This document shows positions 1 to 50,532 of a stretch of DNA of 50,532 nucleotides, in pieces. A program made the translations under genes and the position numbers. The notes under the pieces were generated by a model that saw nothing but the letters and a program-made list of their open reading frames with translations, did not search any database and was not told the DNA's origin. The DNA lies in the NCBI GenBank assembly GCA_900320225.1, contig ONRL01000018.1:1-50532 (forward strand), given 5' to 3'. How positions within the stretch are numbered: the stretch's first letter is position 1; each line of letters starts with the position of its first letter. This stretch comes from an uncultured Lentisphaerota bacterium (GTDB lineage Bacteria > Verrucomicrobiota > Kiritimatiellia > RFP12 > UBA1067).

Positions 1-1295
1 CCGGGGATCGTGAAGAGGTCGTTCAGGTACATCGTGAGCGGGTCCTGCACCTCGCCGATCTTGAACGCGGGCGTGGGCGCGACGGGCGTGAGGAGCGCGT
101 CGACCTGCTTGAACACCTCCTCGAAATCGCGGCGGATGAGCGTGCGTACCTTGAGGGCGCGGCCGTAGTAGGCGTCGTAGTAGCCGCTCGAGAGCACGTA
201 GGTGCCCATGATGATGCGGCGCTTCACCTCGGGTCCGAAGCCCTCCGCGCGACTGCGCGCGTAGAGGTTGAACACGTTGTCGCTGCGGTCGGAGCGGTGG
301 CCGTAGCGCACGCCGTCGAAGCGCGCGAGGTTCGCGCTCGCCTCGGCGGGGGCCACGATGTAGTAGACGGCCATCGCGTACTCGGTGTGCGGCAGACTCA
401 CCTCCACGAGCTCTGCGCCGGCGTCGGCGCACGCCTTCACGGCGGCGTCCGTGACCGCCTTCACCTCGGGGTCGAGCCCGTCGATGAAGTACTCCTTGGG
501 GAGACCGAGCTTCACGCCCTTCAGCGAGGCGCCCTCGAGGGCCTGCGCGTAGTTGGGCACGGGGATGTCGGGCGTGGTGCCGTCCATTTCGTCGTGGCCC
601 GCGAGGGTCTGGAGGAGAAGTGCGGCGTCCGTGACGCTCTTCGTCATGGGGCCCACCTGGTCAAGCGAACTCGCGAACGCGGTCACGCCGAAGCGTGAAA
701 CGCGTCCGTAGCTGGGCTTGAGTCCCACGCAGTTGCAGAAGCTCGCGGGCTGGCGGATGGAACCGCCCGTATCCGTGCCGAGGGCGGCGATCGCGAGGTC
801 GCCGCCGACGGCCGCCGCGCTACCGCCGGAGCTGCCGCCGGGTACGCGCGACGTGTCGTAGGGGTTCACCGTGCGGCCGAGGCCGGAGTTCTCGGTGGAG
901 GATCCCATCGCGAACTCGTCCATGTTCACGCGGCCCGCGCACACCGCGCCCGCCGCCTTCAGGTTCTTGATCACCGTCGCGTCGTAGGGGCTGACGTAGC
1001 CCTTCAGGATCTTCGAGGCGCACGTGCAGGGCTGCCCGCGCACGTTGATCAGGTCCTTGATGGCCACCGGAATGCCGAGAAGCGGGGAATCGGCCCCCTT
1101 GCCGCTTCGCTCCGCGTCCGCCGCCTTCGCCGCCGCGAGCGCGCCCTCCTCGTCGAACGTGAGGTACGCGCCGATCTCGCCGTCGCGCGCATGCACGCGG
1201 TCAATCACCGCCTGCGTGAGCTCCACGGACGAGAATTCGCCCTTCGCGAGCCCCTTCGCCGACTCTTCGATTCCCAACTCATGCAACTCGCTCAT
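1..1295 (-). CDS. gatA: GatA, aspartyl/glutamyl-tRNA amidotransferase subunit A (3' end cut by window edge)
   Basis: Subunit A of the GatCAB amidotransferase, which releases ammonia from glutamine for conversion of Glu-tRNA(Gln)/Asp-tRNA(Asn) to the amidated forms in the cytoplasm. The reading frame is open from the ATG at 1295 to the left edge, giving about 431 residues; relatives are around 480-490, so roughly the last 50 are missing. The amidase signature GGSSGGSAAA lies near residues 153-162. The Lys-Ser-Ser catalytic triad can be placed at Lys80 (PVAIKD), Ser155 (GGSSGG) and Ser179 (TGGSIRQP). The start codon overlaps the gatC stop by 4 nt (ATGA), so the two are translationally coupled. 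No gatB is visible; it is either beyond the edge or elsewhere. Family assignment is very secure. Confidence 0.97.
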   Translation of the reverse strand, partial: MSELHELGIEESAKGLAKGEFSSVELTQAVIDRVHARDGEIGAYLTFDEEGALAAAKAADAERSGKGADSPLLGIPVAIKDLINVRGQPCTCASKILKGYVSPYDATVIKNLKAAGAVCAGRVNMDEFAMGSSTENSGLGRTVNPYDTSRVPGGSSGGSAAAVGGDLAIAALGTDTGGSIRQPASFCNCVGLKPSYGRVSRFGVTAFASSLDQVGPMTKSVTDAALLLQTLAGHDEMDGTTPDIPVPNYAQALEGASLKGVKLGLPKEYFIDGLDPEVKAVTDAAVKACADAGAELVEVSLPHTEYAMAVYYIVAPAEASANLARFDGVRYGHRSDRSDNVFNLYARSRAEGFGPEVKRRIIMGTYVLSSGYYDAYYGRALKVRTLIRRDFEEVFKQVDALLTPVAPTPAFKIGEVQDPLTMYLNDLFTIP

Positions 1296-1591
1296 GATTC
1301 GGCACCCTCCACGATCTTCGGCAGCAGGAACTCGTCGCCCGTGCGGCCGGGTGCGTTCGCGAGCGCCTCCTCGCGGTCCATCGACGGGCGTACCTCGTCC
1401 TCGCGCAGCGCGTTGACGACGGCATGGCCGTGCAGCGTGGGCGGCACGCCGTCCACGTTCACCGACGAGATTTTCTCGACGTACTTGACGATATTCTCCA
1501 GCTGGGGCTGGAACACGGCCTTTTCCTCGTCGGTCAGATCGAGCCGCGCCAGTTCCGCCACGTAGGCGACATCAATTGCAGGTTTGTCCAT
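1292..1591 (-). CDS. gatC: GatC, aspartyl/glutamyl-tRNA amidotransferase subunit C
   Basis: A 99-residue small subunit that clamps GatA and GatB in the GatCAB complex. The N-terminal VAYVAELARLDLTDEE segment and the C-terminal REDEVRPSMDREEALANAP segment are the two conserved GatC blocks, and the length is typical. It precedes gatA with a 4-nt overlap. Upstream of the ATG there is no Shine-Dalgarno. Instead a TGGTACAAT -10-like element ends 8 nt before the start, suggesting a leaderless transcript that begins at or next to the AUG. The assignment is secure; the leaderless reading is inference. Confidence 0.96.
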   Translation of the reverse strand: MDKPAIDVAYVAELARLDLTDEEKAVFQPQLENIVKYVEKISSVNVDGVPPTLHGHAVVNALREDEVRPSMDREEALANAPGRTGDEFLLPKIVEGAES

Positions 1592-1599
1592 AGGCTGTT

Positions 1600-1608
1600 A
1601 TTGTACCA
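1600..1608 (-). promoter_or_regulatory. extended -10 element of gatCA (leaderless type)
   Basis: Reads TGGTACAAT on the minus strand, with 8 nt (AACAGCCT) between it and the gatC ATG. There is no -35 match and no Shine-Dalgarno. It belongs to the TKGTAWAMT set seen throughout the window. Confidence 0.6.
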
Positions 1609-1612
1609 TAAA

Positions 1613-2833
1613 TCAGAGGTTCTTGGGAATCAGCCAGCCGGCAAGCAGGACGCAGAACCCCACCGGCAGCCAGATGAGTATTTCGGGGTGGACGTGGTAG
1701 TTCTTCGACAGGCTCGTCATCAGGATCACGACCAGGTAGTACGCAAGCGCCGTGAGAAGCGCAATGCCCATGCCCACCGAAGATTCCTTCCGCTGCGCGC
1801 GGATGCCGAGCGGCACGCCGACGAGCACGAAGCAGATCGAGGCGAATGCGAACACCCAGCGTTTCATGAATTCCGTGCGGATGTCGCTGAGCGCGCGCCG
1901 CGCGGCCACGCGCGGGGAGTATTTCATCTTCTTTCGCCCCTTGTGGTCCCGCTCGGGCTCGTTGGACGCCGCCGTGAGGACCGCGTTCGTCTCCGCGGCG
2001 GCCGCCGACAGGCCCTTCGCCTCCTTTGCGGCGGCGGAAGTCTCTTTGACCGCTTGCTTCCGCGCGTCGATCTCGCGGAGTATCTCGAAGAAGCGGAAAT
2101 CCTTCTCCTTGCGCTTGTACTCGCCGTCCTTCAACACGTCGTCCACCCGCCAGCGGAACGTCTCCGCCTGCAGCGCCTGGGGGTGCGCCGCGTCCACGGG
2201 GTCCACGGAGAGGTTTCGTACGTCGAGCACGATGTCGCGCCCCTCCTGCCGCACGAAGGCCTTCTCGGCCTTGTAGGTGCGCGTGCACTTCGGGTCTCGC
2301 CGGTCGACGATCTCCAGATCGAGGAGGCCGTTGCTCTCCTTGTCGCGCGCGCGGAAGTAGAGCTGCACCTTGGGGAAGTCGTTGATCGTGCGGCCGGGTT
2401 CAAGCAGTTCCAGTCCCGCGCCGCCCGCGAGGCGCGTCTTCAGGTTGCGGCGCACCTCGTGCCCGCGCGGTACGATCTCGTTGTTGACGAACAGGCACGC
2501 GAACGTGCAGAGCAGCGCGAACGCGAGCGGCCAGCGCATGACCGTGAGCAGGTTCACGCCGCACGCGCGCATGGCGGCGATCTCGCTGTCCGCCGAGAGG
2601 CGGGAGAACACGAGGATGGACGACACGAGCAGCGCAAGCGGCACGGTCCACTGCATCGTCTCCGGGAAGCTCACGAGCGCGAAACGCCCCACGAGGTCCA
2701 TCGGCACGCCCTGCAGGATGTAGCTGACGATCTGCACCAGGAGGCCGATCGTGAGCACGAACGACAGCACGAGAAACGCAAGCAGGAACGAGGAGAGGAA
2801 GGCTCCGAAGACGTAGCGTTCGAGGTTTTTCAT
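1613..2833 (-). CDS. LptF/LptG family permease of the LPS export system
   Basis: A 406-residue inner-membrane protein of the YjgP/YjgQ family, the transmembrane half of the LptBFG ABC transporter that extracts lipopolysaccharide. Three hydrophobic segments lie in the first ~120 residues, including the conserved SFPETMQWTVPLALLVSS and FSRLSADSEIAAMRACG coupling regions. A periplasmic domain follows, then three C-terminal helices from about residue 310. Odd: the periplasmic part holds an Ala/Glu/Lys-rich stretch around residues 236-295 (ETSAAAKEAKGLSAAAAETN) that looks like a low-complexity insertion before the membrane-proximal RRALSDIRTEF segment. Only one such gene is present; a partner LptF/G is not visible, and F versus G cannot be decided. 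The start lies 2 nt after the stop of the upstream gene, so translation is probably coupled. Confidence 0.9.
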   Translation of the reverse strand: MKNLERYVFGAFLSSFLLAFLVLSFVLTIGLLVQIVSYILQGVPMDLVGRFALVSFPETMQWTVPLALLVSSILVFSRLSADSEIAAMRACGVNLLTVMRWPLAFALLCTFACLFVNNEIVPRGHEVRRNLKTRLAGGAGLELLEPGRTINDFPKVQLYFRARDKESNGLLDLEIVDRRDPKCTRTYKAEKAFVRQEGRDIVLDVRNLSVDPVDAAHPQALQAETFRWRVDDVLKDGEYKRKEKDFRFFEILREIDARKQAVKETSAAAKEAKGLSAAAAETNAVLTAASNEPERDHKGRKKMKYSPRVAARRALSDIRTEFMKRWVFAFASICFVLVGVPLGIRAQRKESSVGMGIALLTALAYYLVVILMTSLSKNYHVHPEILIWLPVGFCVLLAGWLIPKNL

Positions 2834-2835
2834 GG

Positions 2836-3399
2836 TCAGTCGCCGAAACTGTACTGGATGCCCGCGAGCAAGGAATACGTCATTCCGCAGGGCGAATCAA
2901 CCGCGAGCGCGGCCCTCGCCTCCGCGCGAAGGCTCCAGCTGTCGGTCAGGTGGTAGAACGCGCCGAAACCGGCCGAGGGGCCGATTCCCGTGCGGTGCGA
3001 GTTGTCGGCGAAAACGTGGCGCGGCGCGCAGAGCGCCTGCGCCCCGCACGTGAGGAATGGGGCGAAACGCTCGCAGCCGAAGAGCTTGTCGAACGCCTCC
3101 CAGCCCGAGAGGTGCCACAGCGCCTGCACGGAGCCTCCCCACACGGCCGTGCCGCCCACGTCGCTCGACGCATGCGGCGCGCAGAGGGCCTCGGCCTCAA
3201 ATGCAAGGTACTCGTCCAGATACCAGCCGCCGCGCGCGGCGACGAGCGCCGCGCGTTTCAGGCAGTTTCCGTTGCCGGGCAGCAACAGGCCGCCCGCGGC
3301 GCCCACGTAGCCGTAGGAGACGCCGTCATCGACCTCCTCCGCGAGGGCGGGAAGGAACACTGTCGCCACGAGGGCGGACGCTAACACGAACTTTCGCAT
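2836..3399 (-). CDS. small outer-membrane beta-barrel-like protein with signal peptide
   Basis: A 187-residue protein with a clear Sec signal peptide (MRKFVLASALVATVFLPALA, cleavage after the Ala-Leu-Ala). It continues with alternating short glycine- and aromatic-rich strands (YGYVGAAGGLLLPG, GGWYLDEYLAFEAEAL, GFGAFYHLTDSWSLRAEARAAL) and ends in LLAGIQYSFGD. Repeated amphipathic strands with a near-terminal aromatic are typical of small outer-membrane barrels of the OmpA-beta/OmpW type, but no specific family is recognised. Start chosen at 3399 because the signal peptide begins there and a TTGTACAAT -10 element lies 6 nt upstream; an ATG 36 nt further out would place the promoter inside the gene. 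It is followed within 2 nt by the Lpt permease, which suggests a shared envelope operon. Confidence 0.7.
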   Translation of the reverse strand: MRKFVLASALVATVFLPALAEEVDDGVSYGYVGAAGGLLLPGNGNCLKRAALVAARGGWYLDEYLAFEAEALCAPHASSDVGGTAVWGGSVQALWHLSGWEAFDKLFGCERFAPFLTCGAQALCAPRHVFADNSHRTGIGPSAGFGAFYHLTDSWSLRAEARAALAVDSPCGMTYSLLAGIQYSFGD

Positions 3400-3403
3400 G
3401 GCC

Positions 3404-4261
3404 TTATTGTACAAAATGACTGCCCCGTTTGGCAAGCGCGGCGAGGAGCGGCGCGATGAAAACTTCCTCGTCCTCCACGTCCATGCCGAGCGTGACCGAC
3501 GACTTGTTCATGCCGTGGAAGTCGCTGCCCGCGGTGACGGCAAGCCCCGCTGCGCGCGCGAGACGCAGGTGGAGCGGCGTCTCAAGCGGCAGATTCGCCT
3601 GGTAGACGGCCTCCACGCCGTCGAGGCCGAGGTCCTTCAGGCGGGCGAAGCCCTCCGCGAGCAGCCGCGCGTCGGACGTCCAGAACCGCGGATGCGCCAT
3701 CACGGCCGCGCCGTGCGCGGCGTGGATGACCTCGATGGCCTCCTCCTGCGACGGACGGTAACGCGACACGTAGGCGACGGCGTTCTTGCCGACAAACCGC
3801 TCGAAGGCGTCCTTCACGCTCTCCGCGAACCCCTTCTCCACGAGCACGCGCGCGATGTGCGGACGCGCGACGATCTCCCCGCCCGCATGGCGCCGCACCT
3901 CCTCCTCGCTTACGGGCATGCCGAGCGCGGCGAGCTTCTCCATCATCTTGGCGTTGCGCTCCACGCGCCCCGCGCGGATGCGCGCGAGAAAATCGACGAG
4001 GCCAGGCGCGTCGGGATCGATCCCCAGCCCGAGCAAGTGGAACTGGCCGTAGCCCGCGCCGGGATCGACGGAGAGCTCGATGCCGGGAAGGCGCAACCCG
4101 TCGACGCCGAGCCGGCGGCTGGCGGCGAGGAAACGCGCGCAACCGTCCGTGTTGTCGTGGTCGGTGAGCGCCATCACCGAAAAGGAACGACCCCGCTCAG
4201 CCAGCTCTTCGGGCGGACAGGTGCCGTCCGACGCCGTGCTGTGGACGTGCAGGTCGATCAT
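3404..4261 (-). CDS. PHP-domain phosphoesterase (YciV/RNase AM-like 5'-3' exonuclease or nucleotide phosphatase)
   Basis: A 285-residue polymerase-and-histidinol-phosphatase-domain protein. Metal-ligand motifs appear in order: HVHSTASDGT at the N-terminus, ALTDHDNTDG, PGIELS, RPHIARVLVEKG, MAHPRFW and the C-terminal GSDFHG. This is the TrpH/YciV architecture, whose characterised members are metal-dependent 5'-3' exonucleases acting on RNA ends or 3',5'-bisphosphonucleotide phosphatases. Substrate cannot be read from the sequence. Start set at the ATG at 4261, which overlaps the nrdR stop by 4 nt (ATGA) and puts the first motif at residues 3-12, as usual for the family. A longer open frame upstream is nrdR in another frame. 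Confidence 0.88.
   Translation of the reverse strand: MIDLHVHSTASDGTCPPEELAERGRSFSVMALTDHDNTDGCARFLAASRRLGVDGLRLPGIELSVDPGAGYGQFHLLGLGIDPDAPGLVDFLARIRAGRVERNAKMMEKLAALGMPVSEEEVRRHAGGEIVARPHIARVLVEKGFAESVKDAFERFVGKNAVAYVSRYRPSQEEAIEVIHAAHGAAVMAHPRFWTSDARLLAEGFARLKDLGLDGVEAVYQANLPLETPLHLRLARAAGLAVTAGSDFHGMNKSSVTLGMDVEDEEVFIAPLLAALAKRGSHFVQ
3406..3414 (-). promoter_or_regulatory. -10 element of the outer-membrane protein/Lpt operon (leaderless type)
   Basis: TTGTACAAT on the minus strand, 6 nt (AAGGCC) from the ATG at 3399. The AAGG within that gap is too close to the start to act as a normal Shine-Dalgarno. Confidence 0.55.
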
Positions 4262-4701
4262 TTCTTCACCATCTCCGTAATCGCCTGCAGGAACTCCTTG
4301 ACGTCCGCAAAGCGGCGGTAGACGGACGCGAAACGGATGTACGCCACTTCGTCGAGCTTGTGGAGGCGTTCCATCACGAGCTCGCCGATGCGCGCCGCGG
4401 GCACCTCCTCGCCCTCGAGGGCCACGACCACCTCGTCCAGCAGATTCTGCACCTGGTCCTCGGAGACGGGACGTTTCTGGCACGCGACGCGCACGCCCTT
4501 CTCGACTTTCGCGCGCGAGAATGGCTCGCGCGTGCCATCGCGCTTGACGACGGTCACCTCGTCGCGGTCGATTTCCTCGTGCGTCGTGAAGCGGAACCCG
4601 CAGCCGGCGCATTCGCGCCGGCGGCGGATGGCCGCGCCCTCGCGCACCGCGCGCGAGTCGAGCACCTTGTCGTCGTCACTGCCGCACTTGGGACATTTCA
4701 T
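4258..4701 (-). CDS. nrdR: NrdR transcriptional repressor of ribonucleotide reductase genes
   Basis: A 147-residue ATP/dATP-sensing repressor that binds NrdR boxes upstream of nrd operons. The N-terminal zinc ribbon has Cys3-x2-Cys6 and Cys31-x2-Cys34 and is followed by the invariant GFRFTTHEE segment. The ATP-cone domain (VVKRDGTREPFSRAKVEKGVRVAC ... VAYIRFASVYRRF) fills the rest. Length is typical. No nrd gene lies in the window, so its targets are elsewhere. It is coupled to the PHP enzyme by a 4-nt overlap and sits 3 nt after the rnfE stop, so all three may be co-transcribed from the rnfE promoter. Confidence 0.97.
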   Translation of the reverse strand: MKCPKCGSDDDKVLDSRAVREGAAIRRRRECAGCGFRFTTHEEIDRDEVTVVKRDGTREPFSRAKVEKGVRVACQKRPVSEDQVQNLLDEVVVALEGEEVPAARIGELVMERLHKLDEVAYIRFASVYRRFADVKEFLQAITEMVKK

Positions 4702-4704
4702 CGA

Positions 4705-5382
4705 TTACTTTCCGTTCGGGCAGAGCGTGCAGTGGCGGCAGTCGAGGTTGACCGGCAACGGCGGCGGCGCGCCGCGGCGGCGGGCCTGCACGGCGCCGAG
4801 GTGGTTGATGAGCGCGAGCAGAAGTCCGAGCGTGATGAAGCCGCCCGCGGGCAGGATGGCGAGCACCACCGTGTCCGAATACACGTTCTTGATGGCGATG
4901 TCGCCCCACACGGTGAGCGAGCCGGCCCCGAGGATTTCGCGCACGGCGGCGACGAGCGCGAGCGCCAGCGTGAAGCCGACGCCCGTGCCGAGACCGTCGG
5001 CGAGGGATTCGACGACGCCGTTCTTGCACGCGAACGCCTCGGCGCGGCCGAGGATGATGCAGTTCACGACGATGAGGGGGATGAAGATGCCGAGCGATTC
5101 CGAGAGCGCCGGGAGGTACGCCTGCATGAGCAGGTCGACCGCCGTCACGAAGGTGGCGATGATCACGATGTAGCACGGGATGTGCACGGCGGCGGGAATC
5201 ACCTTGCGCAACGCCGAGACGAGGCCGTTCGAGCAGACGAGCACGAACGACGCCGCGAGTCCCATGCCGAGCGCGTTCTCGAGCGACGTCGTCACCGCGA
5301 GCGTGGGGCAGAGCCCCAGTACCAGACGGAACGTCGGGTTGTTCTTGAAAATCCCGGACCAGAATGCAAGCCATGTTTTCAT
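4705..5382 (-). CDS. rnfE: RnfE/RsxE, ion-translocating electron transport complex subunit E
   Basis: A 225-residue membrane protein of the RnfE/NqrD family, one of the antiporter-like pair in the Rnf ferredoxin:NAD+ oxidoreductase that couples electron transfer to Na+ or H+ pumping. The conserved blocks NPTFRLVLGLCPTLAVTTS and FIPLIVVNCIILGRAEAFA contain the two membrane cysteines of the family, and about six hydrophobic helices are visible. Odd: no other rnf gene is adjacent, although rnf genes normally form an operon. The C-terminus also carries a cysteine-rich extension, DCRHCTLCPNGK. The start at 5382 is fixed by the MKTWLAFWSGIFKNNP opening. A TGATATACT element lies 7 nt upstream with no Shine-Dalgarno, suggesting leaderless initiation. 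Confidence 0.93.
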   Translation of the reverse strand: MKTWLAFWSGIFKNNPTFRLVLGLCPTLAVTTSLENALGMGLAASFVLVCSNGLVSALRKVIPAAVHIPCYIVIIATFVTAVDLLMQAYLPALSESLGIFIPLIVVNCIILGRAEAFACKNGVVESLADGLGTGVGFTLALALVAAVREILGAGSLTVWGDIAIKNVYSDTVVLAILPAGGFITLGLLLALINHLGAVQARRRGAPPPLPVNLDCRHCTLCPNGK

Positions 5383-5389
5383 GGCGCGT

Positions 5390-5398
5390 AGTATATCA
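5390..5398 (-). promoter_or_regulatory. -10 element of rnfE (leaderless type)
   Basis: TGATATACT on the minus strand, preceded by a run of seven T and separated from the ATG by 7 nt (ACGCGCC). The T-run also follows a short palindrome that may end the tlyA transcript. Confidence 0.6.
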
Positions 5399-5412
5399 AA
5401 AAAACGGCCGTT
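5396..5412 (-). terminator. possible weak intrinsic terminator after tlyA
   Basis: On the minus strand the palindrome AAACGGCCGTTT is followed directly by further T residues, 15-30 nt after the tlyA stop. The stem is only 4 bp if a GGCC loop is allowed, so strength is doubtful. The same T-run forms the upstream part of the rnfE promoter. Confidence 0.25.
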
Positions 5413-5426
5413 TGTCAGTCTCTCGT

Positions 5427-6164
5427 TCAGGCCGGTTTTCGCCACCAGGCGAGGTACTCCACGTTGCCCTTCTCGCGGCCGCGGACGGGCGACTCCGCCA
5501 CGCCGAGCAAGGCGAGGCCGAGCGTCTCCTGTCCGAAACGCGAGACGTCCTCCACCACGCGACGGCGCACCTCGGGGTCCTTCACCACGCCGCCGGGGGC
5601 CTGTCCGCGCCCGGCCTCGAACTGCGGCTTCACGAGCGAGACGATCTCGCCGCCCGGCAGGAGCACGTCCGCCATCGGCGGCAGGATGAGCTTGAGGGAG
5701 ATGAAGCTCACGTCGGTGACGGCGCGCGCCGGGCGTTCCGGCAGGTCGTCCACCGTGAGGTAGCGCGCATTGAAGTTCTCGCGCACCCACACGCGCGGAT
5801 CGACGCGGAGCTTGTAGGCGAGCTGGTTCGTGCCCACGTCCACGGCCATCACGCGCGCGGCGCCGTGCTGGAGCAGGCAGTCGGTGAACCCGCCCGTGGA
5901 GCTGCCCACGTCGAGGCACACGAGCCCCTCGACCGTCCATCCGGGAAACGCCGCGAAGGCCCCTTCCAGCTTCTCGCCGCCGCGCGAGACGAAACGCGGC
6001 GGCGCCTCCACTTCGACTTCCGCGTCGTCCGGCAGGAGCCGGGCGGCCTTTCGCTCGACCTGCCCCGCCACGCGCACCTTCCCCTCGAGGACGAGCGCCT
6101 GCGCGACCGTGCGCGACGCGGCGAGGCCGCGCGCGACGAGCAACTGGTCGAGGCGCGCCTTCAT
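5427..6164 (-). CDS. tlyA: TlyA family rRNA 2'-O-methyltransferase (hemolysin A-like)
   Basis: A 245-residue S4-domain plus FtsJ/RrmJ-fold methyltransferase. The S4 RNA-binding domain covers about residues 3-60 (RLDQLLVARGLAASRTVAQALVLEG). The Rossmann part follows, with the SAM-binding motif CLDVGSSTGGFTDCLL near residue 85 and the DVSFISL and LVKPQFE motifs typical of TlyA. Characterised members 2'-O-methylate 16S and/or 23S rRNA and determine capreomycin sensitivity; the hemolysin name is historical. Start placed at the ATG at 6164, sharing one base with the stop of the PEGA gene (TGATG) and preceded by AAGGAG; a GTG one codon earlier is less likely. Confidence 0.93.
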   Translation of the reverse strand: MKARLDQLLVARGLAASRTVAQALVLEGKVRVAGQVERKAARLLPDDAEVEVEAPPRFVSRGGEKLEGAFAAFPGWTVEGLVCLDVGSSTGGFTDCLLQHGAARVMAVDVGTNQLAYKLRVDPRVWVRENFNARYLTVDDLPERPARAVTDVSFISLKLILPPMADVLLPGGEIVSLVKPQFEAGRGQAPGGVVKDPEVRRRVVEDVSRFGQETLGLALLGVAESPVRGREKGNVEYLAWWRKPA

Positions 6165-7495
6165 CACTCCTTGAGGTTCGTGATCTTGCGGATCGTCTCG
6201 CGCCGGATGGCCTGTTCCACACCGGGCCTGAGCTCCAGCACGAGCTGCTCCTCGGTCGTCTTCTCCTTCACGAGCACGCCGCGCACGGGCGCGCCATTGA
6301 TCGTCTCGACCTCGGTGTCGGGCGTGAAGTTGCGCTTGAGCGAGATGTAGAGCTGCTTCGTCTCCTTCGCGTCCACCACGACCTTGCGCGAGACGTCCAG
6401 ATAGCCGTCGAGATGGGCGAATACGGCGTGTTCGCCGGCCGCGATCTTCTCGATCATCAGGATGCGGGACTTCTCGGAATCCCCTTGGGCGCGGGTGACG
6501 CCCTCGACCTTTCCGTCAACGGAGATCTTCGCGCCGGCCGGCGTGGTGATCACCTCGAGGCGCCCGAGCACGCTCTCCAGCTTGAACGTCTCCGTCGCGT
6601 CGCCGCCGTTCACGAGCTGGACCGTGCGCGTCAGCGGCGCGTGGCCGGGAAGCTCCACGCGGATCTCGTGCGCGCCGGGAGCGGCCGAGGAAATCGTCAC
6701 GGGCGACTTCCCCTGGTAGTTCTCGTCGAGGAAGACCTTCGCCTTTTCGGGTTCGGTCACCACGGTGAGACGCGCGGGGCGGCCCTCCATCTTCACCGCG
6801 AGCGTCTGCCGCTCGCCCGCCGACATGCCGACCGACCTCTCCGCGTCCTGGTAACCGTCGAGCCGGAAGGTCAGCACCGCGCCGCCGCGGGGGACCATGA
6901 CCTCCACGGGCGTCACGCCCCGGTCGATGCCGTTCATGAGCACGGTGGCGCCGGCGGGTTCGGTCGTGCAGTAGACCAGCCCCGAATCCAGCACCAGCTC
7001 CTCGTCGCGGACGAGCGGCGTGCGGTCGGTCGTGCGAATCTCCACGCGTTTCTTCTGGTACCCGTTGAGCGACAGTTCGAGCGTGTAGGTGGGACCGCAC
7101 GGCAGCGTCGTGACGAGCAGAGGCGTGGTGCCCAGGGAACTTCCGCGGCACGTCACGGTGGCGCCGGCGGGTTTCGTCTTCACGAGCACGAGCCCGCGTT
7201 CGGGTTCGAGGTCGACGGCCTTCGACACGAAGTTCTCCGACTCGTCCAGCCGCACGTACGCGTCGAGGGGCCGGTAAAAAGGCGCCTCCACGCGCAGCCG
7301 GTGGCGTCCCGGTTCAAGCGGCGTCACGGAACACGGCGAGACGCCCTGCAGCGTGCCGCGCAACGTGCCGTCCACAAACACCTTCGCGCCTTCCGGCTGC
7401 CCCGTCACGTCCAGGCGCATCGGCAGGGGCTTCGCCCCCGTCAGCGCCGCCACGGCAACCGCCAACAACGCACCGTTCAACAGCTTTCCGTTCAT
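6164..7495 (-). CDS. secreted PEGA-domain repeat protein
   Basis: A 443-residue exported protein. A signal peptide (MNGKLLNGALLAVAVAALTGA) is followed by five consecutive PEGA-type beta modules, each carrying the pattern T-x-P-x-GA-x-V-x-(V/L)-(D/N)-G: residues near GQPEGAKVFVDG, TKPAGATVTCRG, TEPAGATVLMNG, TEPEKAKVFLDE and TTPAGAKISVDG. A C-terminal region of about 90 residues ends in a charged helix. PEGA modules are structural beta-sandwich repeats on surface or periplasmic proteins; no enzymatic role is suggested. Start at 7495 has GGTGGAG at proper spacing; a GTG 18 nt upstream is rejected because it would precede the signal peptide. It follows the FHA gene by 14 nt and is coupled to tlyA. 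Confidence 0.85.
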   Translation of the reverse strand: MNGKLLNGALLAVAVAALTGAKPLPMRLDVTGQPEGAKVFVDGTLRGTLQGVSPCSVTPLEPGRHRLRVEAPFYRPLDAYVRLDESENFVSKAVDLEPERGLVLVKTKPAGATVTCRGSSLGTTPLLVTTLPCGPTYTLELSLNGYQKKRVEIRTTDRTPLVRDEELVLDSGLVYCTTEPAGATVLMNGIDRGVTPVEVMVPRGGAVLTFRLDGYQDAERSVGMSAGERQTLAVKMEGRPARLTVVTEPEKAKVFLDENYQGKSPVTISSAAPGAHEIRVELPGHAPLTRTVQLVNGGDATETFKLESVLGRLEVITTPAGAKISVDGKVEGVTRAQGDSEKSRILMIEKIAAGEHAVFAHLDGYLDVSRKVVVDAKETKQLYISLKRNFTPDTEVETINGAPVRGVLVKEKTTEEQLVLELRPGVEQAIRRETIRKITNLKE

Positions 7496-7509
7496 CGCTC
7501 CACCACCTT

Positions 7510-8817
7510 TCACCGCCTGGCCTTCATCCGCGCCTCGACTTCCAGCAACTTGCGCGAGGCATCCTGATGACGTTCGTCCTTCGCATCCGGCACCAACTCG
7601 AACAAGACGTGCAGCTCGTAGCGGGCCTGTTCCCAGTTCTGGGTGCCGATGGCCTGATCGGCGTTGCCGCGGTGCTGCACGTAGACGCGCTCAAGTTCCT
7701 GCGCCACCGTCGCGCGCTGCGTGCGGACCTGCTCGTAGTCCGCCGGCTTCGGGTCCACCGTCTCAAGGTACTGCAACGCCTCGTCGTACTTCCGCAGCGC
7801 CTCGGCGAGGTTGCCGAACTTCGATTCGCGTTCGGCCCACTTCGCGTCGGCCACCCGGCGCGCGTCGGCGCTCAGCGCCACGAGTTCCGCGACCGAGGAC
7901 TGGATCGCCCAGATGCCGAGTTCGCTTTTCGCAAACGCCTCCAGGCGCCCGCGCACGTCTTGGAACACCTCCGGCTCGGACTTGTTCTCGATTGACAGGT
8001 CGAACACGCGCGCGGTGCGGATCACGTGCAACGTAAAACTCCTCAGCGAACCCGGTTCGGAGGGGTTGCCCGCGTACTCGGGCGCGAGCCGGTACAGCTC
8101 GGGCGACGAGAGGATTTTCGCCAGGCGCGCGCGCGCGTCGGCCGAGAGCTCTACGGTCTTCTTCACGTGCCGGTTCGCCTCCGGCACGTCGTCGATCGCC
8201 ACATGCAGCGACTGTCCGTCGTAAGCGAGGGCGTAGCGGTAGATGGCGCGTGAATCGGCTTTCACCTTCTCGAACGTGAAGGAAACGAGCTCGTCCGCCT
8301 CCGCCGCGCGCGGCTCCGGTGCCTCTTCCGAATCCGTGTGGACCGGCAGGAGCAACAACGCGGCCGCGGCAAGCACGCAGGCGAGCGCCACGGCCCAAAG
8401 AAGGAAGCGCCGCCCGGACGACCGCGGCAACGCCGCCTCGTCCGGCGGCTGCTCGGTGCCGCCCAGACCAAGGTCGATCTTCGGCAGCACGGGGGCCTCG
8501 GCCGACGCGGGCGCTCCCGTCGCCACGGCCTCGAGAACCGAATCGCCCACGGCGACCTTGTCGCCGGGCTTGAGGCACCGGGAGTCCGGCCCCAGCTGAA
8601 CGCCGTTCACGGCCGTGCCGTTTGCGCTCGCGAGGTCCGTCACCCACAGGCCGCCGTCGCGCGCCTCGAGAAGGCAGTGGTTGCGCGAGAGGGATGGGTC
8701 GGGAATCGAGATCTCGCAGGATGAGGACCGGCCTAGCCGCAGGCCCTCGTCGGGCACGACGAATCGGCGGCCCTTCAGCGGACCTTCCGTCACGAGGAGT
8801 TCGAGTTGTGTGGTCAT
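7510..8817 (-). CDS. FHA-domain membrane protein
   Basis: A 435-residue protein. An N-terminal forkhead-associated domain spans about residues 1-100 with the phosphothreonine-binding motifs GRSSSCEISIPDPSLSRNHC and LASANGTAVNG. A Pro/Ala linker follows, then one transmembrane helix near residues 137-158 (FLLWAVALACVLAAAALLLLP). The remaining ~270 residues are predicted extracytoplasmic and helical, with a TPR-like end (NLAEALRKYDEALQYLETVDP ... NWEQARYELHVLFELVPDA). FHA domains read threonine phosphorylation, but no kinase gene is nearby. The position between tadC and the PEGA gene suggests a role with a Tad/type II-like secretion or pilus apparatus; that is inference from neighbours only. 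Confidence 0.85.
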   Translation of the reverse strand: MTTQLELLVTEGPLKGRRFVVPDEGLRLGRSSSCEISIPDPSLSRNHCLLEARDGGLWVTDLASANGTAVNGVQLGPDSRCLKPGDKVAVGDSVLEAVATGAPASAEAPVLPKIDLGLGGTEQPPDEAALPRSSGRRFLLWAVALACVLAAAALLLLPVHTDSEEAPEPRAAEADELVSFTFEKVKADSRAIYRYALAYDGQSLHVAIDDVPEANRHVKKTVELSADARARLAKILSSPELYRLAPEYAGNPSEPGSLRSFTLHVIRTARVFDLSIENKSEPEVFQDVRGRLEAFAKSELGIWAIQSSVAELVALSADARRVADAKWAERESKFGNLAEALRKYDEALQYLETVDPKPADYEQVRTQRATVAQELERVYVQHRGNADQAIGTQNWEQARYELHVLFELVPDAKDERHQDASRKLLEVEARMKARR

Positions 8818-8829
8818 TGTGTGTCCCTG

Positions 8830-9751
8830 TTAGAAAACGCTTTTGGATGCCTGCAGGAGAAGCGGGCCGAGGAGGATGACGAAGACGGCCGGGAAGATGC
8901 ACAGCATGAGCGGCCCCAGCATCTTCACGGGCGCCTCGTGCGCCAACTTCTCCGCGCGGTCGAAACGGCGGCTGCGGAGCTGGTCGGACTGGATGCGCAG
9001 GATGGAGCCGATCGGCACGCCCAGTTCGTCCGCCTGCACGAGCGCGTGCACGACGACCCGCAGATCCGGCTGGCGCACGCGCTCGGACATGTTCCTCAGC
9101 GCCGTGCGGCGCGGCGTGCCCACCTGGATCTCGCGCGTCATGCGTCATACGGATGAGTTCCTCGTTCAGCGGATCGAGCTTGCGCCGCTCGCAGTTGCGC
9201 TGGAGGGCGCTCATGAAGTCCATGCCCGCCTCCACGCTGAGCGTGAGGAGGTCCAGCACGAACGGCAGCGCGCGCATGATCGCGAAATGCCGCCGCTTCA
9301 CCGTGCCGCGCAGCCACATGAGCGGATAGGCGTAGAACACGAGCACGCCCATGAGCACGAGCAGCACGCGGTTGTCCGACACGAACGAGTCCGGCAACAG
9401 GCCGGACAGCGCGAACACGAACGCCGCCCACGCGACGCCGCAGACGATCGGCACGAGGAACTTGAGCGCCACGAACTCCGCTCCCGTCAGCAGGCCCTCC
9501 AGCCCGCCCGAGACGATCATCTGGTCCGCCTGCGCGCGCACGGCCGCGAACTGCCGGCCGCCGACAAGGCGGCGAAGGTTCGGGACGAACGGCAGCAACA
9601 GGCGCATGACGAGCGGCAGCCGCCGCTCCGTCTTACGCCCATCGGCCAGCGTCACGTACGTGATCTCACGCGCCACGGAGGCCGCATACGCGGCCAAACC
9701 GGCCGCGCACAGCGCCCAGCACGCGATCATGCCTGTCTCCACAACGTTCAT
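8830..9751 (-). pseudogene. TadC-like type II secretion system F-domain protein, split by a 7-bp tandem duplication
   Basis: Two frames together encode a TadC-type inner-membrane platform protein of Tad/Flp pilus systems. Frame 1 from the ATG at 9751 gives the N-terminal membrane region and the start of the T2SSF domain (LPFVLDLLTLSVEAGMDFMSAL ... LDPLNEELIRM). Frame 2, 9141 to 8830, gives the rest (MTREIQVGTPRRTALRNMSERV and the last transmembrane helix ending KSVF). The junction contains GCGTCAT twice in tandem (9135-9141 and 9142-9148). Removing one copy restores a continuous 304-codon gene with the expected NEELIRMTREIQVGTPRR sequence. Start supported by AAGGA 8 nt upstream and a TGGTAAAAT promoter element. 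It may be a true lesion, a slippage-controlled switch, or an assembly error. No tadB or tadA is visible. Confidence 0.8.
9135..9148. repeat. perfect 7-bp tandem duplication inside tadC
   Basis: GCGTCAT occurs twice head-to-tail (plus strand). The duplication adds 7 nt and shifts the tadC frame; a single copy would leave the gene intact. Confidence 0.9.
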
Positions 9752-9771
9752 GCCGTTTTTCCTTGGCGAAG

Positions 9772-9780
9772 ATTTTACCA
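9772..9780 (-). promoter_or_regulatory. -10 element of the tadC-FHA-PEGA-tlyA run
   Basis: TGGTAAAAT on the minus strand, about 20 nt upstream of the tadC ATG. Unlike the leaderless cases it leaves room for an AAGGA Shine-Dalgarno. Confidence 0.5.
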
Positions 9781-9834
9781 AAATGCCCCTAGCCTGTGAA
9801 GCGCATATTTGATATCATACTCGCCGTCCAATTC

Positions 9835-9911
9835 GGGACAGTAGCTCAACTGGACAGAGCACTGGTTTCCTAAACCGGGGGTTGGGAGTTCGAGTCTCCC
9901 CTGTCCCACCA
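9835..9911 (+). tRNA. tRNA-Arg (anticodon CCU)
   Basis: Complete cloverleaf. The acceptor stem GGGACAG pairs with CTGTCCC, the D arm reads TAGCTCAACTGGACAGAGCA, the anticodon loop TTCCTAA gives CCU, and the T arm is GGGAGTTCGAGTCTCCC. Discriminator A and the CCA end are encoded. It reads AGG codons. A TATCATACT-like promoter sequence lies about 20 nt upstream. The 3' flank carries a GCGAATTCGC palindrome but none of the heptamer repeats seen after tRNA-Ser. Confidence 0.97.
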
Positions 9912-9981
9912 TGCGCGAATTCGCATACAATTCTGTTGCAAACGTTTGACAGTTTGCCCCCTAGCCCCCGCACGGCGGACG

Positions 9982-9990
9982 TGCTATCAT
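9982..9990 (+). promoter_or_regulatory. extended -10 element of the DUF2851 gene
   Basis: TGCTATCAT on the plus strand, 34 nt upstream of the chosen ATG. The leader contains a GGAGG Shine-Dalgarno. Confidence 0.45.
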
Positions 9991-10024
9991 GTTTGCCGTC
10001 CGAACAAAAAGGAATGGAGGGCTT

Positions 10025-11221
10025 ATGTACAGAAACGACGACATCGTCTCCGAGCGGCACGTTCAGGCCATCTGGTACGACGCGGCGCTGCGCCCCGGCG
10101 AGCTGCGCACGGCGGGCGGCGCGCCGGTACGCGTGGTCGATCCCGGACGCTGGAATCTCGAAGCCGGGCCGGATTTCCGAGACGCCGTGCTGGAAATCGG
10201 CGACGACCGCCGCAGGGTCCGCGGCGACGTGGAGGTTCACGTGCGTGCGGCGGACTGGACCGCGCACGGGCACGGGCGCGACCCCGCCTACGCCGGCGTC
10301 GTCGCACACGTCACCTGGCATCCCGGTCCGCCGCCCGTCGCGGACGACGGCACCCTGCCGCCGCACTGCGTGCGCATCTGCATCGGAGACGCCCTCCGCA
10401 CGCGGCCCGACTTCTCGCCGGACGCGATCGACCTCGCCGCCTATCCCTACGCGCACCTGCCCGACACGCCGCGTCCCTGCGAACTCACCTTCGCCCACGC
10501 GCCCGACGCGGCGCTCGCCCTTCTCCGCGCCGCCGGCGAAAGGCGCCTCGAGGGCAAGGCGCGCCGCCTCGCCGCGCTGTTCGTGCGAAACGGCGACCGC
10601 GCCCAGACCTTCTACGAGGAGATGATGGCCGCCTTCGGCTACAAACACAACGCCCGGCCCTTCCGCGCCCTCGCCCAGACGCTCCCGTGGCGCGAGCTTC
10701 CGCCGAGCCCGCACGCCGCCGCCACCGCGCTCACCTGCGCGGCCGACCTCGGCGTCGCGCCGCGCGTGCCCTGGCGCACCGCGAACGTGCGCCCGTCCAA
10801 CTCGCCCGCCCGGCGCATCGACGAGGCCGCCCTGCTCTTCGCCGGCGCCCTGCCGGGGCTTCTGCGGCGGCTGGACGCCTGCGACCTCGCCGTGCGCAAG
10901 GGGCAGCAGGACGCTCTCGACATCCTGCGCGCGGCGCGTCCCCTTGGCGCGCGACGCGCCGCCGCCATGCTCACGAACGTGCTGATACCCTTCGCCCGAG
11001 CCGAGGAGCGGCTTGCCCGCGTGCCGGAGTGGATTTTCCCCGAAGACATCAATTCAACGGTCCGCCTCATGGCGTTCCGCCTGTTCGGGCGCGACCACAA
11101 TCCGGCTCTCTATGCAGGGAACGGCCTGCTCGTGCAGGGTCTCATCCAGACCCACCGCGAGTACTGCCTCGCCGTCCACCCCGACTGCTCGTCCTGTCCG
11201 CTCGCGGGTCAAGTCCGATAG
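10025..11221 (+). CDS. DUF2851 family protein
   Basis: A 398-residue protein matching the DUF2851 pattern. It opens with ERHVQAIWYDAAL, then GAPVRVVDPGRWNLEAGPDFRDAVLEIG, then GDVEVHVRAADWTAHGHGRDPAYAGVVAHVTWH, the most conserved block. The C-terminus has a cysteine cluster, EYCLAVHPDCSSCPLAG, reminiscent of an iron-sulfur or zinc site. Biochemical function is unknown. The conserved Glu/His/Asp-rich N-terminal block could suggest a metal-dependent nuclease, but that is speculation. Start at 10025 is preceded by GGAGG at 10016-10020; an in-frame ATG at 9989 falls inside the promoter. The 3' end overlaps the convergent response-regulator gene by 13 nt. Confidence 0.85.
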   Translation: MYRNDDIVSERHVQAIWYDAALRPGELRTAGGAPVRVVDPGRWNLEAGPDFRDAVLEIGDDRRRVRGDVEVHVRAADWTAHGHGRDPAYAGVVAHVTWHPGPPPVADDGTLPPHCVRICIGDALRTRPDFSPDAIDLAAYPYAHLPDTPRPCELTFAHAPDAALALLRAAGERRLEGKARRLAALFVRNGDRAQTFYEEMMAAFGYKHNARPFRALAQTLPWRELPPSPHAAATALTCAADLGVAPRVPWRTANVRPSNSPARRIDEAALLFAGALPGLLRRLDACDLAVRKGQQDALDILRAARPLGARRAAAMLTNVLIPFARAEERLARVPEWIFPEDINSTVRLMAFRLFGRDHNPALYAGNGLLVQGLIQTHREYCLAVHPDCSSCPLAGQVR

Positions 11222-11946
11222 CGCCAGCCGATGCCGTGCACGGTCTCGATCACGTCCTTGTCGCTTCCGAGCTTTTCACGAAGACCCCAGATGAGCGTGT
11301 CGTGCACGCGCGACTCGATCCGCTCGAGGTTGTCCATCCCCCAGAACCGCCGCAGCAGATCCTCTTTCTCCACGACCTCGTTCGGATGGTCCGCGAAATG
11401 CCGGAGAACCGCGAGCTCGCGCTTCGAAAGCTTCGTCTCGCGCCGGCGTCCGTCCAGCAGCACGAACCGCTTCGGATCCACCTTATGGTGCGCGCCGAAC
11501 GCGAATTCGTCGCCGGGCTGCGGCGTGGCCGGCGCCGGCTCGGCGCGGTTCTGCCCCGCCCGGTTCTGTTCGGCGGCGATCTGCACCACGCGCCCCAACT
11601 GCCGCTTCACGCGCGCCAGGAGCTCACGCGCCCCGCAGTCCTTCACGATGTAGTCGTCCGCGCCGATCGTGAGCCCGCGCACCTTGTCATCCTCCTCGCC
11701 GAACGACGTGAGCATGAGGATGGGCAACGACTTGTCCCCCCGTCGGATCTCCCGGCACACCTCCCAGCCGGTCTTCACCGGCATCTTGACGTCCAGCAAC
11801 AGCAGATCGGGACGTCTCGCGGCGTACAGCGCAAGCGCTTCGCCGCCGTCCTTCGCCACGCGCACGGCGTAGCCCTCGTCCTCGAGCATCTCGACGACCG
11901 AGTCGCGCGGCTCGGCTTCATCGTCGGCAATCAGTATGTCCGTCAT
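11209..11946 (-). CDS. OmpR/PhoB-family response regulator
   Basis: A 245-residue two-component response regulator. The receiver domain (about 1-120) has the acidic pocket Asp8-Asp9, phosphoacceptor Asp52 (LLLLDVKMP), Thr80 and Lys102. The C-terminal winged helix (about 165-245) shows the OmpR pattern KLSKRELAVLRHFADHPNEVVEKEDLL ... RVHDTLIWGLREKLG ... HGIGWRYR. The 40-residue linker is unusually long and Gln/Ala/Pro-rich. The residue after the conserved lysine is Asp (VKDCG) instead of the near-universal Pro. It is paired with the following histidine kinase through a 4-nt ATGA overlap; regulon unknown. Confidence 0.95.
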   Translation of the reverse strand: MTDILIADDEAEPRDSVVEMLEDEGYAVRVAKDGGEALALYAARRPDLLLLDVKMPVKTGWEVCREIRRGDKSLPILMLTSFGEEDDKVRGLTIGADDYIVKDCGARELLARVKRQLGRVVQIAAEQNRAGQNRAEPAPATPQPGDEFAFGAHHKVDPKRFVLLDGRRRETKLSKRELAVLRHFADHPNEVVEKEDLLRRFWGMDNLERIESRVHDTLIWGLREKLGSDKDVIETVHGIGWRYRT

Positions 11947-13313
11947 GTCGCCTCCTTTTCTGTTTCAGTCCCCAGGGGTAATTCAAGCGTGAACGCGCAA
12001 CCGCCGTCCGGGCGCGCGGCGACGGACAGGTCGCCGCCCATGTCGCGCGCGAGGTCGCGCGCAAAGGCGAGGCCCACGCCCCAGCCCCCCACCGACTTCG
12101 TGAGGTCGTTCGACGCACGCCAGTCGCGGTCGAACACGCGCCTCAGCTGCGCGCCCGAAAGGCCGGGACCGCCATCCAGCACGCGCACCACCGCCGTCCG
12201 TCCGTTCTCCGCCTGCGCCACGCACACGGAAACCGGCCCCACGTGCGCCGCATATTTCGCCGCGTTGGTCAGCAGGTTCTCCACGATTTCCATCACGGAG
12301 TCGCGGTCGCCGACCATCCGCACGGACGCGACGCCCGCCAAGTCAAGCCCGTGCGCCTCAAAGCGTTCTTCCAGCGGACGCGCCGTCTCGCGCACCGCCT
12401 CCCCGAGATCGAACGCCTGCCGGTCGTATGTGCGCATGCCGCGCTCGAGACGGTCGAAGTCTCGCAGGCGCTCGATGCGGCGCCGCAGCTCCCGTCCCTG
12501 TTCGAGAATCACGCCCGCGGCCTTCGCGCGCCGTTCCTCCGTCTCGTACGCGCCGTCCACCAACCGCTCCGCGCGCAGGAGAATGCTCGCGAGCGGCGTC
12601 TTCACCTCATGCGCGGCGTTGGACACGAAGGTGTTCCGCCGCTCCATCTCCCCCCGCGCCCGCAGCACCGTCACGGCAAGCGACACGCCCCCCGCGAGGA
12701 GCAGCAACCCCACGCCCGCCAAGAGCACGCCCGCAACGACGTAGCCCGTGCGCGACGGCAGTTCCTCATCACCGGGCGGACCGACCACCAGCCCGCACAC
12801 GTGCTTGCCGCGCTTATTCCGAGACCAGACGACTACCGCGTCTGAATCCGCCCCCAGTTCCCGCAAGGGCTGCCAACCCAAGTTGTCAACCCCCAGCGAC
12901 TTGAGGCGGATCGAAGTCTTGAAAGGCGTCGTCGCCAGATACTGGCAGTCCCCCACGAGGTTCGTCGACCAGAGCATCCGCCCCGAATTCCAGAGGAACG
13001 CCGCCGTCGCCGAGGGGAACGGCGCCGCCTGGCCGCCGCGCCGCGCGACAAATGACGCCAGACGGCTCTCCAACAGCCGCTGCGCACGCACGTGTTGCAA
13101 CGGGCCCGACGACAGGTCTTCCAGCAAATCCTGCGTCTCGCGATAGAACTTCATCGTCGCCACGTCTGCGCGGTCGGACGATTTCTCGACGGCCTGACGG
13201 TGGTACTCGTGCATGATCCATCCGAGCCCCGCGCCGACGAACAGCAACGCGGGCAACACGACGGCCAGCAGCTTGAGCACGTCGCGGGCCTTCCATTGCC
13301 GCAACCACGTCAT
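11943..13313 (-). CDS. membrane sensor histidine kinase
   Basis: A 456-residue kinase. The first transmembrane helix is near residues 13-33, an extracytoplasmic sensor region covers about 35-188, and the second helix is near 190-215. The HisKA H-box VSNAAHEVKTPLAS has the phosphorylated His235. The ATPase domain shows the N-box ENLLTNAAKYA, the G1 region LDGGPGLSG and the G2 region GGWGVGLAFARDLARDMGG. No HAMP domain is obvious. The sensor domain is not recognised, so the signal is unknown. Partner of the downstream response regulator (ATGA overlap). Its own start overlaps the MBL-fold hydrolase stop by 4 nt, so all are on one transcript starting at the HAD gene or further up. Confidence 0.95.
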   Translation of the reverse strand: MTWLRQWKARDVLKLLAVVLPALLFVGAGLGWIMHEYHRQAVEKSSDRADVATMKFYRETQDLLEDLSSGPLQHVRAQRLLESRLASFVARRGGQAAPFPSATAAFLWNSGRMLWSTNLVGDCQYLATTPFKTSIRLKSLGVDNLGWQPLRELGADSDAVVVWSRNKRGKHVCGLVVGPPGDEELPSRTGYVVAGVLLAGVGLLLLAGGVSLAVTVLRARGEMERRNTFVSNAAHEVKTPLASILLRAERLVDGAYETEERRAKAAGVILEQGRELRRRIERLRDFDRLERGMRTYDRQAFDLGEAVRETARPLEERFEAHGLDLAGVASVRMVGDRDSVMEIVENLLTNAAKYAAHVGPVSVCVAQAENGRTAVVRVLDGGPGLSGAQLRRVFDRDWRASNDLTKSVGGWGVGLAFARDLARDMGGDLSVAARPDGGCAFTLELPLGTETEKEAT

Positions 13314-13933
13314 TGCAGGAACGGATTCGTGGCGACCTCGCGCGCGATCGTTGTAATTGACCCGTGGCCGGGCACCACCGTCAGCTCGGGGTCAAGGCCG
13401 GCGAGTCGGCGGAGCGATTCGTTGAGTTGGCGCGGATTGCCGCCGGGGAAGTCCGTGCGCCCGCACGACCCTTCAAAGAGCGTGTCGCCCGTGAGGAGGA
13501 GTTTCTGCTCTGCGAAAAGGAAGCAGGCGCCGCCGGGCGTATGCCCGGGCGTGGCGATCACGTGCACCGTGAGTCCACCCGCCGTGAGCGTCGCGCCGTC
13601 CACAAGGTCGGCGGCGAGCGAAGCGGGCTTCTTCACCGCCTCGTAGTCCGGCGGCCAGGCGTTCTGCGGATGGCCGATCATCGGCACGTCGCCCGGCCCG
13701 ATGTGCACGGGAAGACCCGGATGGCGTGCAAGAAGCCCGTCCAGCGCACCAATGTGGTCAAAATGCCCGTGCGTCAGCAGGACAAGCGCAGGCGTGAGGC
13801 CCTTCTTCTCAAGAAATGCGTTGATGGACTCCGATTCCGCGCCCGGATCGACGACCCAAGCCGCAGCAGGATCCTCCCAGAGGATCACGCAGTTCGCGCC
13901 GATGGCCCCGAGGGGCATGATTTTCCGCTCCAT
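13310..13933 (-). CDS. MBL-fold metal-dependent hydrolase (glyoxalase II-like)
   Basis: A 207-residue metallo-beta-lactamase-fold hydrolase. The metal motif THGHFDH gives His55, His57, Asp59 and His60. Further ligands are in ATPGHTPGG, LLTGDTLFEGSCGRTDF (bridging Asp) and VVPGHG. The GDTLF-GRTDFPGG spacing is that of glyoxalase II-like enzymes that hydrolyse thioesters such as S-lactoylglutathione or bacillithiol/CoA analogues. The C-terminal substrate-binding helical domain of classical GloB is missing, so the true substrate is open. It lies 1 nt after the HAD phosphatase stop and overlaps the kinase start. Confidence 0.88.
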   Translation of the reverse strand: MERKIMPLGAIGANCVILWEDPAAAWVVDPGAESESINAFLEKKGLTPALVLLTHGHFDHIGALDGLLARHPGLPVHIGPGDVPMIGHPQNAWPPDYEAVKKPASLAADLVDGATLTAGGLTVHVIATPGHTPGGACFLFAEQKLLLTGDTLFEGSCGRTDFPGGNPRQLNESLRRLAGLDPELTVVPGHGSITTIAREVATNPFLQ

Positions 13934-13934
13934 G

Positions 13935-14582
13935 TCAATCCTCCGCCTTGCAGTACCGAAGCAGTTCCTCGAACCGGTTGATCTTGATGTTGCAGCGGCT
14001 CTCGCGCAGATGCCCGAAGCCGAACGTACAGAACGCGGTCTTCACTCCCGCGTTGCACCCGCACTGCATGTCGGTCCAGTTGTCGCCCACCATCCAGTCG
14101 TGCGACGAGACGCGGTGCCCGCGCAAACGCGAAGCCGCCTCGCGGAGCGGCAGCGCAGAAGGCTTCATCTCCGCGCAGTCGCCGCCGCCCACCACGCCCG
14201 CGCCAAAATAGCGGGCGATGCCGAAGTGGTCAAGGATCTGGCGCGTAAACGTGCCGGGCTTGTTCGTGACGATGCCCATCAGCCAGCCGCGGTCGTGAAG
14301 TTCCGCAAGCGTCGAACGCACGCCGGGGTAGAGCGTGGTCGTGTCGAAGAGATGCGCGCCGTAGTTGCGCAGGTGCATCGGCCAGAGTTCGTCGAAACGC
14401 CCGGTCGCCTCGGGGATGGCGTGTTCCAGAAGGTAGCGCGCGCCATTGCCCACGCACGCCACCACGTCCTCCAGAGGCAGTTCGGCCAAGCCAAGTTCTT
14501 TGCGCGTCGCGTTCACCGCCGCCGCCAAGTCCGCACGCGAATCGATCAGCGTGCCGTCCATGTCGAAGAAAACTGCATTCAT
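13935..14582 (-). CDS. HAD-superfamily hydrolase, phosphoglycolate phosphatase-like
   Basis: A 215-residue HAD phosphatase. Motif I FFDMDGTLIDS holds the nucleophile and acid aspartates, motif II is IVTNKPG, motif III is the lysine in AEMKPSALPL, and motif IV is WMVGDNWTDMQCG. A helical cap (about residues 15-85) has the Gph-like AVNATRKELGL ... VGNGARYLLEHA pattern, so phosphoglycolate phosphatase (2-phosphoglycolate to glycolate) is the best guess, although many HAD enzymes of this class are promiscuous. Cysteines are abundant in the C-terminal 60 residues. First gene of the HAD-MBL-kinase-regulator run. Confidence 0.85.
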   Translation of the reverse strand: MNAVFFDMDGTLIDSRADLAAAVNATRKELGLAELPLEDVVACVGNGARYLLEHAIPEATGRFDELWPMHLRNYGAHLFDTTTLYPGVRSTLAELHDRGWLMGIVTNKPGTFTRQILDHFGIARYFGAGVVGGGDCAEMKPSALPLREAASRLRGHRVSSHDWMVGDNWTDMQCGCNAGVKTAFCTFGFGHLRESRCNIKINRFEELLRYCKAED

Positions 14583-14602
14583 AAACCACCGCCTGCCACC
14601 TG

Positions 14603-14630
14603 GAACCTATTCACTATTGCCTATTCACTA
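14603..14630 (-). repeat. TAGTGAA-type heptamer array directly after the tRNA-Ser CCA end
   Basis: On the minus strand, four heptamer units follow the encoded CCA after 4 nt: TAGTGAA, TAGGCAA, TAGTGAA, TAGGTTC. The same array type, in the same orientation and phase, follows the tmRNA CCA end at 44723. Confidence 0.85.
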
Positions 14631-14634
14631 CCAT

Positions 14635-14728
14635 TGGCGGAGGGAGGGGGATTCGAACCCCCGATACGGAGATTAGTCCGTATGGCGATTTAGCAAACCG
14701 CTGCCTTCAGCCACTCGGCCATCCCTCC
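14635..14728 (-). tRNA. tRNA-Ser (anticodon GCU)
   Basis: Class II tRNA. The acceptor stem GGAGGGA pairs with TCCCTCC, the anticodon loop TTGCTAA gives GCU, and a long variable arm pairs ATACGGA with TCCGTAT. The T arm is CGGGGGTTCGAATCCCCC; discriminator G and CCA are encoded. It reads AGC/AGU. A plausible sigma70 promoter lies in the 65-nt gap upstream: TTGCTT, 17 bp, TATCAT. Confidence 0.97.
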
Positions 14729-14793
14729 AATGGGAAAACGGGGTATATGATACGGAATTCTGCCGGAAAAAGCAAGCGCGAAATTATGCCATC

Positions 14794-16251
14794 TCACTTG
14801 TAGAGCGACTGCAGGAGCTTCTTCTGACCCGCGATCAGGTCGTCGGCCACCGTCTCGCCGAACGGCGAGGTCGCCGCCTCGTATCCGCCCTCCTTGAACG
14901 AGTCGGAGAACGGGAAGTAGCCGCGGCTTCCGTTGGTGAGGCAGGAGAGGATCGTGAGCGTGAACGGCGAGGCCTTCTTCACGGCCTTGCCGATGTCGTT
15001 GAACGGCTCGCCGGGGAAGCCGCCGAACGCAAGGGACTTGCCGATGGAGACGGCATAGATGGGCAAGTCGTGGTAATCGGGATGGTTCGCCATGCGGCGG
15101 ATGCGCGCGGCGCGCGCCACCTCGGTGGTGAGCTCCATCTCCTTCCACGGCAATTCGGCGTCGCGCCCGGCCTCGTGCTTGGCGCAGACCTCCATCGCCC
15201 ACGCGAGGTTTTTCTCGTCCGAATCCTTCGCCTTCTGCGCGGGCACCCGCACGGTCGCGGTCGCGAAGCCGATCTCGCCCGCCTCAAGCGGGATGCACTT
15301 CAGCCACACGCTCAGCGCCGCCGCCGAGATCACGTTCGCCATGTGCCAGGCGTGGGCGTAGCCGCGGTCGACGGCGTCGAAGTCGCGCGTGAGGCCGTTG
15401 AGCTCGCCCGGGCGCGGCATCACGTTGCAGTGGTTCACGTCGCCCTGCGTGCCGTTGATCACCATGCAGTGGGCGCCGCCCATCGTGGCCGCCTCGAACA
15501 CCGTGCGCGTGAGGCCCGGCCAGTCGGCGGTGATCGTCTCGCCGCCCACGACGTCGGGATGGCACTGGAAGTTGATGACGCAGATCGGAAGCGCGTCCGC
15601 GCGGTCGATGCGCAGCACCTGCACGGTCTCGTCCGGCGGCGTCCCGGCCGGACGCACGATGTCCGGGTTGCCCGTGCCCGGATTGGTGCGCACCTTGCCG
15701 TCCTTCATGAGGTAGCGGCGGCCGAAGGAGATGCGCTTCGCCACGGAACGCTGGTAGGAGAGCGTCGCAGGCGCGAGGTCGCGGATGGCGGCCGCGGCCG
15801 CGTCGGCGGCGCGCGTCACGCACATGTCCACGTAGATGCGGTCGACGTCCGTGGCGTTCTTGGGATAGACCGGCTTGCCGGAGGCATCTTTGCCGATGTG
15901 CATGGCGAGGTAGCCGCCGTCGTGCGTGTGGGAGGCGTGCACCAGAATCGCGTTGCGGTCGACGCCCGTGGATTTCACGATCGCGTCGCGCATTCGGTCG
16001 GCGACGGCGTCGGAGACCGCTTCCGCGTCGACCTGCATCACGAACGCTTTCGCCTTGCCGTCGGCGAACGCCACGCAGTTGATCTGGAGCGGATCCAGGA
16101 CTTCCTTCGCGCGGCGGTCCTTGAAGTAGCCGGGCATGAACGACCCCATGGGCGGCGTGATGTCCACGCGCGCGAAGCCGGCCTTGAGCTCGGCGGCGGA
16201 CGAAACGGCGGCGCAGACGGCCGCCATGATCGGCAGAACGATTTTCTTCAT
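14794..16251 (-). CDS. secreted neutral/alkaline ceramidase-like hydrolase
   Basis: A 485-residue exported protein. A signal peptide (MKKIVLPIMAAVCAAVSSA) precedes the family opening LKAGFARVDITPPMGSFMPGY, characteristic of the neutral/alkaline non-lysosomal ceramidase N-terminal domain. Further conserved metal-site regions are HASHTHDGG and INFQCHPDVVGGETITADWPG, then MVINGTQGDVNH and GFPGEPFNDIG near the end. Classical members cleave the N-acyl bond of ceramide using one zinc ion. Many distant relatives in Planctomycetes and Verrucomicrobia are uncharacterised, so ceramide is only a possible substrate. Start supported by AAAGGAG 9 nt upstream. Last gene of the rhamnose/glycosyltransferase operon. 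Confidence 0.85.
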   Translation of the reverse strand: MKKIVLPIMAAVCAAVSSAAELKAGFARVDITPPMGSFMPGYFKDRRAKEVLDPLQINCVAFADGKAKAFVMQVDAEAVSDAVADRMRDAIVKSTGVDRNAILVHASHTHDGGYLAMHIGKDASGKPVYPKNATDVDRIYVDMCVTRAADAAAAAIRDLAPATLSYQRSVAKRISFGRRYLMKDGKVRTNPGTGNPDIVRPAGTPPDETVQVLRIDRADALPICVINFQCHPDVVGGETITADWPGLTRTVFEAATMGGAHCMVINGTQGDVNHCNVMPRPGELNGLTRDFDAVDRGYAHAWHMANVISAAALSVWLKCIPLEAGEIGFATATVRVPAQKAKDSDEKNLAWAMEVCAKHEAGRDAELPWKEMELTTEVARAARIRRMANHPDYHDLPIYAVSIGKSLAFGGFPGEPFNDIGKAVKKASPFTLTILSCLTNGSRGYFPFSDSFKEGGYEAATSPFGETVADDLIAGQKKLLQSLYK

Positions 16252-16265
16252 GTTCACACTCTCCT

Positions 16266-16847
16266 TTACCATTTTCCAAACGGGCGGATCTTGACGTTGC
16301 GGAACTCGACTTGGCCCTCGCCGGGCGCAAGCACGATGCGCCCTTCGAGTTCCGCATTGTCACGCGTCTTCCGCTCGACGATCCGTCCGTCAAGCCAATG
16401 CGTGACGGGTTTCCTGCGCGCAACGATGCGCGCCGTCTGCCACATGAGCGGATCCTTCGCCTCCGGCGGCGGCGGCGGGAGCACGTAGGCGACCGACGTG
16501 TCCACGTTCGTTTCGGCGTTGTGGAAGTAAAGGACGCTCCCTGACGCGCCCAGTGCCAGACGGTAGTCGACCTTCAGGTCGAAGTCTTTGTAGGGCGACG
16601 CCGTGCGGATGGGGTCCGCCCCGGCCGACGCCACGAGCGCACCGTTCGTGACACTCCACCCCCGCGCCGTGAAGTTGGAACATCCGGCCGATACGCCCAC
16701 CCAGCCATTGGCAGGGTCCTCTCCGTCCCACAGGAGATACCATCCACGAGCCTCCTCATCAGGGGTCAGCACGTTCGGCTCGGGCTCCTTGCACCCGCAC
16801 AAGAAGGCGAGCGCCGCTACCGACATCGTCAGACAACACGTTCTCAT
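16266..16847 (-). CDS. DUF1080 lipoprotein (3-keto-disaccharide hydrolase domain)
   Basis: A 193-residue lipoprotein. The lipobox is FLCGC with the lipidated Cys19, followed by a concanavalin-like DUF1080 domain: WYLLWDGEDPANGWVGVS, ARGWSVTNGALVAS, DFDLKVDYRLALGASGSVLYF and VEFRNVKIRPFG. DUF1080 proteins are abundant in PVC bacteria and some hydrolyse 3-keto-glucosides, but the domain is also a general carbohydrate-binding fold. Start set at 16847: its ATG overlaps the glycosyltransferase stop by 4 nt. In addition a TGGTATAAT element sits 6 nt upstream, so the gene can be read both from the operon and from its own leaderless promoter. It is followed 14 nt later by the ceramidase-like gene. 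Confidence 0.85.
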   Translation of the reverse strand: MRTCCLTMSVAALAFLCGCKEPEPNVLTPDEEARGWYLLWDGEDPANGWVGVSAGCSNFTARGWSVTNGALVASAGADPIRTASPYKDFDLKVDYRLALGASGSVLYFHNAETNVDTSVAYVLPPPPPEAKDPLMWQTARIVARRKPVTHWLDGRIVERKTRDNAELEGRIVLAPGEGQVEFRNVKIRPFGKW

Positions 16848-18895
16848 GCGCGTATTATACCACAAATTACGTTCCGTACGCGTTCGGAACAGGTCCGCCA
16901 CGTAAAATCAGCGAGCATCCAATCCCGCCCGCGCGCACCCATCGCCGCAAGCTCCGCGCGCGAACGCGCCGCGCAGTCCGCCAATGCCGTCCGCAACGCA
17001 GTTGCGTCCACGTCTGTCCACCAGCCACAGCGATGCGTCTCCAACCCCGCCCACGGCGCGCCCTTCGTGGTAATCGCCGGCGTGCCGACGACGAGCGCCT
17101 CGGCCACCGCGAAACCGAAGTTCTCGCTGTGCGTGGGCAGTACGAGCGCATCCGCCTCCCGCATCTCGCGCATCTTCTCCACCCCCGTCTTCACGCCGAG
17201 GAACGTCACGCGATCTGCCACGCCGAGACGGCGTGCGAGCTGCTCGTAACGCGCCCACGCCCCGTTCTCGTCCGGGGCGATCACGCGCAGCTGCGCACGC
17301 TCCGGCAAAGCCGTGAGAAGCAGGTCGAGTCCCTTCAAAGGATGGAGGCGCCCGACGAAGAGAAATGTCTTCGGGCCATCGTCCATGCGCTTCGGCGGCA
17401 AGTCCGACGTGAGCAGATCGTCCACGCCCAACCCCACCGCCTCAACGCGCACTGCGCCGCGCATCCACCGTTCAACCGCCGCCTTCTCCGTATCCGTCGT
17501 CACCAGCACACATGCGGCACGGCGCATGATGCGCCGTTCCAGCGGCGAGACAAGCGTCTTCTTCCACGCACTGTGGCGCAACGCGGCAGGGTTCAGGCAG
17601 CCGTGCGGCATGCGCACGAGCGGCGTGCCCGCGCGCAACGCCGTACGGCACGCGCGCATCACGCACGGCAACCACATCGAGTGCACGAACACGACATCGG
17701 AGGCACGGCAGTCGTCCAGGGAACACTTTTCCGCGACGGACACCTCGGCGCCCAACGCACGCTGCTCCTCCGCGAGACGCCTCACCGCGACCGCGATCCC
17801 GTTGGCCAGGTCGTCCAGTCCCGGAACGACATGGAGAATCTTCGCGGGGCCACCCGTAAGACGGGAACTGCACCGGCGCCGGAGGGCGTCGATGAACAAG
17901 GCCGCCTGCACGGTGCCGGACATGTCGCGCACCGCCTTCTTCGCCTCCGCGCCGTGACGCGTCGCCAGATCGGGATCGGCCGCGTAGCGGCGCATCGCCT
18001 CGGCGAGGGCGTCCACGTCGCCAGCCGACACGAGACACCCGTTGACGCCGTCCACGATCCGGTCCACGGCCGACAGCGTCTTGTTGCTTCCGATCATCGC
18101 AAGGCCGCACGCGGCACCTTCGAGGAGCGCGAGTCCCCAACCGTCCTGACGGCTCGGCTGCAGGACCACGCGCCCGCGCGCAAGGTAACGCCACACGTCT
18201 CCGGGCGGCACCGCGCCGACAAGCTCCACGCCGTCGATTCCGTCGAAGACGGACTTCATCTCACCGTCCCCGACCACGAGCAGGCGCACGCCGGGGAAGT
18301 CCGCGTGGACGCGCCGAAACGCCTCCGCGATCACGTCAACGGCCTTGAGCGCCAGAAGGACGCCGGCGTACACGAACGTGAACGCTGCATCGCGCGGCGG
18401 GAGATCGGCGGGCGGGTCGGGCAGCACATAGGCACAGACGGCGCGTTTCTCGGCACGTACGCCATAGGCGCCAAACAACTCCGATGCGGCGCGCCCGAAG
18501 AAGAACCCCATGCGCGCATCGCGGTTCACGAACCAAGCGAAGAGGCGCAGGACGGGGCGCACGAACCAGCGGGCACGCGAACCCTCCGTCATGGCGAACC
18601 ACGGCCGGCGGTGCCACCAGCACCAAAGCATGACGCGCCAAGAGATGCCGTCGGCGAAGGAGGAAACCATCTGAATGCGCACGTCCCAGTCCGGCACCGC
18701 CGCGCGCGCGGCGGCAATCGTTGACGCGCGATGCTCCCAGGGCTCCAGCGGACGTTCCCTCCAGGCAAGAAGGCCACGGTAGGCGTCGTATTTTCCGAAG
18801 TAGCAGGCCTCCACGGCCACGCCGCGGGCGCGGAGCGCCGTCAGCATTGCGCTCTGGTTAACCGTCGGGTAGACTGTCCACCAGCAGATCTTCAT
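16844..18895 (-). CDS. double-domain GT4 glycosyltransferase
   Basis: A 683-residue cytoplasmic fusion of two GT-B, family-4-type glycosyltransferases. The first (about 1-345) shows FVYAGVLLALKAVDVIAEAF, LLVVGDGEMKSV and the E-x7-E-like QDGWGLALLEGAACGLAMIGS. The second (about 350-683) shows ILHVVPGLDDLANGIAVAVRRLAEE, FLFVGRLHPLKGLDLLLTAL and the E-x7-E motif HSENFGFAVAEALVVGTPAI. Both C-terminal nucleotide-sugar sites look intact. Such proteins add sugars to polysaccharide or LPS-linked glycans; donor and acceptor are unknown. Overlaps with the YdcF gene upstream (ATGA) and the DUF1080 gene downstream (ATGA) mark an operon. Confidence 0.9.
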   Translation of the reverse strand: MKICWWTVYPTVNQSAMLTALRARGVAVEACYFGKYDAYRGLLAWRERPLEPWEHRASTIAAARAAVPDWDVRIQMVSSFADGISWRVMLWCWWHRRPWFAMTEGSRARWFVRPVLRLFAWFVNRDARMGFFFGRAASELFGAYGVRAEKRAVCAYVLPDPPADLPPRDAAFTFVYAGVLLALKAVDVIAEAFRRVHADFPGVRLLVVGDGEMKSVFDGIDGVELVGAVPPGDVWRYLARGRVVLQPSRQDGWGLALLEGAACGLAMIGSNKTLSAVDRIVDGVNGCLVSAGDVDALAEAMRRYAADPDLATRHGAEAKKAVRDMSGTVQAALFIDALRRRCSSRLTGGPAKILHVVPGLDDLANGIAVAVRRLAEEQRALGAEVSVAEKCSLDDCRASDVVFVHSMWLPCVMRACRTALRAGTPLVRMPHGCLNPAALRHSAWKKTLVSPLERRIMRRAACVLVTTDTEKAAVERWMRGAVRVEAVGLGVDDLLTSDLPPKRMDDGPKTFLFVGRLHPLKGLDLLLTALPERAQLRVIAPDENGAWARYEQLARRLGVADRVTFLGVKTGVEKMREMREADALVLPTHSENFGFAVAEALVVGTPAITTKGAPWAGLETHRCGWWTDVDATALRTALADCAARSRAELAAMGARGRDWMLADFTWRTCSERVRNVICGIIRA
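16854..16862 (-). promoter_or_regulatory. internal extended -10 element before the DUF1080 gene (leaderless type)
   Basis: TGGTATAAT on the minus strand, preceded by TTTG and 6 nt (ACGCGC) from the ATG. It lies inside the last codons of the glycosyltransferase gene. Confidence 0.65.
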
Positions 18896-19647
18896 CGGCG
18901 TGCGATCTTATACCACCAGTATCCAAGGATTTCCTTCCACACGGTGCAGGAGGTCTCAAGCGCGTAGAAGTCCGGGCAGAAGTCGCCGCCGGTCAACGGC
19001 TGTGCGCGCTTGACCGTGTTCTCGTAGTCGGACGGGGCCGGCACGATCTCAAAATCAGGCGCGTAACGCCGGTACATGAGGAGCGCGCGGCGCATGTGCC
19101 AGGCGCTCGTGACGAGAAGCACCTTCGGATGGTCGCGGCCCTTGAGGAGATTGGCGACGAACTTCGCGTTCTCCTCCGTGTTGCGCGACTCGGCCTCGGC
19201 GTGGATCGCTTCACGCGGCACGCCAAGATCCACGAGGAACGGAACCTCGCAGCGGTCGGAGCCCGTTCCGCTCGGCACGATCAGCGGCGCCTTGCCGGCC
19301 TTGAAGATCCGCGCGGCGTGCCACACGCGGTCGGCCGCGGCGCAGAGGTTCGGATAGGGGCAGACGTTCGTCGCGGCGTTCATGCCGCCGCCGAGAAGCA
19401 CGATCGCGTCCGCCTGCGGCAAATGCTCCACGGCCGCGTCCGCGAACTTCGACTCCAGCGAGGCGCCGAGCGCTTCGGCGACAAGCGGCATGGACCAAAC
19501 CCACAGCCAGGCGACCGCCGCCACAAGAACGCCCACGCATGTTCGCCTCCGCTTGAGACAGGCGAACACGATGCCCGCGATGACGAGCAACATCCCGAGG
19601 ACGAGGGGATTGACCATCGCCCAGACGATCTTGTTCAGGTAGTACAC
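18892..19647 (-). CDS. YdcF/ElyC-like DUF218 membrane protein
   Basis: A 251-residue protein with two N-terminal transmembrane helices (about 12-30 and 38-58). A DUF218 domain follows: DAIVLLGGGMNAA, RVWHAARIFKAGKAPLIVPSGTG, ESRNTEENAKFVANLLK and VLLVTSAWHMRRALLMYRR. In E. coli the relative ElyC affects envelope integrity and undecaprenyl-phosphate or enterobacterial common antigen metabolism; the biochemical activity is not settled. The start is GTG at 19647, 3 nt after the rhaB stop, and the stop overlaps the glycosyltransferase start by 4 nt. The location next to a glycosyltransferase fits a role in lipid-linked glycan assembly. Confidence 0.88.
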   Translation of the reverse strand: MYYLNKIVWAMVNPLVLGMLLVIAGIVFACLKRRRTCVGVLVAAVAWLWVWSMPLVAEALGASLESKFADAAVEHLPQADAIVLLGGGMNAATNVCPYPNLCAAADRVWHAARIFKAGKAPLIVPSGTGSDRCEVPFLVDLGVPREAIHAEAESRNTEENAKFVANLLKGRDHPKVLLVTSAWHMRRALLMYRRYAPDFEIVPAPSDYENTVKRAQPLTGGDFCPDFYALETSCTVWKEILGYWWYKIARR

Positions 19648-19650
19648 GGC

Positions 19651-21099
19651 CTACACCCGCGCCACGTCGAAGCTGCGCCCCACGCAGACACGGGCCGCCG
19701 CGAGGTCGGCGAGCTCTCCGGAAGCGATGAACTGCACGATGAGGTTGCCGATCGCCGTGCCCTCCGTGGGCCCGGCGAAGACCTCGAGCCCCGTTGCCTC
19801 GGCGGTCAGCTTGTTGAGGTAGCCGTCCTTCGAGCCTCCGCCCACGATGTTAACGGAGGTGTACGACTTCCCGGTGAGGTCTGAAAGGCTCCGGATCATC
19901 TTCGCGTAGCAGTCGGCGAGGGACGCGTAGACGCACTGCATGAGCTCGCCCACGGTTGCCGGCTTCACGTCCGCCGCCGCGAGCACCTCCGCGATCATGG
20001 ACTCGGGTGAGAAGAAGCGCGTATCGTTGGCGTTCACGCGTCCGGCAAAGGCGGAAGCCGCCTTGGCCGCGTTCTCGAGGTCGGCGAAGGAGTATTTCCT
20101 CCCCTTCTCGTAGTCGGCGAGCGACCACGAGGCGGTCTTTTCCTTGCCCTCCACGTAGTCCACGCCGTTCAGCTCGCGGCGGATGGACTGGATCATCCAG
20201 AGGCCCATGATGTTCTTGAGGAAGCGGAAGCGGTACCACGCCCCGCCCTCATTCGTGAAGTTCGCGGCCTTCGCCTCAGGCGTGGTGATCGGCTCGGCGT
20301 TCTCCACGCCGAGCAGGGACCACGTGCCGCTTGAAATGTAGACGGCCTGGTCGTCACGCGCCGGGACGGCGAGGAAGGCGCTGCCCGTGTCGTGCGTGGC
20401 GGGCAACACGACCTGCGCGTCGAAGCCGACCGTCGCCTGCACGGCGGACGTGAGGCCGCCCAGCGCCGTGCCGGGCATCTCCAGCTTGCCGAAGATGCGG
20501 CTCGGGAGGCCGAGCTTGTCGATCACCTCCCAGTCCCAGTCCTTCGCGCGCGCGTTGACGAGGTTGCCCGTCGTGGCGTTCGTGTACTCGTTCGCCATCT
20601 TGCCCGTGAGGACGAAGTTCAGGTACTCCGGCACCATCAGGAGGCGCTGCGCCTTCTCGAGCTGCTCGGGATGCTCCTTCTTGAGCGCGGCGAGCTGGTA
20701 GATCGTGTTGAAGAGCATCTTCTGGATGCCGCAGCGTGCGTAGAGCTCGTCGGCGGAGACCGCGGCGTCCACAAGCGCGTCCGCACCTTCCGTGCGGGCG
20801 TCGCGGTAGGCCACCATGTCGGAGCAGGGCAAGCCCTGCTCGTCAAGAAGAATGAAGTCCACGCCCCAGGTATCGATGCCGATCGTGGCGGGGATCTTGC
20901 CGATCTCCTTGCACTTGGCGATGCCCTGCAGCACGCTTCGGGCGAGCGCCTGGTGGTCCCAGCAGTCGTGCCCGTCCTTGCGGATCTGCGAGTTGTCGAA
21001 GCGGTACACCTCTTCGAGAATCATCTTCCCGTCTTCGAGGTGGCCGAGGATGTGGCGCCCCGAAGACGCCCCGATGTCAATTGCGAGATGGTAGGTCAT
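19651..21099 (-). CDS. rhaB: L-rhamnulokinase
   Basis: A 482-residue FGGY-family sugar kinase. The ATP/sugar-fold opening is MTYHLAIDIGASSGRHILG. The RhaB-type IGIDTWGVDFILLDEQG and MVAYRDART blocks follow, then PATHDTGSAFLAVP and the C-terminal phosphate-binding NIVGGGSKDGYLNKLTA. It phosphorylates L-rhamnulose to L-rhamnulose 1-phosphate. Start set at 21099, where the conserved kinase opening begins and GAGG lies upstream; a longer open frame overlaps rhaT and is rejected. It follows rhaT by 11 nt. The isomerase (rhaA) and aldolase (rhaD) are not in the window, so the pathway is completed elsewhere. Confidence 0.95.
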   Translation of the reverse strand: MTYHLAIDIGASSGRHILGHLEDGKMILEEVYRFDNSQIRKDGHDCWDHQALARSVLQGIAKCKEIGKIPATIGIDTWGVDFILLDEQGLPCSDMVAYRDARTEGADALVDAAVSADELYARCGIQKMLFNTIYQLAALKKEHPEQLEKAQRLLMVPEYLNFVLTGKMANEYTNATTGNLVNARAKDWDWEVIDKLGLPSRIFGKLEMPGTALGGLTSAVQATVGFDAQVVLPATHDTGSAFLAVPARDDQAVYISSGTWSLLGVENAEPITTPEAKAANFTNEGGAWYRFRFLKNIMGLWMIQSIRRELNGVDYVEGKEKTASWSLADYEKGRKYSFADLENAAKAASAFAGRVNANDTRFFSPESMIAEVLAAADVKPATVGELMQCVYASLADCYAKMIRSLSDLTGKSYTSVNIVGGGSKDGYLNKLTAEATGLEVFAGPTEGTAIGNLIVQFIASGELADLAAARVCVGRSFDVARV

Positions 21100-21110
21100 T
21101 GTCTTATACC

Positions 21111-22157
21111 TCATTTGGAGCCGTAACTGATCACGCAGAACGAAACGAGAAGAACGACGATGCCGAGCGCAAGGCATCCCTTCGTCTTCGCGCCGGTGCC
21201 CTTCCACTCGCCCATGAAGATGCCGAGCAGCGACGAGAAGAAGATCGACGCGCCCATCACCACGGCGAAACCGATGTACTTCAAGTCGCCCATCTGCGGC
21301 TCACCCACCTTCTGGCATGCGAACTGGCACGCCCAGATGACGCCCGCGAGCGACGCCAGCGCGATGGCCGCGAAGTTTCCGCCGAACATCTTGCCATAGT
21401 CGCCGAACGTGCCGTTCTTCTTGTTCTGCCATAGGCACCACGCCGCGTTCACCGCAAGGCCGCCCCACAGCACGACCACGAGTACGGGCATACCGCACCA
21501 GGCCGCCGGCGTCCCAGCCTCCTTCGCGGCGGCTTCCAGCGCCGCGCCGCTCTGTAGGCCGAAGTTCATGCCCGCGGACGCGATGCCGGAGAAAAGCGCG
21601 ACGAGCATGCCTTTCTTGAAGTTGAATTCCGCCACGGACGCCTTTTTCTGCTCTTCCGAAAGCTCGCCTTCCTTGAACTTGCCTGCAAGACCCACGAAGC
21701 CAATGCCGATTAACGACCCAATGACGCCGGCCAACACGATTTTCGCGCCGGTCGTGGCCACCAGCGCGCCGGCATTGCCCGTCACGATCGGCGGGATGAG
21801 CGTACCCGTCGCCGAACAGAGTCCGCACCCGATCGCCAATCCGAGGCCGATGCCGAGATAGCGGATCATCAAGCCCCATGTGAGACCGCCCAGACCCCAC
21901 AGCGCGCCGAATCCCGCACACTGCGCCAGTGTTGACGCAGACACCTTGCCGAATGTCTGGAACGTGGCTGGACAGGTTATCAGCGCAAGCGCAAGCGGAA
22001 ACACCAGAAGTCCCGCCAGCGCGTAGAAGAGCCAGTAGCTTTCATACGCGACGCCCTTGATTTTCCTGAAGGGCACGGCGAACACGGCCCCGGCGAGGCC
22101 GCCGAGGGCGAAAATGAGCGATCCGACCATCGGATTCGCGGAGACGGTTTCGGTCAT
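21111..22157 (-). CDS. rhaT: L-rhamnose-proton symporter RhaT
   Basis: A 348-residue inner-membrane transporter of the DMT superfamily with about ten hydrophobic helices and RhaT-type sequence throughout. Landmarks are LGGLAGAVFAVPFRKIKGVAYESYWL, GALWGLGGLTWGLMIRYLGIGLG, LFSGIASAGMNFGLQSG and GASIFFSSLLGIFMGEWKG. It imports L-rhamnose (or L-lyxose) with H+. AAGGAG lies 10 nt before the ATG. It heads the rhaT-rhaB-YdcF-GT-DUF1080-ceramidase run. A TGGTATAAT promoter element lies 33 nt upstream of the start. No rhamnose regulator gene is adjacent. Confidence 0.95.
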   Translation of the reverse strand: MTETVSANPMVGSLIFALGGLAGAVFAVPFRKIKGVAYESYWLFYALAGLLVFPLALALITCPATFQTFGKVSASTLAQCAGFGALWGLGGLTWGLMIRYLGIGLGLAIGCGLCSATGTLIPPIVTGNAGALVATTGAKIVLAGVIGSLIGIGFVGLAGKFKEGELSEEQKKASVAEFNFKKGMLVALFSGIASAGMNFGLQSGAALEAAAKEAGTPAAWCGMPVLVVVLWGGLAVNAAWCLWQNKKNGTFGDYGKMFGGNFAAIALASLAGVIWACQFACQKVGEPQMGDLKYIGFAVVMGASIFFSSLLGIFMGEWKGTGAKTKGCLALGIVVLLVSFCVISYGSK

Positions 22158-22189
22158 GTCAGACTCCTTGCTTGAATGATGATGGAAAG

Positions 22190-22198
22190 ATTATACCA
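22190..22198 (-). promoter_or_regulatory. extended -10 element of the rhaTB operon
   Basis: TGGTATAAT preceded by a T-rich TTTTTG on the minus strand. The leader of about 25 nt contains AAGGAG. It lies between the argS stop and the rhaT start. Confidence 0.6.
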
Positions 22199-22232
22199 CA
22201 AAAAGCGCCCGCCGCGAATCGGAATGTCCGGC

Positions 22233-23880
22233 CTAGATGCGGGAGGGCGTTTCGATGCCGAGGAGGCGGAGGCCCGTGGAGAGGACCGTGCCGAAGAGCG
22301 CGCAGAGGCGCAGGCGCGCGTCGCGCACCGCCGGCTCGCTCTTGAGGATCGGCGAACGCTGGTAGAACGAGCTGTAGAGCTGCGCCGTCTGGAAGAGGTA
22401 GTCGGCGAGGACGGACGGCTTGTAGCTCTCCGCCGCGCGCAGCACCGTGGGGCCGAACTGCAGGAGCTGGAGCGCGAGCTGCCGCTCGACGGGCTCGGAA
22501 CAGCTGAACGCGGCACCTGAAAGGTCGGGATTGCCCGCCTTGTCGAGGAGCGAACACACGCGCGCGTAGGCGTACTGGAGGTACGGACCGGAGTTGCCCT
22601 CGAGCGCGAGCGCCTTGTCCCAGCTGAACCGCGCCATAGCCGATCTGCTCGGCGAGCTTCTCGTCGCCGCCGCGGTCCTTGACGATGTCGTACGCGCGGC
22701 GCTTCGCCTCGGCGAGGAGCTCGTCGAGCTTGATGAGGTTGCCCTCGCGGGTCGAGATCGCCTTGCCCTGGAAGCTCATGAGCCCGAACGGGACGTGCAC
22801 GAGCTTGACGCCGGAGTAGCCCATTTTCGCCGCAATCGAGAACCACTGCTTGAAATGGAGCTGCTGGCGGGCGTCGGTCACGTAGATGATGCGTTCGGGG
22901 CTGTATTCCTCGACGCGCGACTTGACGCACGCGAGGTCGCTCGTCGTGTAGTTGTAGCCGCCGTCCGACTTGCGGACGATCGCGACTCCGAGCTTCTCGG
23001 CCTCGAGGTTCACGATGAGCGCGCCCTCCGACTCGACGGCGAGGCCCATCTCCTGAAGTTTGGCGACGACGCCGGGCATCGTGCCGTTGTAGTACGACTC
23101 GCCGCGGTAGGTGTCGAACTTGACGCCGAGCTTCGCGTACATGCGGTCGAACTCGCCGATGGAGATGTCGATGAAACGCTTCCAGAGCGCGAGGTTGCCG
23201 GCGTCGCCCTGCTGGAGCTTCACGAGCTCGGCCTTGCACGCCTCCTTCCAGACGCCGTCCTCCTCCTTCGCCTTCGCGGCGGAGAGGACGTAGCACTTCT
23301 CGAGGTTCGCGACGGTGAGGTTGTCGCGCTCCTCCTGCGTCAGGAGCTCGCGGTAGCCCTTGATGAGGATGCCGAACTGCGTGCCCCAGTCGCCGAGGTG
23401 GTTGTCCGCCACCACGTCGTAGCCGAGCGCGCGGTAGATGCGGTCGATCGCGTTGCCGATCACGGTGGACCGGATGTGGCCGATGTGCATCTGCTTCGCG
23501 GCGTTCGGGGAGGAGTAGTCGATGACGACGCGCTTCCCCGCGCCGGACTGCGGCACGCCCGCGTGCGGGTCGGCGGCGAGCGCGGCGAGGCGCGCGGCGA
23601 TCCAGTCGGGCGACACGGTGATGTTGAGGAATCCCGGCCCGGCGAGCTCGAGCTTTGCGACGAACGGCGGCCGGTCGGCCTCAAGGCGGGCGAAGACCGC
23701 CTCGGCGATCTTGCGCGGGGGCATGTGGAGGGTCTTCGCGGCCGCCAGCGCGTCGTTGCACTGGAAGTCGCCGAACTTGGCGTCGGTCGCGGGAAGCGCG
23801 CGCACGCCGGAGAAGTCGTTGCCGGGGAAGGCGGACTCGAACCCCGCCTTCAGCCAGTCCTCAATCGAATCGCATGCCAT
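22233..23880 (-). pseudogene. argS: arginyl-tRNA synthetase, interrupted by an internal deletion and frameshift
   Basis: Class I ArgRS, which charges tRNA-Arg. The N-terminal additional domain is followed by the HIGH region SSPNAAKQMHIGHIRST, the NHLGDWGTQFGILI block and the KMSKS-equivalent GKAISTREGN. Frame 1 runs from the ATG at 23880 to about 22645 (…EQIGYGAV). The anticodon-binding part continues in another frame, 22637 to 22233 (RFSWDKALALEGNSGPYLQYAYARV … ETPSRI). In the family about 14 residues of the KYADLSxNRTxDY type lie between the GxGAV and F-x-WD segments. Here they are absent and the frame shifts, consistent with a deletion of 3n+2 nt (about 40). An essential gene should be intact, so an assembly error or a second argS copy is possible. 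The start shares one base with the def stop (TGATG). Confidence 0.85.
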
Positions 23881-24428
23881 CAGAGGTTACCGCCGTTCTT
23901 CTTCGCAAGTTTCTTCAGTTTGTCCGCGATCGCCAACTTGTCGACCGCGCTCATGAGATCCACGTACAGGACGCCGTTCAGGTGGTCCGTCTCGTGCTGC
24001 ACGGCCCGCGCGAGGAAACCGCGCACCGTGATGATCTGCATCCGGCCGGAGACGTCCGCGTACTGGCACGTCACCTGTTCGGCGCGCACCACGCGCCCGC
24101 CCATGTCCGGAAAGCTGAGGCAGCCCTCCTTGCCCTCCTGCGACCCGTCCTTGGAGATGATGACCGGATTGAACATCACGAGGGGCATCTTCACGCGGGC
24201 GTTGAACGCCTTCACCTCCTCGCTCTCCTCGCAATCCGCCGGCACGTCGATCACGCACACGCTCTCGCAACGGCCGACCTGCTGCGCGGCGAGGCCCACG
24301 CCCTTCGCGCGGTACATCGTCTGGAGCATGCTCTCGGCCAAACGGACCAGTTCCGGCGTCACGGCCGGCACGGGCACGGCCTTTTCGCGGAGCACCGCAG
24401 AGCCGTATTTGACGATTTCAAGCAGCAT
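23880..24428 (-). CDS. def: peptide deformylase
   Basis: A 182-residue metalloenzyme that removes the N-formyl group from nascent proteins. All three family motifs are present: GVGLAAQQVG, EGCLSFP (metal-binding Cys) and QHETDHLNG (two metal histidines and catalytic Glu). A C-terminal Lys-rich tail (DKLKKLAKKNGGNL) is longer than average. Coupled to argS by a TGATG overlap and 14 nt downstream of dut. Confidence 0.96.
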   Translation of the reverse strand: MLLEIVKYGSAVLREKAVPVPAVTPELVRLAESMLQTMYRAKGVGLAAQQVGRCESVCVIDVPADCEESEEVKAFNARVKMPLVMFNPVIISKDGSQEGKEGCLSFPDMGGRVVRAEQVTCQYADVSGRMQIITVRGFLARAVQHETDHLNGVLYVDLMSAVDKLAIADKLKKLAKKNGGNL

Positions 24429-24442
24429 ATCGCAAAAGGGAA

Positions 24443-24877
24443 TCAGACACCAGTTGAACCGAACCCGCCGGCACCGCGGTCCGTCGCGTCGACGGCGGCG
24501 ACCTCGACGATCTCGGCCTGAGCGACGGGGACGACGACGAGCTGGGCGATCTTCATGCCCTTCTCGACAACGAACGGCTCCGCGCCGAGGTTGATGAGAA
24601 TCACGCCCACCTCGCCGCGGTAGCCCGCGTCGATCGTGCCAGGCGTGTTGAGCACCGTAACGCCGTGCTTGAGCGCGAGGCCCGAGCGCGGACGCACCTG
24701 CGCCTCGGCATCGGGCGGCAACATCAGCACGAGGCCGGTGCGCACAAGCGCGCGGGCGCCGGGGGCAAGCGTCACGTTCTCAACAGAACGAACGTCCATC
24801 CCGGCATCACCGGGATGGGCGTAGGCGGGCAGCTGGGCGGCCGGATCACTCCTGAGGACCTTCACCGTCATCGGCAT
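24443..24877 (-). CDS. dut: dUTP diphosphatase
   Basis: A 144-residue trimeric dUTPase, hydrolysing dUTP to dUMP and PPi. The five motifs appear in order: [47 protein letters not shown] and the C-terminal arm [10 protein letters not shown]. The start may be the ATG at 24877 or the one at 24871; both lie inside the 3' end of the upstream PpiD-like gene, an overlap of about 26-32 nt. Confidence 0.96.
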
Positions 24878-26534
24878 CGCCCTCTTCCGTCAGGTCCTTC
24901 ATCGTGGCCCAGTCGCTAGGCAGCACGCCGAGGCGGGCCATGTTCGCCTCGCTCCACGCACGGACCGTCGCCTCGGACTGGCCGCGCGACATCATCTCGC
25001 GCATCTGCCCGGCCGCGACCACGGCCGCCGCGTCGCCCGGCTGGCGGTCCTCCACATACACGACGACGCCATGCCCCGCCATGCCGGAGGGCACCAGCTC
25101 GGACAGGCCACCCTTCGCGAGACGCACGGCCGCAGGTATGACCAACTGCGCATCCGGGAACGCGCCGGCGCGCATCGCGGTCTGCGCGACAAAGGTGATG
25201 GACGTGGAGACGTTCGCGTCGCCGAACAGCTTCGGATCGAACTTCGACGTCTTCTTCAAGTCGGCGAGCACGGTCTCGCGCACCTTGTCGACGGCCTTCT
25301 TGAAATCCTTCGCCTTCAGGTCGGCCAACGCGTCGTAGCGAACGGACGCGTTGTTCGTGATCTCCGCGTACGCGGGCACGCGCGGCTGCGTGCAGAGGTT
25401 CGTCGCCAGGCTGATGACGTAGACGGCGTTCGAGCCGGCAATCGCGCGGTAGCGCGCAGACGGCTCCTCCGGGTCGAGGTCCGCCACCGTGGCGACGAAC
25501 TCCCGGCAGTCAGGCAGCACAGAGGCGGCGTCCACCATGAAACCCGGCACGAACTTCTCTCCCGAAATGGAGAACGGGCGGGACTCCTTCACTTCAAGCT
25601 TCTCCGCGCGCGCGAGCTGGTCGAGACGGTCGACGGCGGCATCGGCTTCGCCCGTGGGGCAGACCCGCGCATAAAGCGCGTCGCAGGCCGCCTCGACGGA
25701 CTTCTCGAGACGGAGGTCCCGCTCGACCTGCGCCTTGACCGACTCGAACTCGTTCGTGCCATAGCGGTCGCTCGTCTCGTCATAGCGCTCGTGCAGGTCG
25801 TCGTCGGTGACCTTGATCTTGGCGAGGCTCGCCGGGTCGTCCGCCGGCACCTTCACGTAGCGAACGGCCACGAGGGCCGGCAACGCGAGCGAATTCGTGT
25901 GAGCCTCGTAATACGCCTTCAACGCCGCGTCGTCCAGCTTGATGGACGACGCGTTCTTGTGCTGGAAGCGGGCGACGCGCACCGTGATCTTGTCCGTCGC
26001 GTCCCGCACGCCGCTGGAGACCTCAAGCGGCGAAACCCACGTGGCGGACTCCGCCACGCTCCGGACGCGTGCAAGCGAGATCTGGCGGCGGATGTACGCC
26101 TCGAACCGCTCCGCAGTCCATCCCAAGCGGGCACACGTTTCCTGGTAGCGCGCGGCATCGTACACGCCCTTCTCGTTCTGGAACGCGCGGCTGATCGCGT
26201 TACGCACCTCGTTGTCGTCCGCCACCAGCTTCAAGTCGTCGACGACCCGGAGCATGGCCAGGCGGGACCAGACCTCCTGGTTGAGCTGGGCGGCCTTGAT
26301 CGGGATTTCGCGCCCGTACTGGAAACGCATCTCGGCCAGCACGTCCGCGCGGATCTCGTCGAACTTCGCGCTCGGCACGGTCTCGCCGCCCAACTTGCCC
26401 GCGCCGTCCGACCCGCGCGTGTCGCTGCGCCCGTCGAAGATGAAGTCAAACGCGAAGAACATCGAAATCAAAACCGCGAACACGCCCCAGACCCACTTGT
26501 TCCGAATGATCCGGTTGAAATGATGAATAACCAC
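24846..26534 (-). CDS. PpiD/SurA-N-like periplasmic chaperone, membrane anchored
   Basis: A 562-residue protein. One N-terminal transmembrane anchor ([33 protein letters not shown]) is followed by a SurA_N/PpiD-type helical chaperone region ([34 protein letters not shown]). The organisation is that of PpiD-family foldases, which sit at the exit of the Sec translocon. I do not see a convincing parvulin domain, so it may be a catalytically inactive chaperone. The start is GTG at 26534 with AGGA upstream. The end overlaps dut. Confidence is good for the general class, lower for the detailed function. Confidence 0.75.
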
Positions 26535-26600
26535 TTTCTTTATCCTGTCTTTCTTTTACTGTCTGTTTTGTTTTTCAAATCGCACGCAGGGCGAAGAGCG

Positions 26601-27740
26601 TCAAATGTCGGCCGAGTCGTCTTTCTTCTCGTCCTTTTTCTCGTCCTTCTTGTCCTCTTTCTCTTCTTTCTCCTCGTCGGCCGCTTCGGCGTCATCCTTG
26701 GCCTTCGCCTTCGCGGGCTTCGCTTCGACGGCTTCGACCTCTTCGGTATCCTCGGACGCGGCCTTGGCCTTCTCCTTCTCGGCGCTCGCCACCGCAACGG
26801 GGGCGATCACCAGTTCGCCGGAATTCACGTTGGAGCGTCCTTCGGCGAAGGCGCAACGGCTCTTGATCTCGCCAGAGGCGTCAATCGCCATCATCGACAC
26901 GAGCATGTTCCCGCCCACCGGGGACCGGCGGCGGAAGACCTTGATCGCGCAGCGGGGCGAAAGGACGAACTCGTACGTCTTCGGCACGTCCTTCTCCTCG
27001 CCCGTCTCGAAGTTCTTCTCCGTCGTCATGCCCTGGTCGAGCACCACCTTGCTGTCGCCGCTTTCGCCGCGGAGCCACGAGAAGAGGTCGTCGCCCGTGG
27101 AACGGATGCGCACCTGGTTCGCGGCGGCCATGCGCGGTATCCTGTAATGGCGCCCTTCCAGCGTCATCGTGCCGGTCACGCAACGCACGACGACCTCGTC
27201 GCCGTCACCGAGGGGCTGATAGTCGAACCGGCTTTCGCCCGCCAGGTTCGAGCAGGTGAAGTACGGCGCCGACACGGAGAACAGGCCCTCCTTGAGCGTG
27301 CGCGGCAAGTTGACCAGGACACGTCCCGACTTCAGCTCGAGCGTGCGCGCGCGTTCCCCGATTTGAATGGCGCGCGTCGCGGCCTCGGCGGCGCCTTCCA
27401 GCTTGATCGTCGCCTCCGGCCCGAACGAGAACTCGGCCGAAACGGGCGCCCCCGCCTCCGAGACCGTGCGGACGGCCGATCCCAGCGGATAGAAACGACC
27501 TTCCTCCGCTTTCGTCCATTCGGACGCGCCGGGCTTGAGGACTTGGGTGACGCCGTTCACCCGCACGCACCTGAACAGCGCAGTAAACGGCTTCGCCTCG
27601 GATGGAGGAGGCGGCAGACCGTCCTCCGCGGCGGCCGCCGCAGGTTCCTCCGCGTCTTGCGCGCACACGGGCGCAAACACGACACAGGCCGAAAAGGCCG
27701 TCACGGCCAAGGCCGACTGAACTGAAATTTTCCGCATCAT
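26601..27740 (-). CDS. exported FecR-like domain protein with a Lys/Glu/Asp-rich tail
   Basis: A 379-residue protein. It has a signal peptide (MMRKISVQSALAVTAFSACVVFAPVCAQ), an Ala/Pro-rich spacer, and a FecR-type beta domain at about residues 55-200: PLGSAVRTVSEAGAPVSAEFSFGPEATIKLEG, LELKSGRVLVNLP and VRCVTGTMTLEG. The last ~70 residues are low complexity (KAKAKDDAEAADEEKEEKED, then alternating KKDEKKDEKK). FecR domains act as ligand- or surface-sensing beta repeats; no sigma factor or TonB receptor is adjacent. The first of two adjacent ATGs at 27740 has GGAGAG upstream. A TTGTAAAAT element 30 nt upstream is a likely promoter. Confidence 0.7.
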   Translation of the reverse strand: MMRKISVQSALAVTAFSACVVFAPVCAQDAEEPAAAAAEDGLPPPPSEAKPFTALFRCVRVNGVTQVLKPGASEWTKAEEGRFYPLGSAVRTVSEAGAPVSAEFSFGPEATIKLEGAAEAATRAIQIGERARTLELKSGRVLVNLPRTLKEGLFSVSAPYFTCSNLAGESRFDYQPLGDGDEVVVRCVTGTMTLEGRHYRIPRMAAANQVRIRSTGDDLFSWLRGESGDSKVVLDQGMTTEKNFETGEEKDVPKTYEFVLSPRCAIKVFRRRSPVGGNMLVSMMAIDASGEIKSRCAFAEGRSNVNSGELVIAPVAVASAEKEKAKAASEDTEEVEAVEAKPAKAKAKDDAEAADEEKEEKEDKKDEKKDEKKDDSADI

Positions 27741-27751
27741 GAGGATCTCTC

Positions 27752-28582
27752 CTAGTTGGTTGGTCCGATTATTTTACAATTTTCGGCGCGCGAACGCAAT
27801 AGCGAAACGAGAATAAACGAAATTCCCAGTACAAACAGCCCGATGGAGACCGTCTGGCCGATTGACAGGAATCCGACGCGCTGGCGCATGTCGTCGCGGA
27901 GGAATTCAATGCCGAAACGAATGCAGGCGTAGCCGACGAGATAGCACCCCGTCGTGAATCCAGGCCGCGTCTTCCAGTTCCGCAGGAAGATGAACAACAG
28001 CACCGCGAAGAGGCCCAGCACGGCGGCCGCCTCGAACAGCTGCGTGGGCAGGACGGCCAGAGACGACTGCGCCGTCTCGGGGATCAATCCGCCCTCCACC
28101 TGCGCCACCCACGCCGGCGAACGGCGCGGGAACGCCACGGCGAACGCATGCGCCGACACGCGCCCGTAACAGCAGCCGTAGAAAAAGCACCCCACCCGCC
28201 CGAACGCATGCGCAAGGGGGATGACCGTCACGAAAAGGTCCGCGACCGGCGCCACCGACTCGCGGCGTGCGCGGCACCACACGAAAAACACCGCAATGGC
28301 AAGAATCAGCCCGCCGTAGAACACGAGCCCGCCCTGCCAGACTTTGAAGATGGACAACGGGTTGGCCGCGAACTCGCGCCCCCAGAACTCGCGCACGTAC
28401 TCAAGCCGCGCGCCGACGATGCCGCTGAACATCATCAGCATCAGGAGATTCGAAAGCGGTTCGGCCGCGCGTCCCGTACGGCGGCACAGCCACGACAATA
28501 CCTGCCACGCGGCCAGAAATCCGAGCGCCATGCAGAAACCGTATGTCTTGACCGGCAGTCCGGGGATGAGATCGGGGTGCAT
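27752..28582 (-). CDS. lgt: prolipoprotein diacylglyceryl transferase
   Basis: A 276-residue inner-membrane enzyme that transfers diacylglycerol from phosphatidylglycerol to the lipobox cysteine, the first step of lipoprotein maturation. The N-terminal KTYGFCMALGFLAAW and GARLEYVREFW segments and the Lgt signature HAFGRVGCFFYGCCYGR are clear, with about seven hydrophobic helices. It serves the several lipoproteins encoded in this window (DUF1080, GHL10, heparinase-like). Start at 28582 shares one base with the stop of the small secreted protein (TGATG); a longer upstream frame is a shadow of that gene. Confidence 0.95.
   Translation of the reverse strand: MHPDLIPGLPVKTYGFCMALGFLAAWQVLSWLCRRTGRAAEPLSNLLMLMMFSGIVGARLEYVREFWGREFAANPLSIFKVWQGGLVFYGGLILAIAVFFVWCRARRESVAPVADLFVTVIPLAHAFGRVGCFFYGCCYGRVSAHAFAVAFPRRSPAWVAQVEGGLIPETAQSSLAVLPTQLFEAAAVLGLFAVLLFIFLRNWKTRPGFTTGCYLVGYACIRFGIEFLRDDMRQRVGFLSIGQTVSIGLFVLGISFILVSLLRSRAENCKIIGPTN
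27771..27779 (-). promoter_or_regulatory. -10 element of the FecR-domain gene
   Basis: TTGTAAAAT on the minus strand in the 11-nt intergenic space and 3' end of lgt, 30 nt before the ATG. The leader holds GGAGAG. Confidence 0.5.
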
Positions 28583-28905
28583 CAGAGTCCTTTCAGGATG
28601 TCCAGCGCCAGACGCGTCGGCGCCGCGTTCGTCTCCATGAGCCACCAGCCCCCCGCGCGCTGCGAGGAGATCAGCTTGAGCGCAATCCGCTCGCGCGTGA
28701 GCCCGTTTGTGGCGAAGAGGTCGCCGGACGGCACGTGCGCCGCCGGCGCGTTGGTGGCCGGAGGGTGCGCCGCCAGCCACCGCTCGCCCAAGGAGACGGC
28801 GTGGTCCACCTCGTTCTGGACGGACGGCTCGAGCGGCCCGTCCGGCTGCGGCAGGGGCTGAATGCCGAACGTGGCCGCAAACAGGATTGCCAAAACGCTC
28901 TTCAT
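28582..28905 (-). CDS. small secreted protein of unknown function
   Basis: A 107-residue protein. A signal peptide MKSVLAILFAATFGIQPLPQ precedes a short mature part with two predicted helices (VQNEVDHAVSLGERWLAAHP and TRERIALKLISSQRAGGWWL) ending DILKGL. No family recognised. Translationally coupled to lgt by a TGATG overlap, which argues for a real gene. Its probable -10 element lies inside the first codons of the divergent MnmA-like gene, about 30 nt upstream; the leader has only a weak AAAGAG. Confidence 0.6.
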   Translation of the reverse strand: MKSVLAILFAATFGIQPLPQPDGPLEPSVQNEVDHAVSLGERWLAAHPPATNAPAAHVPSGDLFATNGLTRERIALKLISSQRAGGWWLMETNAAPTRLALDILKGL

Positions 28906-28906
28906 T

Positions 28907-28915
28907 TTGTAAACT
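28907..28915 (+). promoter_or_regulatory. -10 element of the MnmA-like gene (leaderless type)
   Basis: TTGTAAACT on the plus strand, 8 nt (CTTTCGTC) from the ATG at 28924, with no Shine-Dalgarno. Confidence 0.5.
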
Positions 28916-28923
28916 CTTTCGTC

Positions 28924-29931
28924 ATGGACACCGTAGAGTATACCAAAAAATGCCGTGGTCTGTCGCTAATTTCCGGCGGACTCGACTCGCAGCTCGCCGT
29001 CTGCGTGCTGCGCGACGCCGGCGCCGAAGTGGAGGCCGTGACCTTTGAAACGCCGTTTTTCTCCTCGGCCGCTGCCCGTAAGGCCGCCGCCGCGCTCGGC
29101 GTGAAGCTGCACGTGGTCGACTTCACCGACGACGAGATCGCCCTCATCAAGGCGCCGCCCCACGGCTTCGGCGGCGCGATGAACCCCTGCATCGACTGCC
29201 ACGCGACGATGATCCGCCGCGCGGGCGAGCTGATGGCCCAGCTCGGCTACGACTTCGTCGCCACCGGCGAGGTGCTCAACCAGCGCCCGATGTCGCAGAA
29301 CCGACAGTCCCTCGGCGTGGTGGAGAAGTCAAGCGGTCTTGTCGGTCGCCTCGTGCGCCCGCTCTGCGCCCAGCTGCTCGACCCCACCATCCCCGAACAG
29401 GAGGGCAAGCTTGACCGCTCGAAGCTGCTCGGCCTCTCGGGACGTCGCCGCGAGCCGCAGTTCGAATTGGCGAAGAAGTACGGCCTCGTCGACTACCCCT
29501 CGCCCGCCGGCGGCTGCAAGCTCACGGAAAAGGGATTCGGGCGCAAACTGAAGGATCTCCTCGACCACGAGGGACTCGACGAGCGCCGCCTCGTGGAACT
29601 GCTCCTCGTGGGCCGGCGCTTCCGCCTCCCCGACGGCACCGGCGTGATCCTCGGACGCGACGCCGCCGAAAACCGCCTGCTCGCCGCGCGCCGCGCGCCG
29701 TCCGACACGCTCGTCGCGCCCGTCTCCGTGCCCGGCCCCACCGCCCTTCTCCAGCACGTCGCCTCGGAAGCCGACCTCGACGTCGCCACGCGCATCGTCT
29801 GCGCCTGGAGCCGCTTCGACAGCTTCACCGGCGACGTCACGGTGAAAATCCTCACCGGCGACGACACCTCAACCCGCACCGTTCCGCGCCCCTACGCGCG
29901 CGAACCCCTCCTCAACCTCCAACTCACCTAA
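28924..29931 (+). CDS. MnmA-related PP-loop ATP pyrophosphatase (tRNA thiolation-type)
   Basis: A 335-residue protein of the adenine nucleotide alpha-hydrolase fold. The PP-loop SGGLDSQLAVCVL is near residues 18-30. A cysteine motif AMNPCIDCHATM resembles the catalytic NPC-x2-C region of MnmA-type thiolases. TGEVLNQRPMSQNRQSL and the second-cysteine region SPAGGCKLTEKGF follow. MnmA and its relatives transfer activated sulfur to U34 of tRNA. This shorter variant lacks the standard MnmA GHYAR sequence, so its exact target is uncertain; ThiI-like roles are alternatives. A TTGTAAACT element ends 8 nt before the ATG with no Shine-Dalgarno, implying a leaderless mRNA. DedA follows after 3 nt. Confidence 0.75.
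   Translation: MDTVEYTKKCRGLSLISGGLDSQLAVCVLRDAGAEVEAVTFETPFFSSAAARKAAAALGVKLHVVDFTDDEIALIKAPPHGFGGAMNPCIDCHATMIRRAGELMAQLGYDFVATGEVLNQRPMSQNRQSLGVVEKSSGLVGRLVRPLCAQLLDPTIPEQEGKLDRSKLLGLSGRRREPQFELAKKYGLVDYPSPAGGCKLTEKGFGRKLKDLLDHEGLDERRLVELLLVGRRFRLPDGTGVILGRDAAENRLLAARRAPSDTLVAPVSVPGPTALLQHVASEADLDVATRIVCAWSRFDSFTGDVTVKILTGDDTSTRTVPRPYAREPLLNLQLT
28937..28945 (-). promoter_or_regulatory. -10 element of the small secreted protein/lgt operon
   Basis: TGGTATACT on the minus strand, located within codons 5-8 of the divergent plus-strand gene. The predicted start sites of the two transcripts are only about 7 bp apart and overlap. Confidence 0.5.
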
Positions 29932-29934
29932 GCC

Positions 29935-30606
29935 ATGCTCGATTCACTTGCCTCCCACCTCGACGCAATCGCCGCGCTCGCCCCCGTCTGGGGCTTCGCG
30001 CTCATCTTCGCCTTCATGGCGATCGAGAGTTCGTTCATCCCCTTCCCGAGCGAGATCGTCATGATTCCCGCCGGATTCCTCGCCGCGCGCGGCGAACTTT
30101 CGCTGCACGCGCCCGTCCCCGACCTCGTACTCGCCATCGTCATCGGCCTCGCCGGATCCCTCGCGGGCGCGTATTTCAACTACTACCTCTCGGCGAAGCT
30201 CGGCGAACCCTTCCTGCGCAAATACGGCAAGTGGTTCTTCCTCAAGCCCGAAGCGCTCGACCGCGCCTGCGAAGTGTTCAACCGCTACGGCGGCGCCACC
30301 ACGTTCGTCTGCCGTCTCATCCCCGTCATCCGCCAGCTCATCTCAATCCCCGCCGGCCTCGCCCGAATGCCCCTCGGCAAGTTCACGCTGTTCACCGGAC
30401 TCGGCGCCGGCATCTGGACCGCGATCCTCGCCGGCATCGGCTATGCACTCGGGCGCTCCGCGGGCGACATCACCTACTTGGACCTCGTCCATAAAGGCAA
30501 GGCCCTGATCGACGCACACCTCCTGTGGATCATCGTCGGCGCTTTCGCCCTCGGCGTCACCTATATCGCCGTCACAAAGTTCGTCATGCGCCGTCGGCCG
30601 AGGTGA
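29935..30606 (+). CDS. DedA family membrane protein
   Basis: A 223-residue DedA/VTT-domain inner-membrane protein with five to six hydrophobic segments. The family hallmark is the FAFMAIESSFIPFPSEIVMIPAGFLAARG re-entrant region near residues 23-51, with CRLIPVIRQLISIPAGLARM near 120-140. DedA proteins are undecaprenyl-phosphate or phospholipid flippases/scramblases in characterised cases. It starts 3 nt after the MnmA-like stop with no separate Shine-Dalgarno, so reinitiation is likely. Its last 23 nt overlap the convergent GH97 gene. Confidence 0.92.
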   Translation: MLDSLASHLDAIAALAPVWGFALIFAFMAIESSFIPFPSEIVMIPAGFLAARGELSLHAPVPDLVLAIVIGLAGSLAGAYFNYYLSAKLGEPFLRKYGKWFFLKPEALDRACEVFNRYGGATTFVCRLIPVIRQLISIPAGLARMPLGKFTLFTGLGAGIWTAILAGIGYALGRSAGDITYLDLVHKGKALIDAHLLWIIVGAFALGVTYIAVTKFVMRRRPR

Positions 30607-32590
30607 AGATCACGACCGCACCGCCTTCGGGGGCGACGGTGAGCGTGACCTTGCTCTCGCGCGTGACGGTGCGCGTGGTGACGGACAGGTCGCGCGCGTC
30701 CTGCGCGGCGTTGGGTCCGTCCGTGTAGAACGTGGCCTTCCACGACGTGCCCTCGGGCAGGAACGCGAGCGGCAGATCGAACGTGGCCCCGCCCACGCCG
30801 ATGATGGCGAGGTAGAGGCGTCCGTCGTACGTCTCGCGCACGACGCTGTAGTAGCGGCCGACCTTACCGGCGAGTGGCAGCGTGTTGCGCCACACCGTGG
30901 GCAGCGCGCGCAGGGCCTCGATGCCGGGCGCGTTGCGGTAGCGCTGCGGCCAGTCGCAGAGCGTCATGAGCGGCGAATCGTACGCCACGCACAAGGCGAG
31001 CGCGTGCGCGCGCGTGCCGATTTCCTCGGCGAGGATCTGGCGGCGGTCGTTCTCGTCGCCGTAGCGGTGGCCCTTGGCGCCCTGCGGCGTGAAGTCCTTC
31101 GCGTGCACGTTGCCGAACGAGCCCGGCGTGAAGTCGGCGGGGCCGAGCAGATAGCGCGTGAACGGCAACGTGGCCGTGTGGATCGCCGAGACGTTGTGCG
31201 TAAACTTGGTCATCTCGTTGCCGAGGATGCCCTCGCGCGTGATCTGGTTCGGCCAGGTGCGGTTCATGCCCGTGGGCTTGAACGCGCCGTGGAAGTTGAT
31301 CATCAGGCGGTGCTTCGCCGCGCAGCGCACGACCTTCTCGTACCAGCGCACCATCCACTGGTCCTGGCGGTCCATGAAGTCGATCTTCACGCCCTTGATG
31401 CCGCGCCGCTCGAAGTCCGCGAACACCTTGTCCACGCCGTTCTCCTCAAGCGCGCTCCAGTAGCACCACACCCAGATGCCCACGCCCTTCTCCTTCGCGT
31501 GCTGGAGGATGCGGTCGAGGTCGAAGCCCGCGCGCGGGAAGATCTTCACGCCGGGGCCGTGGTTCGGACGCCGCGCGTAGCCGTACCAGCCGCCGTCGAT
31601 CGTGTGGTAGGGCCAGCCCATCTCGGCGGCGAAGTCCACGAGCTTGAGCGTGAGCTCCGTGGAGAGGGAGTTGTTCGACTCCGCCCACCAGTCCCAGCTC
31701 GTCGCGCCGGGCTTCACCCAGTCGAACGCGGCGTCGCCGCCCTCCGGCGGCGGGTTGAGGTTGAGGATGATGTCGTTGTTCGCGAGCAGCTCGAGCTCGT
31801 TGTCGCCCAGCACGATCACGCGCCACGGCGTGAGGCGCGGCGCGGGCGAGATCACGAGGTCGCCGTCGGTTTCGGGGATCGGCGAGAGGGCCGCCTCCAC
31901 GAGCGTCGCGTCGGCGCGCTGCGCGGCGGGGACGCGGAAGAAGCAGCCCGCCCAGTCCGTGAGGTCGGCCTCGCAGAGCGCGGCCATCTGCCCGTTCAGC
32001 TCGATAACGGCCGGCATGCCCACGAGCGTCTTCTCGCCGATCGCGCTGCGGAGGGAACGGTGCAGGAACGGACACTCCTGCGAGGTCCGGTAGTCCCCGT
32101 AAATCGTAAGCCACGCGAGCGGGTCGCCCGGAAACCGCCACGTCGTGCAGTCCTTGGAAAGCGTGAACAGCTCGAAGCCGGGCTGCACGGGGATGCCGTA
32201 GCGGAGCGCGACGCCGCCGTCGTAGGCGCGCACGACCACGTCAAGCAGACGCTTCGGCGCGTCCTTCTCACGGAGATGCACCGTGAGCTCGTTCGCGCAG
32301 TCGCGCACAAGCGCCTTCTTGTAGAGGCGGTTCGTCCAGACCGTGTCAAACGCGCGCTCCTCCGTCTTGACCACCTCAAAGGCGCCAAACGGACGCTGCC
32401 GCCGGAAGGACAGGCCGAGGTTCGACGGCAGGATCACGGACTTCCCCTTGCGCATCACCTCCCAGGTGAGGCCCTTCTCGGCCGAGACCGTGACGGCAAT
32501 CTGCCCGTTGGGCGAAGTGACCGTCGCCGCTGCAGACGTGCCCGCGATCAAAACCGCCGCGCCGAACGCGGCAAACCTCTTCATTTCCAT
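30584..32590 (-). CDS. glycoside hydrolase family 97 (alpha-glucosidase/alpha-galactosidase type)
   Basis: A 668-residue exported enzyme. A signal peptide (MEMKRFAAFGAAVLIAGTSAA) is followed by an N-terminal beta-super-sandwich (about 25-280), a (beta/alpha)8 barrel (about 280-550) and a C-terminal beta domain. Diagnostic GH97 segments are SWDWWAESNN, YHTIDGGWYGYA, GIKGVKIDFMDRQDQ, INFHGAFKPTGMNRTWPN and TREGILGNEMTKF. The KIDFMD sequence, with an Asp where retaining GH97 alpha-galactosidases place the nucleophile, suggests the retaining branch; SusB-type inverting enzymes use a glutamate instead. Substrate remains inferential. AAGGAG is 7 nt before the first ATG; the promoter element lies at 32636-32644. 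Confidence 0.92.
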   Translation of the reverse strand: MEMKRFAAFGAAVLIAGTSAAATVTSPNGQIAVTVSAEKGLTWEVMRKGKSVILPSNLGLSFRRQRPFGAFEVVKTEERAFDTVWTNRLYKKALVRDCANELTVHLREKDAPKRLLDVVVRAYDGGVALRYGIPVQPGFELFTLSKDCTTWRFPGDPLAWLTIYGDYRTSQECPFLHRSLRSAIGEKTLVGMPAVIELNGQMAALCEADLTDWAGCFFRVPAAQRADATLVEAALSPIPETDGDLVISPAPRLTPWRVIVLGDNELELLANNDIILNLNPPPEGGDAAFDWVKPGATSWDWWAESNNSLSTELTLKLVDFAAEMGWPYHTIDGGWYGYARRPNHGPGVKIFPRAGFDLDRILQHAKEKGVGIWVWCYWSALEENGVDKVFADFERRGIKGVKIDFMDRQDQWMVRWYEKVVRCAAKHRLMINFHGAFKPTGMNRTWPNQITREGILGNEMTKFTHNVSAIHTATLPFTRYLLGPADFTPGSFGNVHAKDFTPQGAKGHRYGDENDRRQILAEEIGTRAHALALCVAYDSPLMTLCDWPQRYRNAPGIEALRALPTVWRNTLPLAGKVGRYYSVVRETYDGRLYLAIIGVGGATFDLPLAFLPEGTSWKATFYTDGPNAAQDARDLSVTTRTVTRESKVTLTVAPEGGAVVIFTSADGA

Positions 32591-32635
32591 TCAGTTACTC
32601 CTTTTCTGTTTTCATTCTCTGCGCCGTAGACGAAA

Positions 32636-32644
32636 AGTATACCA
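32636..32644 (-). promoter_or_regulatory. extended -10 element of the GH97 gene
   Basis: TGGTATACT on the minus strand with a leader of roughly 40 nt that holds AAGGAG before the GH97 start. Confidence 0.55.
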
Positions 32645-32665
32645 TAGTTTCGCGGTTCGTGCGCC

Positions 32666-33580
32666 TCACACGCCCCAGAGGTCCTCGCCGTGCGAGCGGA
32701 TCCACTGCTTGGCGAGGTTCACCGACGGCACGTCCAGCGCGGCCGAGTAGGTGGGGTGGAAGATGAGCCCGGTGACCACCTTCTCGCGGAGAAGCCGGAG
32801 CGCGAACGCGAGCTGCATCTCCATGCGGTCGGCAGGGACGGGCCGTCCGAGCGTGTAGTCCCACATGTAGACGCCCATCAGGAGGCTCTTCTCGGGGCCG
32901 ATGAAGTCGCGCATCCGCCGGACGGCCTCCTCGTGTTTCCCGAGGTTCTTGGAGTGCCAGCACCAGAAGCTCGTCTCGTCGCACATGTCGAGGTAGGGCT
33001 TGAACGCGGGCTTGATGCCGTCCTGGTCCGAATAGACCACGATCGAGAGGCGCAGGCCGTTCTCGTGCAGGCGGTCGGCGATCTTCGCCACCGCGCCCTC
33101 GGTCTGCGTGAGCGCCTTCACCGAGAAGAAGTCGTCGAGGAATCCGCCCGTGAAGTTGGGGAACGCGGGCTTGATCTCGTTGATCGCCCAGTCCAGCTTG
33201 TCCCAGACGCTGCCGTTGCCGCCGTCGGTGATCCCGAAGGTGAAGCGCTTGACCTGGCGGAACTGCTCGACGTAGTCGCCCCACGGATGGGCGGGCATGT
33301 TGCCCCAGCGGATGAAGCAGTCGTTGGGGATGCCCATCAGCCGGCAGCCCTCCGCCTGCTCCACGGTGGGCCCTTCCCATGTGCGGCCGTCCTTGAACCC
33401 CGACTTGTGGCACATCTGCGCGTGGTGTCCCCACATCCAGAGCCGGTCGCGGATGGTGGGGCCGTAGAACGAAGCCTCCCCGAACAGGGAACGGCATCCG
33501 CCCGCGGCCGCCGCCGCGGCGATCCCGCCGAGGAACTCCCTGCGGCTTGCGCCGCGATTCACTTTCTCTACTTTGTCCAT
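32666..33580 (-). CDS. Tat-exported lipoprotein of unknown function (TIM-barrel-like)
   Basis: A 304-residue protein. It begins with a twin-arginine signal (SRREFLGG at residues 12-19) running into a lipobox-like AAAGGC with Cys29, so it is probably a Tat-dependent lipoprotein. The mature part alternates predicted strands and helices (RLWMWGHHAQMCH, FTFGITDGGNGSVWDKLDWAINEI, FTGGFLDDFFS, RLSIVVYSDQDG, SLLMGVYMWDYTLG, VTGLIFHPTYSAA) in the style of a TIM-barrel glycoside-hydrolase-like protein. A pair of acidic residues, GFLDDFFS, could be catalytic. Family not recognised. Its Shine-Dalgarno AAGGAGG lies inside a short LGVTKED-stop remnant matching the end of the GHL10 gene. Confidence 0.7.
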   Translation of the reverse strand: MDKVEKVNRGASRREFLGGIAAAAAAGGCRSLFGEASFYGPTIRDRLWMWGHHAQMCHKSGFKDGRTWEGPTVEQAEGCRLMGIPNDCFIRWGNMPAHPWGDYVEQFRQVKRFTFGITDGGNGSVWDKLDWAINEIKPAFPNFTGGFLDDFFSVKALTQTEGAVAKIADRLHENGLRLSIVVYSDQDGIKPAFKPYLDMCDETSFWCWHSKNLGKHEEAVRRMRDFIGPEKSLLMGVYMWDYTLGRPVPADRMEMQLAFALRLLREKVVTGLIFHPTYSAALDVPSVNLAKQWIRSHGEDLWGV

Positions 33581-33583
33581 TCA

Positions 33584-33653
33584 ATCCTCCTTCGTGACGC
33601 CGAGGTGTGCGGCATCCCCGCCGCATGGCGCTGTGGGTCGGGCGCAGCGCATC
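33584..33653 (-). other. remnant of a GHL10-type gene 3' end between the LamG and Tat genes
   Basis: Read on the minus strand this gap encodes LMR, 14 unrelated codons, then LGVTKED and a stop just before the Tat-gene ATG. The intact GHL10 gene ends LMRLGVTKED-stop (35553 region). The shared DNA contains AAGGAGG, which acts as the Tat-gene Shine-Dalgarno. The 42-nt insert includes the hairpin TGCGGC-ATCCCC-GCCGCA. Confidence 0.6.
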
Positions 33654-35439
33654 AGCGGAGGATGAGCATCGTCCCGTTCGGAGGGGCAATGAGATCCAGG
33701 CGCACGAAATCAGGCCCCCAATAGTTGCCAGAGGGGCCCTTCCCGTTGACCAGTGATATCCGATGTACCCCTTGGGCAAGATCGGAAGCGTCAAGATCCC
33801 GCACGAACTCGTCGCCGGTGACGGGCTTGACCTTATGGGCGAATTCAACCCCGTCGTAGCTGATCGAGAGTTCGGTATCCGCGGCAGAGTTTCCCACGAC
33901 CCCGCAGGTCAGGCGGCCGGCATAGCGCCCTGCCAGGTCGTCGGGCAGAGAAAAATGCCAGGTCTGGTTGGTATTGGACGAACCCAAGCCGAGAAACGCC
34001 CGACGCACGCTCTTCCAGTTTCCGTCCAGCGTCCAGTAGTTGGCCGTCGGGGAACTTTCGTGCGCGAACTCATTGTAACTGCGGTCCTGCAGCCCCACCG
34101 TCCACGATCCGCCCAGCACGGCGGCGTCAAACCTCAGCGGCTGTGCGCCCGCGTCCACGCGCGTGACGGTCAGTTCGTTCGCGCCCGCCTGGAAGAACGA
34201 TCCGTCGAGGAAGATGCGCGTGCGTTCTCCGGGCCTCACGATGCCGGTCGGCCCCGTCTTTCCGTTCACCGTCACGCGGATGATGCCGGAGGCGGAATCC
34301 GAAGTGGCGATCCAGCGGAACACCTGCGACTGCGCGCTGTTGCTCTTGTCCTTCAGCTGGAAGGCGAACGTCTGCGAACCGCCGGCGGCCAGCGCCGACG
34401 GCACGTTCCACGCCCGGTCGTCCATCGACGCGGCGGCTGCGGATCCCGGCGCGGCGAACTCGGACGAGGAGTCGTCCTGCACGCCGATCTTCAGCACGTC
34501 CGGGTTCGGCCAGGCGAGCGCCTCGCGCAGCTCGTCCAGCGTCAGCGCGCGCTTCCAGAACGCAATCTGCTGGATGCTGCCGCGGAACGCCTTGCCGTGG
34601 TTGCTCGCCCATTGTACGGTCGGCGTGTTCGTGATGGCTATCAGGCTGGTGGTGGGGGTCTCCGTACCCACCACTAGGCTGCCGGAAGGCCGGGTCGACA
34701 CCCCCTTGTTGTTGCCGACGATTTCACCATACCGCGTCGTCAGGTACTGGATGCTCCCTTGCGTCTCGTTATTCCCGGTCGTGGAGCTGACAACCCATGC
34801 GAAGTTCGTGCCGTCGACGGCAACCCCCACCTCCGTCCATGCAGTGTTCGTAACCGAGCACAAGCCCCATGACGCCTTGGATGTGAGCAGCATCACCGTG
34901 CGGGTTTCGCCGGCGCCCGCAAGTCCCATCAGCATCCCGCTGTTGCCGCCGTAGCCTATATTCAGGATCCACGAAAAATCGCGGCTGGAGGGCCGGCCGG
35001 CGTCGGGACGGAACCGGACGATGAACGAATACTTGTCGGTGTAGCCGTTAAAGACGTTGTTCAGCTTGAATGCATTGCTGCGCATGTAGCCCGCCCCCGT
35101 CACCTCGTTCGTGATCACCATTTTCTGCGGCAGGTACAGGGCGGGAAGCTCACGGGCCAGTCCCCGCATCGGCATCCGCACCAGTTCGTTCGTGAAGGCG
35201 AGCGTACCGTCCGCGTCATAGACGAAACTGGAAATGGTCGTGCGGCCCATCGAGTCCACAATCTCCCCGGCGTCCAGCCGTCCGTTGGCGTTGGCGTCCA
35301 CCGCCATACCGCCGCGCAGCCAGAAGTGGCCGCTGCTGAACACGTCGCCCCTCGCCGAGCCGAAACCTGCGACGATGGCCGCACACGCCGCCATGTACGC
35401 GATTCGCATCGCCAAATGCCTTGGTTGAACCTGGTTCAT
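33652..35439 (-). CDS. secreted LamG/concanavalin-like surface protein with GT-x(4)-R C-terminal tail
   Basis: A 595-residue exported protein. A signal peptide (AYMAACAAIVAGFGSARG) is followed by an EF-like DANANGRLDAGEI segment near residue 48. A LamG/Laminin-G-like jelly roll (about 115-315) shows YSFIVRFRPDA, AWTEVGVAVDGTNFAWV, GSLVVG and the hallmark AFRGSIQQIAFWKRALTLDELREAL. Two further beta domains end in VRLDLIAPPNGTMLILR. LamG domains bind sugars or proteins; no catalytic motif is evident. The last residues match the tails of the two large beta-strand-repeat proteins at 45-50 kb. Start has AAAGGA 9 nt upstream. The upstream gap of 113 nt is AT-rich, with a weak TGGTATCGT promoter candidate near 35490. 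Confidence 0.8.
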   Translation of the reverse strand: MNQVQPRHLAMRIAYMAACAAIVAGFGSARGDVFSSGHFWLRGGMAVDANANGRLDAGEIVDSMGRTTISSFVYDADGTLAFTNELVRMPMRGLARELPALYLPQKMVITNEVTGAGYMRSNAFKLNNVFNGYTDKYSFIVRFRPDAGRPSSRDFSWILNIGYGGNSGMLMGLAGAGETRTVMLLTSKASWGLCSVTNTAWTEVGVAVDGTNFAWVVSSTTGNNETQGSIQYLTTRYGEIVGNNKGVSTRPSGSLVVGTETPTTSLIAITNTPTVQWASNHGKAFRGSIQQIAFWKRALTLDELREALAWPNPDVLKIGVQDDSSSEFAAPGSAAAASMDDRAWNVPSALAAGGSQTFAFQLKDKSNSAQSQVFRWIATSDSASGIIRVTVNGKTGPTGIVRPGERTRIFLDGSFFQAGANELTVTRVDAGAQPLRFDAAVLGGSWTVGLQDRSYNEFAHESSPTANYWTLDGNWKSVRRAFLGLGSSNTNQTWHFSLPDDLAGRYAGRLTCGVVGNSAADTELSISYDGVEFAHKVKPVTGDEFVRDLDASDLAQGVHRISLVNGKGPSGNYWGPDFVRLDLIAPPNGTMLILR

Positions 35440-35552
35440 TGTCGTTTTTCCTTTAACAGACTTGACTAAATCGACTTAACACAAGTACGATACCATTTAT
35501 TTTTCCTGAAATCAAGGGCGATTTTGTTTTTCACGCACATCTATCGCTGGCG

Positions 35553-37901
35553 CTAGTCCTCCTTTGTCACGCCGAGGCGCATCAGGGGCAGCACGCCCTC
35601 CGCGCGGCGGTCGAAATTGAACACGGTGAAGCCGCCGAGGCCGAGGTCGCGCACGGCCTGGATCTGCTTCGCGAGGCGCACGGCGTCCTCGCCGTCGTTC
35701 GTCCAGCAGGAGAGACCGATGCCGGGATAGAGCTTCGCCTTGCCGACGGCCTCCCGCTGCATGCGGGCCTGGCTCTTGAACATGGCGGCGGAGTCGACGT
35801 AGTCCATCGGGCAGACGAAGTCGAGCCAACCCTCGCGGCACCAGCGCGACCAGTCCTGCCCCACCGTGTCGGCGTCGGTCGCCGGATTGCGGAACACGGC
35901 CGCGGAGATCTGCACGCCCGGCGACTCGGCGCGGACGCGTTCGGCGACGGTCTTCACGACCTTCGTGATGTTCGACGCGCGGAACTCGGCCCACTTGAGC
36001 TTGAGCGCCTCGTCCGCGCGCACCTGCGCCGGCCAGTTCGTGAGGGACACGCCCGCGAACGCCTCGAAGCGCGTGCGGCAGCCCGCGCAGAAGCAGTGGT
36101 TGAGGTCGGGGTAGCGGATGTAGTCGAAGTGGATGCCGTCCACGCCCTTGCGCGCGAGCTCGCACATCGCGTCGATCTCCAGCTGCTGGTTGTCGGGGTT
36201 GGACGGACACAGCCAGCGTCCCTTCACCGCGCCGTTGAAGCCCACCTGTACGCGGTTCGTCGCCGCCATCCGGTCGGCGAACGCCTGCGAGGTGTACGAA
36301 CCCATGTTCCAGCACACCTTCCACACGTGGCACTTCACGCCGTACTTGCGGCAGGCGGCGAGACACGCCTTCAGCGCGTCGCCGCGCGTGGCCACGTCGG
36401 GCGAGACGGGCAGCACCTGCGAGTCGTAGAACGCCACGCCGCCCCAGCAGAGGTTCGGCAGAATCGCGTTGAAGCCTGTCTTCTTCAGGAAGCTGATGGA
36501 GGTGTCCCAGTTGTGGTCGCCGCCGAGTCCGCGCGCGCTGTGGCACCAGAACGCGCGGTGCTCGCCGGCCTTTGACGGACAGTCCGCCAGCCACGCGCGG
36601 ATGGCGAGGCGCCGCTCCTCCCGCGCCTTCTCGCGCGCGGCGATTCGCTCGCCGAGTTCGGGGGCCAGCTCGCCGACGATCGCGCGCATGAGCTGGGCCT
36701 GCGCGCCCGACGTGCCGCCGATCCACACGTGCGCCATGTACACGCCCGTCGAGGCGCGCACGAGGGCGGGATGCTTCAGGGGCTTTTTCTTGCCGTCGCC
36801 CCACATCGCCACCGTCGTCGCGCCCGGAAGCGGACGCACCACGCTCGTGATCCACGACTGCTGCGGCGAGAATTCCGGCTGACCGGCAAGCCCCTTCCCC
36901 TCGCGCAGGAAACCGGCGATCGGGGATTCCCCGCGGTCTTCCGGACGCACCGTCCCCTTCAACTCCACGCCGAGCAGATCCGCCACCTCCTTCGGCAACG
37001 AATAGCACGCGAGCACCTTGCGCCCACCCAGCACGAAGCCCCGTACGGACGACAGCGCGTTGCTGGGCACGGACGGATTGTACGGCAGCGCCACGGCCTT
37101 CATCGGCGCGAGCAGCTCGGGCGTGAGGTCCGTGTCGGCAATGATGGTGGCCCCCACGCCCAACGCCTCCAGGGTGGCGGCCATGTTTGCGGCAAACGTC
37201 ATGTAGCCCTTTGCCTCGCCCCCGCCTTTCGCGGCAAGCGACTCCGCGTAGACGATCGCCACGTCGGGCTTGCGGCCGCTCGTCGCGACGTTCGCGATGG
37301 CGCACACCGTGCTGTTCGTGCCGGCGCGCCAGCCGCTGATGCGCATCGTGGAGATTTTCTCCCAGCCCTCCACCACGCCCTCGGTGCGGAACTGCCCTTT
37401 CGGAATCCGCACGTGCGTCCAGACCTTGTCCTCCTCGGGCGCGAAGGAGGCGCTGTACCAGCCATTCCCGCTCCTGAGGTAGCAGCTGAAGGACGTGAAC
37501 TGCGTCAGGTTGCCGCAGACGAAGTCAAACTCGATTGCCGGATGCGCGCGCAGGTCACAGGGCAGCTTCACGTCCCAGCTCGCGCGCGCGGCGGGCGCGG
37601 CGGTGAAGTCCACGGGCAGCTTGACCGCGCCAGGCGCGAGGAACTCGGCGGGCCAGGTCGATTCGCCCGTCGTGATCGCGGCCTTGACGGCGGCGGCGTT
37701 CGTGAGCGCGGCCCATGCGGGCAGCACGCATGTCTCGCCCGCGGCGGGTATGTCGGGCAACGTGAGGTGCGGCGGCGCGTCCAGCTGCGTCGGACGTGCC
37801 GGTTTCTGCTTCGCAACGTCCTCGGACTTCTTTCCGCACCCCGTCACCAACACCGCCGCCGCAAGCGCATACGCCGCCATGTGGATTGAAAATGACTTCA
37901 T
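35553..37901 (-). CDS. GHL10-family lipoprotein (DUF187, glycosyl hydrolase-like 10)
   Basis: A 782-residue lipoprotein with lipobox LVTGC (Cys22). A beta-rich carbohydrate-binding-type region (about 60-215) and a Rossmann-like region (about 225-400, KPDVAIVYAESLAAKGGGE … VRGFVLGGRKVLACYSLP) precede the GHL10 TIM barrel (about 440-782). The barrel shows EHRAFWCHSARGLGG, FLKKTGFNAILPNLCWGG, KYGVKCHVWKVCWN, KGVDGIHFDYIRYPD and DFVCPMDYVDSA. The DGIHFDYIRYP motif is the conserved barrel acidic site. Family members are thought to hydrolyse glycosidic bonds in polysaccharides or peptidoglycan-like polymers; the substrate is unknown. Start at 37901 is chosen because GGAGG lies 8 nt upstream; an ATG 15 nt earlier is less well placed. 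It follows the M3 peptidase by 17 nt. Confidence 0.87.
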   Translation of the reverse strand: MKSFSIHMAAYALAAAVLVTGCGKKSEDVAKQKPARPTQLDAPPHLTLPDIPAAGETCVLPAWAALTNAAAVKAAITTGESTWPAEFLAPGAVKLPVDFTAAPAARASWDVKLPCDLRAHPAIEFDFVCGNLTQFTSFSCYLRSGNGWYSASFAPEEDKVWTHVRIPKGQFRTEGVVEGWEKISTMRISGWRAGTNSTVCAIANVATSGRKPDVAIVYAESLAAKGGGEAKGYMTFAANMAATLEALGVGATIIADTDLTPELLAPMKAVALPYNPSVPSNALSSVRGFVLGGRKVLACYSLPKEVADLLGVELKGTVRPEDRGESPIAGFLREGKGLAGQPEFSPQQSWITSVVRPLPGATTVAMWGDGKKKPLKHPALVRASTGVYMAHVWIGGTSGAQAQLMRAIVGELAPELGERIAAREKAREERRLAIRAWLADCPSKAGEHRAFWCHSARGLGGDHNWDTSISFLKKTGFNAILPNLCWGGVAFYDSQVLPVSPDVATRGDALKACLAACRKYGVKCHVWKVCWNMGSYTSQAFADRMAATNRVQVGFNGAVKGRWLCPSNPDNQQLEIDAMCELARKGVDGIHFDYIRYPDLNHCFCAGCRTRFEAFAGVSLTNWPAQVRADEALKLKWAEFRASNITKVVKTVAERVRAESPGVQISAAVFRNPATDADTVGQDWSRWCREGWLDFVCPMDYVDSAAMFKSQARMQREAVGKAKLYPGIGLSCWTNDGEDAVRLAKQIQAVRDLGLGGFTVFNFDRRAEGVLPLMRLGVTKED

Positions 37902-37918
37902 GGACTTCGCCTCCATTT

Positions 37919-39919
37919 TCAGTTCTCCTTCGGAAGAAGATCGTTCTGGCGCAGAAGCGCCTTCGTCTCGGGCGCGCGGCCGCGGAAGAGGCGGAACACC
38001 TCCATCGGGTCGGTGCCGCCGCCGAGCGCGAGCAGCGTGTCGCGGTAGCGGCGGCCGACGCGGCGCACCGCCTCCTCGTCGTCGAGTCCCGCCTCCTCGA
38101 ACGCACCGAAACAGTCCGCGCTCATCACCTCGCTCCACTTGTAGCCGTAGTAGCCGGCCGCGTAGCCCCCCGCGAAGATGTGCGAGAAGGCGTTGAGGAA
38201 CCGGTCCTCGGGCACCGTCGTGCCGGGCGTGAGATCCTCGAACACGCGCGCCTTCACGTCGTCGGGCGTGCCCGCGAATCCGCCAACGTGCAGGATCATG
38301 TCCAGCGTGCCGAAGGACAGCTGGCGGAGCATCGCGTTGGCGGCGCGGTAGTTCTTCGCGGCGCGCACGCGCGCGAGGAGCGCGTCGGGGATCGGCTCGC
38401 CCGTCTCGACGTGACGGGCGAAGGAGCGCACCGTCTTCGCGTCCGTGCACCAGTTCTCCATGAACTGCGAGGCCACCTCCACGGCGTCCCACTCGATGAG
38501 GTTGATGCCGCTCGCGCCCGCGTCGTCCACGCGCGTGAGCATGTGCTGGAGGGCGTGGCCGAATTCGTGGAAAATCGTCTCCACCTCGCCGAAGCGCATG
38601 AGCGCGCGGCCCTTCGCGTCGGGACGCGACTGGTTGCACACGATGAGCGCGAGCGGCAGCTCCACCGTGCCGTCCGCCCGCCGCGCACGCGTGCGGAACT
38701 CGTTCATCCAGGCGCCGCCCGACTTCGTCTCGGGGCGCGAATAGGGGTCGAGGTAGAAATGCGCGATCGGGCGCCCGTCCTCGCACACGCGGAAGAAGCG
38801 CACGTCGGGATGCCACACGGGCACGTCGCCCGTGCGCTCCTCGATCGTCACGCCGAAGAGGCGTTCGGCGAGTCCGAACAGGCCCTTCAGCACGTCGGGG
38901 AAGTTGAAGTACTGCATCAGCTCCTCCTCCGAGTAGGAGTAGAGCTTCTCGCGCTGGCGTTCGCTCCAGTACGCAATGTCCCAGGGCTCGATTTTTTCCT
39001 GGGCGAACGCGGCGAGCGCGTCGTCCTCGCGCGCCTTGACGGGCTTCGAGGCGGCGGCCAGCTCGTCCTCCATCGCCTGCACCGCGGCGACGGACGGCGC
39101 GCACTTCGTGGCAAGCGAGTAGTCGGCGTAGGTCTTGAACCCGAGCAGGCCCGCCATCTCCTTTCGCAGCGCGAGGATGCGGTCGATGAGCGGCGTGTTG
39201 TCGAGCGCGCCCGACGAGGCGCGCGTGGCGCGGGCGCGCAGGAGCGCCTCGCGCACGGGACGGTTGCGGGAGTGCTTCATGAACGGGAAGTAGACGGCCT
39301 CCTCGATCGTCGCCTTCCACGGTCCCTTCTCCGGGTCGCCGTCTCCCGCCATCATCGCCTTCAGCTGCGCGGGCAGACCCTCCACCTCGGTCGGCGTGGT
39401 GAGCGTGAGGGAAAAAGCCTTCGTCGCGTCGAGCACGTGGTTGCGGAAGTCGCTGGAGAGCTTGGCGAGCTCGGCCATGATCTCGTTGAAGCGCTTCTGG
39501 CGCTCGCCCTCGAGGGCCACGCCGGCGAGTTCGGCGTCCTGCGCCATCTTGGCGAGGATGCGGCGGCGGACGGGCGTCTCCGCGGGCGTCTGCTTCGCGA
39601 GCTCGTAGAAGCGCCGGCTCTGCCCCACGCGCAGCGAGAACGCCACCAGGTCGGGCTGGAAGCGTTCGTGCACCTTCCGCCACGCCTCGCTGTTCAGCAC
39701 GCTCATGAAGTGCGAAACGATTCCCCAGGCGAGCGTCAGCGGACGCGTCGCGTCGTCGAGCGCGCGAACGAAGCCGTCCCATGTGGGCGACGCACCGCGC
39801 TCAAGGGCGTCGACCGCGGCCTTCGCGTCCGCCAGCAGTTTCGGCAGCGCCTCCTCGGCCGCCGCCGGCGTCATCGCGGGGAAGTCGGGGAACTCCGCGA
39901 TCTTGTAGAATGGGTTCAT
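37919..39919 (-). CDS. M3-family zinc metallopeptidase (oligopeptidase A/dipeptidyl carboxypeptidase type)
   Basis: A 666-residue peptidase with no signal peptide, so probably cytoplasmic. The zinc-binding HEFGH motif is at residues 451-455 (IFHEFGHALQHML) and the third ligand lies in the downstream ASGINLIEWDAVEVASQFMENW region. The C-terminal FAGGYAAGYYGYKWSEVMSADCF block is typical of the M3A subfamily (PrlC/OpdA and Dcp), which degrade short peptides. Length matches. Start supported by GGAG and by the MNPFYKIAEFPDF opening; a TGGTATAAT promoter element lies about 65 nt upstream. It forms an operon with the GHL10 gene. Confidence 0.94.
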   Translation of the reverse strand: MNPFYKIAEFPDFPAMTPAAAEEALPKLLADAKAAVDALERGASPTWDGFVRALDDATRPLTLAWGIVSHFMSVLNSEAWRKVHERFQPDLVAFSLRVGQSRRFYELAKQTPAETPVRRRILAKMAQDAELAGVALEGERQKRFNEIMAELAKLSSDFRNHVLDATKAFSLTLTTPTEVEGLPAQLKAMMAGDGDPEKGPWKATIEEAVYFPFMKHSRNRPVREALLRARATRASSGALDNTPLIDRILALRKEMAGLLGFKTYADYSLATKCAPSVAAVQAMEDELAAASKPVKAREDDALAAFAQEKIEPWDIAYWSERQREKLYSYSEEELMQYFNFPDVLKGLFGLAERLFGVTIEERTGDVPVWHPDVRFFRVCEDGRPIAHFYLDPYSRPETKSGGAWMNEFRTRARRADGTVELPLALIVCNQSRPDAKGRALMRFGEVETIFHEFGHALQHMLTRVDDAGASGINLIEWDAVEVASQFMENWCTDAKTVRSFARHVETGEPIPDALLARVRAAKNYRAANAMLRQLSFGTLDMILHVGGFAGTPDDVKARVFEDLTPGTTVPEDRFLNAFSHIFAGGYAAGYYGYKWSEVMSADCFGAFEEAGLDDEEAVRRVGRRYRDTLLALGGGTDPMEVFRLFRGRAPETKALLRQNDLLPKEN

Positions 39920-39984
39920 GTCGGTCTCCAGTTGCGTCCGCCCCGCCGGTTCTCCCGGCACCCAAGGGCGGCCCATCGCTTCGC

Positions 39985-39993
39985 ATTATACCA
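39985..39993 (-). promoter_or_regulatory. extended -10 element of the M3 peptidase/GHL10 operon
   Basis: TGGTATAAT preceded by GGTTG on the minus strand, with a leader of about 60 nt and a GGAG Shine-Dalgarno. Confidence 0.6.
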
Positions 39994-40019
39994 CAACCAT
40001 TCCCCGCGCACACGCCCTT

Positions 40020-40442
40020 TTACTTTCTTTCGCCGACGGCGTAACGGCCGGTGAACGCGACCTCGTCGCCGATCGAGACCGAGACGTGGGCCCAGTTGCG
40101 CGCGCCGGGCACAAGATGCGGCTCCTCGGCGAAGACGGCGACGGCCTCCGCGTCCGCGCGCAGCGGCTTCGCGTAGGTGACGTGCGCGTCGACGATCGCC
40201 GCCCAAGGACGGGCGAACCCGCTTTCCCGCGCGCGCGCCATCGCAAGACACCACCCCGCCAGCACGAGGCCCGAATAGGTCACGCCCGCGAAGAGCGTCC
40301 CCTTGTCGTTCCCGTTGCCGTCCGCAGGGATGCGGACCACCACGCGCGCGGCGTCGGCGGAGACGACCTCCAGGCGCATGGCCCCCACGGAGGGGATGTC
40401 GGCGCGGATGCGCCCGTTCAGTTCTGCGATTTCCATGGACAT
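40020..40442 (-). CDS. hotdog-fold thioesterase (YiiD C-terminal-like)
   Basis: A 140-residue single-domain hotdog protein. The segments MRLEVVSADAARVVVRIPADGNGNDKGTLFAGVTYSGLVLAGW and DAHVTYAKPLRADAEAVAVF are typical of the YiiD_C/putative thioesterase family; the GTLFAG segment corresponds to the active-site helix entry. These enzymes hydrolyse acyl-CoA-type thioesters; the substrate is unknown. The start is ATG 40442 or ATG 40436; neither has a strong Shine-Dalgarno. It lies between the M3 promoter and the divergent heparinase-like gene. Confidence 0.8.
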   Translation of the reverse strand: MSMEIAELNGRIRADIPSVGAMRLEVVSADAARVVVRIPADGNGNDKGTLFAGVTYSGLVLAGWCLAMARARESGFARPWAAIVDAHVTYAKPLRADAEAVAVFAEEPHLVPGARNWAHVSVSIGDEVAFTGRYAVGERK

Positions 40443-40516
40443 GTTCCAGTTGGCGAGTCGAGCATGCAGTCTACACGATTCGTTCCGAAAACACAAGGGC
40501 AAACCGAAGCGATTTG

Positions 40517-40525
40517 TGGTATACT
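40517..40525 (+). promoter_or_regulatory. extended -10 element of the heparinase-like gene (leaderless type)
   Basis: TGGTATACT preceded by TTTG on the plus strand, 7 nt (TCCCGCC) from the ATG at 40533, with no Shine-Dalgarno. Confidence 0.65.
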
Positions 40526-40532
40526 TCCCGCC

Positions 40533-42473
40533 ATGCACGCACATGTCTACACACTGTTCGCGGCGCTGCTGCTCGGCGGCTGCGCCTCCACCGCCGCCGT
40601 TCCCGCGAAGCCGGCGCCGGCAAAGAAGCCCGCCGTGGACGCCGTCACCACCGCCACGCCCGAAGTGAAGAAGAAGACGCAGAATCCCCGCAATGTCACG
40701 GCACAGCAGGTCCGCGCCCGCCTTGCGGCAATGCCAGGACACCCGCGACTCTTCATCACCGGCACGAACGCGCTCGCACGCTTTCGCGATGACAAGAACC
40801 TCTGCGACGAGCAGCGCTTCCTCGTGGCGCGCGTCCGCCAGGCGGCCGAGGACGTGATGAACTCGAAGGCGCCGCCGCGCCGCCAGACCGGACGCCGCCT
40901 CGCGACCGGCAACACGTTCACCTCGCGCGTCATTGCGCTTTCCTCCGCCTGGCAGATGTTCGGCGAGCGCCGCTATGCGGACCGCTGCCGCGAGGAGATG
41001 CTCGCCGCGTGCGCGTGGAGCGACTGGGTGCCGACCCACTACCTCGGCGTGGCCGAGATGCTGCTCGGCCTCGCGATCGGCTACGACTGGTGCTACGACG
41101 CGCTTTCGCCCGCCGACCGCGCGACGATCCGCGCGGCCATGAAGGACAAAGGCTTCGACGAGATCGAGCGGCAGCGCAGCTGGTGGCGCAAGACGAACAA
41201 CAACTGGGGACAGGTCTGCTGGAACGGCGTGACCGCCGCCGCCCTCGCGACGGCCGAGGACGACCCCGCACGCGCCGAGACGCTCGTCCTCGAGGCGGTC
41301 CACGCCCTTCCCCGCACCCTCGAGCCCTACGCCCCCGTGGGCGCCTACCCCGAGGGTCCCGGCTACTGGGGCTACGGCACGGGACGCATGGTCTACCTGC
41401 TTGCCACGTGGCGCTCCGCCCTCGGCACGGACTTCGGCCTCTCCGAAGCCCCCGGGTTCCTGCGCACGGGCGAATACGTGAACGCCCTCACCGGCACCTC
41501 CGGCTTTTTCTTCAACTACTCCGACTGCGGACGCTCCCGCCGTTTCTCCGACACGCTCTGGTGGTTCGCCGCGCAGACGGGCCGCACGGACTGGCTCGTC
41601 CGCGAGTACGCCGCCCTCCGCGCCGCCGCAGCCGAGTGGAAGCGGACGGGCAAGGCCACCGAGGACGTCACCGGACGCTTCCCCGCACTCGTCCTCCTCT
41701 GGGGGCGTTTCCCGCTCGTGGACGCGCCCAACCGCCTGCCGCTCCGCTACATGTCCCAGGGCGAGAACCCCGTTGCCACGCTCCGCAGCGGCTTCGCCCC
41801 GAACGCCTCCTTCCTCGGCGTCAAGGGCGGCCTGCCGAAGTACAACCACGGGCACATGGACGTCGGTTCGTTCGTGTTCGACGCGGACGGCGTGCGCTGG
41901 GCCGAGGACCTCGGCTCGCAGAACTACCACTCGATCGAAAAACTCGGCACGTTCACCCTCTTCAGCATGAGGCAGAATTCCTCGCGCTGGAACGTGTTCC
42001 GCCTCAACAACGAAAGCCACAACCTCGTGGTCGTGGGCACCAACCGCCAGCAGGTCGCGGGCTTCGCGAAGATCGTGCCGGCCGGGCTCCACGCCGTCCA
42101 GCTTGACCTCGCGTCCGTCTACGGCCCCTGCGTGAAAACCGCCACGCGCACCTACACGCTCGACACTGCGACGCGCGCGGCCATGGTGCGGGACGAGTTC
42201 GCGGGCGTCGCGCCGGGCACGCCGCTCCGCTGGCAGATGGTCACGTCGGGCACGATCGAGTCGCGCGAAGGCAACCGCCTCGTCCTGGCGCAACACGGCA
42301 AGCGCCTCGTCCTGCGCGTGGAGGTGCCCGAACAGGTCAAGTGGGAAGTTCTGGAGCTCGACAAGCCCGTCAATCCGTGGGACTGTTCCAACAAGGGCTT
42401 CCGCCGCCTCGCGTTCACGGTCCCCGCCGCGGCCGACGGCACGGCGACGATCTCCGTCACCCTCGCGCCATAG
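40533..42473 (+). CDS. heparinase II/III-like lipoprotein (polysaccharide lyase type)
   Basis: A 646-residue lipoprotein with lipobox LLGGC (Cys17) and a short Lys/Pro/Ala linker. An (alpha/alpha)-toroid domain (about 70-380) shows GYDWCYDALSPADRATIRAAM, WWRKTNNNWGQVCWNG and YPEGPGYWGYGTG. A C-terminal beta-sandwich (about 400-646) opens with the heparinase II/III hallmark LPKYNHGHMDVGSFVFDADGVRWAEDLG, holding metal/catalytic histidines. The NNNW and Y-x-E-G-P-x-YW motifs match family lyases acting on uronic-acid glycans such as heparan sulfate or alginate. Specificity cannot be predicted. Leaderless promoter arrangement. Confidence 0.88.
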   Translation: MHAHVYTLFAALLLGGCASTAAVPAKPAPAKKPAVDAVTTATPEVKKKTQNPRNVTAQQVRARLAAMPGHPRLFITGTNALARFRDDKNLCDEQRFLVARVRQAAEDVMNSKAPPRRQTGRRLATGNTFTSRVIALSSAWQMFGERRYADRCREEMLAACAWSDWVPTHYLGVAEMLLGLAIGYDWCYDALSPADRATIRAAMKDKGFDEIERQRSWWRKTNNNWGQVCWNGVTAAALATAEDDPARAETLVLEAVHALPRTLEPYAPVGAYPEGPGYWGYGTGRMVYLLATWRSALGTDFGLSEAPGFLRTGEYVNALTGTSGFFFNYSDCGRSRRFSDTLWWFAAQTGRTDWLVREYAALRAAAAEWKRTGKATEDVTGRFPALVLLWGRFPLVDAPNRLPLRYMSQGENPVATLRSGFAPNASFLGVKGGLPKYNHGHMDVGSFVFDADGVRWAEDLGSQNYHSIEKLGTFTLFSMRQNSSRWNVFRLNNESHNLVVVGTNRQQVAGFAKIVPAGLHAVQLDLASVYGPCVKTATRTYTLDTATRAAMVRDEFAGVAPGTPLRWQMVTSGTIESREGNRLVLAQHGKRLVLRVEVPEQVKWEVLELDKPVNPWDCSNKGFRRLAFTVPAAADGTATISVTLAP

Positions 42474-42519
42474 GGTTGGAGAACGAGACTCCCGAAAGCC
42501 TTTTACCTTCTTTCGTCAG

Positions 42520-43836
42520 CTATCGAACGGTCATCAGCTCGTCCCAACGCGTGGTGGAACGCTTGGAGAGTTTCGACCGCTTCATCTGCCACGGGCGCGG
42601 ACCAATGCCCTCGGCTGCGGAGAATACCTTCCCCTTGCCGTAACGGGCGTTGAGCGCGTCCACGGCCTTGTAAAGCCGCGACCGTTCCGGCGGCGGAGAC
42701 GCGTCGAAGAGGTCGGCTTGCTGCGGCGTCCCCGGCTTCTCAAGGCCGAAGAACACAACGCCCGTCTTGCGGTAACGCAAGCCCGGCGTGAAAAGCGCGG
42801 ACATCTCCGGACGAAAAGCGCGGAGCATCTCGTTCGTGGCATCGGTCGGGACGGGGAACACCACCGTCCTGTCCACGAAATCGCCCCCTCCGCCCGAAGC
42901 GAAGACCTGCGCGTAGATGTTGCATCCCGCCGCGAGGAGTCCGTGTCGGCGGAGTTTGGCGGCCGCCTGCGCGGCGAACGAAGCGATGGACTCCTCGATC
43001 GCCTCACATGTCGTCGCCGGCGTTCCAAAGGAACGCGAGCAGGACACGGTGTCGGGAGCCGCGTCGTAGTCGCGTTCCTCGCAACAGGGGACACCGCGCA
43101 GTTCCATCGCCGTGCGGAGGAGCGTCACGCCGCCCACGGCGCGGATCGTGTCGTCCGGCGCGTCGCGGAGATGCCGCGCGGTGAGGATGCGCGCGGCGCG
43201 GAGTTTCGCGGGCAGGTGGCGCCCCACGCCCCACACCTCGCGCGTCGGCAACGCGGCCAGGATCTCCGTTGGATCGTCCGGCATGAGGAACACGCCGTCC
43301 GGACGTTTCTTCGCAATGTGGTTGGCGAGCTTGGCGAGCGTCTTCGTGGGCGCGAAGCCCACGCCGCAGGGGATGCCGACCCAGCGCAGTATCTTGCTTC
43401 TGAGCCTTCGGCCATAAGCAAGATATGGGGAACGGGGAATGGGGAACGGGGAATGGGGAACTGTGGTGATAGCAGCCGTTCCCCGTTCCCCGTTCCCCAA
43501 CGCCTCCAGTGATGGAGGCGTTATGAACGCCTCGTCGATGGAATACTGCTCCACGTCCACGGCCTCCTCGCGCAGGATGGAGACGATGCGGTTCGAGAGG
43601 TCGCCGTAGAGCTCGTAGTTGGACGAACAGAAGGAGAGCTCGCCGGTCGCCTCGCGGCCCTTGAGCTGGAAATAGGGAGTGCCCATCGGGATGCCAAGCG
43701 CCTTGAACTCATTTGACCGTGAAACGCAGCATCCGTCGTTGTTGGAGAGGACGGCCACCGGCCGTCCCACGAGGCGGCGGTTGAATACGCGCTCGCAGGA
43801 GACGAAGAAGTTGTTGCCGTCAACGAGGCCGATCAT
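42520..43836 (-). CDS. umuC: UmuC, Y-family translesion DNA polymerase V catalytic subunit, with an in-frame repeat insertion
   Basis: A 438-residue error-prone polymerase. Metal-binding Asp6 (MIGLVDGNN) and Asp101-Glu102 (QYSIDEAF) are present. UmuC-specific AVLSNNDGCCVSRSNEFKALGIPMG, APTKTLAKLANHIAKK and the C-terminal WQMKRSKLSKRSTTRWDEL identify it as UmuC and not DinB. Odd: residues about 107-139, right after SIDEAF, are an insertion absent from relatives. They are encoded by a palindromic GGGGAAC/GGGGAAT heptamer array that stays in frame and keeps the active site intact. Translation is coupled to umuD by a 4-nt ATGA overlap. The convergent heparinase-like gene ends 46 nt away with no visible terminator. 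Confidence 0.93.
   Translation of the reverse strand: MIGLVDGNNFFVSCERVFNRRLVGRPVAVLSNNDGCCVSRSNEFKALGIPMGTPYFQLKGREATGELSFCSSNYELYGDLSNRIVSILREEAVDVEQYSIDEAFITPPSLEALGNGERGTAAITTVPHSPFPIPRSPYLAYGRRLRSKILRWVGIPCGVGFAPTKTLAKLANHIAKKRPDGVFLMPDDPTEILAALPTREVWGVGRHLPAKLRAARILTARHLRDAPDDTIRAVGGVTLLRTAMELRGVPCCEERDYDAAPDTVSCSRSFGTPATTCEAIEESIASFAAQAAAKLRRHGLLAAGCNIYAQVFASGGGGDFVDRTVVFPVPTDATNEMLRAFRPEMSALFTPGLRYRKTGVVFFGLEKPGTPQQADLFDASPPPERSRLYKAVDALNARYGKGKVFSAAEGIGPRPWQMKRSKLSKRSTTRWDELMTVR
43391..43522. repeat. composite palindromic heptamer element embedded in umuC
   Basis: Five head-to-tail units alternating GGGGAAC and GGGGAAT (43427-43461), a 16-nt loop, then three inverted units GTTCCCC (43478-43498). 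It is flanked by two further palindromes: ATCTTGCTT/AAGCAAGAT (arms at 43391-43399 and 43416-43424) and AACGCCTCCA/TGGAGGCGTT (43499-43522). Confidence 0.85.
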
Positions 43837-44231
43837 CGCTTCCCCGCGAACCGATGGATGCAGGCCGTCACCTTCCCGAAATAATCGAGTTCCTGTCCCG
43901 CACGGAGACGAATGGCCGGGAAAGCCGGATTGGCCGGCTCCAGCCGGACGCCGTCCTCGTCGCGCCGGAACGTCTTCACCGTAAACTCGCCGTCCACGCT
44001 GGCGATGATCACGTCGCCGTCCGCCGGACGGAGCGAGCGGTCGACGACGAGCAGATCGCCGCCGCGGATGCCTGCGCCGACCATTGAATCGCCCTCGACG
44101 CGCACGAAGTAGGTCGCGGCGGGCCGCTTCACCAAAAGTTCGTTGAGGTCGAGCGGCGGTTCGAGGTACTGTTCGGCCGGCGAGGGGAACCCCGCCACGA
44201 CCGAACCCGAGACTTTAGCCTTTGCGCTCAT
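43833..44231 (-). CDS. umuD: UmuD, self-cleaving subunit of DNA polymerase V
   Basis: A 132-residue LexA/S24-fold protein. The self-cleavage site Ala13-Gly14 (VVAGFPSPAEQYLEPPLDLN) is followed by the nucleophile Ser49 in VEGDSMVGAGI and the general base Lys86 in GEFTVKTF, the UmuD catalytic dyad. After cleavage UmuD' pairs with UmuC. The N-terminal arm before the cleavage site is about 10 residues shorter than in E. coli. Start set at 44231: an earlier ATG would run through the promoter. A TGGTATAAT element ends 7 nt upstream with no Shine-Dalgarno. I see no E. coli-type or GAAC-type SOS box, so the regulator is unknown. Confidence 0.93.
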   Translation of the reverse strand: MSAKAKVSGSVVAGFPSPAEQYLEPPLDLNELLVKRPAATYFVRVEGDSMVGAGIRGGDLLVVDRSLRPADGDVIIASVDGEFTVKTFRRDEDGVRLEPANPAFPAIRLRAGQELDYFGKVTACIHRFAGKR

Positions 44232-44238
44232 GACCGGT

Positions 44239-44247
44239 ATTATACCA
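44239..44247 (-). promoter_or_regulatory. extended -10 element of umuDC (leaderless type)
   Basis: TGGTATAAT on the minus strand, 7 nt (ACCGGTC) from the umuD ATG, with no Shine-Dalgarno. Confidence 0.65.
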
Positions 44248-44312
44248 TTTCCAGACCGGGACGACGGTGCGGACGGCAAAATCGCGTTTTTTCAGAAATT
44301 TCCGCATCCCCC

Positions 44313-44341
44313 TTGACAGGACGGGGCAAAAAGACGATAAT
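44313..44341 (+). promoter_or_regulatory. sigma70 promoter of ssrA
   Basis: TTGACA (44313-44318), a 17-bp spacer, then GATAAT (44336-44341), about 26 nt before the mature tmRNA 5' end. It is the only perfect -35/spacer pair noticed in the window, and it lacks the TG extension of the protein-gene promoters. Confidence 0.85.
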
Positions 44342-44367
44342 ACGCGCCGTTTTCCTCAAGGAAGCTT

Positions 44368-44721
44368 GGGGGTGATCCGGTTTCGACGGGATGCGTGGAG
44401 ACCAGATTGCGCGTCGAGGATTCTCGTTGGCCTCGTTAAAAAACGGGAAAAACTGTAATTGCGAACAACGATTACGCTCTCGCGGCCTGATTAACGGCCC
44501 CGATGTCGCGCGGCGGACGCCTGCTAAGCCGCAGCGGCATAACCTAGCAGGACCCGCTGCGGGGTTTTCCGCCTGGACGCCGCAGCCTGCATAATCAAGC
44601 GGTTGCTTTCGGATAAGCCCGTTCGTCGGCGTACCGAAGGCGAGATCAAAGGCGGACTACACGCGTAGATGTTTGGCCAAAGCCGTTTCGGACGGGGGTT
44701 CGACTCCCCCCACCTCCACCA
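44368..44721 (+). ncRNA. ssrA: transfer-messenger RNA (tmRNA)
   Basis: One-piece tmRNA of 354 nt. The 5' end GGGGGTGATCCGGTTTCGACGGGA holds the conserved D-loop-like sequence. The acceptor GGGGGTG pairs with CACCTCC near the 3' end, followed by A and an encoded CCA. The T arm is GGGGGTTCGACTCCCCC. The tag reading frame starts at the resume codon GCG (44461-44463) and encodes ANNDYALAA before TGA (44488-44490); the ALAA end is the usual protease signal. Later pseudoknot stems are visible, for example CCCGCTGCGGGG and GGCGTACCGAAGGCG. A strong promoter lies upstream. The RNA rescues stalled ribosomes with SmpB, which is not encoded here. Confidence 0.97.
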
Positions 44722-44788
44722 TTAGGGAATAGGTGATAGTGAATAGTGAATAGGTTGTGGATGGGTCGCCAATGAATCTATTCCCTAA
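44722..44788 (+). repeat. TAGTGAA-type heptamer array abutting the tmRNA CCA end, closed by an inverted arm
   Basis: One nucleotide after CCA begin five heptamers: TAGGGAA, TAGGTGA, TAGTGAA, TAGTGAA, TAGGTTG (44723-44757). About 20 nt later CTATTCCCTAAT (around 44777-44788) is the inverse complement of the first ATTAGGGAATAG, so the whole can fold back. Same repeat, phase and strand sense as after tRNA-Ser. Confidence 0.85.
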
Positions 44789-44802
44789 TGAAGGCAACTG
44801 CC

Positions 44803-44919
44803 ATGCTGTACGCTTTCATTTCTGAGTTGCACTCTAAGATCACAACACTCGACCAAGACACGCTTGCCGCAGAGGTGTTCGGGGCGCTGCTAGGCGTCGT
44901 CGTAATAAAGTCAATATAA
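44803..44919 (+). CDS. possible small ORF of unknown function in an AT-richer gap
   Basis: An ATG preceded by GAAGG at 8 nt opens a 38-codon frame, MLYAFISELHSKITTLDQDT … EVFGALLGVVVIKSI, ending TAA. The last 15 residues are hydrophobic. Base composition here (about 44722-44972) is visibly lower in GC than the neighbours. It may be a genuine small peptide gene, or a remnant of something inserted at the ssrA 3' end. No family recognised; weak support. Confidence 0.25.
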   Translation: MLYAFISELHSKITTLDQDTLAAEVFGALLGVVVIKSI

Positions 44920-44972
44920 AAGAATTCGTCCGTAAGACTTTTACAGCGGAAATGGCTTCGTTCAACTTTTAA

Positions 44973-47627
44973 CTACCGAAGAAGAATCTGCGTGCCGCGC
45001 AGCGGACCGAACTTCAGCGTGCGGCCGCCGTCGGTCAGGAAGAGACTCCACTGGCGGTTGCCGACCCACGCCGTGCCGTCCGCGTTCACGAGCGTGAGCG
45101 ACGGCGGGTCAATCGGATTCGTGAACGTCGCCACCGTCTTCATCGCGCCGAACGTCGCTTCGTCCAGCGTGTTCGCCTCCGTCACGCGCACGCCCTTCCC
45201 TTCGGCGAACGCGAGCGTGTTGGCCGTGAGAAGCGGCGCGGCGAGCGTCCCCTGCACGGCGGCGGCGGGAATCTCCAGGTCGCCGCCCGGATAGCCGTTC
45301 GGATCCGCGAACGCGAGCGTGCCGCCTTCCAGGCGCGTCGCGCCGGCGTACGTGTTCGCGCCGCCCAGCGTCAGCTTGCCGCCGCCCTTCTTCGTGAAGC
45401 CGCCGCCCGCGACCTCGCCGAGCGTGTACGTGCAGGGGAAAGTCGACTTGCGGTCCCAGCTGTCGACCGTCACCGTCGTCTCGCCGTCGTAGCCGTAGCC
45501 GGGCGACGTGACGATCACGCCCTTCACCGTCCGCGTGGAGTCGTCGTAGTCGGCGATCGCGGTCGCGCCGTGTCCGTTGCCGCCGATCTCAATGCGCGGC
45601 GGACCGATCATCTTCTTGTAGGAAATGGGGGTAAGGACGTCGGCCGGCAGCGTGATGGAGGTGATCGACTGGCCGGTGGGACGCACCAGCGGAGCGGTCC
45701 ACACGGCGTTCGCGGCCTCCGTCTCGATCGTCGCGCCGCCGGAATACACCACCACGGCGGTCGGATCCTTGTCGTGCGCGGAGGCCGAGCCGAAGATGTT
45801 CCCCGCTGTGGATGCGAGGCGCACGGTTCCGCCGTCGAAGCTGACATACGATTCGGAGAGTCCCGCCTGCGCCAACCCGACCCCACGACTAGCCAGGTTT
45901 TGCAGCTGCACGGTGCCGCCGTTGCGCACGTTGACCTGCGACCAGAAGTTCGTGCGCCACTGGAAGTAGGTCCCGGCCAGCTTGATGAGGGAACCTTCGC
46001 CGTCCGAGGTGATCACGGCCATGCCGCCCTGCGTGTTCGAGTAGTCCTGCGAGCCGAACGTGAACGTGCTGCCGGCGTCGAACGTGCCGCCGTCCGTCAC
46101 GTACAGCTCCGCGTGCCCGCCCTTGCTGAACTTCCAGCTGGAGGTCAGCATCTTGAAGAGACCGCCGTGCTGCACGATGAAGCCGACCGAATTGGGCGAC
46201 AGGCCCACGGTCGTGTGCGCGTACACCTCCACCGTGCCGTCCGTCAGTCCCCAGTATCCGTAGCCGCCGTCGCCGTTGCCGATGTAGCCGTCGTTCGACG
46301 TGGTGGCGCGCGTGTACACCTTGCTGCGCGCGCCGCTCTGGTGGATCGCGCCGAGCGCGCCGTCGTAGCCGACCGTGATGTCGTTCGTGACCGTCGTGTC
46401 GTTGTAGATCTTCATCAGCCCCCATTTGTTCGCGCCATTGCCGACCATGATCTGGTTCGGGTTGCGCTCCTTGCCGTACCTGTCGGCGGGTTGCGGATGC
46501 GCGATCCACGTCGTGTTCGTCAGCGTCATGGTGGGCACGTTGGTGGACGTGGGCCCGTTGACGTACGTATAGGCGTTGGAGACTGTCACGAGCGGCGCGT
46601 CCATGAAATGCAGCTCGCCGGCGTCCAGCGTCACGGAACCGACCTGGGCCGTGTTCATGATCCAGGTCGCGCCGCCCGCCCCGCCGCCAGTCTTGTACAG
46701 ATTGCCTTTCGCGCCAGGCGCGGTCGTGATCGGCCCCGTGATGCTCAGCTTCCTGAGATCGGGGGTCGAGCTCGCCATGAGAATCTTCAGCTGATTTCCC
46801 TCGATCGAGATCGGCCCGGCATACTGGTTGTAGCCGGTGCGGCTCGCGTGCAAACCGCCGGCGTCTAAGCGCGCGTTCCCCTTGGCAACGTACGTCCAGT
46901 TGATTTTCTCGGTCGTGTAGCTGAGGCACCACATGTTGATGTAACCGCCGTCGGCGACGAACTTGTTCGAGCTGTCGCCGTTCAGCTTCCCGCCCGACTG
47001 TACAAGGACCTGCCCGCTTTTCGCCACGATGTTCCCGGGCGAGGCCACCGTATTGAAAATGGAGAACGTGCCCGAACCGACTTTCGTGACCGTGTGTCCG
47101 TTCATCGTGAACGTGCCGTATCTCATCCCGTATCGCTTGGTGCCGCCCCACGAGCCGTCGCCCGTCATCTCGACGTCCTTGAACATGGCGTCGTAGTTAT
47201 TGGCGGTATTCGTGCAGATGATCGCGCCGGCGCCGGTGGCACCGTCCCCCTCGAAGTACAGCTTGCGCGTCGCCATCCCCGTGCTCGGCTGATAGGACAC
47301 GTCAAGCGTCGCGTTGGAGAGGACATGCAGCTCGCCCGTCTTGCCGAACGCGCCGCTCGATCCGCCCAGCACGCCCGCCTCGATCTGGATCGGCCCCACG
47401 AACGCGCTGTTCGCGCCCGTGAGCCACGCCGTCCCCGCGCCGCGCTTGATGAGGCCCGGCACGCTCGCGTCCAGCGTCGTCGCGTATTGGGCGAACTCGC
47501 CCGCCTCCACGGTCAGGACCTTATAGCCCGTGTCGGGATCCGTGGACTCGACCACGGCCGCCGCCGGAAACGCCGCACAGGTCGCAACCGTCGCACTGAT
47601 CATTCCTCGCAACACGATTTTGTTCAT
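44973..47627 (-). CDS. large secreted autotransporter-associated beta-strand repeat protein
   Basis: An 884-residue exported protein with signal peptide (MNKIVLRGMISATVATCAAFPAAA). The rest is a Gly/Thr/Asn-rich parallel beta-helix-type sequence with repeated KxGxGTxxL and G-x-T-x-L-x-(V/A) turns. The clearest copy of the autotransporter-associated beta-strand repeat is GGGFTKKGGGKLTLGGANTYAGATRLEGGTLAFAD near residue 745. No C-terminal outer-membrane barrel is present; the protein ends LKFGPLRGTQILLR. Probably a surface or secreted passenger, perhaps an adhesin or glycan binder. It is 47 nt after the paralogous gene upstream and has AAGGAG before its ATG, so the two are likely co-transcribed. 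Confidence 0.85.
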   Translation of the reverse strand: MNKIVLRGMISATVATCAAFPAAAVVESTDPDTGYKVLTVEAGEFAQYATTLDASVPGLIKRGAGTAWLTGANSAFVGPIQIEAGVLGGSSGAFGKTGELHVLSNATLDVSYQPSTGMATRKLYFEGDGATGAGAIICTNTANNYDAMFKDVEMTGDGSWGGTKRYGMRYGTFTMNGHTVTKVGSGTFSIFNTVASPGNIVAKSGQVLVQSGGKLNGDSSNKFVADGGYINMWCLSYTTEKINWTYVAKGNARLDAGGLHASRTGYNQYAGPISIEGNQLKILMASSTPDLRKLSITGPITTAPGAKGNLYKTGGGAGGATWIMNTAQVGSVTLDAGELHFMDAPLVTVSNAYTYVNGPTSTNVPTMTLTNTTWIAHPQPADRYGKERNPNQIMVGNGANKWGLMKIYNDTTVTNDITVGYDGALGAIHQSGARSKVYTRATTSNDGYIGNGDGGYGYWGLTDGTVEVYAHTTVGLSPNSVGFIVQHGGLFKMLTSSWKFSKGGHAELYVTDGGTFDAGSTFTFGSQDYSNTQGGMAVITSDGEGSLIKLAGTYFQWRTNFWSQVNVRNGGTVQLQNLASRGVGLAQAGLSESYVSFDGGTVRLASTAGNIFGSASAHDKDPTAVVVYSGGATIETEAANAVWTAPLVRPTGQSITSITLPADVLTPISYKKMIGPPRIEIGGNGHGATAIADYDDSTRTVKGVIVTSPGYGYDGETTVTVDSWDRKSTFPCTYTLGEVAGGGFTKKGGGKLTLGGANTYAGATRLEGGTLAFADPNGYPGGDLEIPAAAVQGTLAAPLLTANTLAFAEGKGVRVTEANTLDEATFGAMKTVATFTNPIDPPSLTLVNADGTAWVGNRQWSLFLTDGGRTLKFGPLRGTQILLR

Positions 47628-47674
47628 CTTGACTCCTTCTCTGTATCTTCACCTGTTCGCACAGGACAAGAACC

Positions 47675-50293
47675 TCACCTGAAAATCACCATCGTCCCGG
47701 CGGCGTAGCGGAGCTGGAGCGACTTGCCGTCGGACGACGGTTCAAGCACCAGCGCGCCGTAGGGATTCGCCGCGCCGTTCACGCGCAGCGGCGGCGTGCC
47801 CGTGATGCCGCCCGGTGCCGTCAGCACCGTCGTCGCCGAACGGAAGGCCGTTTTTGCGTTGTCCTCCGAGAATGTACCCGTCAGGTCCACCGCCGCGCCC
47901 GGCGCGAACGTGAACGCACCGGAGACGGTCAGCGACTTCCCCGCCGCGAGGTCGTCGAACACCGCCACAAGCGCGTTCGTCACCGTCACCGCGCCGTTCG
48001 CCACCGTGCCGCAGCCGCCCAGGTTCGGAATCTGCTGCGCATGGCCGCTGAAGTCCACCGTCGCGCCGTCCAGCACCGTCACGGACGAATCGAGCGGACG
48101 CCCGTCCGCCACCTCGAACACGAGCTTGCCGGCCGCCACCTTCGTGGGGCCGTAGTACGTGTTCGCCGCCTGCAACACCAGGTCTTTCGCGCCCGTCTTC
48201 ACGATGCCTGCGTACGACGATGCCGGCGGCTCGTCCTCCATCACGCAGTTCGACGTGAATGCCACGGACCGATTGGCGTTGGTGTAGAACGTCGCCGTGG
48301 GCTGGTCGTTCGGACCGTATCCGAAACCGGATGACGTAAGGAGGACGTTCGTCGCGAACGTCGTGCTGTCGTTCACGAGCAGGAATCCGCTCGTGCCCTC
48401 GCCGGAGCCACCGCTGATGACGACCGAACTCGGGATGTAATGACGCGCGTTCGTGAACGCCGAGCCCGTCGGCAGGGGAATCGACTTGACGCGCCGCCCG
48501 GGGCGCGGATGCACGATCGGCCCCTGCAAGTACTTCGCCCCGGTCGCGCCCGACGTGTCGAACGTCGCGCCATGCTCCATCAACGTGAAGGCCGTCACCC
48601 AGTAGTTCGTCGATCCTTTGCCGCCTTTCGCGTAGCCGTCCTTGCCCGTCAGCGCCATCGTGGCGCCGTCCACGTTGATAAAGAACCGCTGGAAGATCCC
48701 GCGTTCCTTCGAGAGGTAGTTGGAGGTGATGGGCGACGTGTAGACGGCCCCGTCGGTCACGTTCAGGATCACCGTCCCCTTCCCGTTGTGCTCGTTGTAC
48801 ATGTAGTTGCGCATCGTCAACTTGGAGCCCGTCCCGGTCACTGTGATCACGTTTGTGCCGCCGGCACTGTTTGGCGTGATCGTGGCCGTATCGGGACTCG
48901 ACGTATACCCGTTCATGATGTAGTCGAACGTGACGTCCCCGCCGTCCCGCACGAGCAGCTGGTCGTGCGTCTTAAAGCTTTGCCGGAAACCGAAGTCGAG
49001 CTTCCAGAAGTTGTAGGATCCTTCGCGGAACTGGACAACCGTCTGTCGGCAAGGATCGTAGTTGGAACCCATCGCCCAGTAGACGGCGGTGTTGCCGTTG
49101 ATCGTCATCGTGCCGCCGGGGTTGCGAAAATCGAGGTAGCCGCCGGTGATGCCGAGGCCGTCGAACGTCCAATTCTGGCCCGTGCCGTAGAACCGCGTGG
49201 CCTTCGCGTGCTGCGAGATGTCGGAATGCTTGAACTTCGTGATCGCCGGGGCGTTGCTGATCGTGAGAAGTCCGCTCGTCCGCACGACGGCGACGTTGGT
49301 CGCGGGACCGTGCCAGGTCATCGCCTGCTTGACGCTACCAATGTTGTTCGTGATCGGGGCGCCGTTGAAACTGGTGATCGGACCGCCCCAATGGCCGCTC
49401 GTGTACGGGTCGTTGACGGCGTACGACGTTCCAAAGGTTCTTCCGCTTTTCCACACGAGCGTCCACGGCGGCGCGTGGGCGGCATTCAGTCCATTGAACT
49501 GGAGATGCGCCGTCGGCCCGTCGACGATGAGCTGGTTGTTCGCGTCGCCGTTGAACACGGGCTGCTGCTCCAGCGTCATCTTGCCGGAGACGAGCTTGAT
49601 GTGCCCGTATTCGCCCGCGCCGCCGTTCGGGTTGATCGTCTCGTTGATGAAGAAGAACTGACGGTTCCAGTCGGAGGTTCCGGCCGCGACGGTGAGCGTG
49701 TGGCCGTTGAGGTTCAGCGTGCCGCTCGAAAAACCCGTGCGGTACGAGGCGTTCACCTTGGCATCGGCGGAGAGGTTGACGTTCTTGAACATGTAGTCGC
49801 CGAGGTTGCCGGTGGAGGACCACGGGCCGTTCGTGAGGCAGATCGCGCCCACGCCGTCCACGCCCTCGCCGGCGATCGTCACGACCGCCCCGCGGAACTG
49901 CCCAACGTCTCCGCCCGCGAGGCTCGTGCCCCCCGTGGAGTAACCCGACACGTCGAGCGTCGCGCCCGCCGAGACGTCGAGGGCGGACATCTTGCCGAGG
50001 TTGGAGAGGTACGGTGCCCACAGCGTGCCCGCCTGGACCTCGATCGTCCCAGAGAAGGCGTTGGTGACGTGGTTTCCGGTCTCCACGTGGGCGAGGCCCG
50101 CGCCGGTCTTCACGATCTTCGTGACGTCTGCGCCGATGGGGTCGGTGTAGAGGATGTCGCCGTCCGACGTGTCAAACGTCAACACGCCGTCCACGAGCGT
50201 CGTGCCGGCCAGCGCCGGAAGAGTCGCGCCGGCCGCGACCGCCGCCAGGCAAACGCCCGCCAACCGTCCGAGCAAAATCCTTCTTCTCGTCAT
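47675..50293 (-). CDS. large secreted autotransporter-associated beta-strand repeat protein (paralogue of the following gene)
   Basis: An 872-residue exported protein with signal peptide (LGRLAGVCLAAVAAGATLPALA). The organisation matches its downstream neighbour. An N-terminal VTKIVKTGAGLAHVETG … FSGTIEVQAGTL repeat is followed by a long beta-helix-like middle with matching landmarks (DGVGAICLTN, YMFKNVNLSADAKV, LNLNGHTLTV). A C-terminal repeat is GIVKTGAKDLVLQAANTYYGPTKVAAGKLVFEV, and the tail is LQLRYAAGTMVIFR. No barrel domain or enzyme motif. Start at 50293 has AAGGAGG 10 nt upstream and begins the signal peptide; a longer frame is rejected. A TGGTAAAAT promoter element lies 32 nt upstream. 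Confidence 0.85.
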   Translation of the reverse strand: MTRRRILLGRLAGVCLAAVAAGATLPALAGTTLVDGVLTFDTSDGDILYTDPIGADVTKIVKTGAGLAHVETGNHVTNAFSGTIEVQAGTLWAPYLSNLGKMSALDVSAGATLDVSGYSTGGTSLAGGDVGQFRGAVVTIAGEGVDGVGAICLTNGPWSSTGNLGDYMFKNVNLSADAKVNASYRTGFSSGTLNLNGHTLTVAAGTSDWNRQFFFINETINPNGGAGEYGHIKLVSGKMTLEQQPVFNGDANNQLIVDGPTAHLQFNGLNAAHAPPWTLVWKSGRTFGTSYAVNDPYTSGHWGGPITSFNGAPITNNIGSVKQAMTWHGPATNVAVVRTSGLLTISNAPAITKFKHSDISQHAKATRFYGTGQNWTFDGLGITGGYLDFRNPGGTMTINGNTAVYWAMGSNYDPCRQTVVQFREGSYNFWKLDFGFRQSFKTHDQLLVRDGGDVTFDYIMNGYTSSPDTATITPNSAGGTNVITVTGTGSKLTMRNYMYNEHNGKGTVILNVTDGAVYTSPITSNYLSKERGIFQRFFINVDGATMALTGKDGYAKGGKGSTNYWVTAFTLMEHGATFDTSGATGAKYLQGPIVHPRPGRRVKSIPLPTGSAFTNARHYIPSSVVISGGSGEGTSGFLLVNDSTTFATNVLLTSSGFGYGPNDQPTATFYTNANRSVAFTSNCVMEDEPPASSYAGIVKTGAKDLVLQAANTYYGPTKVAAGKLVFEVADGRPLDSSVTVLDGATVDFSGHAQQIPNLGGCGTVANGAVTVTNALVAVFDDLAAGKSLTVSGAFTFAPGAAVDLTGTFSEDNAKTAFRSATTVLTAPGGITGTPPLRVNGAANPYGALVLEPSSDGKSLQLRYAAGTMVIFR

Positions 50294-50324
50294 GGAACAG
50301 TTCCTCCTTGAAAGTATTGTTGGT

Positions 50325-50333
50325 ATTTTACCA
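50325..50333 (-). promoter_or_regulatory. -10 element of the beta-strand-repeat operon
   Basis: TGGTAAAAT on the minus strand, about 32 nt from the ATG. The leader contains AAGGAGG. Confidence 0.5.
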
Positions 50334-50388
50334 TGACACAGCGCGACCTTCAACCGCTAATTTCGGATGGGATGGATGAAGGTGACAT

Positions 50389-50409
50389 GAGACAAGAGAC
50401 GAGAGACCT
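50389..50409 (+). repeat. GAGACNN heptamer triplet
   Basis: Three head-to-tail 7-mers GAGACAA, GAGACGA, GAGACCT in the intergenic region. Unrelated in sequence to the other heptamer families but with the same period. Confidence 0.6.
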
Positions 50410-50447
50410 GGCCACCTTGGCGGCGGACGGCGGTGGAACGCCGTCCC

Positions 50448-50456
50448 TGGTATACT
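50448..50456 (+). promoter_or_regulatory. extended -10 element in front of the right-edge hairpin
   Basis: TGGTATACT on the plus strand. The predicted start site falls at about 50463, immediately before a long inverted repeat. Upstream, GGACGGCG/CGCCGTCC (50425-50432 and 50439-50446) forms a separate small palindrome. Confidence 0.5.
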
Positions 50457-50462
50457 TCTAAT

Positions 50463-50531
50463 CGCCCGCCTGTTTGTAAGTCGGGCGGGGGGCCATCAGA
50501 GCCCCCAGAGCCCGACTTATGAACAGGCGGG
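50463..50531 (+). ncRNA. candidate structured RNA: long promoter-led hairpin
   Basis: Arms 50465-50486 and 50510-50531 are 22 nt each and pair with only two mismatches (CCCGCCTGTTTGTAAGTCGG against the complement of CCGACTTATGAACAGGCGGG). Inside, GGGGGC (50488-50493) pairs with GCCCCC (50501-50506) around a 7-nt loop. It begins about 7 nt after a TATACT -10 element. It could be a small RNA, a 5' leader of a gene beyond the edge, or the end of a palindromic mobile element; the window stops too soon to tell. Confidence 0.4.
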
Positions 50532-50532
50532 G

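Follow-up and report, generated by a model that had tools for sequence, protein, structure and literature searches.

Heptamer arrays at the 3' ends of tRNA-Ser(GCU) and tmRNA

Why do tandem seven-nucleotide repeats begin within a few nucleotides of the encoded CCA of two different RNA genes? The question arose from a stretch of 50,532 nt (here, the window) that is contig 151 of a 5.2-Mb MAG; the assemblies compared are likewise MAGs, whose contigs may mislead. The tRNA-Ser(GCU) gene (14635..14728, minus strand; ARAGORN and sequence) has its encoded CCA at 14637-14635 and ends in CTCCGCCA, followed by ATGG and the solo heptamer element TAGTGAA-TAGGCAA-TAGTGAA-TAGG (14606..14630, minus strand). 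The TAGTGAA-type array that the original prediction placed 4 nt after the CCA is thus real and located at 14630-14606, but it consists of three full units and a partial fourth (3.5 units), not of four 7-mers. It lies within the 52-nt spacer between tRNA-Ser and a same-strand HAD-like gene downstream, whose 5' part (MNAVFFDMDGTL) occupies 14200..14582 on the minus strand, with the start codon at 14582-14580. The tmRNA gene (44368..44721, plus strand; tag ANNDYALAA, encoded CCA) ends in CCACCA, followed by a single T and the element TAGGGAA-TAGGTGA-TAGTGAA-TAGTGAA-TAGG (44723..44754, plus strand). The sequence confirmed this as a related, sense-strand array of four and a half units starting 1 nt past the CCA. 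The "same phase" ascribed to the two arrays has no clear meaning because the offsets are 4 nt and 1 nt.

With up to two mismatches allowed, a two-unit pattern gave 5 matches in the window against 0.13 expected, and none of 100 shuffles reached 5. The array family shares with known heptameric repeats the 7-nt tandem unit, the many intergenic copies and the position near a coding-strand stop. A second heptamer family, a hairpin of the form (GGGGAAY)n-loop-(RTTCCCC)n at 43425..43498 with a folding z of -6.8, lies in frame within an open UmuC-like frame on the minus strand (SIDEAFITPPSLEALGNGERGTAAITTVPHSPFPIPRSPYLAYGRRLRSKILRWVGIPCGVGFAPTKTLAKLANH). Another imperfect heptamer array, of GACAAGA type, was observed close to the window end at 50384-50407.

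Distribution and unit order of the TAGTGAA family

About a dozen TAG-type arrays are present in the window's own genome, and TAGTGAA-type arrays occur across its genus and family (Kiritimatiellae). The 17-mer TAGTGAATAGTGAATAG was found with at most one mismatch in 28 of 59 relatives and is rare outside the family; arrays with a TAGTGAA-type unit are present in many phyla. The family arrays are dispersed with a fixed order of units, (T)A[AG]YGAA-TAGGTRA-TAGTGAA-TAGTGAA-TAG, which recurs at many unrelated loci. Its core AGGTRA-TAGTGAA-TAGTGAA was present in 29 of 76 family arrays versus 0 of 131 TAGTGAA arrays of other bacteria, and within the class 34 of 346 genomes have the canonical order, almost all of them from one family plus one genus of another. 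Since independent slippage would not fix one order of unlike units at unrelated loci, the family copies have evidently spread by copying and not by slippage alone.

Placement at gene 3' ends

Of 66 arrays, 40 started between -17 and +15 nt from the end of a co-oriented gene, compared to 8.5% expected at random in like spacers (binomial 2e-26; genes called by coding score, with orthologous loci inflating the counts somewhat). These 40 comprise 33 arrays behind protein genes and 7 behind RNA genes, namely, tmRNA, tRNA-Met, tRNA-Gln and tRNA-Ser. Of the 33 arrays behind protein genes, which begin at the stop codon or often supply it, 23 contain that codon. Stops occur in every frame of the forward TAGTGAA unit and in none of its reverse strand; sense insertion at the end of an ORF therefore costs only a few residues, and we infer that such a stop-codon filter explains most of the placement without targeting. 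The scan of the genome and its relatives thus bore out the predicted enrichment at 3' ends, but at those of all gene kinds.

In the window's own genome, TAG-type arrays lie within 10 nt of 2 of the 47 tRNAs and of the tmRNA; the copy at tRNA-Met is decayed. Genomes of genus g6 with the canonical sequence have one copy each, which is located at tmRNA in 8 of 12. In other phyla, no array was found in sense behind an RNA gene. The low-GC genomes of other phyla had similar numbers of sense and antisense arrays, with a difference in distance only; the orientation bias is therefore claimed for the Kiritimatiellae family only. Because an array by itself ends every forward frame, a plain ORF-end comparison was dropped as a measure of sense bias in high-GC genomes; coding-score gene calls and low-GC genomes took its place. 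RAYT/Y1_Tnp was rejected as the mobilizer, the genome having three Y1_Tnp genes with no heptamers nearby. The arrays lack the direct repeat of the RNA 3' end that marks the far side of a tRNA-targeting integrative element; their far arm is inverted.

Sites with and without arrays

Comparison of orthologous loci, as suggested in the original prediction, showed that the tRNA-Ser, tRNA-Met and galactokinase sites vary in the presence of the array. The tRNA-Ser/HAD locus is conserved in G005, G006, G009, G011 and G013. Arrays are present at this locus in G000, G006, G009, G011 and G013, and the orthologous arrays have one unit more than that of the window (TAGTGAATAGGTTAGAGTGAATAGTGAATAGG in G009 and G013). 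The array is missing in G005, where the CCA is followed by TCACC and directly by the ATG start of the HAD-like gene. An array or remnant behind tRNA-Met was found in G000, G005 and G006 and none in G009, G011 and G013. G006 contains two tRNA-Arg/tRNA-Met pairs in one MAG (L371, L379; C43, C757), one with a full hairpin and the other with a cut-off element. At the galactokinase end, the last conserved sense codon gives way immediately to the array in G000, G005, G006, G009 and G015; a TGA and an unrelated spacer, similar in length, stand there in G002 and G008, and G011 has another heptamer, AGTGTAA. The roughly equal length of the spacers with and without the element fits replacement as well as insertion. 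The differences at the three loci would reflect either gain or loss of the array.

Longer inserts also differ between related genomes. Between the MoxR and DUF58 genes, G006 and G009 have no insert and read CCG TGATTGACGTCAAGGA, with the genes overlapping; G000 and G005 read CCG TGATTCGTG, followed by a gene for a 23S rRNA-intervening sequence protein (S23/IVP, PF05635), after which G000 continues with CACGAACCACGAAA ATGGCCATTGATGTCAAAGAG. The cmr2/cmr3 junction is without an insert in Picosynechococcus PCC 7002 and with one in PCC 7003. The nrdA/nrdB junction is without an insert in Calothrix NIES-4105 and with one in Nostoc edaphicum, where the nrdA stop codon TAG is the start of TAGGGAG. 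The species and strains also differ otherwise, and such sites therefore show gain or loss of the unit and not the event itself; the insert may move as a unit.

The tmRNA trailer hairpin

In the window, the tmRNA array is part of a trailer hairpin of 13 bp, whose 5' arm (CATTAGGGAATAG, 44720..44732, plus strand) overlaps the last two bases of the CCA and whose inverted 3' arm (CTATTCCCTAATG) lies at 44778..44790 on the plus strand. In genera g1, g2 and g6, the tmRNA 3' flank reads TCCA, AGGGAATAGGTGATAGTGAATAGTGAATAGGTTG, a loop (39-42), CCTATTCCCT and TGGA, followed by inverted heptamers. The stem reaches 19-21 bp in most relatives, beginning in the last bases of the RNA and extending into the CCA, and many relatives have inverted heptamers and a PF05635 gene beyond the 3' arm, both of which the window lacks. 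The arms vary in concert (TTTT/AAAA, TT/AA, TC/GA and AAAT/ATTT), as compared by eye and by script without a formal pair count, since the MAFFT alignment set the arm gaps unsymmetrically. The trailer fold is strong in G005 (z -5.7) and moderate in the window (z -2.2), and the tmRNA copy is the most conserved of the arrays. The data fit both use at tmRNA and slow decay of an old insertion, and the pattern of conservation suggests one or the other.

Array hairpins were found only at tmRNA and tRNA-Met; the tRNA-Ser array gave no fold in the folding test, and an inverted partner was sought for the arrays at protein genes with none detected. A general hairpin role was rejected on account of this restriction, and a general terminator role on account of the missing T-run behind the hairpin and the unfolded tRNA-Ser array. 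The proposed help in ending transcription or guiding 3' processing is conceivable chiefly for tmRNA and tRNA-Met, whose arrays form half of a hairpin.

Some tmRNAs of the family encode the CCA and others do not; it is not encoded at L306, L107, L099, L429 and L438 (CCTCCAAAATAGGG, CCTCCATATCA). The trailer element may have displaced the encoded CCA in several family members. Unrelated inverted repeats beginning within CACCA were observed instead in the tmRNA trailers of G004 (C249) and G013 (L301, L303). In G004 (C40) and G011 (C137; L264, L272), a 16-nt remnant of the tmRNA 3' end (GTCCTCACCTCCACCA) precedes a heptamer hairpin beside shared foreign sequence. The tmRNA gene looks like an integration site for islands in the genus, a matter separate from the arrays.

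PF05635 genes flanked by heptamer arrays

In many relatives, the tmRNA hairpin is followed directly by a gene for PF05635, the S23/IVP protein, for which the closest solved chain is 2rld. We analyzed 26 PF05635 loci from 15 genomes of the order, chosen as the best-scoring genes and including several orthologous to each other; four of 30 loci were excluded, namely, L442 (near-identical orthologue), L444 (N runs), L456 (below the cut-off) and L470 (frame unplaceable, no array seen). An array of 7- or 8-mers was located upstream within 170 nt in 24 of the 26 (period 7, n = 19; period 8, n = 5), versus 5 of 138 control genes. Arrays stand on both sides of 19 of the 26, with the right array in most cases reverse-complementary to the left, and the repeat unit is for the most part particular to its locus.

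The linkage of arrays with PF05635 extends to several phyla. PF05635 genes on plasmids of cyanobacteria, Azospirillum, Riemerella, Gemmatirosa and others had an upstream array in 11 of 15 cases and inverted matches of 10-24 bp between the flanks in 10 of 15; the query of this search was a hand-composed IVP sequence (the start of L459, the rest a consensus guess) and not a natural protein, and the matches are real records. Among 116 named loci chosen for TAGTGAA arrays only, three had a PF05635 gene, with the array touching it in two. In Mesorhizobium hawassense, the nuoC stop is followed by a TAGTGAA-type array, the IVP gene, an inverted array and nuoD (gene names read from the sequence), and a second locus with a TAGTGAA array touching a PF05635 gene is present in a Flavobacteriaceae MAG. 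No description of a general link between heptamer arrays and PF05635 was found in the open-access literature.

No PF05635 gene was found beside the TAGTGAA-type arrays of the window's genome; the two strong PF05635 copies there have arrays of other units, and the IVP gene linked to tmRNA is absent. In relatives, both array arms precede the tmRNA-linked IVP gene and none follows it, so that it does not have the flanking layout. Solo arrays matching IVP elements of the same genome were observed twice: the tRNA-Asp GTTCGTG array of G000 matches the IVP element array at its C124, and the galactokinase AGTGTAA array of G011 matches its own C124 IVP element. The tRNA-Asp array of G000 (C316, L074) reads CACGAAC behind the gene, after a terminator-like stem, as the reverse complement of the C124 array. 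A short contig of G000 (C114, L071) is rich in unusual tRNA genes and possibly phage-derived.

Origin of the arrays

Small IVS-like insertion elements that collect at the 3' ends of genes are the probable source of the window arrays, which would be derivatives without an ORF; we place moderate confidence in this explanation. A complete element would consist of a PF05635 gene, encoding the S23/IVP four-helix-bundle protein, between two 7- or 8-mer arrays, the right being the reverse complement of the left, and it would settle directly behind genes, the IVP protein presumably taking part. Without its gene, the element would be reduced to an array hairpin and, on further loss, to a solo array. 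Such stages would be preserved in the window as the tmRNA hairpin, the GGGGAAY hairpin and the solo array at tRNA-Ser. Placement is most likely filtered by the stops that sense TAGTGAA has in all frames, which would make insertion at or just inside an ORF end harmless, and an insertion behind an RNA 3' end would be removed by 3' processing. The tmRNA array may have been kept across genera as a hairpin arm that possibly aids 3' processing, e.g., by RNase III as in the 23S IVS.

Two other readings are less likely. The arrays could be ordinary heptameric STRR-type slippage repeats, kept where harmless behind genes, with PF05635 one tolerated place; the unit-number changes between tRNA-Ser orthologues, the TAGTGAA-unit arrays in many phyla and the heptamer arrays that Xanthomonas and Nostoc have close to stop codons (PMC4692102) are in line with this, but it leaves unexplained the unit order common to unrelated loci and the PF05635 genes flanked far above control genes, usually by inverted arrays, and we regard it as unlikely. 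Somewhat less probable again is a functional 3' signal acting in RNA for transcription termination, 3' processing or translation termination. The tmRNA trailer speaks for it, with arms that reach into the CCA and change together in several versions, the best-conserved copy and a strong (G005) to moderate (window) fold, as do the stops in all frames of the sense orientation. Arm changes could also stem from copying between arms, however, and the signal reading is countered by the hairpin without a following T-run, the protein-gene arrays without an inverted partner and the tRNA-Ser array, which is unfolded and absent from G005.

That the repeat targets or grows from tRNA-like 3' ends, as originally predicted, now appears very improbable. 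Sense placement at 3' ends is indeed far above chance and RNA genes are over-represented: tmRNA, tRNA-Ser, tRNA-Met and tRNA-Gln are carriers, two of about a dozen strict own-genome arrays lie at RNA ends although RNA genes make up about 1% of genes, and most single canonical g6 copies are at tmRNA. The link is not specific, however, given that 33 of the 40 3'-end arrays follow protein genes, that no array of other phyla lies behind an RNA gene in sense and that only 2 of the 47 tRNAs of the genome are carriers. Nothing points to growth from an RNA end: one order of units recurs at unrelated loci, and G005 lacks the tRNA-Ser copy.

Relation to known repeats and significance

REP, BIME and REPIN sequences are short, dispersed, non-autonomous sequences behind genes, with the RAYT transposase as their autonomous relative. 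The IVS-like elements proposed here resemble them as short dispersed elements behind genes with an autonomous relative, but no RAYT was found near the heptamer arrays. STRRs of cyanobacteria are heptameric intergenic repeats. The GGGAATC/GGGGAYT heptamer repeats of Xanthomonas and Nostoc are likewise intergenic and near stop codons on the coding strand (PMC4692102). The arrays share with both the 7-nt unit, the intergenic position, the many loci and the proximity to coding-strand stops, and differ from them in the fixed unit order within one lineage and in the link to PF05635, the latter not found in PMC4692102. The TAACTGA direct repeats of Beggiatoaceae also have stops in all three forward frames and a patchy distribution over phyla, but stand mostly just before start codons, with no linked protein gene in the part of the description available to us (PMC4679880), whereas the arrays here lie behind genes and are PF05635-linked.

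The 23S IVS of Coxiella burnetii has tandem GACAGAT heptamers before the S23p ORF and 28-bp complementary inverted ends, and is cut by RNase III (PMC4990558). The proposed complete elements share with it an S23/PF05635 ORF between complementary ends, heptamers before the ORF (Coxiella) and the existence of degenerate forms. Complementary ends of the IVS type form the stem at tmRNA and tRNA-Met in relatives and a weaker one of 13 bp at the window tmRNA, and are lacking at tRNA-Ser; the ORF is absent from the window and present behind the tmRNA hairpin of many relatives. Unlike the 23S IVS, which sits inside a 23S rRNA helix, the elements here are intergenic, behind stop codons and tRNA/tmRNA ends, and their inverted ends are themselves tandem 7/8-mer arrays. 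The Coxiella rRNA IVS looks like an element of this kind at a different site. An RNA step is conceivable, as a speculation, since PF05635 resembles Avd, which serves diversity-generating retroelements as accessory protein (PMC10053308).

More broadly, PF05635/S23 genes with inverted 7-/8-mer arrays could be widespread unrecognized mobile elements that insert behind genes, with the rRNA IVSs as members in 23S rRNA and scattered arrays such as STRRs as ORF-less derivatives, a tentative proposal that we hold a little short of even. Neither the heptamer arrays of bacterial spacers nor the S23 proteins of rRNA IVSs have an agreed function or origin, and both puzzles are old. Should a full census uphold the link, each would explain the other and both would become testable: the heptamer ends of its own element would be candidate DNA or RNA partners of the S23/IVP protein, the arrays would have a source, and repeats touching stop codons and RNA 3' ends would be explained. 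Annotation is affected in two ways, through protein C-termini that the arrays redefine and through a possible displacement of the CCA encoded in tmRNA.
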